A DNA stretch of 64,000 bases. Origin: Streptomyces sp. R44 (GTDB taxonomy: Bacteria > Actinomycetota > Actinomycetes > Streptomycetales > Streptomycetaceae). Of the stretch, positions 1 through 64,000 are shown in pieces. The position numbers and the translations under genes are program-made. The notes beneath the pieces are model-generated. The model had not been told where the DNA came from and ran no database searches. It saw nothing but the letters and a program-made list of their open reading frames with translations. The DNA lies in contig NZ_CP163444.1 of the NCBI RefSeq assembly GCF_041053105.1, positions 2,480,001-2,544,000 of the forward strand, in the 5' to 3' direction. Positions within the stretch are counted from its first letter, which is position 1. Each line of letters opens with the position of its first letter.

Positions 1-671
1 TTGCCGGCCTCCGAGAAGGCGCCGGCGGGCATGGTGCCGCCGCCGTTCCTGATCGCCTCGGAGAGCTTCATCGGGCTCAGGCCGGCCGCCGCGAGCTTGC
101 GGTCGTCGGGCGTGACGGAGACCTGGAGGTCCTGCACCCCGTCGACGGTGACCTGGGCGACGCCCTCGATGTCCTCGAGGACCGGGACGACGGTCTTCTC
201 CAGCTGGTCGGCGAGCGCCTGCTGGTCCTTGTCGGAGGTGACGGCGAGGACGACGGTCGGGATGTCGTCGGTGGAGCCGGCCACCACCTGCGGGTCGACC
301 GAGTCGGGCAGCGTGGCCCGGGCCCGGTTCACGGCCTGCTGGACGTCGGCGACGAGCTGCTTGGTCCCCTCGTCCCCGTAGTCGAAGCTGGCCATGATGA
401 CGGCGCTGCCCTCGGAGGCGGTGGACGTGATGCCCTTGATGCCGTCGACGGCCTTGAGGTTGTTCTCGATCGGCTGGACCACCTGCTTCTCGACCACGTC
501 GGGCGAGGCGCCCTGGTACGGGGCGAGGATCGAGACCATCGGGAGCTCGATCGAGGGGAACAGCTGCTGCTTCAGCTGCGGGATCGCGATCACTCCGAAG
601 AGGAGCGCGACGAGGGACATCAGCCCGATCAGGGCCCGTTGCGCGAGGCTGAATCTGGACAGCCAGGACAT
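1..671 (-). CDS. Efflux RND transporter permease subunit, N-terminal part (cut by window edge)
   Basis: The reading frame starts at an ATG at 671 and runs off the left edge, so only the first 223 residues are present. The N-terminus (MSWLSRFSLAQRALIGLMSL) contains the first membrane helix, followed by the AcrB/MmpL-like porter-domain start with QLFPSIELPMVSILAPYQGA and a VVEKQVVQPIE segment. These are typical of the RND proton-driven drug or cation export permeases of the inner membrane. A -10-like TATAAG lies on the minus strand at 735-740, so the gene probably has its own promoter downstream of the response regulator. Substrate cannot be inferred. The family is clear; the full length is not visible. 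Confidence 0.9.
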   Translation of the reverse strand, partial: MSWLSRFSLAQRALIGLMSLVALLFGVIAIPQLKQQLFPSIELPMVSILAPYQGASPDVVEKQVVQPIENNLKAVDGIKGITSTASEGSAVIMASFDYGDEGTKQLVADVQQAVNRARATLPDSVDPQVVAGSTDDIPTVVLAVTSDKDQQALADQLEKTVVPVLEDIEGVAQVTVDGVQDLQVSVTPDDRKLAAAGLSPMKLSEAIRNGGGTMPAGAFSEAG

Positions 672-704
672 GGGGACTCTCTTCTGTGGCGTACTCGGCG
701 GCCG

Positions 705-733
705 GACACCCTCAGGGGTCCCCAGGGGTGTCC
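705..733. terminator. Hairpin between response regulator and RND gene
   Basis: An imperfect inverted repeat (GGACACC ... GGTGTCC) encloses a second palindrome, GGGGTCCCC. It lies downstream of the response regulator on the minus strand and just inside the likely 5' leader of the RND gene. It could terminate the two-component transcript or be a leader structure. No T-run follows. Confidence 0.45.
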
Positions 734-734
734 G

Positions 735-740
735 CTTATA
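735..740 (-). promoter_or_regulatory. -10-like TATAAG upstream of RND permease
   Basis: TATAAG on the minus strand lies 64 bases before the RND start codon. No convincing -35 is visible at 17-18 bases. The call rests on the -10 match alone. Confidence 0.35.
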
Positions 741-831
741 CGATCAGCCACGCGAAGGGCCCGATCCTCGGCCCCCGGGCCCAATTCCTTATGCCGCGCA
801 TACCGCGTCTGGAGTACGCCCGCCCCTCGGG

Positions 832-1521
832 TCACTCCACCCTTGGGCGTACGAGCCCCGACTCGTAGGCCGTGACCACCAGCTGCGCCCGGTCGCGGGC
901 GCCGAGCTTGGCCATGGTCCGGTTGACATGCGTCTTCACGGTGAGCGGGCTGACGTCGAGCCGCTCGGCGATCTCGTCGTTGGAGAGACCGCCCGCGACG
1001 AGGACGAGGACCTCCCGCTCCCGGGCGGTGAGCGCGCCGAGCCGCTCGGAGCGCGCCCCGGCGCCTTCGCCGACGGGCTCCGCGCCGGAGCCCTGTGCGA
1101 GGAAGGTGGCGATCAGGCCCTTGGTGGCGGCCGGGGAGAGCAGCGCCTCCCCGGCGTGCGCGATCCGGATCGCGCCGAGGAGCTCCTCCGGTTCGGCGCC
1201 CTTGCCGAGAAAGCCGGAGGCGCCGGCGCGCAGCGACTGCACGACGTACTCGTCGACCTCGAAGGTGGTCAGCATGACGATCCGTACGTCCGCGAGCTCG
1301 GGATCGGCGGTGATCATCCGGGTGGCGGCGAGGCCGTCGGTGCCCGGCATCCGGATGTCCATGAGGACGACGTCGGGCCGCGTGGCACGGGCGAGCGCGA
1401 CCGCCTCGGCGCCGTCGGGCGCCTCCCCGACGACCTCCATGTCGGCCTCGGAGTCCACCAGGACCTTGAAGGCGCTGCGGAGCAGGGCCTGGTCGTCGGC
1501 GAGCAGTACCCGGATCGTCAT
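832..1521 (-). CDS. LuxR/NarL-family response regulator
   Basis: This 229-residue protein has an N-terminal receiver domain (MTIRVLLADDQALLRSAF) with acidic residues D9-D10 and the phospho-acceptor Asp55 in VVLMDIRMPG, followed by the conserved Thr and Lys regions. A C-terminal LuxR-type helix-turn-helix follows (LTAREREVLVLVAGGLSNDE and SPLTVKTHVNRTMAKL). Its start overlaps the end of the histidine kinase gene (4-base ATGA overlap at 1518-1521), so the two are translationally coupled and form a cognate pair. Targets are unknown; the RND gene immediately downstream on the same strand is a plausible one. Length and domain order are normal for the NarL/DesR subfamily. Confidence 0.95.
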   Translation of the reverse strand: MTIRVLLADDQALLRSAFKVLVDSEADMEVVGEAPDGAEAVALARATRPDVVLMDIRMPGTDGLAATRMITADPELADVRIVMLTTFEVDEYVVQSLRAGASGFLGKGAEPEELLGAIRIAHAGEALLSPAATKGLIATFLAQGSGAEPVGEGAGARSERLGALTAREREVLVLVAGGLSNDEIAERLDVSPLTVKTHVNRTMAKLGARDRAQLVVTAYESGLVRPRVE

Positions 1522-2774
1522 GTGCGGTCCTCCCCCGTGCGGGACGTCACCGGCAGTATCGCCTGGACGCGGAAACCGCCGCCGTAGCGGGGGGCGGCGG
1601 TGAGGGTGCCGCCGAGCGCCCCGACCCGCTCCCGCATGCCGAGCAGTCCGTGGCCGCCGACCGGGGGCTGCTCGGAGGCCTGCGGCGGGACCGTCCGGGG
1701 CGTGCCGTTGTCGAGGACGGTGATCTCGACCGTACGGCCCACCCGGACGATGCTCACCTCGGCCTTCGCGTCCGGGCCCGCGTGCTTGCGGACGTTCGTC
1801 AGTGCCTCCTGCACGATCCGGTACGCGGCGAGGTCGACGGTCGCGGGCAGCGTCAGGCCCTCGTCGGCGCGGGCCAGGGCGACCGGGAGACCGGCCTTGC
1901 GGAAGCTGTCCAGCAGCCCGTCGAGGACGGCGAGGCCCGGGGCGGGCTCGGTGGGGGCCTCCGGGTCGCCGGACTGGCGGAGGAGGCCGACGGTGGCGCG
2001 CAGCTCGTCCAGGGCGGACCGGCTGGCCTCGCGGACGTGCGCGAGGGCCTCCTTGGCCTGGTCGGGGCGCTTGTCCATGACGTGGGCGGCGACGCCGGCC
2101 TGGACGTTCACCAGGGCGATGTGGTGGGCGACGACGTCGTGGAGGTCGCGGGCGATCCGCAGCCGCTCCTCGGCGACCCGGCGCCCGGCCTCCTCCTCGC
2201 GGGTCCGCTCGGCCCGCTCCGCGCGCTCCCGGATCGCGTCGACGAAGGCGCGGCGGCTGCGGACGGCGTCCCCGGCGGCCGCGGCCATGCCGGTCCAGGC
2301 GAAGACGCCGAGGTTCTCCTGCGCGTACCAGTGGGTCGGCCCGAAGACCATGGCCGCGGCGGTCAGCACCGCCATCGTGACGAGACCGACCCGCCAGGTG
2401 GTGGGGCGGTCGGTGCGGGAGGCGACCGTGTAGAGCGCGACGACGGCGCTCATCGCGATCGGGGCGGGGCGGTTGTCGTTGACGAGTTCGAAGAGGCTGA
2501 TCGTGACGGTGAAGGCGAGCACCGCGAAGGGGCTGCGGCGGCGCATCACGAGGGCGGCCGCCCCCGCGATCATGATCAGCACGCTCCACACGTCGGGGCT
2601 GTGGTCCCCGAACGTCGGCCCGTCCGGGCTGCCGTGCGGGTCGGTGAACGACCCGGCGATCATGGCGACGAGCGCGCCGGCGGCGATGGTCGCGTCGAAC
2701 GCGAGCGGGTGCGCGCGGAACCAGTCACGGAGACGGGCGTAGAGGGTGCCGGTGGCGGGGCCGGTGGGGGTCAC
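1518..2774 (-). CDS. Sensor histidine kinase (DesK/NarX-like, HisKA_3)
   Basis: This is the membrane sensor kinase partner of the response regulator at 832-1521. After a short cytoplasmic N-terminus there are about five or six hydrophobic segments (for example LAFDATIAAGALVAMIAG and VWSVLIMIAGAAALVM). The HisKA_3 dimerisation box follows, with the phospho-acceptor His in RIARDLHDVVAHHIALVNV. The ATPase N-box (EALTNVRKHAG) and G-box (GGHGLLGMRERVGALGG) complete it. I chose the GTG at 2774, which gives 418 residues; the frame is open upstream into a dispersed repeat, and a TTG at 2783 is an alternative. There is no clear Shine-Dalgarno sequence before either start. The stimulus is unknown. Confidence 0.9.
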   Translation of the reverse strand: MTPTGPATGTLYARLRDWFRAHPLAFDATIAAGALVAMIAGSFTDPHGSPDGPTFGDHSPDVWSVLIMIAGAAALVMRRRSPFAVLAFTVTISLFELVNDNRPAPIAMSAVVALYTVASRTDRPTTWRVGLVTMAVLTAAAMVFGPTHWYAQENLGVFAWTGMAAAAGDAVRSRRAFVDAIRERAERAERTREEEAGRRVAEERLRIARDLHDVVAHHIALVNVQAGVAAHVMDKRPDQAKEALAHVREASRSALDELRATVGLLRQSGDPEAPTEPAPGLAVLDGLLDSFRKAGLPVALARADEGLTLPATVDLAAYRIVQEALTNVRKHAGPDAKAEVSIVRVGRTVEITVLDNGTPRTVPPQASEQPPVGGHGLLGMRERVGALGGTLTAAPRYGGGFRVQAILPVTSRTGEDRT

Positions 2775-2807
2775 GGGAGACAACGGTACGGGGCCGTTGT
2801 GGGACGC

Positions 2808-3054
2808 CCGTTGTGGGCAGGCGTTCCGCCGGGGCGATGGGGGTCCCCCTGCTCGAGCGAAGCCGAGAGCTTGGGGGAGGGTGGGCACAACGGACGGCGC
2901 CCTTGCCGGCGCCAGAGGCTTCCGTGCCTGGACCCGCACCCCTGGTGACGGCACGCTCGTGGTGCGGGTCAGGGCGCGGAACGCGGAGGCGCCGCTAGGG
3001 GCGCCGTCCCGTGTGCCCACCCGTCCCGCCCTGCGGGACGATTGCCCACACGGG
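2808..3054 (+). repeat. Dispersed palindromic element, copy A (with nested short repeat)
   Basis: This is one of four copies in the window. The left terminal hairpin (2808-2893) has outer arms CCGTTGTG/CACAACGG. Here its loop is enlarged by a second repeat. The core (about 2894-3007) is a long inverted repeat around a GGACCCGCACC / GGTGCGGGTC centre. The right terminal hairpin (3008-3054) has outer arms CCCGTGTG/CACACGGG and inner arms CGTCCCGC/GCGGGACG. It fills the gap between pspAA and the histidine kinase and holds no credible gene. Confidence 0.9.
2837..2882. repeat. Short CTCGAGCGAAGCCGAGAGCT repeat nested in copy A
   Basis: The insert contains CTCGAGCGAAGCCGAGAGCT flanked by CCCCC and GGGGG, so it is a small hairpin unit. 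I recognise this motif from memory as a very common intergenic repeat of Streptomyces genomes. The other three copies of the large element lack it at this position, where a short AAGGGG-type or AGG-type loop is found instead. It therefore looks like a later insertion. Confidence 0.7.
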
Positions 3055-3067
3055 CAGGGCGCGGGTG

Positions 3068-3346
3068 TCAGCCGGGGATCAGGCCGTCGTCCGAGAGCAT
3101 CGCCCGGACCTCCTCCAGGCCCGCGTCAGGCGCCGGGAGGATCAGCTCCGAGGGCTCCAGGGCGTCGTCCGGCAGCGGGGCGCCGAGGCGGCGGACCGCG
3201 TCGAGGAGGGCGCCCAGCGTGCGCCGGAAGCCGTCCTCGTCCCCCGCCTCCAGCTCCGCGAGCAGCTCGTCGTCCAGCTTGTTGAGCTCGACGATGTGGC
3301 TGTCGGCCAGCGTCAACTGGCCCTCCCCCATGATCCGTACGATCAT
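3068..3346 (-). CDS. pspAA: PspA-associated protein PspAA
   Basis: This 92-residue acidic soluble protein starts MIVRIMGEGQLTLADSHIVELNKLD. That profile fits PspAA, the small partner that follows pspA in actinomycetes. It is read in the same direction as pspA, 24 bases downstream of it, so both are probably made from one transcript as part of the phage-shock envelope-stress response. It has no membrane segment or signal peptide. The exact biochemical role is not established. Confidence 0.88.
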   Translation of the reverse strand: MIVRIMGEGQLTLADSHIVELNKLDDELLAELEAGDEDGFRRTLGALLDAVRRLGAPLPDDALEPSELILPAPDAGLEEVRAMLSDDGLIPG

Positions 3347-3370
3347 GACGCGTCCTGTCTGTCGCCGAGG

Positions 3371-4165
3371 CTACTTCTCGAAGCGCGGGTGCTGCTGCTG
3401 AGTGCGGTCCTGCGGCGCGGCCGCGCCGCCGCCCTCGATGGCCTGCTGCTGCGACGAGGGACCCCCGGCCAGCTCGGCCTTCATCCGCTGGAGCTCCAGC
3501 TCGACGTCCGTGCCGCCGGACAGCCGGTCCAGCTCCGCCTGGATGTCGTCCTTGGCCAGGCCCGACTGGTCGTCGAGCGCGCCCGAGGCGAGCAGCTCGT
3601 CGATCGCGCCGGCGCGCGCCTGGAGCTGGGCGGTCTTGTCCTCGGCCCGCTGGATCGCCAGACCGACGTCGCTCATCTCCTCCGAGATGCCGGAGAAGGA
3701 CTCGGCGATCCGGGTCTGCGCCTGGGCCGCCGTGTAGGTCGCCTTGATGGTCTCCTTCTTGGTGCGGAAGGCGTCCACCTTGGCCTGGAGACGCTGGGCG
3801 GCGAGGGTGAGCTTCTCCTCCTCGCCCTGGAGCGTCTGGTGCTGCACCTCCAGGTCGCTGACCTGCTGCTGGAGCGCGGCCCGCCGGGACAGCGCCTCGC
3901 GCGCCAGGTCCTCGCGGCCGAGGGCGAGGGCCTTGCGGCCCTGGTCCTCCAGCTTGGCGGACTGGCCCTGCAGCTGGTTCAGCTGGAGTTCGAGCCGCTT
4001 GCGGGAGGTGGCGACGTCGGCGACGCCCCGCCGCACCTTCTGCAGCAGCTCCAGCTGCTTCTGGTAGGAGTAATCGAGCGTCTCGCGCGGATCCTCGGCC
4101 CGGTCAAGGGCCTTGTTCGCCTTCGCGCGGAAGATCATCCCCATACGCTTCATGACACCGCTCAT
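3371..4165 (-). CDS. pspA: PspA/IM30/Vipp1-family phage shock protein
   Basis: This 264-residue protein is almost entirely heptad-rich coiled coil, as expected for the ESCRT-III-like PspA fold. The N-terminal amphipathic helix is MKRMGMIFRAKANKALDRAE, followed by the diagnostic DPRETLDYSYQKQLELLQKV segment. The C-terminal ~45 residues are Gln-rich and low complexity. The protein is peripheral on the inner face of the membrane and supports membrane integrity under stress. It is followed by pspAA. A -10-like TAGTGT on the minus strand at 4220-4225 would give a leader of about 50 bases. The start at 4165 is supported by conservation of the MSGVMKRMG N-terminus in my memory of Streptomyces homologues. 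Confidence 0.95.
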   Translation of the reverse strand: MSGVMKRMGMIFRAKANKALDRAEDPRETLDYSYQKQLELLQKVRRGVADVATSRKRLELQLNQLQGQSAKLEDQGRKALALGREDLAREALSRRAALQQQVSDLEVQHQTLQGEEEKLTLAAQRLQAKVDAFRTKKETIKATYTAAQAQTRIAESFSGISEEMSDVGLAIQRAEDKTAQLQARAGAIDELLASGALDDQSGLAKDDIQAELDRLSGGTDVELELQRMKAELAGGPSSQQQAIEGGGAAAPQDRTQQQHPRFEK

Positions 4166-4219
4166 GGGCTTCGCGCGCCCCCTTCTGACGGACTCGGCTC
4201 CAGCTCTTCAACAGGATCC

Positions 4220-4225
4220 ACACTA
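4220..4225 (-). promoter_or_regulatory. Putative -10 of the pspA-pspAA operon
   Basis: TAGTGT on the minus strand lies about 55 bases before the pspA start. No extracytoplasmic-function-type GGAAC box is convincing at the expected distance. Confidence 0.3.
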
Positions 4226-4284
4226 CGGGCCCTGTCTCCATTACCGCACTGTTCGGAGCGGGATGCGCTCCTCCCCAAGGACGA

Positions 4285-4311
4285 CTGCGCGGGGTGTTCC
4301 CTCCCGCGCAG
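4285..4311. other. Perfect 9-bp stem hairpin in pspA / DUF3043 divergent region
   Basis: CTGCGCGGG at 4285-4293 pairs perfectly with CCCGCGCAG at 4303-4311 across a 9-base loop. It lies in the 273-base divergent intergenic region that otherwise holds only promoter-like sequences. It may be an operator or an RNA structure; the sequence does not decide. Confidence 0.4.
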
Positions 4312-4438
4312 GGAGTAGACGGATCTCCGGGAGACCCCCGCCCCGCCCTTCGTACCTACCGCCCAAGACGCAGTCCGTTAGCGGATCGTTCCCGCCCAGC
4401 ATGGGGTTCATGCCCGCCACCCCGTACCCTTGGGTTTT

Positions 4439-5044
4439 GTGTTCCGTAGCCGTTCGAAGGACGAGAAGGCCCCCACCGACAAGGTGACGGCGGACCTCTC
4501 CACCAAGCAGCCCCGCGACCCCGAGGCCCCCAAGGGCCGCCCGACCCCGAAGCGGAGCGAGGCGCAGACCCAGCGCCGCCGCGCCGCGACGGTGCCGACC
4601 GACCGCAAGGAGGCCGCCAAGCGCCAGCGCGAGGCACGCCGCTCGGACCTGGCCCGTCAGCGCGAGGCGCTGGCCAGTGGCGACGAGCGTTACCTGCCGC
4701 CCCGCGACAAGGGTCCGGTCCGCCGTTTCGTGCGCGACTTCGTCGACTCGCGGTTCGCGATCGCCGAGTTCTTCCTGCCGATGGCCGTGGTGATCCTCGT
4801 GCTGTCGCTGTTCGGCAACGCCAACCGGTCGCTGCAGAACATCTCCCTGCTGCTCTGGCTCGGTGTGATCATCCTGATCGTCATCGACTCGATCGGCATC
4901 TGGATCCGCCTGCGGAAGCAGCTCAACGAGCGCTTCCCGAACGAGCCGAAGCGCGGCGCCATCGCCTACGGCCTGATGCGCACGCTTCAGATGCGCCGAC
5001 TGCGTCTGCCGAAGCCGCAGGTCAAGCGCGGAGAGCGGCCCTGA
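4439..5044 (+). CDS. DUF3043 domain-containing membrane protein
   Basis: This ~201-residue protein has a charged, disordered N-terminal half rich in Lys, Arg and Pro (VFRSRSKDEKAPTDKVTADL onward). Two closely spaced hydrophobic helices follow (FFLPMAVVILVLSLFG and ISLLLWLGVIILIVIDSIGI), then a basic C-terminus. This is the profile of actinobacterial DUF3043 proteins, whose function is unknown. I chose the GTG at 4439. A -10-like TACCCT at 4425-4430 ends 8 bases before it, so the mRNA may be leaderless. A TTG at 4430 would add three residues but overlaps that -10. The methyltransferase gene follows directly. Confidence 0.88.
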   Translation: MFRSRSKDEKAPTDKVTADLSTKQPRDPEAPKGRPTPKRSEAQTQRRRAATVPTDRKEAAKRQREARRSDLARQREALASGDERYLPPRDKGPVRRFVRDFVDSRFAIAEFFLPMAVVILVLSLFGNANRSLQNISLLLWLGVIILIVIDSIGIWIRLRKQLNERFPNEPKRGAIAYGLMRTLQMRRLRLPKPQVKRGERP

Positions 5045-5109
5045 GCGCCGACAGCTCGGAGTTCGACGGGCGCGCGTTCGGCGAAGCCACGTCGGAGTCG
5101 GGCGGCCCG

Positions 5110-5886
5110 GTGCTGCCCGTCGTCGCCCACTGGCCCGCCGGTCCCGGCGGGCTGCGGGACACCATCCGGCAGGAGATCATCGCCCGTCAGCTCGACGAGC
5201 AGATAACCAGCCGCTACCCGGTGGGGCAGCGACTGCGGATCCTCGACGCGGGCATGGGGCAGGGCACCCAGGCCCTGCGCCTGGCCCGGGCCGGACACAC
5301 CGTGACCGGATTGGAGGCCGACCCCGACCTCCTGAAGGCGGCCCGTGAGTCGCTGGCGACGGAGCCCGCCGGGATCCGCGAGCGGGTCCGGATGATCGAG
5401 GGCGACGGGCGCGAGACCGGGGTGCACTTCCTGCCCGGCAGCTTCGACGTGGTGCTCTGCCACGGCGTCCTCATGTACGCGGACGAGCCCGACGCGCTGC
5501 TCGCGGGCCTGGCACGGATGCTGGCCCCCGGCGGCCTGCTGTCCCTGGTGGTGCGGAACGCGGAGGCCCTGTCCATGCGGCCGGGGCTCGCCGGGGACTG
5601 GTCGGGGGCGCTCGCCGCCTTCGACTCGGACGTCTACACGGACGACAACGGCGTGAAGGTGCGGGCCGACCGGCTCGACGCGCTCACGGCGACGCTCGCG
5701 GGGATCGCGGCGCCGCTGCACGCCTGGTACGGGGTGCGGGTCTTCACGGACGACGTCCCCGCCGAGGCGGGGCTGCCCGCCGCCGAGGAGCTGGACCGGC
5801 TGCTCGCCGCCGAGGACCGGGCGGGGCGGACGGATCCGTACCGGCGGATCGCGGCGCTGCTGCATCTGTGCGGGGTACGCGGCTGA
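5110..5886 (+). CDS. Class I SAM-dependent methyltransferase
   Basis: The Rossmann-type motif I is RILDAGMGQGTQALRLARAG, motif II ends LEADPDLLKAA, and the post-II segment has DVVLCHGVLMYADEPDALLA. These are characteristic of SAM-dependent small-molecule methyltransferases such as the UbiE/SmtA-like group. The first ordinary start codon is the GTG at 5110 (258 residues). However, the same frame is open back to a CTG at 5041, which overlaps the TGA of the upstream DUF3043 gene in a CTGA arrangement. Translation could therefore be coupled from a CTG, adding 23 residues. The substrate is unknown. Confidence 0.85.
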   Translation: MLPVVAHWPAGPGGLRDTIRQEIIARQLDEQITSRYPVGQRLRILDAGMGQGTQALRLARAGHTVTGLEADPDLLKAARESLATEPAGIRERVRMIEGDGRETGVHFLPGSFDVVLCHGVLMYADEPDALLAGLARMLAPGGLLSLVVRNAEALSMRPGLAGDWSGALAAFDSDVYTDDNGVKVRADRLDALTATLAGIAAPLHAWYGVRVFTDDVPAEAGLPAAEELDRLLAAEDRAGRTDPYRRIAALLHLCGVRG

Positions 5887-5938
5887 CGACGCACGCCTGA
5901 TCGGGTGCGCTCGCCGGGCCCGGGCCGGGACGGAATCG

Positions 5939-5944
5939 GATACT
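5939..5944 (+). promoter_or_regulatory. -10-like GATACT for leaderless htrA-like gene
   Basis: The hexamer GATACT is six bases upstream of the ATG of the serine protease gene, the geometry expected when transcription starts at or next to the A of ATG. No ribosome binding site precedes the ATG, which agrees. Confidence 0.4.
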
Positions 5945-5950
5945 CCGGAC

Positions 5951-7018
5951 ATGGACGCCGTATCCCGTGCCCGCCGCCGCCTCCTCCTTCCGTTCACCGC
6001 CGGGGCCTGCGCCCTCGCGCTGGTCGGCGGCTGCTCCTCCGGCGGGGACGCCGCCGCCCCGGAGCGTTCCACCCAGGCGGCGGCGCCGCTCGCCGCCAAC
6101 GAGCTCCAGGACGACTACCAGGCCGTCATCAGGAACGTCCTGCCCTCGGTCGTGCAGATCGAGGCGTCGAACAGCCTCGGCTCCGGGGTCGTCTACGACG
6201 CCAAGGGGCACATCGTCACCAACGCGCACGTCGTCGGCGAGGAGAAGTCCTTCAAGGTCACGGCGGCCACCGGCGGGCAGCCCGTGACGGCGCGGCTCGT
6301 CTCCTCGTACCCCGAGCAGGACCTCGCGGTGCTCAAGCTGGACACCGTGCCGAAGGGGCTGAAGGCGGCGACGTTCGGCAACTCGGCCACCGTCGACATG
6401 GGTCAGATCGTCCTCGCGATGGGCTCCCCGCTGGGCCTGTCCGGCAGCGTGACCCAGGGCATCGTCTCCGCCACCGGCCGGACGGTCAGCGAGGGGCGGA
6501 CCGGGGGCGGGACGGGCGCGACGATCGGGAACATGGTCCAGACGTCCGCCGCGATCAATCCCGGCAACAGCGGGGGCGCCCTCGTGAACCTCGACAGCGA
6601 GGTCATCGGCATCCCGACGCTCGCCGCGACCGATCCCGAGCTGGGCGGGGGCTCGGCGCCCGGCATCGGCTTCGCGATCCCCGCGTCGATGGTGAAGACG
6701 GTCGCCGGCCAGATCGTCAGGAGCGGCAAGGTGACGGACTCCGGCCGGGCCGCCCTGAACATCACCGGCCGCACGGTCCTCGACGACAACTACGAGCCGG
6801 CGGGCGTGGCGGTGGTCGAGGCGCCTTCGGACGGGGCGGCGGGGAAGGCGGGCCTGAAGCCGGGCGATGTGATCACGCGCGTCGGCGACATGGACATCAC
6901 GACGATCACGTCGCTGTCGGAGGCGCTGGCGTCGATGAAGCCGGGGGACGTGGTGACGGTGGTGTACACGCGCGGCACGACGACGCACAAGACCCAGGTC
7001 ACGCTGGGCGAGCTGTAG
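5951..7018 (+). CDS. HtrA/DegP-like trypsin-family serine protease lipoprotein with PDZ domain
   Basis: This 355-residue exported protease has an Arg-rich n-region, a hydrophobic stretch and the lipobox LVGGC, so Cys28 should be lipidated. The catalytic triad is visible as His93 (TNAHVV), Asp124 (EQDLAVL) and Ser207 (GNSGGAL). A PDZ domain occupies roughly residues 265-350 (PAGVAVVEAPSDGAAGKAGL). The family degrades or handles misfolded extracytoplasmic proteins. A -10-like GATACT at 5939-5944 ends only six bases before the ATG, suggesting a leaderless transcript. The gene is followed by repeat copy B. Confidence 0.94.
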   Translation: MDAVSRARRRLLLPFTAGACALALVGGCSSGGDAAAPERSTQAAAPLAANELQDDYQAVIRNVLPSVVQIEASNSLGSGVVYDAKGHIVTNAHVVGEEKSFKVTAATGGQPVTARLVSSYPEQDLAVLKLDTVPKGLKAATFGNSATVDMGQIVLAMGSPLGLSGSVTQGIVSATGRTVSEGRTGGGTGATIGNMVQTSAAINPGNSGGALVNLDSEVIGIPTLAATDPELGGGSAPGIGFAIPASMVKTVAGQIVRSGKVTDSGRAALNITGRTVLDDNYEPAGVAVVEAPSDGAAGKAGLKPGDVITRVGDMDITTITSLSEALASMKPGDVVTVVYTRGTTTHKTQVTLGEL

Positions 7019-7046
7019 CCCCGCGCGCCCGCGTGTGGGGCCCGCG

Positions 7047-7256
7047 CCCGTGTGGGCAATCGTCCCGCAGGGCGGGACGTGGGCACACGGGACGGCGCCC
7101 TCTCGCGGCGCCCCCGCGTTCCGCGCCTGGACCCGCGCCCCGAGCGGCGGTGCACACGGGGTGCGGGTCAAGGCGCTGAAGCCTCTGGCGCCGGCAAGGG
7201 CGCCGTTCCGTTGTGCCCACCCGTTCCGCCCCTTGCGGAACGCCTGCCCACAACGG
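7047..7256 (-). repeat. Dispersed palindromic element, copy B (inverted relative to A, C and D)
   Basis: This 210 bp copy lies between the convergent protease and 68-residue genes. Read on the plus strand it begins with the CCCGTGTG-type hairpin and ends with the CCGTTGTG-type hairpin (arms GCGGAACG/CGTTCCGC), so it is inverted relative to copies A, C and D. The internal arms share the GCGCC / GACCCGC blocks of the other copies. No gene is visible in it. Confidence 0.9.
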
Positions 7257-7284
7257 ACGGAAGCGCGCCCACAACGGGGGGTGC

Positions 7285-7491
7285 TCAGCCCTCCGCGTTC
7301 AGGGGCATCGGGCCGTAGATCTTCGCCCCGTCCTCCGACAGCGTCACCTGGTCCGCGCCTCCGCCCAGGAGGTCACGCCAGTTCTCGCCGAGCCAGCTCT
7401 CCGCGTCGCCCTGGGTGGTGAACTCCTCGGGGGTCACCACCGGCTCGACCTCGGTGCCGTCGGACTTCTCGAACCGCCACGTCCATGCCAT
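7285..7491 (-). CDS. Small conserved hypothetical protein (68 aa)
   Basis: This 68-residue acidic protein starts MAWTWRFEKSDGTEVEPVV and continues with a TQGDAESWLGENWRDLLGGG segment. It ends soon after VTLSEDGAKIYGPMPL. A strong Shine-Dalgarno sequence (AGGAGG) sits five bases upstream of the ATG, which supports this start over a second ATG nine bases further upstream. There is no membrane segment or known motif. I recall near-identical small proteins in other Streptomyces but know no function. It is transcribed divergently from the CobU gene. Confidence 0.82.
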   Translation of the reverse strand: MAWTWRFEKSDGTEVEPVVTPEEFTTQGDAESWLGENWRDLLGGGADQVTLSEDGAKIYGPMPLNAEG

Positions 7492-7582
7492 GCAAGCCTC
7501 CTGGCGCTCACCGGATGATCGGTTTCCTGCCCGCAGCGTAGCCGGGCGCGCACGCCTCGCGGTGGCGCGGGAGGATCTGAGG

Positions 7583-8785
7583 GTGGAACTGACTCTGCTC
7601 GGCACCGGCGCCCCGCTCGGACTCCCCCGCCCCGACTGCCCCTGCGCCGTGTGCGCGCTGTCCCGTGGGGGGCGGGCGAGGGCTGCGACCTCGCTGCTCG
7701 TGGACGGGGCCCTGTTGCTCGATCTGACCCCCGGGGCCGCCCTCGCGGCCGCCCGGTCGGGGCATTCGTTGGTGGGAGTGCGGCAGGTGCTGCTCACGCA
7801 TCCGCATGACGGGCCCGCCGTGGAAGTGCCCGCCGGGCTTCCCACTGCCGGGCGCGTCCCGGACGGACGCGAGTTGACGCTGATCAGCGGGCACCGGGTG
7901 CGGGCGGTCCCGATGGACTCCCCGGGGACCGGGTACGAGGTGACCTCGGCCGACGGGGAGCGGTTGCTGTATCTGCCGCCCGGGGGCGCGCCCGCGGGGA
8001 TCGGGGACGAGCACCGCGCGCCGTACGACATGATCGTCGCCGATGTCACCGGGCGGCCGGACGGCCTGGCCCGGCTGCGGTCGACGGGAGCGATCGGCCC
8101 GGCGACCGAGGTGATCGCGGTGCACCTGGACCATGACGCGCCGGCGGGCGCGGAGCTGGACCGGCGGCTCGCGGCGGCGGGGGCGCGGGCGGTGCCGGAC
8201 GGGACGACGCTGTACATCGGCGACTACCACGAGGTGCCGGAGGTGCCCCGGCGGACGCTGGTGACGGGCGGGGCCCGGTCGGGGAAGTCGGTGGAGGCCG
8301 AGCGGCGTCTGGAGACCTTCCCCGAGGTGCTGTACGTGGCGACGGGCGGGACCAGGGAGGGCGACCCGGAGTGGGCCGAGCGGGTGGGGCTGCACCGGGA
8401 GCGGCGGCCGGCCTCGTGGCGTACCGCCGAGACCTGCGAGCTCGTACCGCTGCTCGCGGAGGACGGTCCGGCGCTGCTGATCGACTGTCTGTCGCTGTGG
8501 CTGACGGATGCCATGGACCGGGTGGATGCCTGGGACGACGAGCGGTGGCGGGACGGCGGGCAGGCGGCGCTGCGGGAGCGGACGGCGGAGCTGGTGGCGG
8601 CGGTGCGGGCGACGGGCCGCACGGTCGTGACGGTGACGAACGAGGTCGGCTCGGGGGTGGTGCCGGCGACGGCGGCGGGGCGGCGGTTCCGGGACGAGCT
8701 GGGCCGGCTGAACGCGGCCTTCGCGGACGAGTGCGAGGAGGTCGTCCTCGTGGTCGCGGGTCAGGCCCTGGTGCTGCGCGGGTAG
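7583..8785 (+). CDS. cobU: Adenosylcobinamide kinase / adenosylcobinamide-phosphate guanylyltransferase with N-terminal metallo-beta-lactamase-like domain
   Basis: The C-terminal ~180 residues are CobU: the P-loop TLVTGGARSGKSVEAERR, a YVATGGTREGDPEWAERV segment with the GTP-binding His region (GLHRERRPASW), LLIDCLSLWLTD, and VTNEVGSGVVP. CobU phosphorylates adenosylcobinamide and transfers GMP to it in cobalamin assembly. The N-terminal ~215 residues begin LTLLGTGAPLGLPRPDCPCAVC, resembling a metallo-beta-lactamase-fold hydrolase. Its metal motif is degenerate (LLTHPHDGPAVE instead of HxHxDH). The start is the GTG at 7583 (400 residues). The gene is followed 38 bases later by cobT, so the two form a cobalamin operon. 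Confidence 0.93.
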   Translation: MELTLLGTGAPLGLPRPDCPCAVCALSRGGRARAATSLLVDGALLLDLTPGAALAAARSGHSLVGVRQVLLTHPHDGPAVEVPAGLPTAGRVPDGRELTLISGHRVRAVPMDSPGTGYEVTSADGERLLYLPPGGAPAGIGDEHRAPYDMIVADVTGRPDGLARLRSTGAIGPATEVIAVHLDHDAPAGAELDRRLAAAGARAVPDGTTLYIGDYHEVPEVPRRTLVTGGARSGKSVEAERRLETFPEVLYVATGGTREGDPEWAERVGLHRERRPASWRTAETCELVPLLAEDGPALLIDCLSLWLTDAMDRVDAWDDERWRDGGQAALRERTAELVAAVRATGRTVVTVTNEVGSGVVPATAAGRRFRDELGRLNAAFADECEEVVLVVAGQALVLRG

Positions 8786-8823
8786 GGTGCGATCACCGAA
8801 TTGGCTGTCACTAGGCGGAACCC

Positions 8824-9900
8824 TTGAACCTCGACGACTTCTCCGATCTGATCGAGCGCCCCGACGGCGGGATACGGCGTGATGCCGAGGAGCGCCGGGA
8901 GCGGCTGACCGTGCCGCCGGGGGCGCTGGGCCGGCTCGACGAGCTGGGCGAGTGGCTGTCCGCGGCCCAGGCCTCGGTCAAGGTGCGGGCGATCGAGCAG
9001 CCGAAGGTCGTGCTGTTCGCGGGCGACCACGGGGTGGCCTCGCTCGATGTGTCGGGCCGCGCGGCGGGTACGGCGCACGAGCTGGTGCGCGCGGTGCTGG
9101 ACGGGGCGAGCCCGGTGGCCGTGCTGGCCCGTTCGATGGGTGTGCCGGTACGGGTCGTGGACGCCGGTCTGGACTGCGATCCGGAGCTGCTGCCCGCCGA
9201 GGTGGTACGGCACCGGGTGCGGCGCGGCAGCGGCCGGATCGACGTGGCGGACGCGCTGACGGCCGAGGAGACCGAGGCGGCGGTCCGGCTCGGGATCGCG
9301 ATCGCGGACGAGGAGGCGGACTCGGGCACCGATCTGGTGGTGCTCGGGGATCTGAGCGTCGGCGGCACGACGCCGGCGTCGACGCTGATCGCGGCGCTGT
9401 GCGGGACGGACGCCTCGGTGGTGACCGGCCGGGGCGGTGCCGGGATCGACGATCTGGCGTGGATGCGCAAGTGCGCGGCGATCCGGGACGCGCTGCGGCG
9501 GGCCCGGCCGGTCCTGGGTGACCAGCTGGAGCTGCTCGGGGCGGTCGGCGGGGCGGACCTGGCGGCGATGACCGGGTTCCTGTTGCAGGCGTCGGTGCGG
9601 CGGATGCCGGTGATCCTGGACGGTGTGGTGGGCGCGGCCTGTGCCCTTGTGGCGCAGCGGGCGGCGTTCCGGGCGCCGGACTGGTGGCTGGCGGGTCAGG
9701 TGAGCGGGGAGCCGGCGCAGGCGAAGGCGCTGGACCGGATGGCGCTCAGCCCGCTGCTCGATCACGGCGTCCACGTGGGTGAGGGAACCGGGGCATTGCT
9801 CGCACTTCCCCTCGTCCAGGCCGCGGCGGCGTTCGCCGCGGAGCTGCCCGAGCGTCCGGATCCGACCACTCCGGATGCCGAGGACGCGGCGGAGGGCTGA
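8824..9900 (+). CDS. cobT: Nicotinate-nucleotide--dimethylbenzimidazole phosphoribosyltransferase
   Basis: CobT makes alpha-ribazole phosphate, the lower-ligand precursor of cobalamin. This 358-residue protein has the family features KVVLFAGDHGVASLDVS, LGDLSVGGTTPASTLIAALC, GRGGAGIDDLAWMRKCAAI and, near the C-terminus, DHGVHVGEGTGALLALPL, which carries the catalytic Glu. Translation starts at a TTG (8824). It follows cobU closely on the same strand. The C-terminal tail after position ~345 is variable and acidic. Confidence 0.96.
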   Translation: MNLDDFSDLIERPDGGIRRDAEERRERLTVPPGALGRLDELGEWLSAAQASVKVRAIEQPKVVLFAGDHGVASLDVSGRAAGTAHELVRAVLDGASPVAVLARSMGVPVRVVDAGLDCDPELLPAEVVRHRVRRGSGRIDVADALTAEETEAAVRLGIAIADEEADSGTDLVVLGDLSVGGTTPASTLIAALCGTDASVVTGRGGAGIDDLAWMRKCAAIRDALRRARPVLGDQLELLGAVGGADLAAMTGFLLQASVRRMPVILDGVVGAACALVAQRAAFRAPDWWLAGQVSGEPAQAKALDRMALSPLLDHGVHVGEGTGALLALPLVQAAAAFAAELPERPDPTTPDAEDAAEG

Positions 9901-10008
9901 GCGGGGGCGGAACGGAACGACTGAGGTCGGAGGCGGTCACGCGCGACGCGCGCGTGGCCGCCTTCGGCGTCTCCGCATGGCATGCGATGCCCCATATGAT
10001 CCCTTTTC

Positions 10009-11760
10009 ATGGGAGAAGTCCGCTTGCCTGCCGAAGCAGCACCCCGGGGCACGACCGCCCGTTCGCGTCGCAGCGCCGCGTTCGCCGTCTGGTACCTGCG
10101 CGTCGTCACGTTCATCAATTTCCTCGGCGCCGTCTGGGTCTCCTTCGGACAGGACCTGCGCCGCCACAACGAGGACAACTACTTCACCCCCTACCTGCTC
10201 ACCGCGGGCTTCGCCTCGGGGGTCTTCACGCTCTTCCTGGCGATCACCATGCGGCGCCGCAAACGGGCCGCGTGGATCCTCAACATCGTGCTCAGCGGCC
10301 TCTTCCTGCTGCTCTTCGCCCTCGTGATGTTCTTCCCGGAGATCCGGCAGCACGCCCAGAACTGGATCTCGCTGGTCCTCACCGCCGCGTTCGTGCTCGC
10401 GCTGCTCCTCGGCCGCAAGGAGTTCTACGCGAAGGGCGACCGCTCCAACCCGAAGCTCGCGGCCGGGGTGGCCGTGGGCGGACTGCTCGTCACCTCGCTG
10501 CTCGCCGCCGTCCTGGTGACCGTCACCACCGAGTCCACCGGCTCCACCTTCCTGGAGCGCTGGAAGTACGGCGTGATGCGGCTGGTCACACTGGCCTCCG
10601 ACGGCTCCGGCATCCACCCGCCCGGCTGGGTCGACGTCACCATCAACATCATGTCCACGCTGCTGCTCTTCGCGGTGCTCTTCGCGGCCTTCCGCTCCCG
10701 GCGGGCCGTCGACCCGCTGACCGCGGAGGACGAGGACCGGCTCCGGGTGCTGCTCGACAAGCAGGGCGAGCGGGACTCCCTCGGCTACTTCGCGCTGCGC
10801 CGCGAGAAGAGCGTCGTGTGGTCGCCGAGCGAGAAGGCGGCCATCGCCTACCGGGTGGTCGGCGGGGTCTCGCTCGCCTCCGGCGATCCGATCGGCGACC
10901 CCGAGGCCTGGCCGGGCGCCATCGAGCCCTGGCTCACCGAGGCGCGCGAGCACGGCTGGATCCCGGCGGTGATGGGCGCGAGCGAGGAGGCCGGGGTCAT
11001 CTACGCCCGGCACGGTCTGGACGCCCTGGAGCTGGGCGACGAGGCGATCGTGGAGACCGACGAGTTCACCCTGGACGGCCGGGCCATGCGCACCGTCCGG
11101 CAGGCCTTCAACCGGGTCAAGCGGGCCGGGTACGAGGTCCGCATCCGGCGCCACGAGGACATCCCGGCCGACGAGATGGCCGAGCTGCTCCGCAAGGCGG
11201 ACGACTGGCGCGACGGGGCCACCGAGCGGGGCTTCTCGATGGCGCTGGGCCGGCTCGGCGACCCCCGGGACGGCCGCTGTGTGATGCTGGAGTGCACCGA
11301 CGAGAAGGGCGAGCTGCGGGCCCTGCTGTCCTTCGTCCCCTGGGGGCCGAAGGGGCTCTCGCTGGACCTGATGCGCCGCGACCGGGACTCCGAGAACGGC
11401 CTGATGGAGTTCATGGTCATCGAACTTCTGCAGCGCGCCAAGGAGATCGGGATCACTCAGGTCTCACTCAACTTCGCGATGTTCCGCTCCGTCTTCGAAC
11501 GTGGCTCGAAGCTCGGGGCGGGACCCGTGCTGCGCATGTGGCGTTCACTGCTCAGCTTCTTCTCCCGCTGGTGGCAGATCGAGTCGCTGTACCGCGCCAA
11601 CGCCAAGTACCGACCGATCTGGGAGCCCCGATTCATGCTCTTCGAGAAGAGTGCGGACCTGCTGCGCATCGGCCTCGCCGCCGGTCGGGCCGAGGGCTTC
11701 CTGGAGGCCCCCGGTCTGCCGAAGTGGCTGCACCGCAGGCATCTGGAGAGCAGCCGTTGA
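10009..11760 (+). CDS. MprF/LysX-like membrane phosphatidylglycerol aminoacyltransferase family protein (DUF2156)
   Basis: This 583-residue protein has an N-terminal membrane half with about six helices (for example YLRVVTFINFLGAVWVSF and FVLALLLGRKEFYAKG, then VAVGGLLVTSLLAAVLVTV). A cytoplasmic C-terminal DUF2156/GNAT-like domain follows from about residue 250 (DSLGYFALRREKSVVWSPSE, VGGVSLASGDPIGDPEAW, ITQVSLNFAMFRSVFERGS). That pairing is typical of MprF-like enzymes, which transfer amino acids such as lysine from aminoacyl-tRNA to phosphatidylglycerol and modify surface charge. The amino acid used cannot be told. A rhomboid-like gene starts inside its stop codon, indicating one operon. 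Confidence 0.88.
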   Translation: MGEVRLPAEAAPRGTTARSRRSAAFAVWYLRVVTFINFLGAVWVSFGQDLRRHNEDNYFTPYLLTAGFASGVFTLFLAITMRRRKRAAWILNIVLSGLFLLLFALVMFFPEIRQHAQNWISLVLTAAFVLALLLGRKEFYAKGDRSNPKLAAGVAVGGLLVTSLLAAVLVTVTTESTGSTFLERWKYGVMRLVTLASDGSGIHPPGWVDVTINIMSTLLLFAVLFAAFRSRRAVDPLTAEDEDRLRVLLDKQGERDSLGYFALRREKSVVWSPSEKAAIAYRVVGGVSLASGDPIGDPEAWPGAIEPWLTEAREHGWIPAVMGASEEAGVIYARHGLDALELGDEAIVETDEFTLDGRAMRTVRQAFNRVKRAGYEVRIRRHEDIPADEMAELLRKADDWRDGATERGFSMALGRLGDPRDGRCVMLECTDEKGELRALLSFVPWGPKGLSLDLMRRDRDSENGLMEFMVIELLQRAKEIGITQVSLNFAMFRSVFERGSKLGAGPVLRMWRSLLSFFSRWWQIESLYRANAKYRPIWEPRFMLFEKSADLLRIGLAAGRAEGFLEAPGLPKWLHRRHLESSR

Positions 11761-12470
11761 GACAGGCAGTGAGGGAGTTCGCCCACCGCGAGTGGGGGCC
11801 GCTGTTCAGCACCGTACGGACGGCGCTCGTCACGAAGAAGTGGAGGGCGGCTCCCCTGACGCTGGGCGCCGTCTGCCTCACCTCCCTCTTCCAGATCGTG
11901 CAGAACCAGGACTGGGGCTATCAGCCGGTCCAGGACATCGGTTCCGTACGGGCCGAGGACCCGCTGTGGCTCGCGCTGCTCCGGACCCCGCTCTCGCTGT
12001 TCGTGCCCGCGCTCGACCTGCCCGTGTGGGGCGCCCTGGCGCAGGTCCTGCTGGTCTTCGGGATCGCCGAGATCTGCGTGGGGCGGTGGCGGACGCTCGG
12101 CATCGCGTACCTCGCCACCGTCGTCGGCACGCTCTACGCGCGCGTGGGCATCGCGCTCGGCCCGGACAGCCCGTTCGGGCTGCCCGCCTCGGACGCGCTG
12201 GTGGTGGACACCGGCCCCTCGGCGGCGGTGGTGGGCCTCGCCGTGTACGTGTGCTGGCGCTACCGGGCGTACTGGACCGGCGGGCTCGTGGTCGTCGCGA
12301 TGGTCGTCGAGGTGATCGTCAAGACGAACCTGGCGGGCAAGGAGCACCTGGCGGCGATCGCCGCCGTCCTCGTCCTGATCGCGGTCGAGGCCCGGCGCGG
12401 ACGCGGTCAGGACGGCGGGGTCGAGCCGCGCCCGGGGACGCGCTCCTGGAAGCCGCCGATCAGGTCCTGA
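11757..12470 (+). CDS. Rhomboid-like polytopic membrane protein
   Basis: The TTG start at 11757 overlaps the TGA of the MprF-like gene (TTGA), so the two are translationally coupled; a GTG at 11769 is an alternative. The ~237-residue product has about six hydrophobic helices. A Ser in DTGPSAAVVGLAVYVCW and a His in KTNLAGKEHLAAIAAVLVL sit where rhomboid proteases carry the GxSx serine and the histidine. The serine motif is GPSAA rather than the classical GxSG, so activity is uncertain. The last 64 bases overlap, on the other strand, the end of the next gene. Confidence 0.75.
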   Translation: MRQAVREFAHREWGPLFSTVRTALVTKKWRAAPLTLGAVCLTSLFQIVQNQDWGYQPVQDIGSVRAEDPLWLALLRTPLSLFVPALDLPVWGALAQVLLVFGIAEICVGRWRTLGIAYLATVVGTLYARVGIALGPDSPFGLPASDALVVDTGPSAAVVGLAVYVCWRYRAYWTGGLVVVAMVVEVIVKTNLAGKEHLAAIAAVLVLIAVEARRGRGQDGGVEPRPGTRSWKPPIRS

Positions 12471-13174
12471 ACGCGGCGCCGGACCTTGGTCCAGCGCCTG
12501 TCGTGGCGGTACGTACGGATCCGGGAGCGGGCCCTGGCCCGGTGGCGGTTCCGGTAGAAGCGCCTGGACCACCAGGAGCCCGGGCGGGCCAGCCGGACGG
12601 CGCCGACGATCGCCACGAACGGGACGAGGGCCCCGAACACGGCCATCCGGAACTTCCCCTTCACCAGGGTGACCAGGATGAGGAGGAAGTTCAGCGCGAG
12701 GGTCAGGATGAAGGTGACCCGGTCCTGCTGCTCCTCGGCGGTCATGTCGTTGACGCCGAGCGGCGAGAAACCGCTGAGCGTGAGCCCCACGAGGGCGGTG
12801 GTGAGCACGACCACCTCGACGCTCTTGCGGCCGTCCTCCGACCAGTACACGTCGTCGAGATGGAGGATGAGCGCGAACTCGTCCAGGACGAGCCCCGCGC
12901 CGATCCCGAACACGACCGCGAAGATCGCCCCGCCGGCGCCGTGCCGGTCGCTGGCCACGGCGCCGAAGCCGCCGAGGATCGTGAGGACGACGCCCGGCAC
13001 GACGTGATGGATGTGGACGCCTCCGGAGGAGACGTTCCGGAAGGGCCCCTTCCCCGCCCGGATGAGCCGGGTGACGGTGCGGGTGACCAGGAATGTCAGG
13101 ACGAAGGAGGTCAGAGCGAGCAGCATCGGAAGCTTGCCCGGCTCGACGATGTTGCGGGAGAACCAGTGACCCAT
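12407..13174 (-). CDS. Integral membrane protein of unknown function
   Basis: This ~255-residue protein starts MGHWFSRNIVEPGKLPML and has about six hydrophobic segments. Between them is a His-rich SSGGVHIHHVVPGVVLTILG segment, an acidic FALILHLDDVYWSEDGRKSV segment, and an EEQQDRVTFIL stretch. The C-terminus is very basic (RNRHRARARSRIRTYRHDRR). The pattern of His and Asp in helices suggests a metal-binding membrane enzyme or transporter, but I do not recognise the family. It is convergent with, and overlaps, the rhomboid-like gene by 64 bases. I used the internal ATG at 13174 because upstream codons read into the cobS promoter. Confidence 0.8.
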   Translation of the reverse strand: MGHWFSRNIVEPGKLPMLLALTSFVLTFLVTRTVTRLIRAGKGPFRNVSSGGVHIHHVVPGVVLTILGGFGAVASDRHGAGGAIFAVVFGIGAGLVLDEFALILHLDDVYWSEDGRKSVEVVVLTTALVGLTLSGFSPLGVNDMTAEEQQDRVTFILTLALNFLLILVTLVKGKFRMAVFGALVPFVAIVGAVRLARPGSWWSRRFYRNRHRARARSRIRTYRHDRRWTKVRRRVQDLIGGFQERVPGRGSTPPS

Positions 13175-13241
13175 GCCACCCCGTTCCGATATGCGCGGTA
13201 TGCGCAATCTACCGTCCCGGGGCGGCGATTACCCTGCCCGG

Positions 13242-14006
13242 ATGGACGGCCTGCGTTTCGCCTTCGGGACCCTCACCGTGTTCCCCGCCCGCATCACCCG
13301 CTGGGACCGGGACGCGGCGCGCGCCGGCATGCTCTCGGCCCCGCTCGCCGGCCTGGCCGTCGGGCTCTGCTCCGCCGCGGCCGGCGGTCTCTTCCTGCTG
13401 CTCGGCTCGGGCCCGCTGCTCGCGGCCGTCGCCGCCACCGCCGTCCCCGCCCTGCTCACCCGGGGCCTGCACCTCGACGGCCTCGCGGACACCGCCGACG
13501 GCCTCGGCAGCGCCAAGCCGGCCGAGGACGCGCTGCGCATCATGAAGCAGTCGGACATCGGCCCGTTCGGCGTCATCGCCCTCGTCCTCGTGCTGCTCGC
13601 CCAGGTCGCCGCGCTGTACGAGCTGTACGGGGAGGGCTGGGCGCACGGCACCGTCGCCGCCGCCCTCGCCGCCACCGTCGCCCGCCTCGCCCTCACCCAC
13701 GCCTCCCGGCACGGCGTCCCGGCCGCCCGCCCCGAGGGCCTCGGCGCGATCGTCGCCGAGACGGTCCCGACCCGGTCCGCGACCCTCACGACCGCCCTGG
13801 TCCTGGTCCTCTGCGCCACGGCGGGCCTCCTGCTCTCCCCGTACGACGCCGTCCGCTCGGTCCTCGCGGCCGGTGCGGGCCTCGGTGCGGCGGCGGTGCT
13901 GCTCCGGCGGTGCGTGCGGCGCTTCGGCGGGGTGACGGGCGATGTGTTCGGCGCGGTGGAGGAGACGGCGGCCACGGCGGCGCTGATCGCGCTGACGCTG
14001 GGTTAA
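13242..14006 (+). CDS. cobS: Adenosylcobinamide-GDP ribazoletransferase (cobalamin synthase)
   Basis: CobS joins adenosylcobinamide-GDP to alpha-ribazole in the last part of cobalamin synthesis at the membrane. The product is ~254 residues, starting MDGLRFAFGTLTVFPARITR. It carries the family signature TRGLHLDGLADTADGLGSAK, whose Asp residues bind Mg2+, and the MKQSDIGPFGVIALVLVLLA segment. Several membrane helices follow. It is read away from the membrane protein at 12407-13174, and its stop overlaps the stop of the GH114 gene by four bases on the opposite strand. With CobU and CobT nearby, all late-assembly enzymes lie within 6.5 kb. Confidence 0.95.
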   Translation: MDGLRFAFGTLTVFPARITRWDRDAARAGMLSAPLAGLAVGLCSAAAGGLFLLLGSGPLLAAVAATAVPALLTRGLHLDGLADTADGLGSAKPAEDALRIMKQSDIGPFGVIALVLVLLAQVAALYELYGEGWAHGTVAAALAATVARLALTHASRHGVPAARPEGLGAIVAETVPTRSATLTTALVLVLCATAGLLLSPYDAVRSVLAAGAGLGAAAVLLRRCVRRFGGVTGDVFGAVEETAATAALIALTLG

Positions 14007-14818
14007 CCGCCGGACCGGCAGGGCTCGCGCCACGCGTCGAGCGCGTACCGCTTCCGCATCGAGCTGAGGCCCAGCTTCCTCGCCTGGGGGCAGAACTGGT
14101 CGGTCGTCCGTTCGTACTCGACGTGGAAGACGGCCTTGCCCGCCGCCACGAACGGCGCGAGACGGCCGCACTCGTCGTACTCGGCGCACTGCTCGTTGAC
14201 CGCGAAGTCGAAGTCCGGGAGCAGCTTCGGGATCTGGTCCAGGTCGTTCTTGAGGCCGACCGCGAGGCCCCGGTCGTGGGCCATGGTCGCGATGAGGCGG
14301 TTGTAGCGGAGCTGGTCGGCGGCGGTGAGGGGGAATCCCGTGCGGTTCTTGTAGCCGTCCATGTTGTCGGGTTCGACGGCGTCGAAGCCCTTGTCCCGGC
14401 ACATGTCGAGGCGCTTCGCCATGAGCGGTCCGAGGAGGTCGGTGCGGCGGATGTCGAGCCAGCGCTCGCCGTCCCAGCCGTTGCCCTCGCCGAGGAGGCC
14501 CTTCGGGAAGTCGTCGGCGTCGGGGCGGAAGTCCTCCCAGGCGCCCGTGGACAGATAGCAGATGACCTTGCGGCCGCGGCGGTGGAGGTCGGCGACGGTC
14601 GACGCGGGGTGGTCGAAGCCGTCGATGTCGTACACCGGGACGTCGACGGCCGGGTCGAGCCGGCCGCTGAGCTGCCACTGCCAGGCGAGACCGGGGGCGG
14701 GCCGCCAGCGCTGCTCCCCGGTGGTCTTCGGGTCGGGGGCGGGGTCGGGGCCGGGGGCCGCCGTACAGGCCGTGGCGAGCAGGAGGAGCCCCACGAGCGG
14801 CGGCAGCGGTCGTCTCAT
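14003..14818 (-). CDS. GH114 family (endo-alpha-1,4-polygalactosaminidase-like) lipoprotein
   Basis: This 271-residue exported protein has a lipobox-like LLATAC (Cys near residue 18), a short Pro-Asp linker and one catalytic TIM-barrel domain. GH114 hallmarks are WQWQLSGRLD, VYDIDGFDHP, KVICYLSTGAWEDFRPD, the catalytic-region DAVEPDNMDGYKNRTGFPLT and AVNEQCAEYDECGRL. Known GH114 enzymes (fungal Ega3, the hydrolase domain of PelA) cut alpha-1,4-linked galactosamine polymers. It is the last gene of a five-gene operon; its ATG overlaps the stop of the Spherulin-4 gene by four bases. A role in trimming a galactosamine-rich exopolysaccharide is inferred from family and neighbours. Confidence 0.88.
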   Translation of the reverse strand: MRRPLPPLVGLLLLATACTAAPGPDPAPDPKTTGEQRWRPAPGLAWQWQLSGRLDPAVDVPVYDIDGFDHPASTVADLHRRGRKVICYLSTGAWEDFRPDADDFPKGLLGEGNGWDGERWLDIRRTDLLGPLMAKRLDMCRDKGFDAVEPDNMDGYKNRTGFPLTAADQLRYNRLIATMAHDRGLAVGLKNDLDQIPKLLPDFDFAVNEQCAEYDECGRLAPFVAAGKAVFHVEYERTTDQFCPQARKLGLSSMRKRYALDAWREPCRSGG

Positions 14819-15435
14819 CGGGCGGGCTCCAGGAGGTGCGGAAGGGTGCCCCAGGGGTGGGCGCCGGTGCCGGGGACGGCGCAGTGCACCGGGGTGGCCG
14901 GGCGGAAGCCCGCGGGGGCGGCGTACACGAGGTGGCAGTAGTGGGCGGCGACCGGCAGGTCGAGGGTCCGGTACGTGTCCCAGGGGCCCTCGAAGGTGAC
15001 GAGGAGGTCGGCCTGGGCCTCGTAGCCCGGGTCCGGGTGGGCGCCGTGGTTGAAGACGAGGGTCGCGGCCCCGGCGGCCCGGGCGGCGACCGCGATGCGG
15101 CGGTAGTGGGCGAGGGCGGCGGGCGCGGTCGCCACCTGGTCCAGGAAGGCGCCGTCGGCGCCGTACCAGTCGCGGTGGCGGAGCAGTTCGGCGACGGCCT
15201 CGGCGTGCGGGCGGCGGCCGTAGGCGGTGTCCACGTAGCCGAGGACCCGGACCCCGGCGGCCCGCAGCCGTGCGGCGGCCTCGGCGAACGCCGGGTCGGG
15301 CGCGGCACCGGCGCCGCTCGCCGGGTTGAGGACGACGCCGTACAGGGTCGGCGCCGCGTCGACGAGCGCCGACCAGGCCTCGGGGCGTTCGGCCGGGTGC
15401 TCGTAGTACGGCACCAGGAGGGAGGGGTTGGTCAT
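14815..15435 (-). CDS. Spherulin-4 family protein (GH135, Sph3-like)
   Basis: The ~206-residue protein starts MTNPSLLVPYYEHPAERPEA and carries the Spherulin-4/GH135 landmarks VLNPASGAG, VRVLGYVDTAYGRRP, DWYGADGAFLDQVA, LVFNHGAHPDPGY and LLVTFEGPWDTY. Fungal Sph3 of this family is a glycoside hydrolase needed to make galactosaminogalactan. There is no obvious signal peptide at this start, although 15 more residues are possible upstream (MPSWYDRPPTALRDA). It lies 7 bases after the membrane-protein gene and overlaps the GH114 gene by four, so it is embedded in the operon. Localisation is unresolved. Confidence 0.86.
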   Translation of the reverse strand: MTNPSLLVPYYEHPAERPEAWSALVDAAPTLYGVVLNPASGAGAAPDPAFAEAAARLRAAGVRVLGYVDTAYGRRPHAEAVAELLRHRDWYGADGAFLDQVATAPAALAHYRRIAVAARAAGAATLVFNHGAHPDPGYEAQADLLVTFEGPWDTYRTLDLPVAAHYCHLVYAAPAGFRPATPVHCAVPGTGAHPWGTLPHLLEPAR

Positions 15436-15442
15436 GGCGTCC

Positions 15443-16876
15443 CTAAGCGCGGTGGGCGGTCGGTCGTACCAGGAGGGCACAGGTCAGGGCGGCGAGCACC
15501 GCGGCCGCTCCCCCGGCGGCCACCGGGCCCGCCACCGATTCCACGGTCTGCGCCGCCGCCGCGAGCAGGCAGACGGTGGCGGCGCTGAGCACCGCGCCGA
15601 AGGCCTGGAGCAGCAGCCCGAGCCAGAGCACGGTCCCGATCAGGAGCAGGGTGAGCAGGCGCGGGAGCGTCGGCCACGGGACCCCGGGCCAGGCGAGGGT
15701 CGCGGCGAGCGCGAGGGCGAGGAGGACGGTGAGGTAGCCGCCGAGGCAGAGCACGAGGGTGCCGGTGACGGCCCGGCGGAACTCGCGGGCGGTGGTGAGG
15801 GTCCGCAGCCGGGTCAGGCTGCCGTCCCGGAAGCGGTACAGCAGCCATTCCGCCGGCCCCATGGAGAGGGTGAGGGCGATGACCGCCCCCGCGCCGCTCA
15901 CCCTGGTGTCCCCCACGCCCGCGTGGAGGACGAGCAGGCCGCTGCCGAGGCCGAAGAGGCCGTACGGGAGGGAGGCGGCGCGCGGGGGTCCGCCGCGGCC
16001 GCCCGCGTCCCGGCGGAGGCCGGGGCGCAGGACGAGCGCGGCGAAGGCGACGGAGGCGGTGAGCGAGGCGAGGAGGAGCCCGGCGCGCAGGGCGTCCGGC
16101 AGGTCCCAGCGGAAGGCGGCGGCGGCGCCGGTGAGCGGCAGCAGGGCGCAGAGCAGGGCCCGTTCGCGGCCGAGGACGAGGAGCACGGTCGCGGCGGCGA
16201 GGTAGAGCGACTGTCCTGCGGCGAAGACGGCGGCGGGGGTCTCGCCGGGCGCGGCGGTCGCGAGGGCGACGGCCGTCCCGGCGAGGGCGCCGGCCGGGGC
16301 GCCGGTGAGCAGGGCGCGGGCGGCGGCGGGCCGGTCGCCGAGCCCGAGCCAGGTGTACGCGCGGTGGGAGAGGGCCTGGTTCCAGACCCAGCCGGTGACG
16401 GCACCGGCGAGCAGGGGGACGGTCCCGGCGGGGAGCCCGAACCGGCCGTGCCCGCCGGCGAGCAGCGGTGCGGCGAGGACGTACGCGAGGCCGGGGAGCG
16501 CGAAGACGAGGCCGCGCAGCAGACAGCCGGCGAGCTCGCCGTACCAGGCGCCGGAGGGTGGTGCCGCCGGTTCGGGGTGGCGCCGCTCCACGCGCGCGTA
16601 GAGGTCCTCGGCGAGGGAGAAGGAGTCGGCGCGGCCGTAGGTGAGCCGGATGTGCTCGTCGGTCATGCCGTCGGACTCGAGGAGCGCGGCGATCTCGTCC
16701 GGGTGTACGGCGACGGCGACGAACCCGTCGAGCCGCCGGGCGAGTTCGTCGAGCGGATCGTCGGCGAGGCCGCCGCCGTCGGGGGTGCGGGCGGGCTCGG
16801 CCGGCCGGCGCGGGCGCGGGATCGCCGGAAGCGGGGTCTCCGTCTTCGGGGGTGTCAGCCAGAGGGAGCCGCTCAT
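15443..16876 (-). CDS. Polytopic membrane protein of exopolysaccharide cluster (possible PelG-like exporter)
   Basis: The ~477-residue protein has a cytoplasmic N-terminal ~110 residues including a PDEIAALLESDGMTDEHIRL segment, then about twelve hydrophobic helices, and ends near the membrane. Its start overlaps the stop of the pelF-like gene by four bases. Size and topology match PelG, the MOP-fold transporter that works with PelF, or the multi-helix half of fungal Gtb3. Primary-sequence homology to PelG is not obvious to me, so the export role is inferred from context. The helices are very Ala/Leu/Gly rich, which makes family assignment by eye unreliable. Confidence 0.8.
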   Translation of the reverse strand: MSGSLWLTPPKTETPLPAIPRPRRPAEPARTPDGGGLADDPLDELARRLDGFVAVAVHPDEIAALLESDGMTDEHIRLTYGRADSFSLAEDLYARVERRHPEPAAPPSGAWYGELAGCLLRGLVFALPGLAYVLAAPLLAGGHGRFGLPAGTVPLLAGAVTGWVWNQALSHRAYTWLGLGDRPAAARALLTGAPAGALAGTAVALATAAPGETPAAVFAAGQSLYLAAATVLLVLGRERALLCALLPLTGAAAAFRWDLPDALRAGLLLASLTASVAFAALVLRPGLRRDAGGRGGPPRAASLPYGLFGLGSGLLVLHAGVGDTRVSGAGAVIALTLSMGPAEWLLYRFRDGSLTRLRTLTTAREFRRAVTGTLVLCLGGYLTVLLALALAATLAWPGVPWPTLPRLLTLLLIGTVLWLGLLLQAFGAVLSAATVCLLAAAAQTVESVAGPVAAGGAAAVLAALTCALLVRPTAHRA

Positions 16877-18405
16877 GCCCGGGTGCCTCCTGTGGCGAGG
16901 GCCGCGGTGGTACGGCGGGGGGCGGGGATGCGGAGGCGCAGGGGTTCCTGGGGCAGCGGGACCGGGCGCGCCGGGCGGGCGCCCGCCAGTTCGCGGTAGA
17001 TCTGGCGGAAGCCGTCCACCGAGCGGTGCAGGGTGAACTCGTCGATGACCCGCTGCCGGGCGCGGCGGCCGAGTTCGGCGCGGCGGGTGCCGTCCCGGAG
17101 GAGGGCGGAGACGGCGGCGGCCATGACGGCCGGTTCGCGGGGCGGGACGACGATCCCGGTGTCGCCGACGGCCTCCCGTACGCCTCCGACGTCGGTGGAG
17201 ACGGTGGCGCGGCCGCAGGACATGGCCTCGATGAGGGAGAAGGGGAAGCCCTCGCTGATGGAGGAGAGCATGACGACGCTGCCGGCCGCGTAGGCCGAGG
17301 GGACGTCGCTGATCCGGCCCTCGAAGGACACCCCGTCGGTGACGCCCAGCTCGGCGGCGAGCTTCTCCAGGCGGGTCAGGTAGTCCTCGTTCCCGGCGGG
17401 GACCGGGCCGAACAACCGGAGCCTGAGCGAGGGGAGTTCGGCCCGGCAGATCGCGTACGCCCGGATCAGGGTCTCCAGGTCCTTGATGGGGTCGACGCGG
17501 CCGCACCAGCTGAGGGTGGGGGTCTCGGGTTCGGGTCCGGCCTCGGGGAAGAGGGCGGGGTCGACGCCGTTGTAGACCGTGCGGATGCGGTCGGCGGGGG
17601 CTCCGCCGCGCTCCTCCCAGCGCCGGTTGTACTGGTTGCAGGGGGTGATGAGGTCGGCCTTGCGGTAGCCGAGGGTGTTGAGTTCGCGGTAGAAGCCGAG
17701 CATGAGGGCCTTGACGGGCCAGCGTTGCGCTTCGCTGCGGTAGCCGAGGTAGCGCTCGCGGAGGTAGATGCCGTGTTCGGTGAGCAGGAAGGGCACCCCT
17801 TCGAAGTGCTGCGCGGCGAGGGCGGGCAGCGTGGCGAGACCGCTGGAGACGGCGTGCGCCACGCCGCCGCAGGCTATCCGGGCGGCGAGCGGACGCAGGG
17901 CGTGTTCGAGCAGGTCGGTGGCGGTGAGCGCGTCGTGGACGGTGGGCCGGGCCGCGAGCGTGGGCAGGTGCGGCATGGTCCAGATCCACATGAGGGAGCG
18001 CAGGGCCGGCTCGGAGCGGAGGGCGGCGGTCAGCCGTCCCTGCCGGGCGAGTTCGGCGAGTTCGTACAGGCCGGTGCCGAAGTCGCAGCCCGCCTCGGGG
18101 TCGAGGAGGGCGAGCAGGAGGCGCTCGTACGCGTCGAGGAAGCGGCGGCGTTCGCGCCCCCGCAGGGGCCGGCGCACGGCCGGTCCCTGCGGAGGTCCCC
18201 ACAGGGGGTACGCGGTGTGCCGGGTGACGTTGGGCGGCAGCTCCCAGGTGACGGGTTCGCGGCCGCTGCCGGTGAGGGCGAGGATCTCGAAGTCGACCTC
18301 CGGCATGCCACGGACGAGCTGGTCGCACCAGGTGCTGACGCCGCCGTGGACATGCGGGTAGGTGCCTTCGGTGAGCATGGTGACGTGACGGCCACTGCTC
18401 GGCAT
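16873..18405 (-). CDS. pelF: GT4 family glycosyltransferase PelF
   Basis: This 510-residue cytoplasmic glycosyltransferase opens with VTMLTEGTYPHVHGGVSTWC, the characteristic PelF N-terminus. It continues with FLLTEHGIYLRERYLGYRS, a GT-B linker, TVYNGVDPALF, SWCGRVDPIKDLETLIRAY, and the nucleotide-sugar-binding SEGFPFSLIEAMSCG (the E-x7-E motif of GT4), followed by TDVGGVREAVGDTG. PelF polymerises N-acetylgalactosamine-type sugars from UDP donors in Pel-producing bacteria. The C-terminal 35 residues are a Pro/Arg-rich tail. It lies 34 bases downstream of the deacetylase gene and overlaps the membrane-protein gene, so it is part of the same operon. Confidence 0.93.
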   Translation of the reverse strand: MPSSGRHVTMLTEGTYPHVHGGVSTWCDQLVRGMPEVDFEILALTGSGREPVTWELPPNVTRHTAYPLWGPPQGPAVRRPLRGRERRRFLDAYERLLLALLDPEAGCDFGTGLYELAELARQGRLTAALRSEPALRSLMWIWTMPHLPTLAARPTVHDALTATDLLEHALRPLAARIACGGVAHAVSSGLATLPALAAQHFEGVPFLLTEHGIYLRERYLGYRSEAQRWPVKALMLGFYRELNTLGYRKADLITPCNQYNRRWEERGGAPADRIRTVYNGVDPALFPEAGPEPETPTLSWCGRVDPIKDLETLIRAYAICRAELPSLRLRLFGPVPAGNEDYLTRLEKLAAELGVTDGVSFEGRISDVPSAYAAGSVVMLSSISEGFPFSLIEAMSCGRATVSTDVGGVREAVGDTGIVVPPREPAVMAAAVSALLRDGTRRAELGRRARQRVIDEFTLHRSVDGFRQIYRELAGARPARPVPLPQEPLRLRIPAPRRTTAALATGGTRA

Positions 18406-18439
18406 GAGCGGGTTCCCCCCAGGACGTGCTGGTCAGGCG

Positions 18440-20563
18440 TCAGGCGGTCGGGAGCGTGAGGGTGACGGCGGTCTGGAGCGGTTCGGGTGTGGTCCAGGCG
18501 GAGCGGGTGCCCGCGTAGGCCGTCCCGAAGGCGGTGCTGCCGAGCAGGAGCTTCTTCCGCGTGCCCTCGGGGGCGGTGACGGGCACGGTGACGCCGGAGG
18601 GCGCCTTGACGGTGACCGTGGTGCCGATGCGGTAGGCGGTGACCTTTCCGGCGGCGACGGCCTGGTCCCAGGCGGCGCGGCGGCCCAGTTCGGTGCCGAC
18701 GTCCTTCTGGGCCGGGTTCACCAGGGGCGCGTTCGCCGCGAACAGGGCCCGGTAGTCGGCGAGTACGCGGTCGAGGACCGGGTAGAGGAGCCGCTCCTCG
18801 GCGAGGTTCGACTGGTGGACGTAGTGCGGCCGGGGGTCGTTGCCCAGGACGTGGGAGAGGGCGGTGCGGGCCTCCTGCGGCACGATGTGGTCGGCGTAGC
18901 CGGTGGCCGTGGGGAGCGGGGCGGGCAGGCAGGTGGAGGCCGGGTTGGACTCGCAGATCCCGCTGCCGCCGTCGGCGCGGGAGGTGTAGATCCAGTTGTA
19001 CTCATCGGCCATCTCGGCGGCGGTGCCCACGTTGTAGTACACGTTCATCGGGTGGCGGGGCACGGTCTTCGCGGCGCCGGTCCCGACGGGACGCTGCTGG
19101 GGCTCGCGGGAGTTGTCGCTCGCGGTCCACTTCACGCCGTTGTCGGCGAGGGCGCCGGCGAGGTTGGGGTTGTCGACGGGCTGCTGGGGCAGGGTCTTGA
19201 GGCCGGAGTGCTCGCCGGTGACGAGTTCGGAGCGGTCGACGGAGATGCCCTTGCCGACGGCCCAGTTGTGGTTGTCGCGGATCTGGCCGGAGAGCTCGGA
19301 GCGGCTCACCCAGAGGGTGTTGCCCGCGGTGTCCTTGGCGCACTGCCAGGGCACGACGCTGTTGTCCTGGACGCAGCCGAGGAAGGGGTGGGTGTAGGTG
19401 TGATTGATCCACCGGTACTGGGCGCGGTCGGCGACGAGCCGGTCGGTGAGCGCGTCGGTGCCGCCGTGCTCGGTCTTCCACTGCTCGCCCTGGCCGCCGT
19501 TGTAGACCATGTCGAGCGTGAAGCCGGAGGCCTTCTGCCAGGCGGCGGCGTACTGGGCGTCGGCGACGGTCATGCGGATCGGGTCGACGCCCTCGCCGTC
19601 GTCGCCGACGCAGTCGAAGTCGCCGGGGGTGCAGTCGAGCGTCCGGTCCCAGCGGGCGTCGGGGGCGAAGACGTCGTCGACGTGGACGGAGAGGTAGTTG
19701 CGGCTCTGGCCGAGGTGGACGCCCTGGGTGAGCCAGTCGACGATGCCGCGGGCGAGGGCCCGGAACTGCCGCTGGTACTGGTTGTAGGCGAAGGTGACGA
19801 CGAGTTCGCGGCGCCCGTCGGCGGCGTACTCGCCGACGAGGCTGGCCCGGCCGCCGCCGGCGGCGCTGTCGACGGGCACGTCGAGGTAGCTGGTGTAGCC
19901 GGCCCGGGGGCGGCCCGCGTAGCCGTAGCTCTCGGAGATCGTGGGGTCGTTGTCCTCGAAGGTGAGCGCCCCGGCGAGGTAGCGGAAGGGCCCCGCCTGC
20001 CCGGCGGCGGTGACGCCGGCGGTGGTGCCGTCGAGGACGCCGGACCAGCCGCCCTGGTCGGTGTAGTCGAGGCCGACGCCGGGGTGCGACCAGGTGTAGG
20101 CGTCGACCTGCGGGATCCCGAAGGTCCGCTCGTACGTCCGGAGGGCGGTGGCCTCGGCGGAGTCGGGGCCGAAGGCGCTCTCGTGGGGCAGGACGACGCC
20201 CTGGTACTTGGCGCGGGGCCGCCCGTCGACGCTGTCGCTCAGGAAGGCCGTGTCGACGACGGGCCGGTTCGGGTCGTTGAGGTCGATCCTGCGGTACGGG
20301 ACGCCGGAGCCCTTCAGCTCGGCGGTGATCGCCCCGACCGCGCTGCCGCCGTCGTCGACGACGAGGACGGTGAGGTCCACCCGGGGCGCGGTCGCGGCGG
20401 CCGCCTGCGCGGAGGGGACGACGGTGGCGAGCAGCGCGGCGGCGGCGAGGGCCGCGATCCTTCCCGTACGAGGACCGGTACGGGAACCGCCGCGGGGCGC
20501 GGTGCGGGCGCCGGCGGCGGTGCGGCGTGCGGTTCTGGGCGTACGGATTCGGCCGGAGTCCAT
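18440..20563 (-). CDS. Secreted Agd3/NodB-like polysaccharide deacetylase-type protein
   Basis: The ~707-residue protein has a long Arg-rich n-region and a Sec-type signal (IAALAAAALLATVVPSAQA). An N-terminal domain (LTVLVVDDGGSAVGAITAEL onward) may be carbohydrate-binding. The deacetylase core carries the metal Asp pair in NYLSVHVDDVFAPDARW (near residue 295) and a His motif in RWINHTYTHPFLGC (near 388), like the TFDDG and HxxxH motifs of NodB-fold enzymes. The C-terminus resembles a small beta domain. This matches Agd3 (CE18), which deacetylates N-acetylgalactosamine residues. It is the first gene of the five-gene operon. The specific substrate is inferred. Confidence 0.85.
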   Translation of the reverse strand: MDSGRIRTPRTARRTAAGARTAPRGGSRTGPRTGRIAALAAAALLATVVPSAQAAAATAPRVDLTVLVVDDGGSAVGAITAELKGSGVPYRRIDLNDPNRPVVDTAFLSDSVDGRPRAKYQGVVLPHESAFGPDSAEATALRTYERTFGIPQVDAYTWSHPGVGLDYTDQGGWSGVLDGTTAGVTAAGQAGPFRYLAGALTFEDNDPTISESYGYAGRPRAGYTSYLDVPVDSAAGGGRASLVGEYAADGRRELVVTFAYNQYQRQFRALARGIVDWLTQGVHLGQSRNYLSVHVDDVFAPDARWDRTLDCTPGDFDCVGDDGEGVDPIRMTVADAQYAAAWQKASGFTLDMVYNGGQGEQWKTEHGGTDALTDRLVADRAQYRWINHTYTHPFLGCVQDNSVVPWQCAKDTAGNTLWVSRSELSGQIRDNHNWAVGKGISVDRSELVTGEHSGLKTLPQQPVDNPNLAGALADNGVKWTASDNSREPQQRPVGTGAAKTVPRHPMNVYYNVGTAAEMADEYNWIYTSRADGGSGICESNPASTCLPAPLPTATGYADHIVPQEARTALSHVLGNDPRPHYVHQSNLAEERLLYPVLDRVLADYRALFAANAPLVNPAQKDVGTELGRRAAWDQAVAAGKVTAYRIGTTVTVKAPSGVTVPVTAPEGTRKKLLLGSTAFGTAYAGTRSAWTTPEPLQTAVTLTLPTA

Positions 20564-20867
20564 GGCTGGTGTCCCCCCTCGACGGGCCCCGCCCGAACCG
20601 GCGGAACGCGTGGAGATGTCGCAGATGAGGCGAAGAACGGTGTGTCGTCCTTGCGTGAATGAGGCGAGTGTGACCGGGCGACAGAGGCCGGAAGGGTAAA
20701 CATGAAAGAGACACCACGGATGAGTGAATCCCCGCCGCCGTGAGCGAACCGGGCGAGCGAGCGTAGGCTCGTTCTCGGCGCTCTCCGGGCCGAAATACGA
20801 TGCGGCGGGCACGGTCGGCCCATCCCTCGACCGCCACAGAACTCAATGGAAGCGAGATTTCACCACC

Positions 20868-22376
20868 GTGACTGCTCTCACTCTCAGCACTGCCGGCGCG
20901 GCGACGCTGCGCGCCGACGCCCTCGTCGTCGGCGTCGCGAAGTCCGGGAAGACGCTGGTCGTCGCCCCGGGCGCCGAGGCCGTCGACAAGGCCTTCGACG
21001 GCCGGCTCGCCGCCGTCCTGGAGACCCTGGGCGCCTCGGGTGCCGAAGGTGAGGCGACGAAGCTGCCCGCCCCCGCCGGTCTCAAGGCCCCCGTCGTCCT
21101 GGCCGTCGGCCTGGGCGCGGCGCCCGAGGACGGCGAGTCCTTCGGCGCGGAGATCCTGCGCCGCGCCGCCGGCACCGCCGCCCGCACCCTGACCGGCTCG
21201 AAGAAGGCCGCGTTCGCGCTGCCGATCGCCACCGCCGACGACGCCGCCGCCATCGCGGAGGGCGCCCTGCTCGGCGCGTACGCCTACACCGCGTACCAGG
21301 AGAACGGCAAGGACGCGAAGAAGCCCCTCGCCGAGGTGGCCCTGCTCGGTGCCAAGCCGCGCGACAAGGCCCACAAGGCCGCCGCCGAGCGCGCCCAGGC
21401 CGTGGCCGAGGAGATCAACCGCGCCCGCGACCTGATCAACCAGCCGCCGAACGACCTCTACCCGGCCACCTTCGCCGCCGCCGTCCAGGCCGCCGGCAAG
21501 GAGCACGGCCTCAAGGTCCAGGTCCTCGACGAGAAGGCGCTCACCAAGGGCGGCTACGGCGGCATCCTCGGCGTCGGCAACGGCTCCGTGAACCCGCCGC
21601 GCCTGGTCCGCGTCGCCTACACCCACCCGAAGGCGGAGAAGACCCTCGCCCTGGTCGGCAAGGGCATCACCTACGACTCGGGCGGCATCTCCCTGAAGCC
21701 GGCCGGCCACAACGAGACGATGAAGTGCGACATGGCCGGCGCCGCCGCCGTGTTCTCCACCGTCGTCGCCGCGGCCCGCCTCGGCCTGGAGGTCAACGTC
21801 ACGGGCTGGCTCGCCCTCGCGGAGAACATGCCGTCCGGCTCCGCCACCCGCCCGGGTGACGTCCTGAACATGTACAGCGGCAAGACCGTCGAGGTCCTGA
21901 ACACCGACGCCGAGGGCCGGCTCGTCCTCGCCGACGCGATCACCAAGGCCTCCGAGGAGCACCCGGACGCGATCGTCGACGTGGCCACCCTGACCGGCGC
22001 CATGGTCCTGGCCCTCGGTGACCGCACCTTCGGCATCATGGCCAACGACGACGACTACCGGACCGCGATCCACGAGATCGCCGAGGAGGTCGGCGAGCAG
22101 TCCTGGCCGATGCCGCTCCCCGCGGACCTGCGCAAGACCATGGACTCCCCCACCGCCGACATGGCGAACATGGGTGTCCGGATGGGCGGCGGCCTGGTCG
22201 CCGGTCTCTTCCTGCAGGAGTTCGTGGGCGAGGGCATCACCTGGGCCCACCTGGACATCGCGGGCCCCGCCTTCCACGAGGGCGCCCCGTACGGCTACAC
22301 CCCCAAGGGCGGCACCGGCTCCGCGGTCCGCACCCTGGTGAAGCTGGCCGAGCGCACGGCGGCCGGCGAGCTCTGA
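20868..22376 (+). CDS. pepA: Leucyl aminopeptidase (M17)
   Basis: This ~502-residue cytoplasmic M17 metallopeptidase removes N-terminal residues from peptides. The C-terminal catalytic domain shows LVGKGITYDSGGISLKPAG (catalytic Lys and metal-binding Asp), MKCDMAGAAAVFSTV, and NTDAEGRLVLADAI, the family signature. A GTG at 20868 was chosen because the N-terminus TALTLSTAGAATLRADALVV matches actinobacterial PepA; the open frame upstream crosses the promoter region (-10-like TACGAT at 20796-20801). A strong hairpin terminator follows at 22389-22427. It is divergent from the exopolysaccharide operon across 304 bases that hold promoters and no gene. Confidence 0.95.
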   Translation: MTALTLSTAGAATLRADALVVGVAKSGKTLVVAPGAEAVDKAFDGRLAAVLETLGASGAEGEATKLPAPAGLKAPVVLAVGLGAAPEDGESFGAEILRRAAGTAARTLTGSKKAAFALPIATADDAAAIAEGALLGAYAYTAYQENGKDAKKPLAEVALLGAKPRDKAHKAAAERAQAVAEEINRARDLINQPPNDLYPATFAAAVQAAGKEHGLKVQVLDEKALTKGGYGGILGVGNGSVNPPRLVRVAYTHPKAEKTLALVGKGITYDSGGISLKPAGHNETMKCDMAGAAAVFSTVVAAARLGLEVNVTGWLALAENMPSGSATRPGDVLNMYSGKTVEVLNTDAEGRLVLADAITKASEEHPDAIVDVATLTGAMVLALGDRTFGIMANDDDYRTAIHEIAEEVGEQSWPMPLPADLRKTMDSPTADMANMGVRMGGGLVAGLFLQEFVGEGITWAHLDIAGPAFHEGAPYGYTPKGGTGSAVRTLVKLAERTAAGEL

Positions 22377-22388
22377 GCACACCCGTGA

Positions 22389-22427
22389 CAGGGACGGCCC
22401 CGGGCTCCGTGCCCGGGGCCGTCCCTG
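22389..22427 (+). terminator. Intrinsic terminator after pepA
   Basis: A perfect 17-base stem (left arm 22389-22405, right arm 22411-22427) encloses the loop TCCGT. It begins 12 bases after the pepA stop codon. Only a TTC follows, as is usual for Streptomyces terminators lacking long T-runs. Confidence 0.9.
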
Positions 22428-22655
22428 TTCGCCGACGACGAAATCCGTAGGTTCGTCCGTGCCCGTGAGCCCGCCGTACGGACGATCGGCCGTCTCAGAG
22501 CACGGCCCCGCGTCCCGTCGTCCGTCAACAAGTGCGAAGATGGGTTCTCGGCAGGACAGGGCCCCCACCACAGGGCCGAAATAAAGCGGCCGGACACCAG
22601 CCGCCGCCAGGTCGTCGACGACCGGCGACGAGCGCACATGCATGGAGGACGTGAC

Positions 22656-24044
22656 GTGGCGAACGACGCCAGCACCGTTTTCGACCTAGTGATCCTCGGC
22701 GGCGGTAGCGGCGGTTACGCCGCGGCGCTGCGCGGAGCGCAGCTGGGCCTGGACGTCGCACTGATCGAGAAGAACAAGCTCGGCGGCACCTGCCTGCACA
22801 ACGGCTGCATCCCGACGAAGGCCCTGCTCCACGCCGGCGAGGTCGCCGACCAGGCGCGCGAGGCGGAGCAGTTCGGTGTCAAGGCCTCTTTCGAGGGCAT
22901 CGACATCAAGGCCGTGCACAAGTACAAGGACGACGTGATCTCGGGCCTGTACAAGGGCCTGCAGGGTCTCGTCGCCTCCCGCAAGGTGACCTACATCGAG
23001 GGCACCGGCCACCTGTCCTCCCCGACCTCCGTCGACGTGGACGGCCGTCGCGTCGAGGGTCGTCACATCCTCCTGGCCACCGGTTCCGTGCCGAAGTCCC
23101 TGCCCGGCCTGGAGATCGACGGCAACCGGATCATCTCCTCGGACCACGCGCTGACCCTGGACCGGGTCCCGGAGTCCGCGATCATCCTCGGCGGCGGCGT
23201 CATCGGCGTCGAGTTCGCCTCGGCGTGGAAGTCCTTCGGCACCGACGTCACGGTCATCGAGGGCCTGAAGCACCTGGTCCCGGTCGAGGACGAGAACAGC
23301 TCGAAGCTTCTTGAGCGCGCGTTCCGCAAGCGCGGCATCAAGTTCAACCTCGGCACCTTCTTCCAGTCCGCCGAGTACACCGACAACGGCGTCAAGGTCA
23401 CCCTGGCCGACGGCAAGACCTTCGAGGCCGAGGTCCTCCTGGTCGCCATCGGCCGCGGCCCGGTCTCCGCCGGTCTCGGCTACGAGGAGCAGGGCGTCGC
23501 GATGGACCGCGGCTACGTCCTGGTCGACGAGTACATGCGTACCAACGTGCCGACGATCTCGGCCGTGGGCGACCTCGTCCCCACGCTCCAGCTCGCGCAC
23601 GTCGGCTTCGCCGAGGGCATCCTCGTCGCGGAGCGCCTGGCCGGTCTGAAGACCGTCCCGATCGACTACGACGGTGTGCCCCGGGTGACGTACTGCCACC
23701 CCGAGGTCGCCTCCGTCGGCATCACCGAGGCCAAGGCCAAGGAGATCTACGGCGCGGACAAGGTCGTCGCCCTGAAGTACAACCTCGCGGGCAACGGCAA
23801 GAGCAAGATCCTCAAGACCGCGGGCGAGATCAAGCTCGTCCAGGTCAAGGACGGTGCCGTGGTCGGCGTCCACATGGTCGGTGACCGCATGGGCGAGCAG
23901 GTCGGCGAAGCGCAGCTGATCTACAACTGGGAGGCGCTGCCGGCCGAGGTCGCGCAGCTCATCCACGCCCACCCGACGCAGAACGAGGCGCTCGGCGAGG
24001 CCCACCTGGCCCTGGCCGGCAAGCCTCTGCACTCCCACGACTGA
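22656..24044 (+). CDS. lpdA: Dihydrolipoyl dehydrogenase (E3)
   Basis: E3 reoxidises the dihydrolipoyl groups of the pyruvate and 2-oxoglutarate dehydrogenase complexes with FAD and NAD+. The 462-residue protein has the FAD motif [19 protein letters not shown], the redox disulfide Cys46/Cys51 in [16 protein letters not shown], the NAD motif [19 protein letters not shown], a second FAD contact [16 protein letters not shown], and the C-terminal catalytic base in [14 protein letters not shown]. The GTG at 22656 is preceded by GGAGG at the right spacing. sucB follows after 62 bases, so the two are probably one operon. Confidence 0.97.
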
Positions 24045-24106
24045 CGCTCACGTCATCACAGGGCGCGACGACCACTTTCCGCAATTCGTTAGGAGCAACT
24101 GAAACC

Positions 24107-25873
24107 ATGTCGGTTTCCGTAACCCTGCCGGCGCTCGGCGAGAGCGTCACCGAGGGCACCGTCACCCGCTGGCTCAAGGCCGAGGGTGAGCGTGTCGAGG
24201 CCGACGAGCCGCTGCTCGAGGTCTCGACCGACAAGGTCGACACCGAGATCCCCGCCCCCGCCTCCGGCATCCTGGCCTCCATCAAGGTCGCCGAGGACGA
24301 GACGGTCGAGGTGGGCGCCGAGCTCGCCATCATCGACGACGGCACGGGCGCCCCGGCCGCCGCTCCGGCCCCGGCCGCCGAGGCCGCCCCGGCTCCGGCC
24401 GCCGCTCCGGCCCCCGTGGCCGAGGCCCCCGCCGCTCCGGCGCCGGTCGCCGAGGCTCCGGCCGCCGCCCCCGCCGGTGCCGCCCAGGGCACCGACGTCG
24501 TGCTGCCGGCGCTCGGCGAGTCCGTCACCGAGGGCACCGTCACCCGCTGGCTGAAGTCGGTCGGCGAGACCGTCGAGGCCGACGAGCCGCTGCTCGAGGT
24601 CTCCACGGACAAGGTCGACACCGAGATCCCCGCCCCCGCCTCCGGCGTTCTCCTGGAGATCGTCGTCGGCGAGGACGAGACCGCCGAGGTCGGCGCCAAG
24701 CTGGCCGTCATCGGCGCCGCGGGTGCCGCTCCCGCCGCCGCTCCGGCCCCGGCCGCCCCGGCCCCCGCCGCGGCTGCCCCGGCCCCCGCCGCTGCCCCGG
24801 CTCCGGCCGCCCCGGCTCCGGCCCCCGCGCCGGTCGCCCCGGCCGCTCCGGTCGCCGCCCCGGCTCCGGTCGCCGCCGCCCCGTCGATCGCCCCGGCCGT
24901 GGTCACCCCGGTCCCGGCCGCCCCCGCCGCCGCACAGCCGGCGGAGGACGGCGCCTACGTGACCCCGCTGGTCCGCAAGCTCGCCACCGAGAACGGTGTC
25001 GACCTGGCGTCCGTCAAGGGCTCCGGCGTCGGCGGCCGCATCCGCAAGCAGGACGTCCTCGCGGCCGCCGAGGCCAAGAAGGCCGCCGCTGCCGCACCCG
25101 TCGCCGCCGCCCCGGCCGCCGCCGCGAAGGCCCCCGCCCTGGAGGTCTCCCCGCTGCGTGGCCAGACGGTCAAGATGACCCGCATGCGCAAGGTCATCGG
25201 CGACAACATGATGAAGGCGCTGCACGGCCAGGCCCAGCTGTCCTCGGTCGTCGAGGTCGACATCACCAAGCTGATGAAGCTGCGCGCCCGCGCCAAGGAC
25301 GCGTTCGCGGCCCGCGAGGGCGTCAAGCTCTCCCCGATGCCGTTCTTCGTGAAGGCGGCGGCCCAGGCGCTGAAGGCCCACCCGGTCATCAACGCCCGGA
25401 TCAACGAGGACGAGGGCACCATCACGTACTTCGACTCGGAGAACATCGGCATCGCCGTGGACTCCGAGAAGGGTCTGATGACGCCGGTCATCAAGGGTGC
25501 GGGCGACCTGAACATCGCCGGCATCTCCAAGGCCACGGCCGAGCTGGCCGGCAAGGTCCGCGCCAGCAAGATCACGCCGGACGAGCTGTCCGGTGCGACC
25601 TTCACCATCAGCAACACCGGCTCGCGCGGTGCGCTGTTCGACACGATCATCGTCCCGCCGAACCAGGTCGCCATCCTGGGCATCGGTGCCACGGTCAAGC
25701 GTCCGGCCGTCATCGAGACCGCCGAGGGCACCGTCATCGGCGTCCGCGACATGACCTACCTGACGCTCTCCTACGACCACCGTCTGGTGGACGGCGCCGA
25801 CGCCGCCCGCTACCTGACGGCCGTCAAGGCGATCCTGGAGGCCGGCGAGTTCGAGGTCGACCTCGGTCTGTAA
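24107..25873 (+). CDS. sucB: Dihydrolipoamide acyltransferase E2 (succinyltransferase type), two lipoyl domains
   Basis: This 588-residue E2 carries two N-terminal lipoyl domains, each with the lipoylation motif [18 protein letters not shown], joined by long Ala/Pro-rich linkers. An E3/E1-binding domain follows ([20 protein letters not shown] and [12 protein letters not shown]). The catalytic acyltransferase domain ends [17 protein letters not shown], with the catalytic His and Asp. E2 transfers succinyl or acetyl groups from lipoamide to CoA. Actinobacterial SucB-like E2 proteins are often shared between complexes, so the exact partner is inferred. The two lipoyl segments are nearly identical at the DNA level. 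Confidence 0.95.
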
Positions 25874-25922
25874 GGCGAACGGCAAGGAGCGTCGCCGAAA
25901 GGCAACGTAACGAGCCTCACCT

Positions 25923-25964
25923 GCGGCGCCCCCGCCCGGAAGTGTTTCCGGACGGGGGCGCCGC
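25923..25964 (+). terminator. Intrinsic terminator after sucB
   Basis: The inverted repeat is GCGGCGCCCCCG/CGGGGGCGCCGC outer arms with CCGGAA/TTCCGG inner arms and a four-base loop. It starts 50 bases after the sucB stop and ends 40 bases before the GntR gene. Confidence 0.88.
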
Positions 25965-26004
25965 CGTATTGTCTAAGGGTCAACACTCCCCGAGGAGCCG
26001 CTTC

Positions 26005-26628
26005 ATGACCGTCCCCGTCGTCCACTCGCTGCGCGAGCAGATCCGCGAGCACATCGTGGAGGGGATCGTCAGCGGCCGCTGGAAGCCGGGCGAGCGCATC
26101 GTGGAGCGCCGGATCGCGACGGAGCTGGAGGTCTCCCAGACCCCGGTCCGCGAGGCGCTGCGCGAGCTGGAGTCGCTGCGGCTGATCGAGTCGGCGCCCA
26201 ACAAGGGCGTCCGGGTCCGCAACCTCACCGCGGCCGACCTGGAGGAGAGCTACCCCGTACGCGCCGGTCTGGAGCAGATCGCGGCCGAGCTGGCGGCCGG
26301 GCGGCTCGCGGCCGACTGCTCGGCCCTGGAGCCGCACGTGGCGGCCCTGTACGAGGCGGACGCGACCTCGGACGGTACGGCGCAGGTGCGGCACACGGTG
26401 GCCTTCCACCGGGAGCTGGTGAAGGCGGCCGGGAACGGCGTCCTGCTGCACACCTGGGAGACGCTCGGCATCGAGGTCTTCACGGCCCTGTCGATCCGCT
26501 GGCTGGGCACGGTCCAGAAGTCGTACGCGGAGGAGCACCAGGAGCTGGTGGAGGCCTTCCGGCGGGGCGACCCGAACATCGGTGCGCTCGTGAAGGCGCA
26601 TGTTCTGGGCTGCGCGCCGCGAGCCTGA
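26005..26628 (+). CDS. GntR-family transcriptional regulator (FadR-like, FCD domain)
   Basis: This ~207-residue regulator has the N-terminal winged helix of GntR proteins (LREQIREHIVEGIVSGRWKP, ELEVSQTPVREALRELESLR). The C-terminal helical FCD ligand domain includes VRAGLEQIAAELAAGRLAAD, VAFHRELVKAAGNGVLLHTW and EHQELVEAFRRGD. FCD domains bind organic acids, often with a metal. The ATG at 26005 has GAGGAG upstream; a longer frame would run back through the terminator. It lies between sucB and aceE, so control of central carbon or pyruvate dehydrogenase genes is plausible but inferred. A palindrome ahead of aceE is a candidate operator. Confidence 0.93.
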   Translation: MTVPVVHSLREQIREHIVEGIVSGRWKPGERIVERRIATELEVSQTPVREALRELESLRLIESAPNKGVRVRNLTAADLEESYPVRAGLEQIAAELAAGRLAADCSALEPHVAALYEADATSDGTAQVRHTVAFHRELVKAAGNGVLLHTWETLGIEVFTALSIRWLGTVQKSYAEEHQELVEAFRRGDPNIGALVKAHVLGCAPRA

Positions 26629-26740
26629 GCCCAATGCTTTACGTACGGTGAGCGGGTCCGTCCTGTCGGCGGGCCCGCTCATTCGTGCGCGCACACCCTC
26701 AGACAACCGGCCCCACCTGCGAAAACAGGACAGAAAACAA

Positions 26741-26775
26741 GGCACCGGGTGCCCGTTTCCTTGGCACCCTGTGCC
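26741..26775. promoter_or_regulatory. Tandem 13-bp inverted repeats upstream of aceE
   Basis: GGCACCGGGTGCC at 26741-26753 and GGCACCCTGTGCC at 26763-26775 are two closely similar palindromes, 22 bases centre to centre (about two helical turns). They lie in the 304-base gene-free interval before aceE and upstream of its likely promoter. This looks like a cooperative binding site. Confidence 0.6.
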
Positions 26776-26815
26776 GACTTTCTCGATCTGAAGAGGTTTT
26801 CCCCATCAACCCTTT

Positions 26816-26843
26816 GATCGATCATCGATCGCCGGTTTACAGT
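26816..26843 (+). promoter_or_regulatory. aceE promoter with overlapping palindromic operator
   Basis: A 15-base palindrome, GATCGAT-C-ATCGATC (26816-26830), covers the likely -35 region and spacer of a promoter whose -10 is TACAGT (26838-26843). A TTGATC at 26814-26819 could be the -35. The position suggests a repressor site. The adjacent GntR protein is the natural candidate binder, but this is inference. Confidence 0.6.
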
Positions 26844-26932
26844 CTTCGGCGGGCCGTCACCCGGCCCTTCGCCCTGTCCTGCCAGACAAGGCCCCCTTAT
26901 CTCCACCCCCACCTGTCCGGAAGGCGGCGATC

Positions 26933-29638
26933 ATGACCGATCCCGTAGGCAAGATTCCGAGCGAGCTCGACCAGCTCCCGGACCGTGACACCGAGGAGAC
27001 CGCCGAGTGGGCGGCCTCCCTGGACGCCGTCACCAAGGCCGCCGGCCCCCACCGGGCCGCCTACCTGATGCGCCGTACCCTCCAGCACGCCGAGGGTGCG
27101 GGCCTGGCCCTGCCCAAGCTCCTGGAGACGGACTACGTCAACACCATCCCCACCTCCGCCGAGCCCTCGGTCACCGAGACCGGCGGCGACGAGGAGATGG
27201 AGCGGAAGATCACCGCGTGGAACCGCTGGAACGCGGCCGCGATGGTCACCCGCGGCTCCAAGCACGGCGTCGGCGGCCACATCGCCACCTTCGCCTCCGC
27301 GGCCTGGCTCTACGAGACGGGCTTCAACCACTTCTTCAAGGGCAAGGAAGCCGACGGTTCCGGCGACCAGCTCTACATCCAGGGCCACGCCTCCCCCGGC
27401 ATCTACGCCCGCGCCTTCCTCGACGGCCGCCTGAACGAGGCCCACCTCGACAACTTCCGGCAGGAGTCCGGCGGCAACGGCCTGCCCTCCTACCCGCACC
27501 CGCGCCGCCTCCCCTGGCTGTGGGAGTTCCCCACCGTCTCCATGGGTCTGGGCCCGCTCTCCGCGATCTACCAGGCGCGCTTCAACCGCTACCTGACCAA
27601 CCGCTCCATCAAGGACGTCTCCGCCTCGCACGTGTGGGCGTTCCTCGGTGACGGCGAGATGGACGAGCCCGAGTCGACCGCGGCCCTCGCCCTGGCGGCC
27701 CGCGAGGGTCTGGACAACCTGACCTTCGTCATCAACTGCAACCTGCAGCGCCTCGACGGCCCGGTCCGCGCCAACTTCAAGATCGTGCAGGAGCTGGAGG
27801 CCCAGTTCCGCGGCGCCGGCTGGAACGTCGTGAAGTCGCTGTGGGGCAACGCCTGGGACGAGCTGTTCGCGCTCGACACCACCGGCGCCCTCGTCCGCCG
27901 CCTCCGCGAGGTCCCGGACGCGCAGGTCCAGACGTACCAGACCCGCGACGCCGCCTACATCCGCCAGGACTTCTTCGGCAAGGACCCGGCGCTCGTCGCG
28001 ATGGCGCAGCTGCTGTCCGACGACAAGATCCTCGAGTGTTTCCACCTCTCCCGCGGTGGCCACGAGCCGCGCAAGGTGTACGCCGCGTACAAGGCCGCCC
28101 TGGAGTTCAAGGGCGCGCCGACGGTCATCCTGGCGCAGACCGTCAAGGGCTTCACCCTGGGTGAGGGCTTCGCGTCGAAGAACGCGAACCACCAGATGAA
28201 GAAGCTGACGACGGACGAGTTCAAGAACATGCGTGACCTTCTTGAACTGCCCATCTCGGACGCGCAGTTCGTCGACGGCGTGGTCCCCTACGGCCACCCC
28301 GGCGCCGACTCCCCCGAGGTCCGCTACCTCCAGGAGCGCCGCGCGGCGCTCGGCGGCCCGGCCCCGGCCCGCCGCACCCACGCGCTCGCCCCGCTGCCGG
28401 CCCCGGCCGACAAGGCGTTCGCCGCGTTCGACAAGGGCTCCGGCTCGCAGTCGATGGCCACGACGATGGCGTTCGTGCGACTGATCAAGGACCTGATCCG
28501 CGACAAGGAGACCGGCAAGCGCTGGGTCCCGATCGTCCCGGACGAGGCCCGTACCTTCGGTATGGAGTCGCTGTTCCCGTCGCTCGGCATCTACTCGCCG
28601 AAGGGCCAGACGTACGAGCCGGTCGACCGCGACCAGCTGATGTACTACAAGGAGGCCGTCAACGGCCAGATCCTGAACGAGGGCATCACCGAGGCCGGCT
28701 CGATGGCCGACTTCATCGCCGCGTCCACCGCGTACTCCACGCACGGCGAAGCGATGATCCCCTTCTACATCTTCTACTCGATGTTCGGCTGGCAGCGGAC
28801 CGCCGACCAGATGTGGCAGCTCGGCGACCAGCTCGGCCGCGGCTTCCTCGTCGGCGCGACGGCCGGCCGCACGACCCTGACCGGTGAGGGCCTCCAGCAC
28901 GCCGACGGCCACTCGCCGGTGATCGCGGCGACGAACCCGGCGGCGCTGACGTACGACCCGGCGTTCGCGTACGAGGTCGCGGTCATCGTCAAGGAGGGTC
29001 TGCGCCGGATGTACGGCGAGGCCGCCGAGGGCGAGGACCAGAACGTCTTCTACTACCTGACGGTCTACAACGAGCCGATGCCGCAGCCGGCCAAGCCGTC
29101 CGGCATCGACGAGGGCATCGTCAAGGGCCTCTACCGCTTCAACACGGCGGAGTCGGCCGGTCTCGACCTGCCGGCGAACGCCTCGCGGATCCAGCTGCTC
29201 TCCTCCGGCACGGCCATCCACTGGGCCCTGGAGGCGCAGAAGCTGCTCGCCGCCGAGTGGGGCGTGGCCGCCGACGTGTGGTCCGCGACCTCCTGGACGG
29301 AGCTGCGCCGCGACGCGCTGGAGGCCGACGCGGCCCTCCTGCGCGGCGAGGAGCAGGTGCCGTACATCCGCAAGGCCCTGGAGGGCGTCGACTCCCCGGT
29401 CCTCGCCGTCTCCGACTACATGCGCCAGGTCCCCGACCAGATCGCGCAGTGGGTCGAGCAGGACTACACCTCGCTGGGCGCCGACGGCTTCGGTCTCTCG
29501 GACACCCGCGACGCGGCCCGCCGCCACTTCGGCGTCGACGCCCAGTCGATCGTCGTCGCGGCCCTGGCCCAGCTGGCCCGCCGCGGCGAGGTCCAGGCGA
29601 CGGCCGTGAAGGAGGCGCGCGAGCGCTACGGCCTGTAA
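26933..29638 (+). CDS. aceE: Pyruvate dehydrogenase E1 component, homodimeric
   Basis: This 901-residue E1 uses thiamine diphosphate to decarboxylate pyruvate and load the acetyl group on lipoyl-E2. The TPP motif is present as FLGDGEMDEPESTAALALA followed about 28 residues later by VINCNLQRLDGPV. Other AceE landmarks are HGVGGHIATFASAAWLYETG, SYPHPRRLPWLWEFPTVSMG, and a C-terminal half with QYWRT-like segments. It is the single-chain AceE type, not the alpha/beta type. The ATG at 26933 was taken because the N-terminus fits actinobacterial AceE. A gene-free 304-base upstream region carries two palindromes near a promoter. Confidence 0.97.
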   Translation: MTDPVGKIPSELDQLPDRDTEETAEWAASLDAVTKAAGPHRAAYLMRRTLQHAEGAGLALPKLLETDYVNTIPTSAEPSVTETGGDEEMERKITAWNRWNAAAMVTRGSKHGVGGHIATFASAAWLYETGFNHFFKGKEADGSGDQLYIQGHASPGIYARAFLDGRLNEAHLDNFRQESGGNGLPSYPHPRRLPWLWEFPTVSMGLGPLSAIYQARFNRYLTNRSIKDVSASHVWAFLGDGEMDEPESTAALALAAREGLDNLTFVINCNLQRLDGPVRANFKIVQELEAQFRGAGWNVVKSLWGNAWDELFALDTTGALVRRLREVPDAQVQTYQTRDAAYIRQDFFGKDPALVAMAQLLSDDKILECFHLSRGGHEPRKVYAAYKAALEFKGAPTVILAQTVKGFTLGEGFASKNANHQMKKLTTDEFKNMRDLLELPISDAQFVDGVVPYGHPGADSPEVRYLQERRAALGGPAPARRTHALAPLPAPADKAFAAFDKGSGSQSMATTMAFVRLIKDLIRDKETGKRWVPIVPDEARTFGMESLFPSLGIYSPKGQTYEPVDRDQLMYYKEAVNGQILNEGITEAGSMADFIAASTAYSTHGEAMIPFYIFYSMFGWQRTADQMWQLGDQLGRGFLVGATAGRTTLTGEGLQHADGHSPVIAATNPAALTYDPAFAYEVAVIVKEGLRRMYGEAAEGEDQNVFYYLTVYNEPMPQPAKPSGIDEGIVKGLYRFNTAESAGLDLPANASRIQLLSSGTAIHWALEAQKLLAAEWGVAADVWSATSWTELRRDALEADAALLRGEEQVPYIRKALEGVDSPVLAVSDYMRQVPDQIAQWVEQDYTSLGADGFGLSDTRDAARRHFGVDAQSIVVAALAQLARRGEVQATAVKEARERYGL

Positions 29639-29652
29639 GGCCTCCCATCCGT

Positions 29653-29696
29653 CCGAGGGGTCGCTTCCGTACGCACATACGGAGGCGGCCCCTCGG
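29653..29696 (+). terminator. Intrinsic terminator after aceE
   Basis: A long hairpin has outer arms CCGAGGGG (29653) and CCCCTCGG (ending 29696) and inner arms TCCGTA/TACGGA, starting 15 bases after the stop codon. Confidence 0.85.
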
Positions 29697-29744
29697 CGCG
29701 TACGTACGGCCGTCGGGTGGGCACGCGTACGGCAGTCTGGTGGG

Positions 29745-30707
29745 ATGCGTGCCGCCCGACTCATCAAAATGGTCCTGCTCCTCCAGAACCGGCCGTCCAT
29801 GACCGCCGCCGAACTCGCCGCCGAGCTGGAGGTGTCGGAGCGGACCGTCACCCGGGACGCGCTCGCCCTGTCGGAGGCGGGGGTGCCGGTGTACGCGGAC
29901 CGGGGCCGGGCCGGCGGCTACCGGCTCGTCGGCGGGTACCGGACGCGACTCACGGGGCTCGCGCGCGGCGAGGCGGAGGCCCTGTTCCTGTCGGGACTGC
30001 CGGGCGCGCTGCGGGACATGGGCCTGGAGGACGCGGCCTCGGCGGCCCGGCTCAAGGTGTCGGCGGCGCTGCTGCCCTCGCTGCGGGACGCGCCCGAGTC
30101 GGCGGCGCGGCGCTTCCATCTGGACGCGCCCGGCTGGTACCAGGAGCCGGAGACCCCGGAGCTGCTCGCGCCGGTGGCGGAGGCGGTGTGGGACGACCGG
30201 TGGGTGTCGGCCCGCTACCGGCGCGGGGACGGCGAGGAGGTGGAGCGGGAGCTCCAGCCGTACGGCCTCGTCCTGAAGGCGGGGGTCTGGTACGTGTGCG
30301 CCCGCTCGGGTTCCTCCTTCCGTACGTACCGGGTGGACCGGTTCACGGCGGTGGCCGTCGGCGAGGAACGCTTCGAGCGGGACCCGGACTTCGACCTGTC
30401 CTCCTTCTGGGAGGAGCGGGCGGCGGAGTTCGCCCGGTCGATCCTGCGCGCCGAGGTCGTCGTACGGCTGACGGAGACGGGGGCGCGCAGGCTGCCGTAC
30501 GTGACGGACCGGGCCGCGGCCGGGGAGGCCCTGGCGACGGGGACCGCCGAGGACGGCCTGGTGCGGGTGGTCCTCCGGGTGGAGAGCGAGGAGGTGGCCT
30601 TCGGTCAACTGCTCGGTCTCGGCCCGGAGGTGGAGGTCCTCGCCCCGGCCGCGCTCCGGGAGCGGTTCGCGGAGGCGGCCCGGGGCATGGCGGAGCGCTA
30701 CCGGTAG
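29745..30707 (+). CDS. YafY/WYL-domain transcriptional regulator
   Basis: This 320-residue protein has an N-terminal HTH of the HTH_11 type (MRAARLIKMVLLLQNRPSMT, AAELEVSERTVTRDALALSE, RGRAGGYRLVGGYRTRLTG). A WYL ligand-binding domain follows (VSARYRRGDGEEVERELQPY, GVWYVCARSGSSFRTYRVDR), then a WCX-type C-terminal extension. Such regulators bind nucleotides, nucleic acids or small ligands through the WYL domain. It is convergent with the SDR gene at 30738. Many members control neighbouring genes, but the SDR link is only suggestive. Confidence 0.92.
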   Translation: MRAARLIKMVLLLQNRPSMTAAELAAELEVSERTVTRDALALSEAGVPVYADRGRAGGYRLVGGYRTRLTGLARGEAEALFLSGLPGALRDMGLEDAASAARLKVSAALLPSLRDAPESAARRFHLDAPGWYQEPETPELLAPVAEAVWDDRWVSARYRRGDGEEVERELQPYGLVLKAGVWYVCARSGSSFRTYRVDRFTAVAVGEERFERDPDFDLSSFWEERAAEFARSILRAEVVVRLTETGARRLPYVTDRAAAGEALATGTAEDGLVRVVLRVESEEVAFGQLLGLGPEVEVLAPAALRERFAEAARGMAERYR

Positions 30708-30737
30708 GCGGCCCGGCGCGGCTCCACCGGTCGGGTG

Positions 30738-31658
30738 CTACCGGTAGTCGGCGAGGTCCGGCTTCCCGGTCTCGCTCGCGACGATGAAGCCCCAGGCGTC
30801 CGGCCGTGAGCCGTCCGCGTCCGTGAAGCCGTACTCCTTCGCCAGCTCGCCGCTGGAGAGCGACTGTCCGGTCCAGCGGTTCCGGTCGGGGTCGGCGGCG
30901 AGGGCGGCGACGGCCCGGCCGACGTACACCGGGGACTCGGAGACGCCGAAGTCGGGGATCTTCTCGGTGGCGTCGCGCCAGTTCTCCTCGGTGACGCCGA
31001 AGCCGGCGAGCATCTGCTCCGACCGGAGCCAGCCGGGGGTGACGGCGACGGCCGTCCCGCCGTACTCCGCCAGCTCCTTCGCGAGGCCGAAGGCCATCCG
31101 GACGGGGGCGTTCTTGGCGAGGTCGTAGAAGAGGTTCTCGCGGAAGCGGGTGCCGTTGTACGCGGCGGTGCCGTCGGTGACCTCGACGACGAGCCCGCCG
31201 GGGTTGCGGGTGAGCAGCGGCAGGACCGCGTGGGAGGTGATGACGTGCGTCTTCACCCCGAGTTCGAGCATCCTCAGACCTCCGTCGAGGTCCATCTCCC
31301 AGGTCTTCTTCCCGAAGGTGACGAGGTGCTCGCCGCCCCACACGTCGTTGACGAGGACGTCGAGCCGGCCCCGCTCGCGGTCGATCCGGTCGACGAGGGC
31401 GCGGACCTGCTCGGGTTCCAGGTGGTCGGTGGGGACGGCGATGCCCTCGCCGCCGGCGGCCGTCACCAGTTCGGCGGTCTCCTCGATGGTCTCCGTGGCG
31501 CGGCCGACCTCGCTGACCTTCTCGCGGGTCGTGCGGCCCGTGACGTACACGGTGGCTCCGGCGGCGCCGAGCTGGACGGCGATGGCCCGGCCGGCGCCCC
31601 GGGTGGCACCGGCGACCAGGCAGATCCGTCCGCGCAGGGGTGTGGTCTCAGTCGTCAT
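30738..31658 (-). CDS. Short-chain dehydrogenase/reductase (SDR family oxidoreductase)
   Basis: This ~306-residue enzyme has the NAD(P)-binding motif CLVAGATRGAGRAIAVQLGA, a TGRTT segment preferring NADP, DVLVNDVWGGEHL in place of the usual NNAG, VVEVTDGTA and the catalytic-type FYDLAKNAPVRMAFGLAKEL (Y-x3-K). The long insert around the VKTHVITSHAVLPLLTRNP region and the C-terminal extension are longer than classical 250-residue SDRs. The start ATG at 31658 is the one that gives MTTETTPLRGRICLVAG. Substrate unknown. Confidence 0.9.
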   Translation of the reverse strand: MTTETTPLRGRICLVAGATRGAGRAIAVQLGAAGATVYVTGRTTREKVSEVGRATETIEETAELVTAAGGEGIAVPTDHLEPEQVRALVDRIDRERGRLDVLVNDVWGGEHLVTFGKKTWEMDLDGGLRMLELGVKTHVITSHAVLPLLTRNPGGLVVEVTDGTAAYNGTRFRENLFYDLAKNAPVRMAFGLAKELAEYGGTAVAVTPGWLRSEQMLAGFGVTEENWRDATEKIPDFGVSESPVYVGRAVAALAADPDRNRWTGQSLSSGELAKEYGFTDADGSRPDAWGFIVASETGKPDLADYR

Positions 31659-31757
31659 GGGGACCAGACTGGCAGGAAAGCCCGACATCTTCTGTCCGGA
31701 TTCATTTCGGGCTTTCCGGGTGCGTCGGACTCTCCGAGCCACGATGCTGGTGCCGTG

Positions 31758-32279
31758 ATGGACGAGACCGAGTTCTGGGAGCTGATCGACGCCACCCGCG
31801 AGGAAGCCGAGGGCGACCCCGAGGAGCAGGCGGATCTGCTCGTGGAGCGGCTGACCCGGCTTGACCCCGACTCGGTGCTCGACTACGCGCGCCATTTCGA
31901 GGCCCGTTTCAACCGCGCGTACCTCTGGGATCTGTGGGGTGCGGCGGCGGTGCTGTTCGACGGGGCGGGCGAGGAGACCTTCGACTCGTTCCGCTGCTGG
32001 CTGATCGGCCAGGGCCGGGAGGTGTACGAGGGGGGCGTGCACGATCCGGACGCGCTGGCGGAGCTGATCGGCGACTTCGACGTGGAGATCGACGGGGACG
32101 GCGAGGAGATCGGCTTCGCGGCGGACGAGGCGTACGAGGCGCTGACCGGGGCCGAGACTCCCGACCTGGGCATTCCGATGCCGGGCGGGGAGCCGCTCGG
32201 CGCCCCCTTCGACCTGGAGGACGACGACGTGCTCGCGGCCCGCTTCCCCCGGCTGTGGGAGCGCTTCGGGACGGTGTAG
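31758..32279 (+). CDS. DUF4240 domain-containing protein
   Basis: This ~173-residue acidic cytoplasmic protein begins MDETEFWELIDATREEAEGD and contains WDLWGAAAVLFDGAGEETFD and FRCWLIGQGREVYEGGVHDP, matching the DUF4240 family found widely in Streptomyces. The N-terminus carries the WELI segment typical of the family. Function is unknown; related proteins occur near immunity or toxin loci, but nothing here supports that. A GTG at 31755 directly precedes the ATG and is an equal alternative start. The gene is divergent from the SDR gene with about 100 bases between. Confidence 0.88.
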   Translation: MDETEFWELIDATREEAEGDPEEQADLLVERLTRLDPDSVLDYARHFEARFNRAYLWDLWGAAAVLFDGAGEETFDSFRCWLIGQGREVYEGGVHDPDALAELIGDFDVEIDGDGEEIGFAADEAYEALTGAETPDLGIPMPGGEPLGAPFDLEDDDVLAARFPRLWERFGTV

Positions 32280-32284
32280 TGACT

Positions 32285-32315
32285 CGGGGGTGCGGAGGGC
32301 GGATCCGCACCCCCG
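32285..32315. terminator. Bidirectional terminator between convergent genes
   Basis: A perfect 12-base stem, CGGGGGTGCGGA / TCCGCACCCCCG, with a 7-base loop lies between the convergent DUF4240 and SDR genes, 5 bases after one stop and 6 before the other. It can serve both strands. Confidence 0.9.
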
Positions 32316-32321
32316 GAAGTC

Positions 32322-33155
32322 TCAGCCGAGCTGGAGCCGGGGGTTCTCCCGGCCGAGGATCATGTCGGTCCTGGGCTGGAGGGCCGGGAAGAGCTGTTCG
32401 GGCTGGGGGATCGCCCAGTACCTGCCCTCCGCGACCATCTCGAAGACCCTCTCGGCGTGCTCCTCGGGCGTGAGCCCGTGCTCGTCGGCCATCGCCTGCA
32501 GCCGTTCGTTGAAGGCCGCGATCTCCGGCGGGTCGGTCTCTCCGGGCCTGGCGGCCCTGAAGATCTCGCTCCTGACCGAGCCGGGCGTCACGACGGACAC
32601 CTGGATCGGGGCGCCCTTCATCTGCATCTCGTAGTGCAGCGACTCGGTGAGGGCGAGCGTGCCGAACTTGGTGACGCTGTACGGGGCCATCAGCGGGCTC
32701 GGCAGGAGGCCGCCGATCGACGAGACGTTGACCACCCAGGCCTTCTCGCCGCGCTCCAGCATGCGCGGGACGAAGGCCCGGATGCCGTTGACGTACCCGC
32801 CGATGTTGATCCGGAGCATGGCGTCCCAGCGCTCCGCCGGGATCTCCCAGGAGTAGCCCATGGCCATGATCCCGGCGTTGTTCACCAGCAGGTCGACCGT
32901 GCCGAACCGGGTGTACGCGGTGTCGGCGAGGGCCTCGACGGAGGCGGGGTCGGCGACGTCGGTGACGACGGCGGTGACCTCGGCGCCGGTGGCGGACAGC
33001 TCGCCCGCGAACTCGGCGAGCCGTTCGGCGGCGATGTCGGCGAGGACCAGTTTCATGCCGAGCCCGGCGGCGTGCCGGGCGAGGCCGGCGCCGATCCCGG
33101 AGGAGGCGCCGGTGATGACGGCCGTGCGACCGCCGAAGACCTCGGCGGCGGTCAT
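32322..33155 (-). CDS. SDR family oxidoreductase
   Basis: This ~277-residue classical-type SDR has TAVITGASSGIGAGLARHAA (nucleotide-binding), LLVNNAGIMAMGYS, WVVNVSSIGG and the catalytic YSVTKFGTLALTE (Tyr-x3-Lys). Its ATG overlaps the stop of the upstream SDR gene by one base (TGATG). The two SDRs therefore form an operon, probably controlled by the divergent TetR regulator. The C-terminal ~60 residues extend beyond the classical fold, as in members acting on larger hydrophobic alcohols or ketones. The substrate is unknown. Confidence 0.92.
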   Translation of the reverse strand: MTAAEVFGGRTAVITGASSGIGAGLARHAAGLGMKLVLADIAAERLAEFAGELSATGAEVTAVVTDVADPASVEALADTAYTRFGTVDLLVNNAGIMAMGYSWEIPAERWDAMLRINIGGYVNGIRAFVPRMLERGEKAWVVNVSSIGGLLPSPLMAPYSVTKFGTLALTESLHYEMQMKGAPIQVSVVTPGSVRSEIFRAARPGETDPPEIAAFNERLQAMADEHGLTPEEHAERVFEMVAEGRYWAIPQPEQLFPALQPRTDMILGRENPRLQLG

Positions 33156-33949
33156 CAGAAGTGGGTCCCGCCGTCGATGCGCACCTCGGTGCCGGTGATG
33201 AACCTGCCGTCCTCGGAGGCGAGCATCGCGACGACGCCGGCGACGGTCTCGGGGCCGGCGAAGCCCTGGCCGAGGGCGGGGGCGAGCTTGGCGAAGAGGG
33301 ACCAGTCGGTGTCCTCGGGCAGGCCGGGGCCGGCGGACTGCTTGCTGGCGCCGGAGCCGTCGGTCATGCCGGAGGAGATGGAGCCGGGCTGGACGGCGGT
33401 GAAGCGGATGCCCTGCTTGGCGTACTCGGCGGCGAGGGCGTGGGTCATGGACTGGATGCCGCCCTTGCTGGCCGCGTAGGCGGACATGTAGGGGTGGGCG
33501 AAGAGCGCGGAGGTGGAGGAGAAGTTGACGACTGCGGCGTCGTTGCCCTCCAGGAGGGCGGGGATCGACTCGCGGATCACGAGGAAGGTGCCGGTGAGGT
33601 TGATCCGGATCACCTGCTCGAAGGCGTCCAGGCTGGTCTCGTGGGTGTGCGAGGAGCGCAGGATGCCGGCGGCGTTGACGAGGACGTCCAGACCGCCGAG
33701 CGCCTCGACGGCGGCGGCGACGCCGGCCCGTACGGAGGCCTCGTCGGCGATGTTCACGACGAGGGTGGTGAGGCGGTCGGCGGCGTCGCCGGCCTTGGCG
33801 ACGGTGTCCTTCAGGCCGTCCTCGCTGATGTCGGCGGCGACGACCCGGCCGCCCTCGGCGAGCAGGCGCAGGACGGTGGCCTGGCCGATGCCGGAGCCGC
33901 CGCCGGTGATGAGGGCGCGGCGTCCTTCGTAACGGGTCAGCTGGTTCAT
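33155..33949 (-). CDS. SDR family oxidoreductase
   Basis: This 264-residue classical SDR shows ALITGGGSGIGQATVLRLLA, VVAADISEDGL, LVNAAGILRSSH (a variant of NNAG), VVNFSSTSALFAHPYMSAYA with the catalytic YAASKGG, and the C-terminal MLASEDGRFITGTEVRIDGG typical of FabG-like enzymes. It is the promoter-proximal gene of the two-SDR operon. GAGAGG lies 8 bases before the ATG at 33949. The -10 region (TACGGT, minus strand, 33992-33997) adjoins a palindrome, so repression by the TetR neighbour is likely. Confidence 0.93.
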   Translation of the reverse strand: MNQLTRYEGRRALITGGGSGIGQATVLRLLAEGGRVVAADISEDGLKDTVAKAGDAADRLTTLVVNIADEASVRAGVAAAVEALGGLDVLVNAAGILRSSHTHETSLDAFEQVIRINLTGTFLVIRESIPALLEGNDAAVVNFSSTSALFAHPYMSAYAASKGGIQSMTHALAAEYAKQGIRFTAVQPGSISSGMTDGSGASKQSAGPGLPEDTDWSLFAKLAPALGQGFAGPETVAGVVAMLASEDGRFITGTEVRIDGGTHF

Positions 33950-33991
33950 GTCGGCAACCTCTCGATGTCAAGCTTTCCGGGAAATGCTGCC

Positions 33992-34021
33992 ACCGTACGC
34001 CGGAGTGGCACGTTTTGCCAC
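33992..34021. promoter_or_regulatory. TetR-type operator overlapping SDR operon promoter
   Basis: GTGGCA at 34005-34010 and TGCCAC at 34016-34021 form a 17-base inverted repeat with a 5-base spacer, and another TGCCAC half site lies at 33988-33993. The palindrome covers the spacer and -35 region of the minus-strand SDR promoter (-10 TACGGT at 33992-33997). It also lies upstream of the TetR gene. Autoregulation and SDR repression are inferred. Confidence 0.65.
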
Positions 34022-34056
34022 ACCTGCACGTCATGCACCTTCGGCAGTCGCAGGCG

Positions 34057-34062
34057 TAGGCT
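34057..34062 (+). promoter_or_regulatory. -10 TAGGCT of leaderless tetR
   Basis: TAGGCT ends six bases before the GTG start, which fits a leaderless mRNA. No Shine-Dalgarno sequence precedes the GTG. Confidence 0.5.
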
Positions 34063-34068
34063 TCGTGG

Positions 34069-34740
34069 GTGAGCACCAAGCCCGAGGGCGCCGCGCCCCC
34101 CACCCCCTCGCTCCCCTCACTGACGGAGCGCCGCAAGGCCGCCACCCAGCTGGACATCGCCCGCGCCGCCGCCGAGCTCTTCACCGAGCGCGGCCCCGAC
34201 GGCACCACGGCCGAGGAGATCGCCCAGCGGGCCGGCGTCGCCCTGCGCACCTTCTACCGCTACTTCCGCTCCAAGCAGGACGCCGTCGCCCCGCTCCTCG
34301 CGGGCGGCGCCGACCGCTGGCGGGAACGCCTCGCCGCGTCGGGCCCCGGCGCGGGCGTGCCCGAGGCCCTGGAGCGCTCGATCGCCGACTCGCTCACCCC
34401 GGAGACCGACGCGGAGGCCGAGGGCCTGCGCTGGACGCGCGGGCTGCTGCGGGCCGCCGCCGAGGACCCCGCCCTCCGGGCCGTCTGGTACCGGGTCAAC
34501 CAGGAGTCCGAGGAGCGGCTGCGCGAGGTCGTGGCCGGGCTCGCCGGACCGGACGCCGACCCGCTGGAGGTACGGCTCGCGGCGGCTGCGGCCACCGACG
34601 CCATCCGGATCGCCCTGGAGAGCTGGGCGGAGACGGACGCCCCGGAGCGCGGGGAGGGCGCGCCGGCCGCGCTCGCGGTGCGCTGCCTGCGGGAACTGAT
34701 GGGCGGGATGCGGCTGTTGAGGGACGGCTCGGGCGAGTAG
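34069..34740 (+). CDS. TetR-family transcriptional regulator
   Basis: This 223-residue protein has the N-terminal TetR helix-turn-helix (QLDIARAAAELFTERGPDGT, AEEIAQRAGVALRTFYRYFR) and a C-terminal helical ligand pocket of no recognisable subclass. A short disordered N-terminal extension (STKPEGAAPPTPSLPSLTE) precedes the domain. It is divergent from the two-SDR operon across 119 bases that contain a palindrome, the normal layout for a local repressor. It probably senses a substrate or product of the SDR enzymes. Confidence 0.94.
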   Translation: MSTKPEGAAPPTPSLPSLTERRKAATQLDIARAAAELFTERGPDGTTAEEIAQRAGVALRTFYRYFRSKQDAVAPLLAGGADRWRERLAASGPGAGVPEALERSIADSLTPETDAEAEGLRWTRGLLRAAAEDPALRAVWYRVNQESEERLREVVAGLAGPDADPLEVRLAAAAATDAIRIALESWAETDAPERGEGAPAALAVRCLRELMGGMRLLRDGSGE

Positions 34741-34755
34741 CGGCCGGCCCGGGCG

Positions 34756-35271
34756 TCAGGGACCGAGGGACCGGCCCATGAGGACGTCGTCCACGTACGC
34801 GCCGTCGAGGAAGATCTCCCCCGGCAGCACGCCCTCGACCGCGAAGCCCTCCGAGGCGTAGAGCGCGCGGGCCGGGGCGTTGTGCCCGAGGACCCGCAGG
34901 GTGATCCGGACCGCGCCCTCCGCCCTGGCCCGGTCCACGGCGGCCCGCAGCAGCGCCCGCGCGATCCCCAGACGCCGCGCCGCCTCGGCGACGGCGAGGC
35001 CCTGGATCTGGCGGACGTGGGCGGTGACGGCGAGCGGGGTCGGCGGCGCCACCCGGACGTAGCCGAGGAGGGCCGCCCCGCCGACGACCTCCCCCTCGCC
35101 CACCGCCACGAGGTAGTCCTCGGGCCGGTGGCGCTCGTCGAAGAAGGGGGTGCCCGGCTCCGGCCGGGGCTGCACGGCGTGGAGGGTCGACCAGGTGTTC
35201 CGGTCGAGCGCGGCGAGGAACCGGTCGTCCCCGGGGGCGGCAGTGCGTATCGCGAACTCCGGCACGAGCAT
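34756..35271 (-). CDS. GNAT family N-acetyltransferase
   Basis: This ~171-residue protein has the GNAT fold: IRTAAPGDDRFLAALDRNTW, VGGAALLGYVRVA, the acetyl-CoA motif IQGLAVAEAARRLGIARALL (Q/RxxGxG/A variant) and ITLRVLGHNAPARALYASEG. The cognate amine substrate is unknown. An ATG at 35271 was chosen; GTG codons nine bases upstream (35280) and at 35265 are alternatives. It is convergent with tetR and divergent from the TIGR01777 gene with a short intergenic gap. Confidence 0.88.
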   Translation of the reverse strand: MLVPEFAIRTAAPGDDRFLAALDRNTWSTLHAVQPRPEPGTPFFDERHRPEDYLVAVGEGEVVGGAALLGYVRVAPPTPLAVTAHVRQIQGLAVAEAARRLGIARALLRAAVDRARAEGAVRITLRVLGHNAPARALYASEGFAVEGVLPGEIFLDGAYVDDVLMGRSLGP

Positions 35272-35317
35272 GAAGGCCACTGTGCCACGGCGGGGGCGGG
35301 AAGGGCAGGATGGGGCC

Positions 35318-36229
35318 ATGCAGCGTTCCGCCACCCGCAAGCGCGTCGCCGTCACCGGCGCCTCCGGCCTCATCGGCTCGGCCCTGGTCCGTTCCCTGCG
35401 CGCCGACGGCCACGACGTCCTCCGCCTCGTCCGCCGCCCCGCCCGGACCGCCGACGAGGTCGAATGGGACCCCAAGCGGCTGTACGTGGACGCCGCCGGG
35501 CTCGTCGGCGTCGACGCCGTCGTCCACCTGGCGGGCGCCGGCGTCGGCGAGCGCCGCTGGAACGAGGCGTACAAGAAGGAGATCCGGGACAGCCGGGTCC
35601 TCGGCACGACCGCGATCGCCCAGGCGCTCGCCTCGCTCGCCGACCCCCCGGAGGCACTGGTCTGCGGCACGGCACTCGGCTGGTACGGGGACACCGGCAC
35701 GCGCGCGGTGGACGAGAGCGCCCCCGCCGGGACCGGCTTCCTGCCCTCGGTCTGCGTGGAGTGGGAGGCCGCGGCCGCCCCCGCCGAGGAGGCCGGCATC
35801 CGGGTCACCTACGCCCGCACGGGCCTGGTCGTGGCCCGCCAGGGCGGCGCCTGGGGACGGCTCTTCCCCGTCTTCCGCGCCGGGCTCGGCGGGCGGATGG
35901 GCGACGGCCGCCAGTACTGGTCGCACATCTCCCTGCACGACGAGGTGGCCGCCCTGCGCCACCTCGTCGACACCCCGTCCGTCTCGGGTCCGGTGAACCT
36001 GACCGCCCCCGAGCCCGTCACCAACCGCGAGGTGACGGCGGCGATGGGCCGGGTGCTGCACCGCCCGACCCTCTTCACCGTCCCCGCGCCCGCCCTGAAG
36101 GTGGTCCTCGGCGACTTCGCCCAGGACGTGCTGGGCAGTCAGCGGGTGCTGCCCGGGCGGCTGTTGGAGACCGGATTCGATTTCGCCTTCCCGACGATCG
36201 ACGAGGCGATCCGGGCGGCACTGCGCTGA
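35318..36229 (+). CDS. TIGR01777 family NAD(P)-binding epimerase-like protein
   Basis: The 303-residue product has the extended-SDR motif VAVTGASGLIGSALVRSLRA, VVHLAGAGVGERRWNEAYKK, RDSRVLGTTAIAQALA, GWYGDTGTRAVDESAP and YARTGLVVARQGGAWGRLFP, all characteristic of the YfcH/SDR39U1 (TIGR01777) family. A C-terminal segment (GDFAQDVLGSQRVLPGRLLE) is also typical. The family binds NADPH, but its reaction is not established. The start at 35318 removes an upstream read-through into the divergent GNAT gene. Confidence 0.93.
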   Translation: MQRSATRKRVAVTGASGLIGSALVRSLRADGHDVLRLVRRPARTADEVEWDPKRLYVDAAGLVGVDAVVHLAGAGVGERRWNEAYKKEIRDSRVLGTTAIAQALASLADPPEALVCGTALGWYGDTGTRAVDESAPAGTGFLPSVCVEWEAAAAPAEEAGIRVTYARTGLVVARQGGAWGRLFPVFRAGLGGRMGDGRQYWSHISLHDEVAALRHLVDTPSVSGPVNLTAPEPVTNREVTAAMGRVLHRPTLFTVPAPALKVVLGDFAQDVLGSQRVLPGRLLETGFDFAFPTIDEAIRAALR

Positions 36230-36322
36230 CGTCCCTTCTTCGGCGCGTGCTCCCCCGTGCTGCGTGCACCCCGCCGCGCGCGGGCCGACTTCCGCACGGC
36301 CGCTGCCTAGGCTCGACGCCCA

Positions 36323-36377
36323 CCGCTCGATGACCAAGGTTCGAGACCACCGTTCGACGACCACCGTTCGATACGGA
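36323..36377. repeat. Four tandem ~14-bp repeats upstream of FAD oxidoreductase
   Basis: Units CCGCTCGATGACCA, AGGTTCGAGACCA, CCGTTCGACGACCA and CCGTTCGATACGGA follow head to tail at 36323, 36337, 36350 and 36364. Each contains a TTCGA or CTCGA core. They lie in the 223-base gap before the oxidoreductase and may be repeated regulator sites. Confidence 0.7.
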
Positions 36378-36452
36378 CGCGAACTCGGGCATTCCGGGGG
36401 CCCGTTGGGGGCATAAGGCCTCCCACCGGCGCGCCGACCTGGGGAGGGGCAC

Positions 36453-37814
36453 GTGCTCAGTACCGCAATCAGCGCACAGCACAGGGACGTCGTGGAGGCC
36501 GTCGACGTCGTCATCGTAGGAGCCGGGATCGCGGGGCTCGCGGCCGCGCACCGGCTCACCGGCGCGGGGCTCTCCGTCGCCGTCCTGGAGGCGGAGCCGC
36601 GGGTCGGCGGCCGGCTGGCCACCGACCGCGTGGACGGCTTCCTGCTCGACCGGGTGGGCCCGCTGCTCACCCTCTCGCCCGAGGAACTGCGGGCCACGCC
36701 GGGCCTTTCCGGGCTCGCGCTGCGCCCGTTCGCCCCCGGAGTGCTCGTCCACAGCGACGGGCGGTACGCACGCTGGGGCGTCCCGCACCCGCGCCGGGCG
36801 GCCGGCCACCGGGGCGGCGGGGTCCACCGGGGCGTGGGGGGAGCGTTCAGCATGGCGCGCGCCCTCGCGAGCGCCCCCCGGAATCCGGCCGCCTCGCTCG
36901 ACCAGGCGCGGCTCGGCGCGTCCCTCGTCCGGCTCGCCGCGACACCGACGCAGCGGCTGCTCGCCCGGCCCGAGCGGACCGCCCGGGAGGCCCTGACGGC
37001 CCGGCTGCCCGCCCGTACCGTCCAGGGGGTGCTGCGGCCGCTGCTCGCCGCGCTCCTCGCCGACCCGGACCTCTCCCTGTCGAGCCGTCAGGCGGACCTG
37101 GCGCTGCGGGCCTTCGCCCGGGGGCGGCCGGCCGTCCCCGAGGGCGGTTCGGCGGCCCTGCCCTCGCTGCTGGCCGCCTCGCTGCCGCCCGGCACGGTCC
37201 GGACGGGCGTCCGGGTCACGGACGTGTCCGTCTCCCGGGTCACGACGGCCGAGCACGGGGCCATCGGCTGCCGCTCGGTGCTCCTGGCGACGGGGGCGCG
37301 TACGGCCGCCGGGCTGCTGCCCGGGCTGCGGGTCCCCGCCTTCCACCCGGTCACGGTCCTCCACCACACGGCTCCCGTGGCGCCGTGCGGGGACCCGACC
37401 CTGCTCCTGGAGTCGGACCCCGGCGGGCCGGTGGCGCACACGGCGGTGATGAGCGCGGTGGACCCGACGCGGGCGCCGGGCGGCCGGCCCCTGATCACTT
37501 CCACGGTCCTGGGCACTCCCCCGGACGACACGGAACGCCGGGTCCGCAAACACCTCGCCACGCTGTACGGCACGTCGACGGACGACTGGGAACTCCTGGC
37601 CCTCCACCACACCCCGGAGGCGGTCCCCTCCATGCGACCCCCGCACGACGCGCACCGCTCGGTCCGGCTGCTCGCGGGCCTGTACGTGTGCGGCGACCAC
37701 CGTGACACGAGCACGATCGGCGGCGCCCTGACCTCGGCCGACCGCGCGACGAGGTCCCTCCTGACGGACCTGGGCGTCCGCCGCCCCTCGACGGAACCGG
37801 GCGCAGCGGCCTGA
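36453..37814 (+). CDS. FAD-dependent oxidoreductase (protoporphyrinogen-oxidase/amine-oxidase-like)
   Basis: This 453-residue flavoprotein has the ADP-binding motif VVIVGAGIAGLAAAHRLTGA followed by AVLEAEPRVGGRLATD. The C-terminal FAD-contact motif is LYVCGDHRDTSTIGGALTSA, as in NAD(P)/FAD amine-oxidase-family enzymes. A polar insert rich in His and Gly (GHRGGGVHRGVGG) is unusual. The GTG at 36453 has GGGGAGGGG just upstream. The substrate could be an amine, a porphyrin or a terpenoid-like compound; the sequence does not decide. It is followed by a composite repeat region. Confidence 0.9.
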   Translation: MLSTAISAQHRDVVEAVDVVIVGAGIAGLAAAHRLTGAGLSVAVLEAEPRVGGRLATDRVDGFLLDRVGPLLTLSPEELRATPGLSGLALRPFAPGVLVHSDGRYARWGVPHPRRAAGHRGGGVHRGVGGAFSMARALASAPRNPAASLDQARLGASLVRLAATPTQRLLARPERTAREALTARLPARTVQGVLRPLLAALLADPDLSLSSRQADLALRAFARGRPAVPEGGSAALPSLLAASLPPGTVRTGVRVTDVSVSRVTTAEHGAIGCRSVLLATGARTAAGLLPGLRVPAFHPVTVLHHTAPVAPCGDPTLLLESDPGGPVAHTAVMSAVDPTRAPGGRPLITSTVLGTPPDDTERRVRKHLATLYGTSTDDWELLALHHTPEAVPSMRPPHDAHRSVRLLAGLYVCGDHRDTSTIGGALTSADRATRSLLTDLGVRRPSTEPGAAA

Positions 37815-37840
37815 CGCGGCCGTTGCGGGCCTGCGCCCGG

Positions 37841-37886
37841 CCGTTGTGGGCAGGCGTTCCGCCGGGGCGGTGCCCGCCCGCAACGG
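37841..37886 (+). repeat. Degenerate terminal hairpin adjacent to copy C
   Basis: CCGTTGTGGGCAGGCGTTCC begins like the left hairpin of the dispersed element, and the end is CAACGG, but the inner arm has diverged (CCGCCCG). It looks like a solo or truncated hairpin of the same family, 13 bases before copy C. Confidence 0.75.
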
Positions 37887-37899
37887 AGCGGCGCCGTCC

Positions 37900-38109
37900 C
37901 CGTTGTGGGCAGGCGTTCCGCAAGGGGCGGAACGGGTGGGCACAACGGACGGCGCCCTTGCCGGCGCCAGAGGCTTTCGCGTCCTGACCCGCACCGGATG
38001 TGCCCCGCCGCTCGTGGTGCGGGTCCAGGCGCGGAACGCGGAGGCGCCGCTGGGCGCGCCGTCCCGTGTGCCCACCCGTCCCGCCCTGCGGGACGATTGC
38101 CCACACGGG
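37900..38109 (+). repeat. Dispersed palindromic element, copy C
   Basis: This 210 bp copy lies between the convergent FAD oxidoreductase and NsdA-like genes. The left hairpin (37900-37948) has arms CCGTTGTG/CACAACGG and CGTTCCGC/GCGGAACG. The right hairpin (38063-38109) has arms CCCGTGTG/CACACGGG and CGTCCCGC/GCGGGACG. The core is an imperfect inverted repeat with a GACCCGCACC / GGTGCGGGTC centre. No coding potential. Confidence 0.92.
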
Positions 38110-38220
38110 GGGGCGGGGGCACCGCCCCGCAGGGCGCGGGCCACACGGGCGGGGGCACCGCCCGGTACGGGTGCGGGCCCCACACCGGGGGCGGGGAGCA
38201 CCGCCCAGCCGGGCGCGGGC
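38101..38220 (+). repeat. Three tandem ~40-bp G-rich repeats after copy C
   Basis: Units starting CCACACGGG (38101), CCACACGGG (38141) and CCACACCGG (38180) each contain GCGGGG...CACCGCCC and a GCGCGGG/GTGCGGG tail. They continue directly from the last hairpin arm of copy C and fill the gap to the NsdA-like gene. They may have grown by slippage from that hairpin. Confidence 0.65.
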
Positions 38221-38235
38221 CCGCACGCGGGGTCG

Positions 38236-39693
38236 TCAGCCGATCGCGGCCACGCGGTCGCGGTACGTGCGGGCCGCGGCCGCGTCGCGGTACGGCTCCA
38301 GGCGGCGTTCGAAGTCCCGGACGTATTCGACCGCCCGCGCCGACCGCATCTCCGAGGCCTGCTGCGCCGCCTCCGCGCCCAGCGCGCAGGCCTGGTCCAG
38401 TTCCCCCAGGGCCAGCCGGGACGTCGCCAGGACCACCCGGCAGAAGAGGCGGCTGCGGGCGAAGCCGGGCGCCCGGAGCTGGAGCGCGCGCTCGGCGTGC
38501 TGCGCGGCCGGGCGGTACTGCTGGAGGTCCCGGTGGCAGTGTCCGAGTTCGTCGGCGAGCTGCGCCTCGTCGAAGTGGCGGGCCCAGTAGGGGACCTCGT
38601 CGCCGGGCCGGGCCGCCTCCAGGGCCCGCTCCGCCCGGACCAGGGAGGCGCTGCAGGCTCGCGCCTCGCCGAGGACCGCGTGGCCCCGCGCCTCGACCGC
38701 GTGCAGCATCGCCTGGACGACGGGCGGCGCGGCGGGCCCGACGCCCTGCTGGGCGACCCGGGCGAGCTGGACGGCCTCGCGCCCGTGGCCGAGGTAGACG
38801 GCCTGGCAGCTCATGGTGAGGAGCACGTACGAGCCGTACGCCCGGTCCCCGGCCGCCTGGGCGAGCCGCAGCGCCTGGACGAAGTACCGCTGCGCGAGGC
38901 CGTGGGCGGCGATGTCGTACGAGGTCCAGCCCGCGAGCCGGGTGAGGTCGGCGGCGGCGGCGAAGAGGCGGCGGCCCGTGTTCTCCCCGTACGTGCCGCG
39001 CAGCATCGGCTCGGCCTCGTGCTCCAGGTAGCGCACGAGGGCCTGCCGGGCGTGCCCGCCGCCGTAGGCGTGGTCGAGGGTGCGGAAGAGCTCGCCGACC
39101 GAGCGGAGGGCGGCGATGTCGCCGCTGGAGACCCGCTGTCCGGGCCCCCGGTCCGTACCGCGCTGGCGGGGCACCGAGAACCGTCCCTGGGAGGGGACGC
39201 GGGGGTCGTGCGGGGGCGCCGCCGGGGAGGAGGGCTCGCCGCGGGCGACCCGGTCGTCGGCGCGGCCGATGAGCCAGTCGCGGCTGGGGACGACGAGACC
39301 GGCCGGGGTGAAGGCGATCTTGCGGAGCTCGGCGTGGCTGCCGGAGTCCTTGCGCCACAGGCCGCTGACGATGTCGACGGCCTCCTCGGGGGTGGCGGCG
39401 AACTCCAGGCCCGCGTAGACGGGGGCGCAGGCGTCGAGGCCGAGGTCCTGGGCGGAGAGGCGGCGGCCGAGGCGGCGGGTGAAGACCTCGGCGATGAGGG
39501 CGGGGGTGGTGCCGCGCGGCTGCTGACCGCGGAGCCAGCGGGTCACGGAGGTCTTGTCGTACCGCAGGTCGAGCCCGTGTTCCAGACCGAGCTGGTCGAC
39601 CCGTCTGGCGAGCCCCGCGTTGGAGAACCCGGCTTCGGCGATGAGCGCGGCGAGCTGGCGGTTCGGGATGCGCTGCGGTGGTCGTTCCGTCAT
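38236..39693 (-). CDS. NsdA-like regulatory protein with tetratricopeptide-type C-terminal half
   Basis: The ~485-residue cytoplasmic protein starts MTERPPQRIPNRQLAALIAE. The first ~100 residues resemble an XRE-like HTH (NAGLARRVDQLGLEHGLDLR, RYDKTSVTRWLRGQQPRGTT). The C-terminal ~250 residues are helical pairs of TPR type (for example HYWARHFDEAQLAD-like segments, RYFVQALRLAQAAGDRAYGS). This is the architecture of Streptomyces regulators such as NsdA, which repress development and antibiotic production; I did not confirm orthology. I chose the ATG at 39693; upstream codons give a less plausible N-terminus. It is divergent from lipB. Confidence 0.85.
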   Translation of the reverse strand: MTERPPQRIPNRQLAALIAEAGFSNAGLARRVDQLGLEHGLDLRYDKTSVTRWLRGQQPRGTTPALIAEVFTRRLGRRLSAQDLGLDACAPVYAGLEFAATPEEAVDIVSGLWRKDSGSHAELRKIAFTPAGLVVPSRDWLIGRADDRVARGEPSSPAAPPHDPRVPSQGRFSVPRQRGTDRGPGQRVSSGDIAALRSVGELFRTLDHAYGGGHARQALVRYLEHEAEPMLRGTYGENTGRRLFAAAADLTRLAGWTSYDIAAHGLAQRYFVQALRLAQAAGDRAYGSYVLLTMSCQAVYLGHGREAVQLARVAQQGVGPAAPPVVQAMLHAVEARGHAVLGEARACSASLVRAERALEAARPGDEVPYWARHFDEAQLADELGHCHRDLQQYRPAAQHAERALQLRAPGFARSRLFCRVVLATSRLALGELDQACALGAEAAQQASEMRSARAVEYVRDFERRLEPYRDAAAARTYRDRVAAIG

Positions 39694-39974
39694 CAGCTGT
39701 GCGGTCTCCTGCCTTCCGGGTCCGGGCGGCAGCCCCGTCGGACCCTCATGGAACGGCGCGAATTTAGCGGTCCTCACGGCCCGTACCGCCACCTTCGCCC
39801 CACATTCATCCGATCGTGTGAGGATTGACGGCACCGCTGACGTAGGCGCCCCCGTCCACCTGCCGGAGGGGTGTCCCCGGCGCCGCCGTACAGTGGCATG
39901 GGCGCGAATGACGCATGGTGCCGCGCCGGCCCGGGATGATCCCCGGTCCCCGGAACCGGCACCCAGGAGGAGGC

Positions 39975-40826
39975 ATGGCCGTGAGTGAGCTGCGATTCGT
40001 CCGCCTTGGGTTCGGCGAGGAAGCCGTCGAGTACCGGGTGGCCTGGGACAAGCAGCGCGACGTGCACGCCGCGCGGTTCGCCGACGAGATCGACGACACC
40101 TGTCTGCTCGTCGAGCACCCGCCGGTCTACACGGCCGGACGGCGCACTCAGGAGAGCGAGCGGCCGCTGGACGGGACGCCGGTGGTGGACGTGGACCGCG
40201 GCGGCAAGATCACCTGGCACGGCCCCGGCCAGCTGGTGGGCTACCCGATCATGAAGCTGCCCCGCCCGGTGGACGTCGTCGCGCATGTGCGCCGCCTGGA
40301 GGAGGCCCTGATCCGTACGGCCGCCGAGTTCGGCGTGGAGACGACGCGGATCGAGGGACGCAGCGGGGTGTGGGTCCTGGGCGACCCCGTCGAGCAGCGG
40401 CCCTCCCTCGGCGGGCTCTCCCTCGACTTCGACCCGCGTCTGACCGACGAGGAGTTCGACCCGCGCCTGAACGGCCCCGAGTACGCCCCGTCCAACGCCG
40501 GCCAGCGCCGCGAGGACCGGAAGCTCGCCGCCATCGGCATCCGGGTCGCCAAGGGCGTCACGATGCACGGCTTCGCCCTCAACGTGAACCCGGACAACAC
40601 CTGGTTCGACAAGATCATCCCGTGCGGCATCCGGGACGCCGGCGTGGCCTCGCTGGCCGACGAGCTCGGCCGGGACGTCACCATCGAGGAGGTGCTCCCG
40701 GTCGTGGAGAAGCACCTGCGGGACGTCCTGGAGCACGCGGAGCTGAAGCCGCGGACCGTCGAGCGCGCGAGCGCGGGCACGGACGAGCGCGCGGAGGAGC
40801 GGGCCCCGGAGCCCGCCTCGGCCTGA
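39975..40826 (+). CDS. lipB: Octanoyltransferase (lipoate biosynthesis)
   Basis: LipB moves octanoyl groups from acyl carrier protein to lipoyl domains. The ~283-residue protein has [54 protein letters not shown] (catalytic Lys) and [15 protein letters not shown] (catalytic Cys). The ATG at 39975 follows AGGAGG; a GTG at 39981 is an alternative. The C-terminal ~30 residues are an acidic, variable tail. lipA follows after 103 bases, and the products of both modify the E2 proteins encoded upstream in this window. Confidence 0.97.
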
Positions 40827-40929
40827 GGAATGCCCGGCTCTGGCCAGAGGTTGGCCAGACGTAGGCAAGGCATGGAAGCAACGGGCGTACCCTGGTGTGC
40901 GCCGAAGAATCGAAGCTACAGGAGCCGAT

Positions 40930-41898
40930 GTGTCCGCAGTCGCACCCGACGGACGCAAGATGCTGCGCCTGGAGGTCCGGAACGCCCAGACCCCCATCGA
41001 GCGCAAGCCCGAGTGGATCAAGACCCGCGCGAAGATGGGGCCCGAGTACACGAAGATGCAGGGCCTCGTGAAGAGCGAGGGCCTGCACACGGTCTGCCAG
41101 GAGGCGGGCTGTCCCAACATCTTCGAGTGCTGGGAGGACCGCGAGGCGACCTTCCTCATCGGCGGTGACCAGTGCACCCGGCGCTGCGACTTCTGCCAGA
41201 TCGACACGGGCAAGCCCGAGGCCCTCGACCGTGACGAGCCGCGCCGCGTGGGCGAGTCGGTCGTCACGATGGACCTGAACTACGCCACCATCACGGGCGT
41301 CGCGCGCGACGACCTGGAGGACGGCGGCGCCTGGCTGTACGCGGAGACCGTGCGCCAGATCCACCAGCAGACCGCGGACCGCGCCGACGGCCGGACCAAG
41401 GTCGAGCTGCTCGCCCCCGACTTCAACGCGGTGCCGGAGCTCCTCAAGGAGGTCTTCGACTCCCGTCCCGAGGTCTTCGCGCACAACGTCGAGACCGTCC
41501 CGCGGATCTTCAAGCGGATCCGTCCGGGCTTCCGCTACGAGCGCTCCCTGGACGTCATCACCCAGGCCCGCGACTACGGTCTGGTCACGAAGTCGAACCT
41601 GATCCTCGGCATGGGCGAGACCCGTGAGGAGATCAGCGAGGCGCTGCAGCAGCTGCACGACGCGGGCTGCGAGCTCATCACGATCACGCAGTACCTGCGC
41701 CCCTCGGTCCGGCACCACCCCGTGGAGCGCTGGGTGAAGCCGCAGGAGTTCGTGGAGCTGAAGGAGGAGGCCGACGAGATCGGTTTCTCCGGTGTGATGT
41801 CGGGCCCGCTGGTCCGTTCCTCGTACCGCGCGGGCCGGCTGTACCAGCAGGCGATCGAGAAGCGCGGCGCGGTCGACAACGCCACGCAGGCCGTCTGA
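40930..41898 (+). CDS. lipA: Lipoyl synthase (radical SAM)
   Basis: LipA inserts two sulfurs into octanoyl chains. The 322-residue protein has the auxiliary cluster Cys motif [12 protein letters not shown] (C-x4-C-x5-C), the radical SAM motif CTRRCDFC (C-x3-C-x2-C), and the C-terminal [14 protein letters not shown] with the Ser that ligates the auxiliary cluster (RSSYRA). The GTG at 40930 was chosen; AGGAG lies about 6 bases before it. A -10-like TACCCT at 40889-40894 suggests a separate promoter in addition to lipB read-through. Confidence 0.97.
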
Positions 41899-42056
41899 GC
41901 CTCGCCCCCGCCGTGTGAATCGGCGCACAAGTAGTTACCGGCCGGTAGTGGCCGGATCCGGTGCGGTCCGTACGACCCCGCAGCTCAGCGGGGCGGACGG
42001 GCCGCACTGTCGTCGGTCCGCTCGCCCGACCGGCCGCATCAACGTTTCATCAGTGT

Positions 42057-42085
42057 TTGACCACCGGGTCACGCCCTGGTAACAC
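42057..42085 (+). promoter_or_regulatory. Consensus-type promoter for the 71-aa / DUF4191 genes
   Basis: TTGACC at 42057-42062 and TAACAC at 42080-42085 are separated by exactly 17 bases, close to the major vegetative (HrdB-type) consensus. The downstream leader of about 80 bases runs to the ATG at 42170. The 271-base gap before this gene also contains an ACCGGCCGGT palindrome near 41940. Confidence 0.75.
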
Positions 42086-42169
42086 CGATCTGTGAGTCTG
42101 GTTTCACTCACCGCCACCACCCGCTCACACCCCCCACCTCGTCTCACCCGCAATCGAGGGAGGACCCGC

Positions 42170-42385
42170 ATGCCGGCCGCATCGACGCACGTCCGCGTCA
42201 CCGCGATCCCGTCCGTCACCGACGCCCTGAAGGCCGTCGAGGCCCTGCTCCTGGGCGCAGGACAGCGCACCGCACGGCGCAACGCCTGGAACTCCGTCCT
42301 GGAGGACCGCCGCCGCGCGAAGGACCGGGTGGAGGCCCAGCACGTGATGGAGGTCGCGTCGGGCCGGGCTTCCCGGGCCACGTAA
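42170..42385 (+). CDS. Small conserved hypothetical protein (71 aa)
   Basis: This ~71-residue basic protein (MPAASTHVRVTAIPSVTDAL, QRTARRNAWNSVLEDRRRAK) has no known motif and one amphipathic helical stretch. A GAGGGAGG Shine-Dalgarno sequence precedes the ATG. I recall similar small proteins between lipA and DUF4191 genes of other Streptomyces, which supports it being real. It ends 10 bases before the DUF4191 gene and shares its promoter. Confidence 0.82.
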   Translation: MPAASTHVRVTAIPSVTDALKAVEALLLGAGQRTARRNAWNSVLEDRRRAKDRVEAQHVMEVASGRASRAT

Positions 42386-42395
42386 ACTTCAGGAC

Positions 42396-43100
42396 ATGGC
42401 GAGGAGTGCAAACACGGGCAGCGCTGACGCTGCGAACCCCGGGCGACTGAAGCAGATCGCCCTCACGTACCAGATGACCCGGAAGGCGGACCCGAAGGTC
42501 GGTCTGGTCGTCGCGGGCGTGGGCATCGTCGTACTCGGTGTCCTCCTCGGGATCGGCTTCCTCATCGGTCATCCGGTCTACCTGGGCATCCTGGGCTTCG
42601 TCCTGGGGCTCCTGGCGGCGGCCATCGTCTTCGGACGGCGTGCCGAGCGCGCGGCCTTCGGGCAGATGGAGGGCCAGCCGGGCGCGGCCGCGGCGGTGCT
42701 GCAGAACGTCGGGCGCGGCTGGACGACGACCCCCGCGGTCGCGATGAACCGCAGCCAGGACGTCGTGCACCGCGCGGTCGGCCGGGCCGGCATCGTGCTG
42801 GTGGCCGAGGGCAACCCGAACCGGGTCAAGACCCTGCTCGCGGCCGAGAAGAAGCGGATGAGCCGCGTCGTGGTGGACGTGCCGGTGCACGACCTCATCG
42901 TCGGCGACGGCGAGGGCCAGGTGCCCCTGAAGAAGATCCGTACGACCATGCTCAAGATGCCCCGCGTGCTCACCGGCCCGCAGGTGACCGCGGCCAACGA
43001 CCGGCTGCGGGCGATGGGCGACCTGATGAGCAACATGCCGCTGCCGAAGGGCCCGATGCCCAAGGGCATGCGGATGCCGCGCGGCGGAAAGACGCGCTGA
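42396..43100 (+). CDS. DUF4191 domain-containing membrane protein
   Basis: This 234-residue protein has two hydrophobic helices near residues 35-80 (VGLVVAGVGIVVLGVLLGIG, YLGILGFVLGLLAAAIVFGR). A soluble C-terminal domain with VLQNVGRGWTTTPAVAMNRS, VHRAVGRAGIVLVAEGNPNR, PVHDLIVGDGEGQVPLKKIR and an end rich in Pro, Gly and Met (PMPKGMRMPRGG) follows. This matches DUF4191, a conserved actinobacterial family of unknown function. It is convergent with the RDD gene, with a strong terminator between. Confidence 0.92.
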   Translation: MARSANTGSADAANPGRLKQIALTYQMTRKADPKVGLVVAGVGIVVLGVLLGIGFLIGHPVYLGILGFVLGLLAAAIVFGRRAERAAFGQMEGQPGAAAAVLQNVGRGWTTTPAVAMNRSQDVVHRAVGRAGIVLVAEGNPNRVKTLLAAEKKRMSRVVVDVPVHDLIVGDGEGQVPLKKIRTTMLKMPRVLTGPQVTAANDRLRAMGDLMSNMPLPKGPMPKGMRMPRGGKTR

Positions 43101-43112
43101 CCCCCGACCTGA

Positions 43113-43152
43113 CGAGAAAGGCCCCGGACCTCGCGGTCCGGGGCCTTTCTCG
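43113..43152. terminator. Bidirectional terminator between DUF4191 and RDD genes
   Basis: An 18-base perfect stem (left arm 43113-43130, right arm 43135-43152, loop TCGC) has A-rich and T-rich ends (GAGAAAGG / CCTTTCTC). It serves both convergent genes. Confidence 0.92.
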
Positions 43153-43162
43153 TCTCACCGGT

Positions 43163-43630
43163 TCAGATGCGGACCTGGACGGCGCCGGAGAGGCGGTCGT
43201 GGAGGCCGCGGCCGTCACGGTCCCAGATGAGGGCCGGGATCGCCAGGCAGACGAGCAGGGAGCGCAGCGCCACCCGGAACAGGCCGAGGCGCCCGCCGTT
43301 CGCGGAGACGACGCGCAGGCCGAAGAGCCGCTTGCCGGGCGTCGAGCCGACGGTGCCGACCGTCAGGACGCTCAGTACGAACAGGATGACCAGGGCCCAG
43401 TTGCCCGTCGCCTGGTTGTAGCCGTCGGTGATCAAGCCGTATGCGATCAGGATGCAGAGGGCCCAGTCGAGGGCGAGGGCGCCGAGGCGCCGCCCGGGGC
43501 GGGCGATCGAGCCGGGGCCTTCCTCGGGCAGCCCGAGCTGCTGACCGCGGTAGCCGAAGTCGACGCCTGCGTCCTCGGCCGCCGCGCGGGGGCCGGAGAG
43601 CCAAGATCCGAGTGCTTGCCTGTTGTCCAC
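43163..43630 (-). CDS. RDD family membrane protein
   Basis: This 155-residue protein has the RDD-domain pattern: PGSIARPGRRLGALALDWAL (Arg-Asp), VGSTPGKRLFGLRVVSANGG, and WDRDGRGLHDRLSGAVQVR near the end with Asp. About three hydrophobic helices are present. RDD proteins are small membrane proteins, mostly uncharacterised, some implicated in ion transport. The GTG at 43630 (MDNRQALGSWLSGPRAA) is used. It is divergent from glnA; their shared 221-base gap contains the GlnR box. Confidence 0.93.
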   Translation of the reverse strand: MDNRQALGSWLSGPRAAAEDAGVDFGYRGQQLGLPEEGPGSIARPGRRLGALALDWALCILIAYGLITDGYNQATGNWALVILFVLSVLTVGTVGSTPGKRLFGLRVVSANGGRLGLFRVALRSLLVCLAIPALIWDRDGRGLHDRLSGAVQVRI

Positions 43631-43715
43631 CCGACCACGGTACTGTGCCCGTTTTTGATCACTTCGGCCCGGGTGTGCGTACGGCCCCGGTGCGGCCGGG
43701 GAGCACCCAGCCCGG

Positions 43716-43753
43716 TTAACTTCGACGAAACAAATGGGTCATGCTTGAGAAAT
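43716..43753 (+). promoter_or_regulatory. GlnR box upstream of glnA
   Basis: Four pentamers TTAAC, GAAAC, GTCAT and GAAAT are each separated by exactly six bases, matching the consensus gTnAC-n6-GaAAC repeated twice. GlnR is the global nitrogen regulator of Streptomyces. The box ends about 100 bases before the glnA start and just upstream of a -10-like TATGGT (43764-43769). Confidence 0.85.
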
Positions 43754-43851
43754 CCCGGCTGCCTATGGTCGGGTCCAGCGTGTGCCACCGCACTGGCCGC
43801 ACGACCGCTGCAAACCCCGCCCCTCCCCGGGCCGGGAGTAGGAGGAGTGGG

Positions 43852-45276
<1,425 letters not shown>

Positions 45277-45294
45277 GCCGAGGCTGCACCCTGA

Positions 45295-45334
45295 CGAGGC
45301 CCGTCGCCCCCTTTGGAGGGGGCGGCGGGCCTCG
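45295..45334 (+). terminator. Intrinsic terminator after glnA
   Basis: CGAGGCCCG and CGGGCCTCG form the outer stem with CCCCCT/AGGGGG inside; CCGTTTTCC follows. It begins 19 bases after the glnA stop codon. Confidence 0.88.
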
Positions 45335-45490
45335 CCGTTTTCCGGCCAAGATCACGGAAGTGTGAACAGCTGACGAACTCCCCTCCGTACCTGCGAGTAA
45401 GGGGTTCACGCTCCGCGACCGGTCGATAGCGTGTCGTCGTCGCTGCCGCCACACCCGGAGCACAGGGCTCCGCCGGGACTAGCTGGCGCG

Positions 45491-46219
45491 ATGAGGACTG
45501 CCTACGTGACTCAGGCGGCTTTCGCCCCTGCAGAGACGCTCAGACTCCAGCCGTACACCGATCACTGCCGCGTCATCGCCGACGAGGGCGCGCACGTGGT
45601 CATCGGCGTCTCACCGGGGAACAGTTATTTCACCGCCCAGCGGCTGCGCGAGCTGACGCGCTGGGGCTTGGACCATTTCGATCAGGTCGATCTCGTCTAC
45701 ACCGATCTGCATGTCGCGAACATGTACGAGGCGCTGGGGTACGGGGTCGACGAGGCGCGGCGGAAGGCCGTGAAGAACCTGCGGGGGGTCCGGGCCAAGG
45801 TCGGGGCGGCCGTGGCCGAGGCCGACCCCACGGGGACACGGGTGCGGGCCCGCGGGATGTCGGAGTTCCAGGCCCTGCCCGCGTACCAGGAGCTGCACCG
45901 CCAGGTCGTGGCGGCCGTCGACGGGGATCCCGTGGTGCGGGAGACCTGCGACGCGCTCACCGGGATCTTCCTGGCGGGGAAGCTGACGCCGGGGCAGGAG
46001 GCGAGCGCGCTCCAGAAGGACGTGTGCCGGGCGTACATCAGCGCCGAGGTGCCGCTGTTCCTGGACACCCCCGCGATCCTCGGGGTGCCGTCCTCGCTCA
46101 ACTGCTACCACCAGGCCCTGCCCCTCGCCGATCTGCTCTACGCCCGGGGTACCGGGCTGCGTGCCTCCCGCAACCAGGGGCACGGCATCCTCACGCCTGT
46201 CGAAGGAGACGCGCGATGA
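45491..46219 (+). CDS. tRNA-dependent cyclodipeptide synthase (CDPS, AlbC-like, NYH subfamily)
   Basis: CDPSs use two aminoacyl-tRNAs to make cyclodipeptides. The ~242-residue protein has the catalytic Ser41 in [12 protein letters not shown], with Asn44 three residues on, the conserved [14 protein letters not shown] (Tyr...Glu aminoacyl-binding and catalytic pair), and the [19 protein letters not shown] segment with Tyr-His. Asn, Tyr and His mark the NYH subfamily that includes AlbC and Rv2275. The ATG at 45491 gives AlbC-like length; a GTG at 45431 lies too close to a -10-like ATAGCG. The stop overlaps the P450 start. The amino acids used cannot be read by eye. Confidence 0.95.
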
Positions 46220-47409
46220 CCACGGTCACGACGAACGAACCGCCCGCCTTCCCCTTCGACTGGGACGGGACCCGGCTGCCCGCCGAGATCGACGCGCTGC
46301 GCGCCGAACCGGTCCGCAGGGTCCGCACGATCGCCGGGGCCGAGGCCTGGCTGGTCTCCTCGTACGAGCTGTGCCGGCAGGTCCTGGAGGACCCGAGGTT
46401 CAGCCTGAAGGACACCTCGGCCCCGGGAGCGCCGCGCCAGTACGCGCTGACGATCCCGCCGCACGTGGTGAACAACATGGGCAACATCACCGGCGCCGGG
46501 CTGCGCAAGGCCGTCATGAAGGCGATCAACCCGAAGGCACCCGGCCTGGAGGAGTGGCTGCGGACGCGGGCCGGGGCCCTGGTGGACGCGCTGGTCGCCG
46601 AGGGGGCGCCCGGTGAGCTGCGGGGCGCCTACGCCGATCCGTACTCGGCGGGGCTGCACTGCCGGATGCTGGGCATCCCGGAGGAGGACGGGCCCCGGCT
46701 GCTGCGCAGCCTGGACGTGGCCTTCATGAACGCACCGCGCGCGATCGAGGCGGCCGGGCTCAACTGGGACCGGGACATCGCCTACATGACCGAGCGCCTG
46801 GACGATCCGGCGACGGGCGGGCTGGTCGCGGAGCTCGCGGCGCTGCGCGAGGATCCCGACTACGCGCATCTGACGGACGAGATGCTGGCGACGGTCGGCG
46901 TGACGCTGTTCGGCGCGGGGGTGATCTCCACCGCCGGTTTCCTGACGATGGCGCTGGTGTCGGTACTGACCAGGCCCGATGTGCGGGAGGCGCTGACCGG
47001 TGGCGGTGGCCGGGTCGCGGGGGCGATGGACGAACTGCTGCGGGTCAACCTGTCCATCGGGGACGGACTGCCGCGGCTCGCCCTGGAGGACGTACGGCTC
47101 GGGGACACGCTGGTGCGGGCCGGTGAGCTCGTCCTGGTGCTCGTGGAGGCCGCGAACCACGATCCGGAGCACTTCCCGGACCCGCTGGCCTTCCGGCCGG
47201 ACCGCGAGAACGCCTCCGACCACCTCTCCTTCGGCGGCGGATCGCACTACTGCCCGGCGACGGCGCTCGGCAAGCGGCACGCCGAGATCGCCCTGGAGAC
47301 GCTCCTCGACCGGCTGCCGGGGTTGCGGCTCGCGGTGCCGGTCGAACAGCTGGTGTGGCGCACCAACTTCATGAAGCGGCTCCCCGAACGACTGCCGGTG
47401 GCCTGGTAG
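46216..47409 (+). CDS. Cytochrome P450, CYP121-like, cyclodipeptide-modifying
   Basis: The ATG overlaps the CDPS stop (ATGA), so CDPS and P450 are made together. The 397-residue protein resembles CYP121A1 of M. tuberculosis in the I-helix ([20 protein letters not shown], with Ser rather than the usual acid-alcohol Thr pair), INLS-like [20 protein letters not shown], and the C-terminal [20 protein letters not shown]. The heme motif is [20 protein letters not shown]; the residue after the Cys ligand is Pro-Ala, not the usual Pro-Gly. CYP121 couples the two tyrosines of cyclo(Tyr-Tyr). A related coupling or decoration is inferred here. Confidence 0.95.
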
Positions 47410-47427
47410 CGGACGGGATCCGACGAC

Positions 47428-47457
47428 GGCGCTGCCCGGCTCCGGCCGGGCAGCGCC
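47428..47457. terminator. Terminator after the CDPS-P450 pair
   Basis: A perfect 13-base stem (GGCGCTGCCCGGC / GCCGGGCAGCGCC) with a four-base loop lies 18 bases after the P450 stop and just before the stop of the convergent small gene. Confidence 0.88.
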
Positions 47458-47466
47458 CCTCGGATG

Positions 47467-47742
47467 TCAGCGGCCGTAGCGGATGAGTGCCCGCACCATG
47501 CGGCAGGTGGTGTCCGAGGGCGGGTGGATGCCGATGGTCTCGGCCGTCGTGCGTATCGTCGCGTTCGTCGCCTTCGACGGGACGTAGACGCCGGCGTCGA
47601 GGAGGGCGATCGCGAGGCGCATGGCCTTCAGTCGGCGGTTGTGCGACACGTACCACTCGCGGGGGCGGCCCGCGGGGAGCGGCTTCTTCTGGAGCGGCTT
47701 CCAGGGTTCGAGGGACGGCGTCCGGATCACGGCGAGAGCCAT
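47467..47742 (-). CDS. Small basic hypothetical protein (91 aa)
   Basis: This 91-residue basic protein (MALAVIRTPSLEPWKPLQKK, REWYVSHNRRLKAMRLAIAL, ATIRTTAETIGIHPPSDTTC) has no recognised motif and no membrane segment. An AGGAGGTAG Shine-Dalgarno sequence lies before the ATG at 47742, and a -10-like TAAAAT (minus strand, 47805-47810) lies in unusually AT-rich sequence upstream. It is convergent with the CDPS-P450 operon. Its function, and any link to the dipeptide pathway, are unknown. Confidence 0.75.
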   Translation of the reverse strand: MALAVIRTPSLEPWKPLQKKPLPAGRPREWYVSHNRRLKAMRLAIALLDAGVYVPSKATNATIRTTAETIGIHPPSDTTCRMVRALIRYGR

Positions 47743-47804
47743 GGGCTACCTCCTGGCGAACGGTGGGGTGGGGGCCCTCCCCGGGACCCTCACCTTCACC
47801 CCCT

Positions 47805-47810
47805 ATTTTA
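47805..47810 (-). promoter_or_regulatory. -10-like TAAAAT of the 91-aa gene
   Basis: This A/T hexamer stands out in otherwise G-rich DNA about 65 bases upstream of the start. No clear -35 is found at 17 bases. Confidence 0.4.
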
Positions 47811-47903
47811 GAGACCCCCACTGACAATCGCCCCTGGCCAGATGGGGTTTGGGGGGTGCTGGAGGGGGGCTTGGGGGGTGCCGGTACGGGTACCGTGTGG
47901 GGC

Positions 47904-48263
47904 ATGGAGATCTGGATCAATCCCGCCTGTTCCAAGTGCCGCAGCGCCCTCACCCTGCTCGACGCGGAGGGCGCCGACTACACCGTGCGCCGCTACCTGG
48001 AGGACGTGCCGTCGCCGGAGGAGATCCGCGCTGTCCTCAAGCGGCTCGGCCTGGAGCCCTGGGACATCACGCGGACCGGGGAGGCCGTCGCCAAGGAGCT
48101 CGGGGTGAAGGAGTGGCCCCGGGACGAGGCGAACCGGGAGCGGTGGATCGAGGCGCTCTCCGCGCACCCCAAGCTGATCCAGCGGCCCATCATCACGGCC
48201 GAGGACGGCACGGCCGTCGTCGGCCGGACCGAGGAGGCCGTGCGGGACGCCTTGTCCCGCTGA
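47904..48263 (+). CDS. ArsC/Spx-family thioredoxin-fold protein
   Basis: This 119-residue protein starts MEIWINPACSKCRSALTLLD with a CxxC at Cys9-Cys12, and contains RRYLEDVPSPEEIRAVLKRL and LIQRPIITAEDGTAVVGRTE. This is the glutaredoxin-like fold of ArsC arsenate reductases and YffB-type proteins. In arsenate reductases the active Cys is followed by distant Arg residues; RPI-like LIQRPI supports that family. Biological substrate unknown. It overlaps nothing and ends in a short 20-base direct repeat. Confidence 0.9.
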   Translation: MEIWINPACSKCRSALTLLDAEGADYTVRRYLEDVPSPEEIRAVLKRLGLEPWDITRTGEAVAKELGVKEWPRDEANRERWIEALSAHPKLIQRPIITAEDGTAVVGRTEEAVRDALSR

Positions 48264-48288
48264 GAGGGGGACGCCTTGTTCCGCTGAG
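48245..48288 (+). repeat. 20-base direct repeat spanning the stop of the ArsC-like gene
   Basis: GGACGCCTTGTCCCGCTGAG at 48245-48264 contains the stop codon and is repeated with one change at 48269-48288. A partial third copy, CGTCCCGCTGAG, follows at 48293-48304. It looks like slippage at the gene end. Confidence 0.7.
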
Positions 48289-48299
48289 CCGCCGTCCCG

Positions 48300-48325
48300 C
48301 TGAGCCCCCGTTCCGTTGGGCTCAG
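48300..48325. terminator. Hairpin between convergent ArsC-like and hydrolase genes
   Basis: CTGAGCCC and GGGCTCAG form an 8-base stem around a 10-base loop. It overlaps the stop codon of the hydrolase gene. Confidence 0.6.
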
Positions 48326-49176
48326 ACCGACAGGAAGGCCCTGAGCGCCGACAGCGCGGACGGCGGCAGGTCCGCCGGGAGCGTGTGGTGGGTCGCCGTC
48401 GGCAGGGTCTCCGTCACGATCCCGGGGATCGCCGCCCGGGCCCGCTCCGCGATCCGGGCCGCGTCGTGCACCCGGCTCCGCCCGGCCGTGAGCAGCAGCG
48501 TCGGGGGCCGCAGGGCGGCCAGTTCGGCGCGGGTCGGGCGGGGGCCGGTGACCGGGCGGTGCCGGGGCAGCTCCGCCGCCAGGGCGTCCAGGCGCCGCAC
48601 CCCCGGGTCCTGCTCCGCCCCGCCGGTCTCCCAGGCGAGCAGGGCCTCCGCCCGCGCGGCCGTCGGACGCAGCAGCAGGGGCAGCGCGCGCAGGAGGTAG
48701 CCGGGGCGGAAGCCGGCGAAGCAGCCGGTCGGGTCGAGGAGGGCGAGGCGGTCGGTCCGGTCGGGTGCCGCCAGGGCGTACCGGAGCGCGATCCACCCGC
48801 CGTACGAGTGGCCGCAGAACGACGCCGACGTCAGCCCCAGGCCGTCGAGCACGGCGTCGAGCCAGGCCGTGAGGTCGGCGGCGGTACGGATCGGGCGGCC
48901 GTCCGCCCGGCTGCGGCCCGGTCCGCCGACGAGGTCCACGGCGTGGACCCGGTGCGTCGCGCCGAGCGCGGCCGCCGCCGTCCGCCAGGAGCAGGCGGTG
49001 GCCCCGCCGCCGGGCAGGAGGAGGAGCGGCCGGCCGTCCTCGGGGCCGTGGTGGAGGACGTGGGTGGTGCCGTGGGGTGTGCGGAGTTCCGAGGTGGTGG
49101 TGGGACGGGGCCACGTGGCGAGGACGTCCTCGTAGGCCCTGGCGAAGGTGCCGACGGTGGTCTCGGCCTGCGGCAT
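48322..49176 (-). CDS. Alpha/beta hydrolase
   Basis: The ~284-residue protein has the hydrolase fold: LLLLPGGGATACSWRTAAAA (oxyanion region), the nucleophile Ser in SASFCGHSYGGWIALRYALA (GHSYGG), LALLDPTGC, and a C-terminal TATHHTLPADLPP with the catalytic His (the acid is probably in the LLLTAGRSRVHD segment). Substrate unknown. The ATG at 49176 has GAGAGG upstream; a TTG at 49200 would overlap the operator array. It is divergent from marR and probably repressed by it. Confidence 0.92.
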   Translation of the reverse strand: MPQAETTVGTFARAYEDVLATWPRPTTTSELRTPHGTTHVLHHGPEDGRPLLLLPGGGATACSWRTAAAALGATHRVHAVDLVGGPGRSRADGRPIRTAADLTAWLDAVLDGLGLTSASFCGHSYGGWIALRYALAAPDRTDRLALLDPTGCFAGFRPGYLLRALPLLLRPTAARAEALLAWETGGAEQDPGVRRLDALAAELPRHRPVTGPRPTRAELAALRPPTLLLTAGRSRVHDAARIAERARAAIPGIVTETLPTATHHTLPADLPPSALSALRAFLSV

Positions 49177-49188
49177 CACACGTGTCCT

Positions 49189-49235
49189 CTCGTTCGGCAA
49201 TAATCTCGTTCGGCGACCATCTCGCTCAGCGAGAT
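49189..49235. promoter_or_regulatory. MarR-type operator array: palindrome plus tandem half sites
   Basis: CTCGTTCGGC at 49189-49198 and 49205-49214, and CTCGCTCAGC at 49221-49230, are spaced exactly 16 bases apart. The last is part of a perfect 17-base palindrome ATCTCGCT-C-AGCGAGAT (49219-49235). The array sits in the 81-base divergent region between the hydrolase and marR. Confidence 0.8.
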
Positions 49236-49257
49236 ATCTGGATCATAGGAGGATGTC

Positions 49258-49710
49258 GTGGCTGCGTCACCGGAGATGCAGATCTTTCATCTGCTGCGCG
49301 AGGTCACCGTCGAATACGGCCTGCGCCAGAACGAGTTCGCCGCCCGCAACGGCATGCACCCGACGGACGTACGGGCCCTGATCTGCCTCCTCGACGCCGA
49401 GCGCGCCGGCACGGACGCCACCGCCGGATGGCTCGGCGAGCGCCTCGGACTCAACTCGGCCGGCACGACCGCCGTCGTCGACCGGCTCGAACGGCTCGGC
49501 CACGTCGCCCGGGCCCGCGACGCCCGGGACCGGCGCCGCGTCCTGCTGACCGTGGAGGACCGCGCGAAGGAACTGGGCCGCGCGCACTTCGGACCGCTCA
49601 TCGACGGGACGGTCGCGCTGCTCGGCGGCTTCACCGAGGACGAGACCGGGGCCGTACGGCGGTTCCTGACCGGGGTACGGGACCTCATGGACGACGGCGA
49701 GGAGCGGTGA
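49258..49710 (+). CDS. MarR-family transcriptional regulator
   Basis: This 150-residue winged-helix protein (MQIFHLLREVTVEYGLRQNE, WLGERLGLNSAGTTAVVDRL, HVARARDARDRRRVLLTVED) is a normal-length MarR dimer subunit. The recognition helix region is NSAGTTAVVDRLERLG and the wing carries RDARDRRRV. The GTG at 49258 has AGGAGG before it. A very clear operator lies upstream. Its stop overlaps the start of the MocR gene (GTGA), so the two are coupled. It probably represses its own operon and the divergent hydrolase. Confidence 0.95.
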   Translation: MAASPEMQIFHLLREVTVEYGLRQNEFAARNGMHPTDVRALICLLDAERAGTDATAGWLGERLGLNSAGTTAVVDRLERLGHVARARDARDRRRVLLTVEDRAKELGRAHFGPLIDGTVALLGGFTEDETGAVRRFLTGVRDLMDDGEER

Positions 49711-51128
49711 GCGGCACCGGCGCGCTCGGGAACGATCTGCATCTCGACCTCGGGGCCGGCGGCAGCCGCCGGGCCGCGCTCATCCGGGCCCTGCGCGAGG
49801 CCGTGCGCGAGGGGCGGCTCGCCCCCGGCACCCGGCTGCCGCCCTACCGCTCGCTCGCCGCCGACCTCGGGATCGCCCGCAACACCGTCGCCGACGCGTA
49901 CGCCGAGCTGGTCGCCGAAGGCTGGCTCACCTCCCGCCAGGGCTCCGGCACCCGCGTCGCCGACCGGGTCGCCGCGCCCGCCCCCGGGCCCGTACGCCCG
50001 GCCGCGCCGCCACCGCTCCCGTACGACCTCGTCCAGGGCAGACCCGACCCCGGCTCCTTCCCGCGCGGCCCCTGGCTGGCGGCGGCCCGGCGGGCCCTGA
50101 CCGACGCGCCGCACGAGGCCTTCGGGACCCGCGACCCGCACGGCCGCGTCGAACTGCGCCGGGCCCTCGCCGAGTACCTCGCCCGCGTCAGGGGCGTGCG
50201 CACCGGCCCCGACCGGATCGTCGTCTGCTCCGGCGCCGCCCACGCCCTGCGGCTGCTCGCCCGGGCGCTCGGCACGGAACGCCCCTGGGCCGTCGAGGCG
50301 TACGGGCTCCCCTTCCACCGGGGCCTCCTCGGCGAGGCAGGCGTCCGTACCGTGCCCGTGGCGGTCGACGGCGACGGGGCCAGGACCGGGGAGATCCCGC
50401 CCGGGGCAGGCGCCGTGCTGCTCACGCCCGCCCACCAGTTCCCCACCGGCGGGCCGCTGCACCCCGAGCGCCGGACCGCCGTCCTGGAGTGGGCGCGGCG
50501 CTCCGGCGGGCTCGTCGTGGAGGACGACTACGACGGGGAGTTCCGGTACGACCGGCGTCCCGTCGGCGCCGTCCAGGGCCTCGACCCCGAACGGACCGTC
50601 CTCCTCGGCTCCGTCAGCAAGAGCCTCTCCCCCGCGCTGCGGCTCGGCTGGATGTGCCTGCCGGCGGCGCTCGTGGACGCCGTCGCCGCCGCGAAGGGCG
50701 AACGCGAGCCGTACGCCTCCGCCCTGGACCAGCTCACCCTCGCCGACTTCCTCGGCTCCGGCGCGTACGACCGGCACGTCCGGGGCATGCGCCGCCGCCA
50801 CCGGGAGCGGCGCGACCGGCTGGCCGCCGCACTCGCCGAACGGGTGCCGGAGGTACGGGTGACGGGCATCGCCGCCGGTCTGCACGCCGTCCTGGAACTG
50901 CCCCCGGGCACGGAACGGGCGGCGCTCGCCGCGGCCGCCCGGCACGGGGTCGCCACGGAGGGCCTCGCCTCCTACCGCCACCCCGACGCCCACGGCCCCG
51001 CCCACCCGGACGGCCTGGTCGTCGGCTACGCGACCCCGCCGGAACGGCTGTACGGGGCGGCCCTCGACGCCTTGTGCGGGGCGCTGGCGGAGACGCTCAG
51101 CTCGCGGGCGGCAGACGCTTCGTCATGA
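49707..51128 (+). CDS. MocR-type regulator: GntR helix-turn-helix fused to PLP-dependent aminotransferase domain
   Basis: The ~473-residue protein has an N-terminal GntR wHTH (ALIRALREAVREGRLAPGTR, SLAADLGIARNTVADAYAEL) joined by a Pro-rich linker to a fold-type I aminotransferase-like domain. The PLP lysine lies in LLGSVSKSLSPALRLGWMC, with LVVEDDYDGEFRYDRRPVG upstream. MocR regulators often control vitamin B6 (PdxR), GABA or taurine genes. Specific ligand unknown. GTG start at 49707, coupled to MarR by the GTGA overlap. Its C-terminus overlaps the broken GNAT gene on the other strand by 32 bases. Confidence 0.94.
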   Translation: MSGTGALGNDLHLDLGAGGSRRAALIRALREAVREGRLAPGTRLPPYRSLAADLGIARNTVADAYAELVAEGWLTSRQGSGTRVADRVAAPAPGPVRPAAPPPLPYDLVQGRPDPGSFPRGPWLAAARRALTDAPHEAFGTRDPHGRVELRRALAEYLARVRGVRTGPDRIVVCSGAAHALRLLARALGTERPWAVEAYGLPFHRGLLGEAGVRTVPVAVDGDGARTGEIPPGAGAVLLTPAHQFPTGGPLHPERRTAVLEWARRSGGLVVEDDYDGEFRYDRRPVGAVQGLDPERTVLLGSVSKSLSPALRLGWMCLPAALVDAVAAAKGEREPYASALDQLTLADFLGSGAYDRHVRGMRRRHRERRDRLAAALAERVPEVRVTGIAAGLHAVLELPPGTERAALAAAARHGVATEGLASYRHPDAHGPAHPDGLVVGYATPPERLYGAALDALCGALAETLSSRAADASS

Positions 51129-51308
51129 CCCGTTCCTGACCCGCGCGGCCGTCCGGCGCGTACCCGAGGCGCTCGTACAGCGCGATCGCCGGGGCGTCGG
51201 CCGCCGGCACGGAGAGCCGGATCGCCCCCGCTCCGGTGTCGTGCGCCCAGGTCTCGACGGACGCGATCAGGCGGGCGGCGAGACCGTGGCCCCTGCACCC
51301 CGGGGTCG
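51097..51308 (-). pseudogene. Truncated GNAT acetyltransferase fragment
   Basis: The frame encodes only the C-terminal half of a GNAT protein: TTPGCRGHGLAARLIASVE (acetyl-CoA loop), WAHDTGAGAIRLSVPAADAP and AIALYERLGYAPDGRAGQER. The N-terminal half is missing, and the sequence upstream is the coding end of the Gfo/Idh gene in another frame. No usable start codon is present. The junction lies at about 51308, where the Gfo/Idh stop occurs. This looks like a deletion that fused the two neighbours. Confidence 0.75.
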
Positions 51309-52214
51309 TCAGCCGCGGGCCGCACGGGCCTCCGCCTCCGTCAGGATCTCCGTGAGGCGCAGGCCGAAGCGGGCGTCGCAGGCGTGGGGTTCGCCGGTCC
51401 GGGCCGCGGTGACGAGGGCGTCGACGGCGGTGGCGAACGCCCCCACCGCGCCATTCCAGCGGGGCAGTTCGGCGCGGCCCCCGGTGCCGTACAGGGCGAG
51501 GGCCGCCTCCGCCGCCTCCGGAGGCGCGCTCAGCGTGAGCGTGGCCGTGCTGCTCGCGCCCGAGGCGTGGCGCAGCACGAGGTGGTGGGTGTCGTCGGGA
51601 CCCGGGACTGCGGTGACGTCGGTGACGTCGCCGAGGACCGGCAGGAGGACGGAGAGGACATGCGGGCCGACGTCCCACAGGCCGCCCTTCTCCCGCCGCC
51701 AGGGCGAGGCCGCGTACGCGCTGGTGGAGCCGGGGCCGTAGAGCGAGCCCAGCCAGTGGGCCTCGCCGAGGAACCAGCCGCCCGCCGCCGTCTGCTCGTC
51801 GATCCAGCGGGCCGTCGGCTCCGCGAACCGGAGGGTGCAGAAGACCACCGAGGCGACACCGGCCGCCTCGACCGCCTCGGTCACCTCACGGGCGAGCGCC
51901 ACCGTCGTCGCGACCGGCTTGTCGAGCAGCACATGACAGCCGGCGGCCGCGGCCCGGACGGCGAGCGGGGCCTGGACGTCCGGCGGCAGGGCCAGGGCGA
52001 CGGCGTCGCTGGCGGCGAAGAGGGCATCCAGGTCCTCGTACGCGCGCGTGCCGGACGCGGCGGCGAGCTCGGCGGCCGCCTCGGGGCGTCTGCCCCACAC
52101 CCCGCTGAACTCGACGCCCGGATGCCCGGCGAGGGCAGGCGCGTGCGTACGGGCGGCCCAGGGGCCGGTGCCGAGGAGTCCGATACGGGGCTTCACACCC
52201 AGGAGCTTCGCCAT
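51309..52214 (-). CDS. Gfo/Idh/MocA-family oxidoreductase
   Basis: The 301-residue protein has the NAD-binding motif RIGLLGTGPWAARTHAPALA, a DVQAPLAVRAAAAGCHVLLD region followed by the catalytic-type DKPVATTVALAREV (conserved Lys-Pro), and WRREKGGLWDVGPHVLSVLL with the conserved His. It oxidises or reduces sugars or related compounds; substrate unknown. The stop at 51309 abuts the GNAT remnant. The gene is read away from the TROVE module with a 217-base intergenic region that carries a promoter-like sequence and no gene. Confidence 0.92.
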   Translation of the reverse strand: MAKLLGVKPRIGLLGTGPWAARTHAPALAGHPGVEFSGVWGRRPEAAAELAAASGTRAYEDLDALFAASDAVALALPPDVQAPLAVRAAAAGCHVLLDKPVATTVALAREVTEAVEAAGVASVVFCTLRFAEPTARWIDEQTAAGGWFLGEAHWLGSLYGPGSTSAYAASPWRREKGGLWDVGPHVLSVLLPVLGDVTDVTAVPGPDDTHHLVLRHASGASSTATLTLSAPPEAAEAALALYGTGGRAELPRWNGAVGAFATAVDALVTAARTGEPHACDARFGLRLTEILTEAEARAARG

Positions 52215-52431
52215 GCCCCCAGTCTGCCGGGCGCCACCGACAACGAACGCCGCCCGTCCACCGGCGACGGCCCGAAATCCGCTGGCGGTCCTCCCCCGGC
52301 CCGGTGTTAGCGTTCCTGCGCCGGCCGCGGGACTCCGGTGCGACTTCCGGAACCTGCCTCTGAAGCAACGTCTTCGCTGTTCGCGCCCCCATTCCCCGGC
52401 CGGCATCCACGTGCAGGGAAGGGAAAGCGCC

Positions 52432-53814
52432 GTGTCCGAGCTCGTCGCCGCCGAGGACGTGCTCCTCTTCGTCAACGCCGCCGTGACCGCCACCGGCCAG
52501 CGCGAGTTCCGCTCCTCGGCCGCCGAGCAGCGCTTCTCGCTCGCCTTCCTCCACGAGTACGTACGGGTCAACTACCGGCCCGTGTACGCCGCCGCCCTCG
52601 CGCTCGACATCAACGACCACAACGCCGCGCTCGTCATCGAGCACCTGCTCCGCACCCCGAAGGAGGCGGAGCCGGGCGAGGGCCGGCTGATCGCCGCGCG
52701 CCTCGCGCTGATGCCGCCGCAGCGGGTCTACCGGCTCTTCGGCGCGCTGCGCGACGCCGGGGTCAACAACCGCCGCACGCGCGCGATCGTGCGCGCGTGG
52801 CTCGCGGCCCGCCCCGACCCGGCCCTGGACGCGGTGAAGTACCGGACCGGTCTCAAGGCCGCGCTCCGGCACGTCCACGGGCGGCCGGCCGACCCGGAGA
52901 CCGGTGACTTCCTCTTCGCGCCGGGCCGCCGGGTCCGGTACGAGAACGCCGCGCTCGACGCGCACCGGCGGGCCCACTACGAGCAGGGCGCGCTGTACGA
53001 GCTGCCGTTCACGGTCGCGGAGGGCTTCGCCGCGAAGCACGGGATACCCCGCGCGGTGTTCCTGGAGCGGATCGCGCCCCGGATGACCCGGCTCGAACGG
53101 CTGCGCACGGACCGGGCCGCCGATCTGTCGGTCATGCCGCTGACCCGGCTCGCCCTGTACGTCCTCGCGCTCCCGTTCGCCGAGCGGGTGGAGCGGCGGG
53201 CCGAGCTGACGGCCGCGCTGCGGGCGGCTGCCCGGCGCGCGGCGGGGCCGTACGCCGGGACATGGGGCCGGGTGGCGGCCGTGCTCGACGACAGCTTCTC
53301 CTCCTCCGGCTCGGCGGTGAAGCGACGCCGTCCGCTGGCCGTGGCCCTCGGCTGCCACTTCCTCCTGGAGGCCCTCGCCTCCCCGGGGGCGTACACCCCG
53401 CTGTGGACCTCGGGCCGGGACGATCCCCTGCTCGTCCACCCTCACGGACCGACCCCGCTCGGCCTGCGCGTCCTGGACGCCCTGGAGACCGGTCCTGAGC
53501 GTCTGGTGATCGTCTCCGACGGCTGGGACAACGCCCCTCCGGGACTCGCGGGCGAGGTGCTGCGGGTGTGGCGCACGCGACTGGACCCGGAGCGGCGGAC
53601 GAGCGTGGTGCACCTGAACCCCGTATACGACGCGGAGGGCTTCGACGTGCGCCGACTGGCGCCGAGCGTGCCGACGGCGGGGGTCAGGGACGCGGAGGAT
53701 CTCGCGGCCCTGGTGGAGATCGCCCAGTTCGCGGAGGGGCGGACGGGCTTCGCGGAGCTGCGGGCCTATCTGGACCGGCGGGTGGAGCTGTTCCTGAAGG
53801 GGGCGGAGGGATGA
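52432..53814 (+). CDS. TROVE-like alpha-repeat and von Willebrand A domain protein
   Basis: The ~460-residue protein has an N-terminal helical-repeat half with the TROVE-type pattern INDHNAALVIEHLL, GALRDAGVNNRRTRAIVRAW and VKYRTGLKAALRHVHGR. A C-terminal vWA domain carries a MIDAS-like AAVLDDSFSSSGSAVK (DxSxS) and IVSDGWDN. Proteins of this design resemble bacterial Ro60/Rsr homologues, which bind Y RNAs and structured RNA. The GTG at 52432 follows AAGGGA; a GTG at 52411 is an alternative. It is translationally coupled (ATGA) to the next gene, so the two work as a unit. Confidence 0.8.
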   Translation: MSELVAAEDVLLFVNAAVTATGQREFRSSAAEQRFSLAFLHEYVRVNYRPVYAAALALDINDHNAALVIEHLLRTPKEAEPGEGRLIAARLALMPPQRVYRLFGALRDAGVNNRRTRAIVRAWLAARPDPALDAVKYRTGLKAALRHVHGRPADPETGDFLFAPGRRVRYENAALDAHRRAHYEQGALYELPFTVAEGFAAKHGIPRAVFLERIAPRMTRLERLRTDRAADLSVMPLTRLALYVLALPFAERVERRAELTAALRAAARRAAGPYAGTWGRVAAVLDDSFSSSGSAVKRRRPLAVALGCHFLLEALASPGAYTPLWTSGRDDPLLVHPHGPTPLGLRVLDALETGPERLVIVSDGWDNAPPGLAGEVLRVWRTRLDPERRTSVVHLNPVYDAEGFDVRRLAPSVPTAGVRDAEDLAALVEIAQFAEGRTGFAELRAYLDRRVELFLKGAEG

Positions 53815-54977
53815 CCCGGATCGATCTCGGCGGGCTGCGCGTGCGGCCCGCGCAGGTGTGGGGCGGGGTGCGGATCGTGCCGCTCGTGCGGGACGAACCG
53901 GTGCCGGGACTGCGGCTGCGCCGGGAGGTGTACGAGGGGTGGGGTCCGGCCTCCGTCGAGCTCGGCGACCGGACCACGTACACCTCGTACATCCCGCACG
54001 GCTTCGTCGCCGACTGGACGGGGGCGGGCGCGGAGGCCGCCGCGTACGGGACGCGGCTCGGAGGTGAAGGGGAGCCGGCGGCCGTGCCCGTCCGCCGGCT
54101 CCACCGGCTGGCCAAGCGCCGGCGGGACAAGGACGGGCGCGCCGAGCGGCGGCTGCGGTTCCTGCCGCTGCACCTCGCCCTGGAGGGATACCTCTCGCTG
54201 CACTTCGGCGGACCGACCGTGGTGTGGGACGACTGGTCCCGGGAGGCGCTGCGGCGCGGGCTCTCGCCGCGGGCCGAGGCGGCGTACGCGGGGTGGACGG
54301 TGCCCGGGCTCGGGGAGGCGCTGCGGATCTTCGAGCTGCATCCGGGGCAGTGCGGGCTGCTCCTGTACGTGGCCGACGCGCTGGCCGCGGCCTTCGTGGT
54401 GCCGCACCCGGACGACTACCGGCGGCTGCACCCGACGCTGGTGGAGGACCTGTACGGGGAGCTGGTCCACCAGTACGCGTACTACGGCGCCCCCGTGCCC
54501 GAGTTCACGGCGCGGATCAGGGACGGCGCCGGCGGCATCCGGGGCCTCGCGGATCTGCGGGCGGCGGCCCTGGAGCAGGAGCGGGTCTGGGCGGCGGCGC
54601 ACGACGGGCTGATGGCGCGGGACCTCCTGGAGACCTCGTACTCCTTCGAGCGGGTGCAGCGGATGGGGGCGTTCGATCTGTACCGGTTCCTGCCGCCGTT
54701 CGAGCGGGGCGGCCGGGAGCAGCACATCGGCGAGGTGATCACCGACCGGAAGGGGCGGGCGGCCTATCTGAAGACCTTCCGGCTCTCCGAGAACCAGATC
54801 CGGAAGGGGTACCTCCTGAACCGGCTCGCGGACTGCGACTGGCACCTCGGGCGGACGGCGGAGGCGTTGGGGACCTCGTACGCCGAGGTGGTGCGGCGGG
54901 TGCGGGGGGCGGGGCTCGGATCGCTCCTCGACGCACACGTCGTCGCACGGCGGCTGCGCGAAGATCAGGAAAGCTGA
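53811..54977 (+). CDS. ARPP-2-like protein with C-terminal Fis-type helix-turn-helix
   Basis: The ~388-residue protein starts MTRIDLGGLRVRPAQVWGGV. The N-terminal part (IVPLVRDEPVPGLRLRREVY, RRDKDGRAERRLRFLPLHL) resembles the ARPP-2 domain reported near RNA-processing and repair genes. A central helical region has EPHP-type segments. The C-terminus ends DCDWHLGRTAEALGTSYAEV followed by RVRGAGLGSLLDAHVV, which looks like a Fis-type helix-turn-helix. It overlaps the TROVE/vWA gene by four bases. Family assignment is from memory and needs a profile search. The glnII GlnR box starts right after its stop. Confidence 0.7.
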   Translation: MTRIDLGGLRVRPAQVWGGVRIVPLVRDEPVPGLRLRREVYEGWGPASVELGDRTTYTSYIPHGFVADWTGAGAEAAAYGTRLGGEGEPAAVPVRRLHRLAKRRRDKDGRAERRLRFLPLHLALEGYLSLHFGGPTVVWDDWSREALRRGLSPRAEAAYAGWTVPGLGEALRIFELHPGQCGLLLYVADALAAAFVVPHPDDYRRLHPTLVEDLYGELVHQYAYYGAPVPEFTARIRDGAGGIRGLADLRAAALEQERVWAAAHDGLMARDLLETSYSFERVQRMGAFDLYRFLPPFERGGREQHIGEVITDRKGRAAYLKTFRLSENQIRKGYLLNRLADCDWHLGRTAEALGTSYAEVVRRVRGAGLGSLLDAHVVARRLREDQES

Positions 54978-55015
54978 GTAACACGGGGTTCACAAACGGG
55001 CAACCGACGGGAAAC
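54978..55015 (+). promoter_or_regulatory. GlnR box upstream of glnII
   Basis: Pentamers GTAAC, TTCAC, GCAAC and GAAAC are each separated by six bases, fitting the gTnAC/GaAAC alternation with two mismatched members. The box begins one base after the stop codon of the preceding gene and ends about 120 bases before glnII. Confidence 0.75.
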
Positions 55016-55133
55016 CCCGTGTTGCCAAGCTGCGGTCGAACACAAACCGCGCAGTCAGCGCAGAGACCGCAGCTTCTCGCAGTGCCGCGAGCCGCAGCGG
55101 AAGCCCGCAGCAGCACGCCAAAGGATGAGACCC

Positions 55134-56165
55134 GTGACCTTCAAGGCTGAGTACATCTGGATCGACGGCACCGAGCCGACCGCGAAGCTTCGCTCCAAGA
55201 CGAAGATCATCGCCGGTGAGGGCCTCGCCCTCGACGAGCTGCCGATCTGGGGCTTCGACGGTTCCAGCACGAACCAGGCCAAGGGCCACGCCTCGGACCG
55301 CGTCCTCAAGCCGGTCTTCTCCTGCCCGGACCCGATCCGCGGCGGCAACGACGTCCTGGTGCTGTGCGAGGTCCTCAACACGGACATGACGCCGCACGAG
55401 TCCAACACGCGTGCCGCGCTGGCCGAGGTCGCCGCGAAGTACGCCTCCCAGGAGTCGATCTTCGGCATCGAGCAGGAGTACACCTTCTTCGACGGCACCC
55501 GCCCGCTCGGCTTCCCGGTCAACGGCTTCCCGGCCCCGCAGGGCGGCTACTACTGCGGCGTCGGCGTGGACGAGATCCACGGCCGCCCGATCGTCGAGGC
55601 GCACCTGGAGAACTGCCTCAAGGCCGGTCTCGGCATCTCCGGCATCAACGCCGAGGTCATGCCCGGCCAGTGGGAGTTCCAGGTCGGCCCGCTGTCCCCG
55701 CTCGAGGTCTCGGACCAGCTGTGGATCGCCCGCTGGCTGCTCTACCGCACGGCCGAGGACTTCAACGTCTCCGCGACGCTCGACCCGAAGCCGGTGAAGG
55801 GCGACTGGAACGGCGCGGGCGCGCACACCAACTTCTCCACGAAGGCGATGCGCGAGGGCTACGACGCGATCATCACCGCGTGCGAGTCCCTCGGCCAGGG
55901 CTCGAAGCCGCTCGACCACGTCAAGAACTACGGCGCCGGCATCGACGAGCGCCTGACGGGCCTGCACGAGACCGCCCCGTGGGACGAGTACTCCTACGGC
56001 GTCTCGGACCGCGGCGCCTCGGTCCGCATCCCGTGGCAGGTCGAGCAGGACCAGAAGGGCTACATCGAGGACCGCCGCCCGAACGCGAACGTGGACCCGT
56101 ACGTGGTGACCCGCCTCATCGTGGACACCTGCTGCGAGGCCCTGGAGAAGGCCGGCCAGGTCTGA
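55134..56165 (+). CDS. glnII: Glutamine synthetase, type II (eukaryotic-like)
   Basis: GlnII is the second glutamine synthetase of streptomycetes. The 343-residue protein starts MTFKAEYIWIDGTEPTAKLR (from GTG) and has LPIWGFDGSSTNQAKGHASD, FGIEQEYTFFDGTRPLGFPV, GVDEIHGRPIVEAHLENCLK, NAEVMPGQWEFQVGPLSPLE and GDWNGAGAHTNFSTKAMREG, all type II landmarks. I chose the GTG at 55134 because this gives the usual 343 residues and a good ribosome binding site; an ATG nine bases upstream would add three residues. A GlnR box lies upstream and a terminator follows. Confidence 0.97.
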   Translation: MTFKAEYIWIDGTEPTAKLRSKTKIIAGEGLALDELPIWGFDGSSTNQAKGHASDRVLKPVFSCPDPIRGGNDVLVLCEVLNTDMTPHESNTRAALAEVAAKYASQESIFGIEQEYTFFDGTRPLGFPVNGFPAPQGGYYCGVGVDEIHGRPIVEAHLENCLKAGLGISGINAEVMPGQWEFQVGPLSPLEVSDQLWIARWLLYRTAEDFNVSATLDPKPVKGDWNGAGAHTNFSTKAMREGYDAIITACESLGQGSKPLDHVKNYGAGIDERLTGLHETAPWDEYSYGVSDRGASVRIPWQVEQDQKGYIEDRRPNANVDPYVVTRLIVDTCCEALEKAGQV

Positions 56166-56183
56166 TCCGCCCCGCTTCACGAG

Positions 56184-56218
56184 AGGCGCCCACCGTTTCA
56201 CACGGTGGGCGCCTTTCT
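56184..56218 (+). terminator. Intrinsic terminator after glnII
   Basis: A perfect 13-base stem AGGCGCCCACCGT / ACGGTGGGCGCCT with loop TTCAC is followed by TTCT. It starts 18 bases after the stop codon. Confidence 0.9.
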
Positions 56219-56220
56219 GT

Positions 56221-56758
56221 CGCCGCGCTGACGGCGAACCTGAAGGCCGGAAACCTCAGGAGGCCCGGTTCGAGGCGGTACGGCCAGGCGGCCGACAAAC
56301 CGGTCACGTTCCGATCGCATGCGGGGCAGCCGTTCGACGATCGGTGCCTCTCCTGGCAGTTGGACGAGCGCACCGTGTCGATCTGGACGACGTCCGGACG
56401 GATCAGCGGCCGTCGTCTCAACCGGCGCCGTGAGGCCGACCGCCTCCTACGCGCGAAGCTGCAGGAGAAGGGCACGAAGTCCGCCAGGCGGCGGGCGAAG
56501 CGACATGCGGGCAGGGAGGCCCGCCGGGCCCGCGACATCAACCACAAGATCAGTAAGCGCATCGTGGCGGAGGCTCAACGCACCGGTCGCGGCATCGCCC
56601 GGGAGGACCTCACGGGCATCCGCGAGCGGGTACGGCTACGCAAGCCCCAACGCGCCCGACTGCACTCCTGGTCTTTCCGGCAACTCGCCACGTCTGAGCC
56701 ACAGACGACCCGAGCCGCAAACCCGGGGGTCCAATCCGATTCCCGAGTAGTAGACTAG
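56221..56758 (+). pseudogene. Decayed TnpB (IS605 OrfB) fragment
   Basis: The frame contains TnpB pieces: GNLRRPGSRRYGQAADKPV, FRSHAGQPFDDRCLSWQLDE, TVSIWTTSGR, then RREADRLLRAKLQEKGTKSA, HAGREARRARDINHKISKRI and the RuvC-II-like AEAQRTGRGIAREDLTGIRE. The middle of the protein, which carries the first RuvC Asp and the linker, is deleted, and the C-terminal zinc-finger and last catalytic Asp are missing. No TnpA (Y1) gene is nearby. It is therefore an inactive remnant, not a functional nuclease. Its codon use is similar to the host, suggesting an old arrival. Confidence 0.85.
56751..56756 (+). promoter_or_regulatory. -10 TAGACT of the leader-type ORF
   Basis: TAGACT ends six bases before the ATG of the 40-residue ORF, so the transcript should be leaderless. 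The -35 region is weak. Confidence 0.55.
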
Positions 56759-56762
56759 GGAT

Positions 56763-56885
56763 ATGGCCATCATGCAGAACGACACCGCGACGGGTCGCCA
56801 CGACCTCGAGCCGTTCTGGCCTTCCCGGCAGCACCACGACTTCGACCGGTGCTGTCGACGCGTGAGGAACGCGTCGGCCCTCTAA
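56763..56885 (+). CDS. 40-residue leader-type peptide with Cys-Cys
   Basis: This short ORF reads MAIMQNDTATGRHDLEPFWP then SRQHHDFDRCCRRVRNASAL and stops at 56885. A -10-like TAGACT six bases before the ATG points to leaderless translation. The C-terminal HHDFDRCCRRV resembles small cysteine-containing leader peptides of Streptomyces (for example RHVDLCR-type leaders of sulfur genes). It is 98 bases upstream of the winged-helix regulator. Translational control through cysteine or another codon is possible; alternatively it is simply a short conserved ORF. I found no stable terminator-antiterminator pair by eye. Confidence 0.7.
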   Translation: MAIMQNDTATGRHDLEPFWPSRQHHDFDRCCRRVRNASAL

Positions 56886-56983
56886 CGCCCCGATCGGTAC
56901 GGTTCCGATCCCGGCCTTCGGCCGCACGCGCACGACGTACGAGACCTCTCCGTCCGTTCCCCGCGCGAAAGAGCTGAGCTGCC

Positions 56984-57538
56984 ATGGCCCACACCCAGAC
57001 CGCTTCCCTCACGGCCGTCCGTCCCGGCCGGCACCGACTGCGTGCCGTCGATCCGAACGAGGTCGTCGACTTCTCCCAGGTGGCGGACTTCCTGCCGCCC
57101 GGCGCCACCCTGCTGCCCGCGCCGCAGCACGCGCTGCCGACGCTGCCGGGGCGCCCGCCGATGGTCGGGTACCTCGTCCTCGTCCCGGCCGACCAGCAGC
57201 CGCACCTGCCCGCGGCCCCCGTCCCCGCGCCGGCGGCGCCCGTCGCGGCGGAGGAGCAGGGGCCGGTGACCATCGACGGCGTCCAGCGGATCGCTCTCGT
57301 CGACGGCGAGGCGCTCGACCTGACATACCTCGAATTCGAGCTGCTCGCCCACCTGGTGGCACACCCCCACCGGGTGCACACCCGCGACCAGTTGGTCACG
57401 ACGGTGTGGGGGTACGGGCACGTGGGCGACGGCCGGACGGTCGACGTGCACGTGGCCCGGCTGCGCCGCAAGCTGGGCGCCGAGCACCGCCACACGATCC
57501 AGACCGTGCGGCGGGTCGGCTACAAGTACACCCCCTGA
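56984..57538 (+). CDS. OmpR/PhoB-type winged-helix transcriptional regulator without receiver domain
   Basis: This 184-residue protein has an N-terminal ~90 residues of unknown fold with a Pro/Ala-rich linker ([20 protein letters not shown]). The C-terminal winged helix follows: LVDGEALDLTYLEFELLAHL, PHRVHTRDQLVTTVWGYG, DGRTVDVHVARLRRKLG and VRRVGYKYTP. The absence of a receiver domain suggests regulation by partners or by expression. The upstream leader-type ORF may set that expression. Its stop abuts the stop of the PepSY gene on the other strand. Confidence 0.93.
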   Translation: MAHTQTASLTAVRPGRHRLRAVDPNEVVDFSQVADFLPPGATLLPAPQHALPTLPGRPPMVGYLVLVPADQQPHLPAAPVPAPAAPVAAEEQGPVTIDGVQRIALVDGEALDLTYLEFELLAHLVAHPHRVHTRDQLVTTVWGYGHVGDGRTVDVHVARLRRKLGAEHRHTIQTVRRVGYKYTP

Positions 57539-58990
57539 TCAGGCGGTTGTACGGGGCCTCACTCGGGCGACCAGCGCCAGGGTGAGGTCCACCCCGAGGA
57601 ACAGCAGCAGGCTCAGGCCGAGCAGCGGGACGAACCAGCCGACGAGCGCCGTCGCCGCCGCGAGCGGCAGGAGCAGCGTCACCGGGACCCTCCGCCAGGT
57701 GCCGCGCGCCACCGGGCGGCCGGGGCGGCGCAGCCACCACATGCGGTAGCCCCAGAGGATCAGCAGGATGAGGGCGAGCGCGAGGGCCGCGAGCGCCAGC
57801 TGGTTGAACAGGCCGAGGAACACGCCCGTGTGCGCGTCGATCCCGATCCGGGTCAGCTTCGCGAGCAGCGGATAGTCGCTGAAGCGCAGCCGGTCGAGGA
57901 CCGTGCCGTCCGCCGGGTCCAGCGCCACCGAGTCCAGCTGGACCGGGAACTGCGTGTCGGTCTCCTTGACCACGTACCCCTTGCCCTCGGCGGGCAGCAC
58001 GACCGAGATCCTGGGGCTGTCGATGCCGGCCGCGCGGGCCGCCGCCAGTGCTCTGTCGAGGCCTATGTCCGTGCCCTTCGGGGCCGTACCGCCGTGGTGG
58101 GCGCCGCCGTGGCCCTCGTGCTCCGAGGACGGCGCCGCTCCCGCCGACAGCGTGGGCGTCGCGCCGCCGAGACCGTCCTGCACGGTGCCGATGTTCTCGC
58201 CCGCGTACCGCGACCACGTCAGGCCGGTCGCGGAGAGCAGGACCAGGCCGACCGCCGCCCACAGGCCGACCGAGCCGTGCCAGGAGAGCGTGCGGCGACG
58301 GGACTTCGGGCCCCGCTCCGGCAGGACGAGGGCGCGGCGGTTCTTCCGGCGCCGGCCGACCCAGAGCAGCACGCCGCCGAGCGCGATCACCCACAGCCAG
58401 CTCGCGGCGAGTTCGCTGTAGTTGCGGCCGAGTTCACCGAGGTGCAGATCGGCGTGGAGGCCGTCGATCCAGGTGCGCAGCGGGAGGGCGCCGGAGCCGC
58501 CGTAGCTGGGCAGCTGTCCGCGTACGTCACCGGTGTACGGGTCGACGAAGACGGCGAGCGAGGTGCCCTCGGGGACGTCGGGGTCGGCCATCAGGACCCG
58601 GGTGGTCGCGCCGGGTTCGGCGCCGGGCCAGACGGCGGTGACGGTGCCGTTCGGGTTGACCTTGCGGGCGATGTCCACCTGCCGGGAGAGCGGCAGGGTG
58701 GTGTCGCCGACGGGGACCTCCAGCTCGTGCGCGTACACGACCTTCTCCGCCTGGAAGGAGAGCGCGTAGAGCAGCCCGCTGACGGCGGCCACGAGGAGGA
58801 ACGGAGCGACGAGGACGCCCGCGTAGAAGTGGAGGCGCAGGACGAGGGGGCGCAGGGCGCTCCAGGTGCCGGGGCGGGAGGGGGCGGGTGAGGGTGGCGC
58901 TTCGGATGCGGAGGATTCCGGAGAATCGGCAGATTTCGGGGTTTTCGGGCTCTCCGGAGATTCCGGGCGTGCGAGATCGTCGATCGTCAT
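57539..58990 (-). CDS. PepSY-associated TM-helix domain membrane protein
   Basis: The 483-residue protein has a cytoplasmic N-terminal tail, then PepSY-TM topology: LHFYAGVLVAPFLLVAAVSG, LHADLHLGELGRNYSELAAS, SWLWVIALGGVLLWVGRRRK, LSWHGSVGLWAAVGLVLLSA and, near the end, LALALILLILWGYRMWW. The extracytoplasmic loops contain conserved His (LHADLHLG, SWHG, RIGIDAHTGVFLG) and a His-rich SEHEGHGGAHHGG stretch. Such proteins reduce ferric or cupric ions or handle hemes in related systems. It is followed 54 bases later by the Met-rich membrane gene on the same strand. Confidence 0.92.
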   Translation of the reverse strand: MTIDDLARPESPESPKTPKSADSPESSASEAPPSPAPSRPGTWSALRPLVLRLHFYAGVLVAPFLLVAAVSGLLYALSFQAEKVVYAHELEVPVGDTTLPLSRQVDIARKVNPNGTVTAVWPGAEPGATTRVLMADPDVPEGTSLAVFVDPYTGDVRGQLPSYGGSGALPLRTWIDGLHADLHLGELGRNYSELAASWLWVIALGGVLLWVGRRRKNRRALVLPERGPKSRRRTLSWHGSVGLWAAVGLVLLSATGLTWSRYAGENIGTVQDGLGGATPTLSAGAAPSSEHEGHGGAHHGGTAPKGTDIGLDRALAAARAAGIDSPRISVVLPAEGKGYVVKETDTQFPVQLDSVALDPADGTVLDRLRFSDYPLLAKLTRIGIDAHTGVFLGLFNQLALAALALALILLILWGYRMWWLRRPGRPVARGTWRRVPVTLLLPLAAATALVGWFVPLLGLSLLLFLGVDLTLALVARVRPRTTA

Positions 58991-59044
58991 GATGACTGAC
59001 TGTCCTTGGAGTCGGTATGTCGACAGGGGGAAGCGACCCCCGGG

Positions 59045-59752
59045 TCAGACGTGTGCTCCGAGGGCCGTGGCGCGGGGTGTGGACAGCCGGGGCGGGCCGC
59101 GCCGGGACAGGGTGTGCGCGAGGACGACGGTGTGCGGGCGGCGGGCGTTCCGCCGCGCCCGGCGGACCGGGCGGCGCGGGGACTCCTGGACGGGGACGAG
59201 GGCGGCGCGGAGCAGGCGGAGCGGCGTGAAGGCGCACGCGAGGGCGGCGCGGGCGAGCGTGAAGAACGCGGCCTCGCCGTGGGCGAGCCAGAGGCCGCAG
59301 AGGAGGGCGGCGAGGAGGTGGACGGCGAGCATGCCGGCGCCGGAGCCGGAGGTCATGGGGGTGGTGGCCATGGTCATGGCGTCCATGGGGTCCATGTCCA
59401 TGGCCTCCATGCCCGGCATGGCCTGCATGTTCTCCATGCCGGGCACGGTGTGCAGGTCGTCCGTCCCCGGCATGGCGTGACGCATCCCCTGCGCGTGCCG
59501 ACCCGTCGTCGAGAACAGCAGGTGGAGCGCGCCCTGGAGGAGCAGCAGGGCCCCCGCGATCGTGGGCGCACCCCGGCGTCGTCCGGCCGCGGCCCAGGCG
59601 ACCGCCGCCGTCGCGGCGAAGGCGCCGAGCAGCAGGGTCGCCGGGAGCTGGTGCGCAGACATGGACGAATGCCCCACGGCGGCCAGAGTCACGCATACGA
59701 CCGCGAAGAGTGCGGCTCGCAGGGCGCGCAGGGGCGACCGGGCATCCGTCAT
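59045..59752 (-). CDS. Met-rich membrane protein, partner of PepSY gene
   Basis: The ~235-residue protein has about five hydrophobic helices and, between two of them, a run of methionines and acids: QGMRHAMPGTDDLHTVPGM, ENMQAMPGMEAMDMDPMDA and MTMATTPM, an arrangement typical of copper-handling segments. The C-terminal tail is very Arg/Pro rich. I chose the ATG at 59752 (MTDARSPLRALRAALFAVV); another ATG lies nine bases upstream at 59761. It precedes the PepSY gene on the minus strand, so both may be co-transcribed. Function is inferred from composition, not homology. Confidence 0.78.
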   Translation of the reverse strand: MTDARSPLRALRAALFAVVCVTLAAVGHSSMSAHQLPATLLLGAFAATAAVAWAAAGRRRGAPTIAGALLLLQGALHLLFSTTGRHAQGMRHAMPGTDDLHTVPGMENMQAMPGMEAMDMDPMDAMTMATTPMTSGSGAGMLAVHLLAALLCGLWLAHGEAAFFTLARAALACAFTPLRLLRAALVPVQESPRRPVRRARRNARRPHTVVLAHTLSRRGPPRLSTPRATALGAHV

Positions 59753-59884
59753 CGCCGCCATGGTGTCATCCCGGCCACATGGCCGACAGACCGCCTCTCG
59801 CCGCCCGTTCGTTCCTCCCCTGGCGGAATCCTCCGGGAGCGGAAACTCCTGGCCCTCGCCGTCCCCGCCGGGCAGGCTCGGGCC

Positions 59885-60889
59885 ATGAAACTGCTGATGC
59901 TCGGAGGTACGGAGTTCGTCGGCCGCGCGATCGTCGAGGCCGCGCTCGAACGGGGCTGGGAGGTGACGGTCTTCCACCGGGGCCGCCATGCCGCTCCGGC
60001 GGGAGCCGCGTCGCTGATCGGGGACCGCACCGCCCCCGGCGGTCTCGCCGCCCTCGCCACCGGTTCCTGGGACGCCGTCGTGGACACCTGGTCGGCCGCG
60101 CCGTCGGCGGTCCGGGACGCGGCCCGGCTGCTCGCGGACCGGGTCGGGCGGTTCGCGTACGTGTCGAGCCGTTCCGTGTACGCCTGGCCGCCCGCCGCCG
60201 GGCTCGCGGAGGACGGGCCGCTGGTGGAGGGCTCCCCGGACGACGGGGACGTGCCGTACGCGGAGGCCAAGCGGGGCGGCGAGCTCGCCGTCGGGGAGGC
60301 CTTCGGGGCCGACCGGACGCTGCTCGTGCGGGCGGGCCTGATCCTCGGGCCGTACGAGAACGTGGGCCGGCTCCCGTGGTGGCTGGCCCGGATCGCGCGC
60401 GGCGGGCCGGTCCTGGCGCCCGGGCCGCGCACGATGCCGGTCCAGTACATCGACGTCCGCGACCTCGCCGCCTGGACGCTCGACGCGGTGGCGGCGGGGC
60501 TCTCGGGGCCGTACAACCTGGTCTCGCCGTCCGGGCACACCACGATGGGCGGGCTGCTCGACGCGTGCGTGCGGGCGACCGGGGCGGGGGCCGGGGCCGA
60601 ACTGCGCTGGACGGAGCCGGAGGCGCTCCTCGCGGCGGGGGCGGCGCCGTGGACGGAGCTGCCGGTGTGGCTGCCGCCGGGCGAGATGTACGACGCGATG
60701 CACACGGCGGACGTGTCCCGGGCACTCGCGGCGGGGCTGCGCTGCCGCCCGGTGGAGGAGACGGTCGCGGACACGTGGGCGTGGCTGGAGTCCCTGGGCG
60801 GGGTCGCACCCCAACGCCCGGACCGCCAGGGCGCCGGCCTGACGCCGGAGCGGGAGGCGGAGGTGCTGGAGGCGCTGGCGAAGGGGTGA
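59885..60889 (+). CDS. NAD-dependent epimerase/dehydratase-like (extended SDR) protein
   Basis: This ~334-residue protein starts MKLLMLGGTEFVGRAIVEAA, an atypical GGTxFxG nucleotide motif as in the SDR_a or UDP-sugar-like families. YVSSRSVYAWPPAAGLAEDG and VPYAEAKRGGELAVGEAFG (Tyr-x3-Lys) follow, then VRAGLILGPYENVGRLPWWL. It is read away from the Met-rich gene. Repeat copy D follows. The substrate is unknown. Confidence 0.92.
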   Translation: MKLLMLGGTEFVGRAIVEAALERGWEVTVFHRGRHAAPAGAASLIGDRTAPGGLAALATGSWDAVVDTWSAAPSAVRDAARLLADRVGRFAYVSSRSVYAWPPAAGLAEDGPLVEGSPDDGDVPYAEAKRGGELAVGEAFGADRTLLVRAGLILGPYENVGRLPWWLARIARGGPVLAPGPRTMPVQYIDVRDLAAWTLDAVAAGLSGPYNLVSPSGHTTMGGLLDACVRATGAGAGAELRWTEPEALLAAGAAPWTELPVWLPPGEMYDAMHTADVSRALAAGLRCRPVEETVADTWAWLESLGGVAPQRPDRQGAGLTPEREAEVLEALAKG

Positions 60890-60904
60890 GTCACGGGCCC
60901 CTCC

Positions 60905-61112
60905 CCGTTGTGGGCAGGCGTTCCGCAAGGGGCGGAACGGGTGGGCACAACGGGACGGCGCCCTTGCCGGCGCCAGAGGCTCCCGCGCCTGAACCCGCAC
61001 CACCTGCTCGGTGCACGCGGTGCGGGTCCAGGCTCGGAACGCGGAGGCGCCGCTGGGCGCGCCGTCCCGTGTGCCCACCCGTCCCGCCCCAGCGGGACGA
61101 TTGCCCACACGG
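60905..61112 (+). repeat. Dispersed palindromic element, copy D
   Basis: This copy has the left hairpin (60905-60953, arms CCGTTGTG/CACAACGG and CGTTCCGC/GCGGAACG), a core inverted repeat, and a right hairpin (about 61064-61112) ending CACACGGA, one change from the consensus CACACGGG. It lies between the epimerase-like gene and the phosphatase gene. Confidence 0.92.
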
Positions 61113-61208
61113 AGGTGGCGGTGGGTGCCGCCCGCGCGGGCGAACCTGCCCGAATCGGGGCGATCCACTACCGTCGAGGAACCCGCACGCATCGGAGGAG
61201 TCGACGTC

Positions 61209-62009
61209 ATGCCCGCCATCCCCGCCACCTCCGTCGCCAACCTCCGCGATCTCGGCGGTCTGCCGCTCGGTGACGGGCGTTCCGTCCGGCACGGTCTCGT
61301 CCTCCGTTCCGCGCAGCTCGACCGGCTCGACCCCGCCGAGGCCGTCGTGGCCGGTCTGGGCATCCGTACCGTCGTCGACTTCCGGACCGAGACCGAGCGG
61401 GGCGACCGGCCCGACCGGCTTCCCGCCGGCGCCCGGCTGCTCGTCGCGGACGTGCTCGCCGACTACCTGGCGGGCAGCGGACTGCCGCCCGCCGCCCGCC
61501 TCAAGTCCCTCCTCTCCGACCCCGCGCTCGCCGAGGAGCACCTCGGCGGGGGCCGGGTCCGGGCGGCCTTCGCCCGGACGTACCGCACCTTCGTCTCCGG
61601 CGACTCCGCCCGCGCCTCCTACCGCGCCCTGCTCGGCGAGCTGGGCACCCCCGGCGCGGGGCCGCTGCTCTTCCACTGCTCGGCGGGCAAGGACCGCACC
61701 GGCTGGGCGGCGACGGTCGTCCTGTCGCTGCTCGGCGCGGACGAGGAGACGGTGCGGGCGGAGTACCTGTCGGTCAACCCGGCGGTACGGCTGGCGTTCG
61801 CGCCGATGATCGAGGGGTTCACGGCCCAGGGCGGCGACCCCGAGCTCGCGCTCGAACTGATCGGGGTGCTGCCGGAGTACCTGGACGCGGCGCTCGACGA
61901 GGTGTCGGTCCGGCACGGGTCGATGGAGAAGTACGTACGGGAGGGGCTCGGCGTCCCGGACGAGGTGACGGACCTGATCCGCGAGCGGCTGACGGTCTCG
62001 GCGGCCTGA
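61209..62009 (+). CDS. Tyrosine-protein phosphatase (dual-specificity-like)
   Basis: This 266-residue protein starts MPAIPATSVANLRDLGGLPL (the ANLRDLGG family signature) with LVLRSAQLDRL and VVDFRTETERGDRP. The phosphatase P-loop is FHCSAGKDRTGWAATV (HC-x5-R). It removes phosphate from tyrosine or lipids; target unknown. GGAGGAG lies 8 bases before the ATG. Its C-terminus and the start of the next gene are separated by 53 bases. Confidence 0.95.
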   Translation: MPAIPATSVANLRDLGGLPLGDGRSVRHGLVLRSAQLDRLDPAEAVVAGLGIRTVVDFRTETERGDRPDRLPAGARLLVADVLADYLAGSGLPPAARLKSLLSDPALAEEHLGGGRVRAAFARTYRTFVSGDSARASYRALLGELGTPGAGPLLFHCSAGKDRTGWAATVVLSLLGADEETVRAEYLSVNPAVRLAFAPMIEGFTAQGGDPELALELIGVLPEYLDAALDEVSVRHGSMEKYVREGLGVPDEVTDLIRERLTVSAA

Positions 62010-62062
62010 GCGCCCGAGGGGCGCCGGGGTGACCATCGGAAGAATCGCTCGTTCTGCTGAAC

Positions 62063-64000
62063 GTGAGCACCCAGGATCTCGTTCCCTCGCCCGTGGGCCC
62101 CGTCGACGTCGAGCAGGCCGAGGCCGCGCTCGTCGAGCGGTATCCGCGGCTCGTCCGCATCGCCTATCTCGTCCTGCCGCCGTCGTTCGGCCGCAACCGC
62201 CGGGTGCTGACCGCGCACGCCCTCGTCCAGCGGTCGCTGCCGCGCCGCCGGGTCCCGGGGCCTGACGTGCCCGGGCCGCGGCGGGCGGAGGACGCGGTGG
62301 ATCCCGGCTACGCGTACGTGCGGGGCGAGGTGCTGCGGCAGGCGCTGGTCGCGGGGCTGCCGCTCCGGCGGCTCGCGCTGCCGCACCGGGCGCAGTTCCC
62401 GCCGCTGCTTCCGCACGTGTGGGGGCTGCGCCTCTTCCCCCGGGTGGGCGGCGCCGACGAACTGGCCCTGGACCAGCAGCTGTCCCGTCTCTCCGGCGCG
62501 GGCCGCGCGGCGTACGTCCTCCGCGGCCTGGAACGCCAGGGCGACCCGGAGGTCCTGCGGGTCCTGGCGGCGGCGGGCGTCGAGGACCCGGCGGCGGCCC
62601 TGGCGGAGGCGGACGCACTGGAGGACCCGGCGCCGGCGGGGCCCGCGATCCCCGCCGACGGCACGGAGCCCCAGCAGGACGGCCCCGCCAGGGTCGGTGA
62701 GCAGGGCGGCCCGGGGAGGACCGGGGCCCGCGATCAGGACGGCCACGGCGGTTCCGCGGCCGTCGCGCCCGGAGGCCCCGCCCTCCCCCGGCGTCTCAGC
62801 GGGGCCGCTCTGCTCGAGTCCGACGAGTTCGATCCGTGTGCCCTGCAGGCGCGGCCCACCGATCTCATGCGCCGGCGCCAGCACGCCCGGGCCGCGTTCG
62901 TCGCCCTCGTCGCGCTCGTCGTCTGCGGGACCCTGCTCGGGCTGCCCGGGGACGGCTGGGGCAGAAACGGTGCTGCTGCGCCCTCGTACGCCCGTAATCC
63001 CGCCGCCGAGGCCGCCCTCGACCCCGCTGCGGTGAAGAAGGCGGATCCGGCGGCCTGGCCGGCGGCCACCCGGCAGGACTTCTCCGTGTGGCCCGCGCGC
63101 GGCGGACTGACCGGCGACAGCGCGCTGCTGCGGCGGGCGCTCGCCGTGTGGGCCCGGCCCGGTGGGTCCGTACAGTCCTCCGCCACGCCCGGCACTCCCG
63201 TCGGGCCTCCCATGGGGCCGCCGCAGCTGCTGTTCGCCGGGCGGGTCGACGCCATGCGCGTCGTGCTGTTCCACGACGGGCTGCGGGCCGTCCGGTACGC
63301 CGAGCCCGTCGAGGGGACGGCGGGCGCCGCCCTCGACTTCGCGCGCACGGACGCGGCCGACACCGTCGGCGCGGCCGCGCTCGTCGTCTCCCGCGCCTCG
63401 GGCAACGTCCGTTACCTGATGGCCCCTTGGGTACGGGAGACCGCCGTACGGGATCTCCTCGCCCCCGCCAAGGGTCCTCGGCCGCTCGGGCGGGATGCCG
63501 ACGGGGTGACCGATCCCCTGCCCACTCCCGCGCCGGCCGGCGCGTGCACCCGCTGGAACGCCCTCCAGGTACGGGACCGCGAAGGGCTGCGCCTCCTCAC
63601 CGACCTCGGTGAGGAGGCGCCCGCCCGGCTGCTGTGGGGGCCGCCCTCCGCGGCCTCGGACGCGACGGGGACGGAGGCCCGGAAGGCCTGGGCCCGGACC
63701 GCGTGCCAGCTGACGGCCGTACGGGCGCACGGCGTGCGGTCGGTGAACGCCTGGCGGTTCGCCCGTCAGCCGCTGCCCGAGGGCGCCGGGCAGGCCACCT
63801 GGGTGTGCACGCGCGCGGAGACCTGGCGGGGTACCGGCAGCCGGGTCCTCGCCCAGTTCCTCGTCCCCTCGCCCGAGGTCCCGGCCGCGCTCGCGGCCCG
63901 CTCCGAGGGCTCGCCGGCCTGCGGGGTGCGGGATCCCCGGGTGCTCGCGGGCGTGCTGTGGAAGGCGCCGGGCGGCGCCTGGTTCGTCCTGGCGGCGGGC
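62063..64000 (+). CDS. Membrane-anchored protein with long extracytoplasmic domain (truncated by window edge)
   Basis: The frame is open from the GTG at 62063 to the end of the window (at least 646 residues), so the gene is cut. The N-terminal ~270 residues are cytoplasmic, including an ALVERYPRLVRIAYLVLPPS segment that resembles the start of sigma-factor-like regions, and an acidic disordered linker. One hydrophobic helix follows at about residue 280 (AAFVALVALVVCGTLLGLPG), then a long extracytoplasmic domain (WPARGGLTGDSALLRRALAV, DAMRVVLFHDGLRAVRYAEP). I do not recognise the family, but similar Streptomyces proteins are large membrane-anchored hypotheticals. Confidence 0.85.
   Translation, partial: MSTQDLVPSPVGPVDVEQAEAALVERYPRLVRIAYLVLPPSFGRNRRVLTAHALVQRSLPRRRVPGPDVPGPRRAEDAVDPGYAYVRGEVLRQALVAGLPLRRLALPHRAQFPPLLPHVWGLRLFPRVGGADELALDQQLSRLSGAGRAAYVLRGLERQGDPEVLRVLAAAGVEDPAAALAEADALEDPAPAGPAIPADGTEPQQDGPARVGEQGGPGRTGARDQDGHGGSAAVAPGGPALPRRLSGAALLESDEFDPCALQARPTDLMRRRQHARAAFVALVALVVCGTLLGLPGDGWGRNGAAAPSYARNPAAEAALDPAAVKKADPAAWPAATRQDFSVWPARGGLTGDSALLRRALAVWARPGGSVQSSATPGTPVGPPMGPPQLLFAGRVDAMRVVLFHDGLRAVRYAEPVEGTAGAALDFARTDAADTVGAAALVVSRASGNVRYLMAPWVRETAVRDLLAPAKGPRPLGRDADGVTDPLPTPAPAGACTRWNALQVRDREGLRLLTDLGEEAPARLLWGPPSAASDATGTEARKAWARTACQLTAVRAHGVRSVNAWRFARQPLPEGAGQATWVCTRAETWRGTGSRVLAQFLVPSPEVPAALAARSEGSPACGVRDPRVLAGVLWKAPGGAWFVLAAG

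Follow-up and report, generated by a model that had tools for sequence, protein, structure and literature searches.

A five-gene Streptomyces operon with the enzyme types of the Aspergillus galactosaminogalactan cluster

This study used sequence comparison for examining which machinery is encoded by a compact five-gene operon of Streptomyces sp. R44, and whether it resembles the systems that make the fungal polymer galactosaminogalactan (GAG) or bacterial Pel. The window is the whole 64,000-nucleotide stretch of DNA that was analyzed. An earlier note had described five genes on one strand with overlaps or gaps of 34 bases or less; this layout was confirmed, the spacings in gene order being +34, -4, +7, and -4 bases (Table 1). 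The gene set, the protein families, the active-site residues, the signals, and the synteny can be read directly from the DNA. We consider it fairly probable that the operon directs synthase-dependent exopolysaccharide production of the Agd3/GAG kind, with a GalNAc/GalN-type polymer as its predicted product, and the interpretation given in the earlier note was as a whole partly supported.

Table 1. Features of the operon, its surroundings, and a related cluster of the same genome
Feature	Position	Strand	Length	Basis or remark
Five-gene operon	20563 to 14003	-		largest gap 34 bases; overlaps of 4 bases at two junctions
Agd3-like CE18 polysaccharide deacetylase, N-terminal CBM87-like region, signal peptide	18440..20563	-	707 aa	homologue profile versus 6nwz, motif residues
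PelF-type GT4 glycosyltransferase (DUF3492 + GT1)	16873..18405	-	510 aa	NCBIfam PelF NF038011, Pfam DUF3492
12-helix membrane protein, proposed export channel	15443..16876	-	477 aa	hydropathy; family without Pfam or NCBIfam model
N-terminal non-membrane domain of the membrane protein, approximately residues 36-103	16568..16771	-		common to relatives compared
GH135 (spherulin-4) protein without export signal	14815..15435	-	206 aa from ATG	PF12138, Sph3 5c5g, active-site residues
GH114 endo-alpha-1,4-galactosaminidase-like lipoprotein, LLATAC lipobox	14003..14818	-	271 aa	PF03537, Ega3 6oj1
Region between operon and divergent pepA	20564..20867	.		short conserved blocks, e.g., TTCAC and CACACTC (24 type I upstream regions aligned)
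pepA-like leucyl aminopeptidase	20724..22376	+		divergent neighbor conserved by synteny; outside the machine
cobS-like gene	13173..14006	+		convergent neighbor, synteny; outside the machine
Type III cluster of the same genome, beside a moeZ-like gene	L007 10293-15245			PelF-like glycosyltransferase, membrane protein, GH135 paralogue, SDR

Of 121 Streptomyces genomes sampled, 58, or about half, carried the CE18 deacetylase gene, mostly within such an operon, and synteny placed the five-gene set at one shared chromosomal site in many Streptomyces. All five genes were found in 21 of 31 type I loci, that is, loci of the window's kind that occupy its chromosomal site and have 5.5 kb or more of downstream sequence. 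GH114 was missing from nine of the 31; six of these retained the remaining four genes, one retained the glycosyltransferase and the membrane protein next to the deacetylase, and two retained the deacetylase only. One further type I locus carried GH114 and lacked GH135. Among 14 control genomes, Spherulin4 was detected in none, GH114 in two, and DUF3492 in one, and these frequencies together suggest that the gene set is more than a chance association.

The first gene product had been called an Agd3/NodB-type secreted deacetylase. The window protein alone scored 21.7 bits against Agd3_CE (PF25115), under the cut-off of 27.6, and gave no match in the PDB; a profile of this protein and six bacterial homologues matched two stretches of 6nwz, the structure of Agd3, at E 1.3e-50, followed by heparan sulfate N-deacetylases at approximately 4e-9. 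At E<=1e-3, Agd3_CE matched five of the seven profile members and CBM87 matched four. The relation to Agd3 therefore extends across the CBM87 and CE domains, and the earlier assignment was borne out. Passages of PMC7229062 define the CE18 catalytic motifs as CM1 Asp-Asp, CM2 HxxxH, CM3 Arg, and CM4 His, and all four were present (D296, D297, H388, H392, R503, and H583 in window numbering). In the readable part of 148 rows, these residues were conserved in 141/142, 140/142, 142/143, 142/143, 140/141, and 139/139 rows, respectively. At the position of M666, described there as needed for Agd3, 138 of the 139 readable rows have Tyr or Phe, the window having Tyr.

The hydrolase and transferase assignments also proved correct. 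The GH114 protein scored 296.3 bits against PF03537 (cut-off 27), matched the Ega3 structure 6oj1 at E 7.5e-59, and was 47% identical to Ega3 across 203 aa; the catalytic Asp and Glu of Ega3 correspond to D151 and E209, which were kept in all 87 readable rows of 93. In the GH114 tree, Ega3, the single fungal row, lay among actinobacterial rows beside Kocuria and L027 (support 86/77), and with this weak support and the long branches, we do not claim a fungal origin of the set. The glycosyltransferase scored 167.7 bits against the PelF equivalog model NF038011, above the cut-off of 100, and 195.1 bits against DUF3492. Its E-x7-E motif (E385/E393) was kept in all 135 readable rows of 138, and no hydrophobic segment indicative of membrane insertion was found in the protein.

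The spherulin-4 (GH135) identification was likewise sound, with 96.3 bits against PF12138 (cut-off 30.2) and E 2.8e-9 against the Sph3 structure 5c5g; the protein thus carries both the Spherulin4 profile and the active-site Asp and Glu of Sph3. The equivalents of Asp166, Glu222, and the active-site Asn of Sph3 were kept in all 28 type I rows, and the Glu167 position was Gln in all 28. A hydrophobic N-terminus was found in none of 50 Streptomyces GH135 rows by a simple hydropathy test that was positive in 29 of 37 GH114 rows and 36 of 62 CE18 rows and hence misses some real signals; the same test was positive in both Rubrobacter-like GH135 rows. Because no export signal is present, the GH135 protein is probably cytoplasmic. 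The PF12138 match ended at position 170 of 239, and the window protein has 206 aa versus 216-227 aa in 21 of the 27 other type I rows, the short stretch being confined to the window and its nearest kin. A truncated or decaying barrel was rejected as an explanation, since the presumed last strand is present and the shortening is limited to the stretch before it.

The membrane protein, predicted earlier to have approximately 12 helices, displayed 12 hydrophobic segments by averaged hydropathy of a 61-row alignment. It had no family match in Pfam or NCBIfam, and its listed homologues (the best 120 in each of two listings) came from Streptomyces, Micromonospora, Actinoplanes, and relatives. Its N-terminal domain is shared by the type III paralogue, at 44% identity in the local alignment (hhalign 97.7%), and by pelF neighbors of Kocuria, Deinococcus aquaticus, and Thermus. 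The earlier note had proposed a structural comparison of this protein with PelG, which also has 12 hydrophobic segments. Against a PelG profile of three rows, the hhalign probability was 0.2%, and the PelG profile PF16933 had no match in the genome. By sequence, the protein is not recognizable as PelG; the two may share a fold. It lacks relatives with a characterized function.

The likeness to the Aspergillus GAG enzyme set withstood comparison. In passages of PMC4817252 and PMC11356417, that cluster comprises Uge3, Gtb3, Sph3, Ega3, and Agd3, and four enzyme types are common to it and the operon. The Streptomyces operon differs in lacking the epimerase; as the earlier note had stated, it contains no sixth gene, and two GalE matches above the cut-off lie elsewhere in the genome. 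Moreover, Gtb3 is described in those passages as a putative transmembrane glycosyltransferase, whereas the Streptomyces glycosyltransferase and membrane protein are encoded separately. Fungal Sph3 is membrane-bound, whereas the Streptomyces GH135 has no export signal. As a correction to the earlier note, the operon class is already in print: passages of Bamford 2020 (PMC7229062) describe, in silico only, bacterial agd3 operons with a CE18 deacetylase, a cytoplasmic glycosyltransferase, a multi-span membrane protein, and GH114, with spherulin-4 in some Actinobacteria operons. Beyond those passages are the cytoplasmic GH135, the division into types I, II, and III, the membrane-protein family, and a copy flanked by insertion sequences. 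In the open-licence literature, we found no functional test of the product of such a Streptomyces operon.

From these comparisons, we infer the substrate, the linkage, the direction of transport, the role of GH135, and a matrix or biofilm function. The cytoplasmic PelF-type transferase would polymerize a UDP-HexNAc, most likely UDP-GalNAc, supplied by a GalE-type epimerase encoded outside the operon, and the chain would be passed across the membrane by the 12-helix protein. The secreted CE18 enzyme may then strip part of the N-acetyl groups, yielding a cationic, adhesive polymer whose deacetylated stretches could be cleaved by the GH114 lipoprotein on the outer membrane face. GH135 would act on the acetylated chain and, given its lack of an export signal, probably does so where the synthase faces the cytoplasm, as an editor or terminator of the nascent chain. 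This reading is favored by family matches with catalytic residues conserved over many species, by a locus and gene order that recur across Streptomyces, by the 4-base overlaps, and by the characterized enzymes Agd3, Sph3, and Ega3, which are related to three of the five proteins and act on an alpha-1,4-GalNAc/GalN polymer (passages of PMC7229062 and PMC12054363). A Kocuria plasmid that carries these five genes in identical order and the two GalE candidates argue in the same direction. Against it stand the failure to recognize PelD, PelE, or PelG in the operon, a membrane protein without a functionally known relative, the Tyr or Phe at the M666 position, and the loci lacking GH114 or GH135.

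Genes for other nucleotide sugars occur in relatives of type II and in those from Micromonospora and Deinococcus, so the polymer may be built from something other than plain GalNAc. Three related Streptomyces clusters are reported here as new. Loci were assigned to type II when a nucleotidyltransferase or LegB was present, and a LegB-like 4,6-dehydratase, a nucleotidyltransferase, and an SDR occurred together in all 22 of them; two plasmid clusters of Deinococcus, which also have PelF and CE18, contain the same three genes by match or annotation. The LegB-like protein scored 445.6 bits in L026 (cut-off 475) and 478.1 bits, above the cut-off, in Deinococcus aquaticus. The type III cluster of the R44 genome has a PelF-like glycosyltransferase (41% identical), a GH135 paralogue (42%), and a membrane protein that shares the N-terminal domain; the cluster differs in having an SDR and in lacking CE18 and GH114. 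The catalytic Glu was lost in all 30 type III GH135 sequences checked, and GH135 of this type was found in nearly all sampled Streptomyces genomes. The type II genes and the SDR retained in type III are what one would expect if GAG-type enzymes had been adapted to an exported polymer of another sugar, such as a 6-deoxy-HexNAc or mixed chain, or to a glycan that stays attached to the wall or spore instead of forming a loose matrix. We regard this as rather unlikely for the window: its operon lacks the type II nucleotide-sugar genes, LegB matches in the genome are weak, the best at 165.3 bits, and the active sites of its GH114 and CE18 proteins agree with those of enzymes that are specific for alpha-1,4-GalN(Ac).

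With three of five proteins of degradative type, a GH135 that is cytoplasmic by sequence, and an endogalactosaminidase reported from S. griseus (cited in passages of PMC7229062 and PMC12054363), the genes might instead form a scavenging set, in which fungal galactosaminogalactan is degraded by secreted CE18 and GH114 and the oligomers are finished inside by GH135. This is improbable: between the degradative genes stand those for a 12-helix protein and a polymerizing PelF-type transferase whose E-x7-E motif is intact, none of the five belongs by family to sugar importers or exo-glycosidases, and some loci have the transferase and membrane protein but no GH114.

A merely diverged Gram-positive pel operon (pelDEADAFG) is very improbable, for although the transferase exceeds the PelF cut-off, the membrane protein shares its segment number with PelG, and two Rubrobacter-like loci have PelF-PelG-CE18 adjacent, so that Pel and CE18 sets can mix, only the PelF-type gene among pelD, pelE, pelADA, pelF, and pelG was recognized (Pfam/NCBIfam scan of the operon), PelG has no match genome-wide, hhalign finds the membrane protein unrelated, and the deacetylase is CE18 rather than the PelADA/CE26 type. 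Passages of PMC7112168 and PMC13254593 on Bacillus cereus pelDEADAFG indicate a shared PelF-type transferase, extracellular deacetylase, and 12-segment membrane protein; the differences are CE26 there versus CE18 here, and GH114 and GH135 here. The earlier note had also linked the GH114 protein to PelA as a GH114 enzyme, which was mistaken, as the PelA hydrolase is GH166 (passages of PMC12054363).

Returning to an Agd3/GAG-kind operon, we tentatively suggest a further possibility, itself doubtful: the actinobacterial and Deinococcus version may be a separate polymer-export engine, in which a new channel family with an N-terminal cytosolic domain replaces PelG beside PelF, an intracellular GH135-type retaining enzyme edits or releases the nascent chain, type III GH135 persists as a subunit without catalytic activity, and the five genes can move between genera as an IS-flanked cassette. 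The Kocuria plasmid copy lies between two identical inverted insertion sequences, which is new here; no clear target duplication was visible by eye, and we term the cassette IS-flanked only, without claiming transposition. If the operon makes a GalN polymer, old reports of a galactosamine polymer and an endogalactosaminidase in Streptomyces (cited in passages of PMC7229062) would gain genes. The operon also gives bacterial relatives for the mold virulence polymer GAG and a proposed new membrane-protein family for polysaccharide export.

The operon is bordered by a convergent gene that is presumably cobS-like and a divergent gene that we take to be pepA-like. The conserved blocks upstream of the operon, which to our knowledge match no known promoter box, were set aside as operon promoter elements, since they could belong to the divergent pepA promoter. 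The true start of pepA probably lies nearer 20868 than the listed start of its open reading frame.

The five minus-strand genes that the earlier note had described as one operon were confirmed at the positions listed in the table, with a 4-base overlap at two junctions and gaps of 34 and 7 bases at the other two. We take the flanking genes to be lpd, pepA, and cobS. Short blocks between the operon and pepA (window 20564-20867) were conserved over 24 loci of type I, the operon type of the window.

Coordinates of the operon genes in the window and of the paralogous cluster at locus L007
Feature	Position	Strand	Remark
Deacetylase	20563-18440	-	first in transcription order
Glycosyltransferase	18405-16873	-	second in transcription order
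Membrane protein	16876-15443	-	third in transcription order
GH135	15435-14815	-	fourth in transcription order
GH114	14818-14003	-	fifth in transcription order
Type III cluster	L007 10293-15245		same genome as the window, near 5.616-5.621 Mb; beside a presumably moeZ-like gene

The proposed PelF, GH135, and GH114 assignments all held above cut-off. The glycosyltransferase scored 167.7 bits against the PelF equivalog model (cut-off, 100), and GH135 and GH114 exceeded the Pfam cut-offs by wide margins, matching in sequence the structures of Sph3 (E 2.8e-9) and Ega3 (E 7.5e-59), respectively. The Agd3-type assignment of the deacetylase stood at the profile level but not for the single sequence, which yielded no match in a PDB search and only a sub-threshold Agd3_CE match in Pfam. 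A seven-row alignment with its bacterial relatives matched Agd3 at 1.3e-50 in two stretches covering both halves; the next-ranked matches were heparan sulfate N-deacetylases, at approximately 4e-9. Among the seven rows, Agd3_CE was found at E<=1e-3 in five and CBM87 in four. In the Deinococcus and Thermus clusters the deacetylase passed the Agd3_CE cut-off, and the Kocuria enzyme fell below both cut-offs. The catalytic residues of Agd3 named in PMC7229062 were retained in the window deacetylase, with Tyr at the M666 position.

Three of the five proteins belong to families with tested members acting on an alpha-1,4-GalNAc or GalN polymer. Together with a polymerising glycosyltransferase and a 12-helix protein, these families suggest, as the simplest reading of the sequence, that the operon makes and exports a polymer resembling fungal galactosaminogalactan (GAG) or Pel. 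Two GalE matches above cut-off in the same genome could supply UDP-GalNAc. According to PMC7229062 (Bamford et al. 2020), bacterial agd3 lies in operons with a glycosyltransferase and a multi-span membrane protein, GH114 is a consistent partner, and spherulin-4 occurs in some of the operons from Actinobacteria; the window operon therefore belongs to a described class. The same source discusses galactosamine polymers of Streptomyces, and Gram-positive pel operons are treated in PMC7112168. The earlier description of PelA as GH114 plus deacetylase was incorrect, its hydrolase being GH166 (PMC12054363). The membrane-protein family, the location of GH135, the division into types I, II, and III, and the Kocuria copy are added here, being absent from the available portions of these three papers.

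The deacetylase was present in 58 of 121 Streptomyces genomes and in only 10 of the 296 genomes of a phylum sample, four of the ten being among its nine Streptomyces. In a named collection, at least 485 stretches encoded relatives, and the best 80 of these were all from Streptomyces. From 54 of these 58 positive genomes, 64 loci entered the analysis. Omitted were the genome of the window itself, three others in which hits were partial or not retrieved, and some additional fragments. Type I, at the lpd-pepA site, accounted for 37 loci, 31 of which had at least 5.5 kb downstream. All four further genes were found in 21 of the 31, GH114 alone was missing in six and GH135 alone in one, only the glycosyltransferase and membrane protein accompanied the deacetylase in one, and the deacetylase stood by itself in two; a gene was scored as missing when no open frame of 80 codons or more matched it. 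We found cobS in 85 of 100 type I loci with at least 5.5 kb downstream, drawn from overlapping named and unnamed sets, so that this and the residue counts spanning both sets are not independent. In two genus-sample genomes (L046 and L061), the deacetylase alone lay between pepA and cobS, an arrangement suggestive of loss of the other operon genes.

Type II loci, at other sites, were recognised by a nucleotidyltransferase or LegB-like (4,6-dehydratase) gene. All 22 carried the glycosyltransferase, membrane protein, GH135, LegB-like dehydratase, nucleotidyltransferase, and SDR, and 13 additionally carried GH114. Four of the remaining loci fitted neither type, and the last was truncated. Counted by genome, 27 had only type I, 13 only type II, nine both, four other loci, and one type I plus the truncated locus. 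The dehydratase, nucleotidyltransferase, and SDR accompanied CE18 and PelF in Streptomyces type II (L026, L077, and others) and in Deinococcus; a Micromonospora-like locus (L028) had the nucleotidyltransferase and SDR with the CE18/PelF set. The LegB set possibly provides a second sugar, so that polymers of this family may differ in sugar. LegB matches in the window genome were not strong, reaching 165.3 bits at best, versus 445.6 for the type II protein.

No family was found for the membrane protein in Pfam or NCBIfam, and when 61 aligned members were compared with Pfam, every family matched at most one at E<=0.1. Hydropathy averaged over the 61 members revealed 12 segments, beginning with one at residues 124-142, and three PelG rows likewise gave 12. 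A comparison of profiles against the PelG alignment of three rows detected no relation (0.2%). The N-terminal part is a signature common to the family and is present in a paralogue elsewhere in the genome. It was detected by hhalign in the pelF-adjacent genes of Kocuria (96.8%, 185 columns) and Deinococcus aquaticus (98.3%, 313 columns), and in that of Thermus brockianus the N-terminal part alone matched (91.5%, 66 columns). PelG proper was rare, exceeding the cut-off in three of the 296 phylum-sample genomes. In two of these three (L030 and L031, Rubrobacter-like by our guess), PelF, PelG, and CE18 were contiguous, with a GH135 gene nearby on the opposite strand, and PelG there holds the place filled in the window by the new family. 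The arrangement is mixed Pel/GAG, and its GH135 has a signal segment.

By sequence, a hydrophobic signal segment is present in the deacetylase and a lipobox in GH114. In a simple hydropathy test, a hydrophobic N-terminus of GH135 was found in none of 50 Streptomyces rows, versus both Rubrobacter-like rows, two rows with unclear starts being omitted. The same crude test detected one in 29 of 37 GH114 rows and only 36 of 62 CE18 rows; it misses genuine signals because many start positions are unsure. A second support is that the GH135 start codons directly precede the conserved first strand, and the Kocuria copy also lacked a signal. Whereas the fungal enzyme is membrane-bound, the window GH135 has no apparent export signal, which is the main mechanistic surprise.

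The paralogous type III cluster encodes a PelF-like glycosyltransferase, a membrane protein sharing the N-terminal domain of the window protein, an SDR, and GH135, and neither CE18 nor GH114 was found among its genes. Its GH135 found a match in 115 of 121 Streptomyces genomes; the best match reached E<=2e-44 and at least 53% identity in 113, which were assigned to type III by sequence. In the 30 top-scoring sequences, which include that of the window genome, the acid/base Glu (Sph3 E222) was replaced by Ser in 21, Ala in five, Cys in two, and Thr in two, and the nearby Asn by Gly in 28 and Ala in two. Both residues were retained in type I (28/28) and type II (21/21). With the matched Glu set as E222, the Asp was calculated to be residue 166; the Asp196 printed in PMC12054363 is incompatible with this spacing. 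The type III cluster thus seems to retain a GH135 in which hydrolysis is not expected, suggesting that the protein serves the synthase as a structural or regulatory component.

The deacetylase was matched in 13 plasmid records, of which six regions were inspected. A complete type II operon was found on a linear plasmid of Streptomyces californicus, the one record inspected out of four of this kind, and a Burkholderia stagnalis plasmid had the deacetylase without such neighbours. Two Deinococcus plasmids encoded PelF followed by a hypothetical protein, with a 4,6-dehydratase (478.1 against LegB in D. aquaticus; cut-off, 475), nucleotidyltransferase, SDR, CE18, and annotated endo-polygalactosaminidases. 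On a Thermus brockianus plasmid, CE18 and PelF were accompanied by the membrane protein and by an annotated endo-polygalactosaminidase, the latter two separated by a 234-aa protein (L223 11956-12660) with no Pfam family and no signal peptide. This protein occupies the GH135 position, and by eye its Asp and Glu motifs resemble this glycosidase clan. The Kocuria rosea plasmid NZ_CP126484.1 (L221 8544-17880) carried the window's five gene types in identical order, with identities of 43, 42, 27, 29, and 56% in gene order (membrane protein over 148 aa only). The set was flanked by two 944-nt inverted arms that are 100% complementary and both carry one and the same transposase gene (107.3 bits against an IS5-family model; below the cut-off of 140), and looks like a candidate composite transposon on a mobilizable plasmid.
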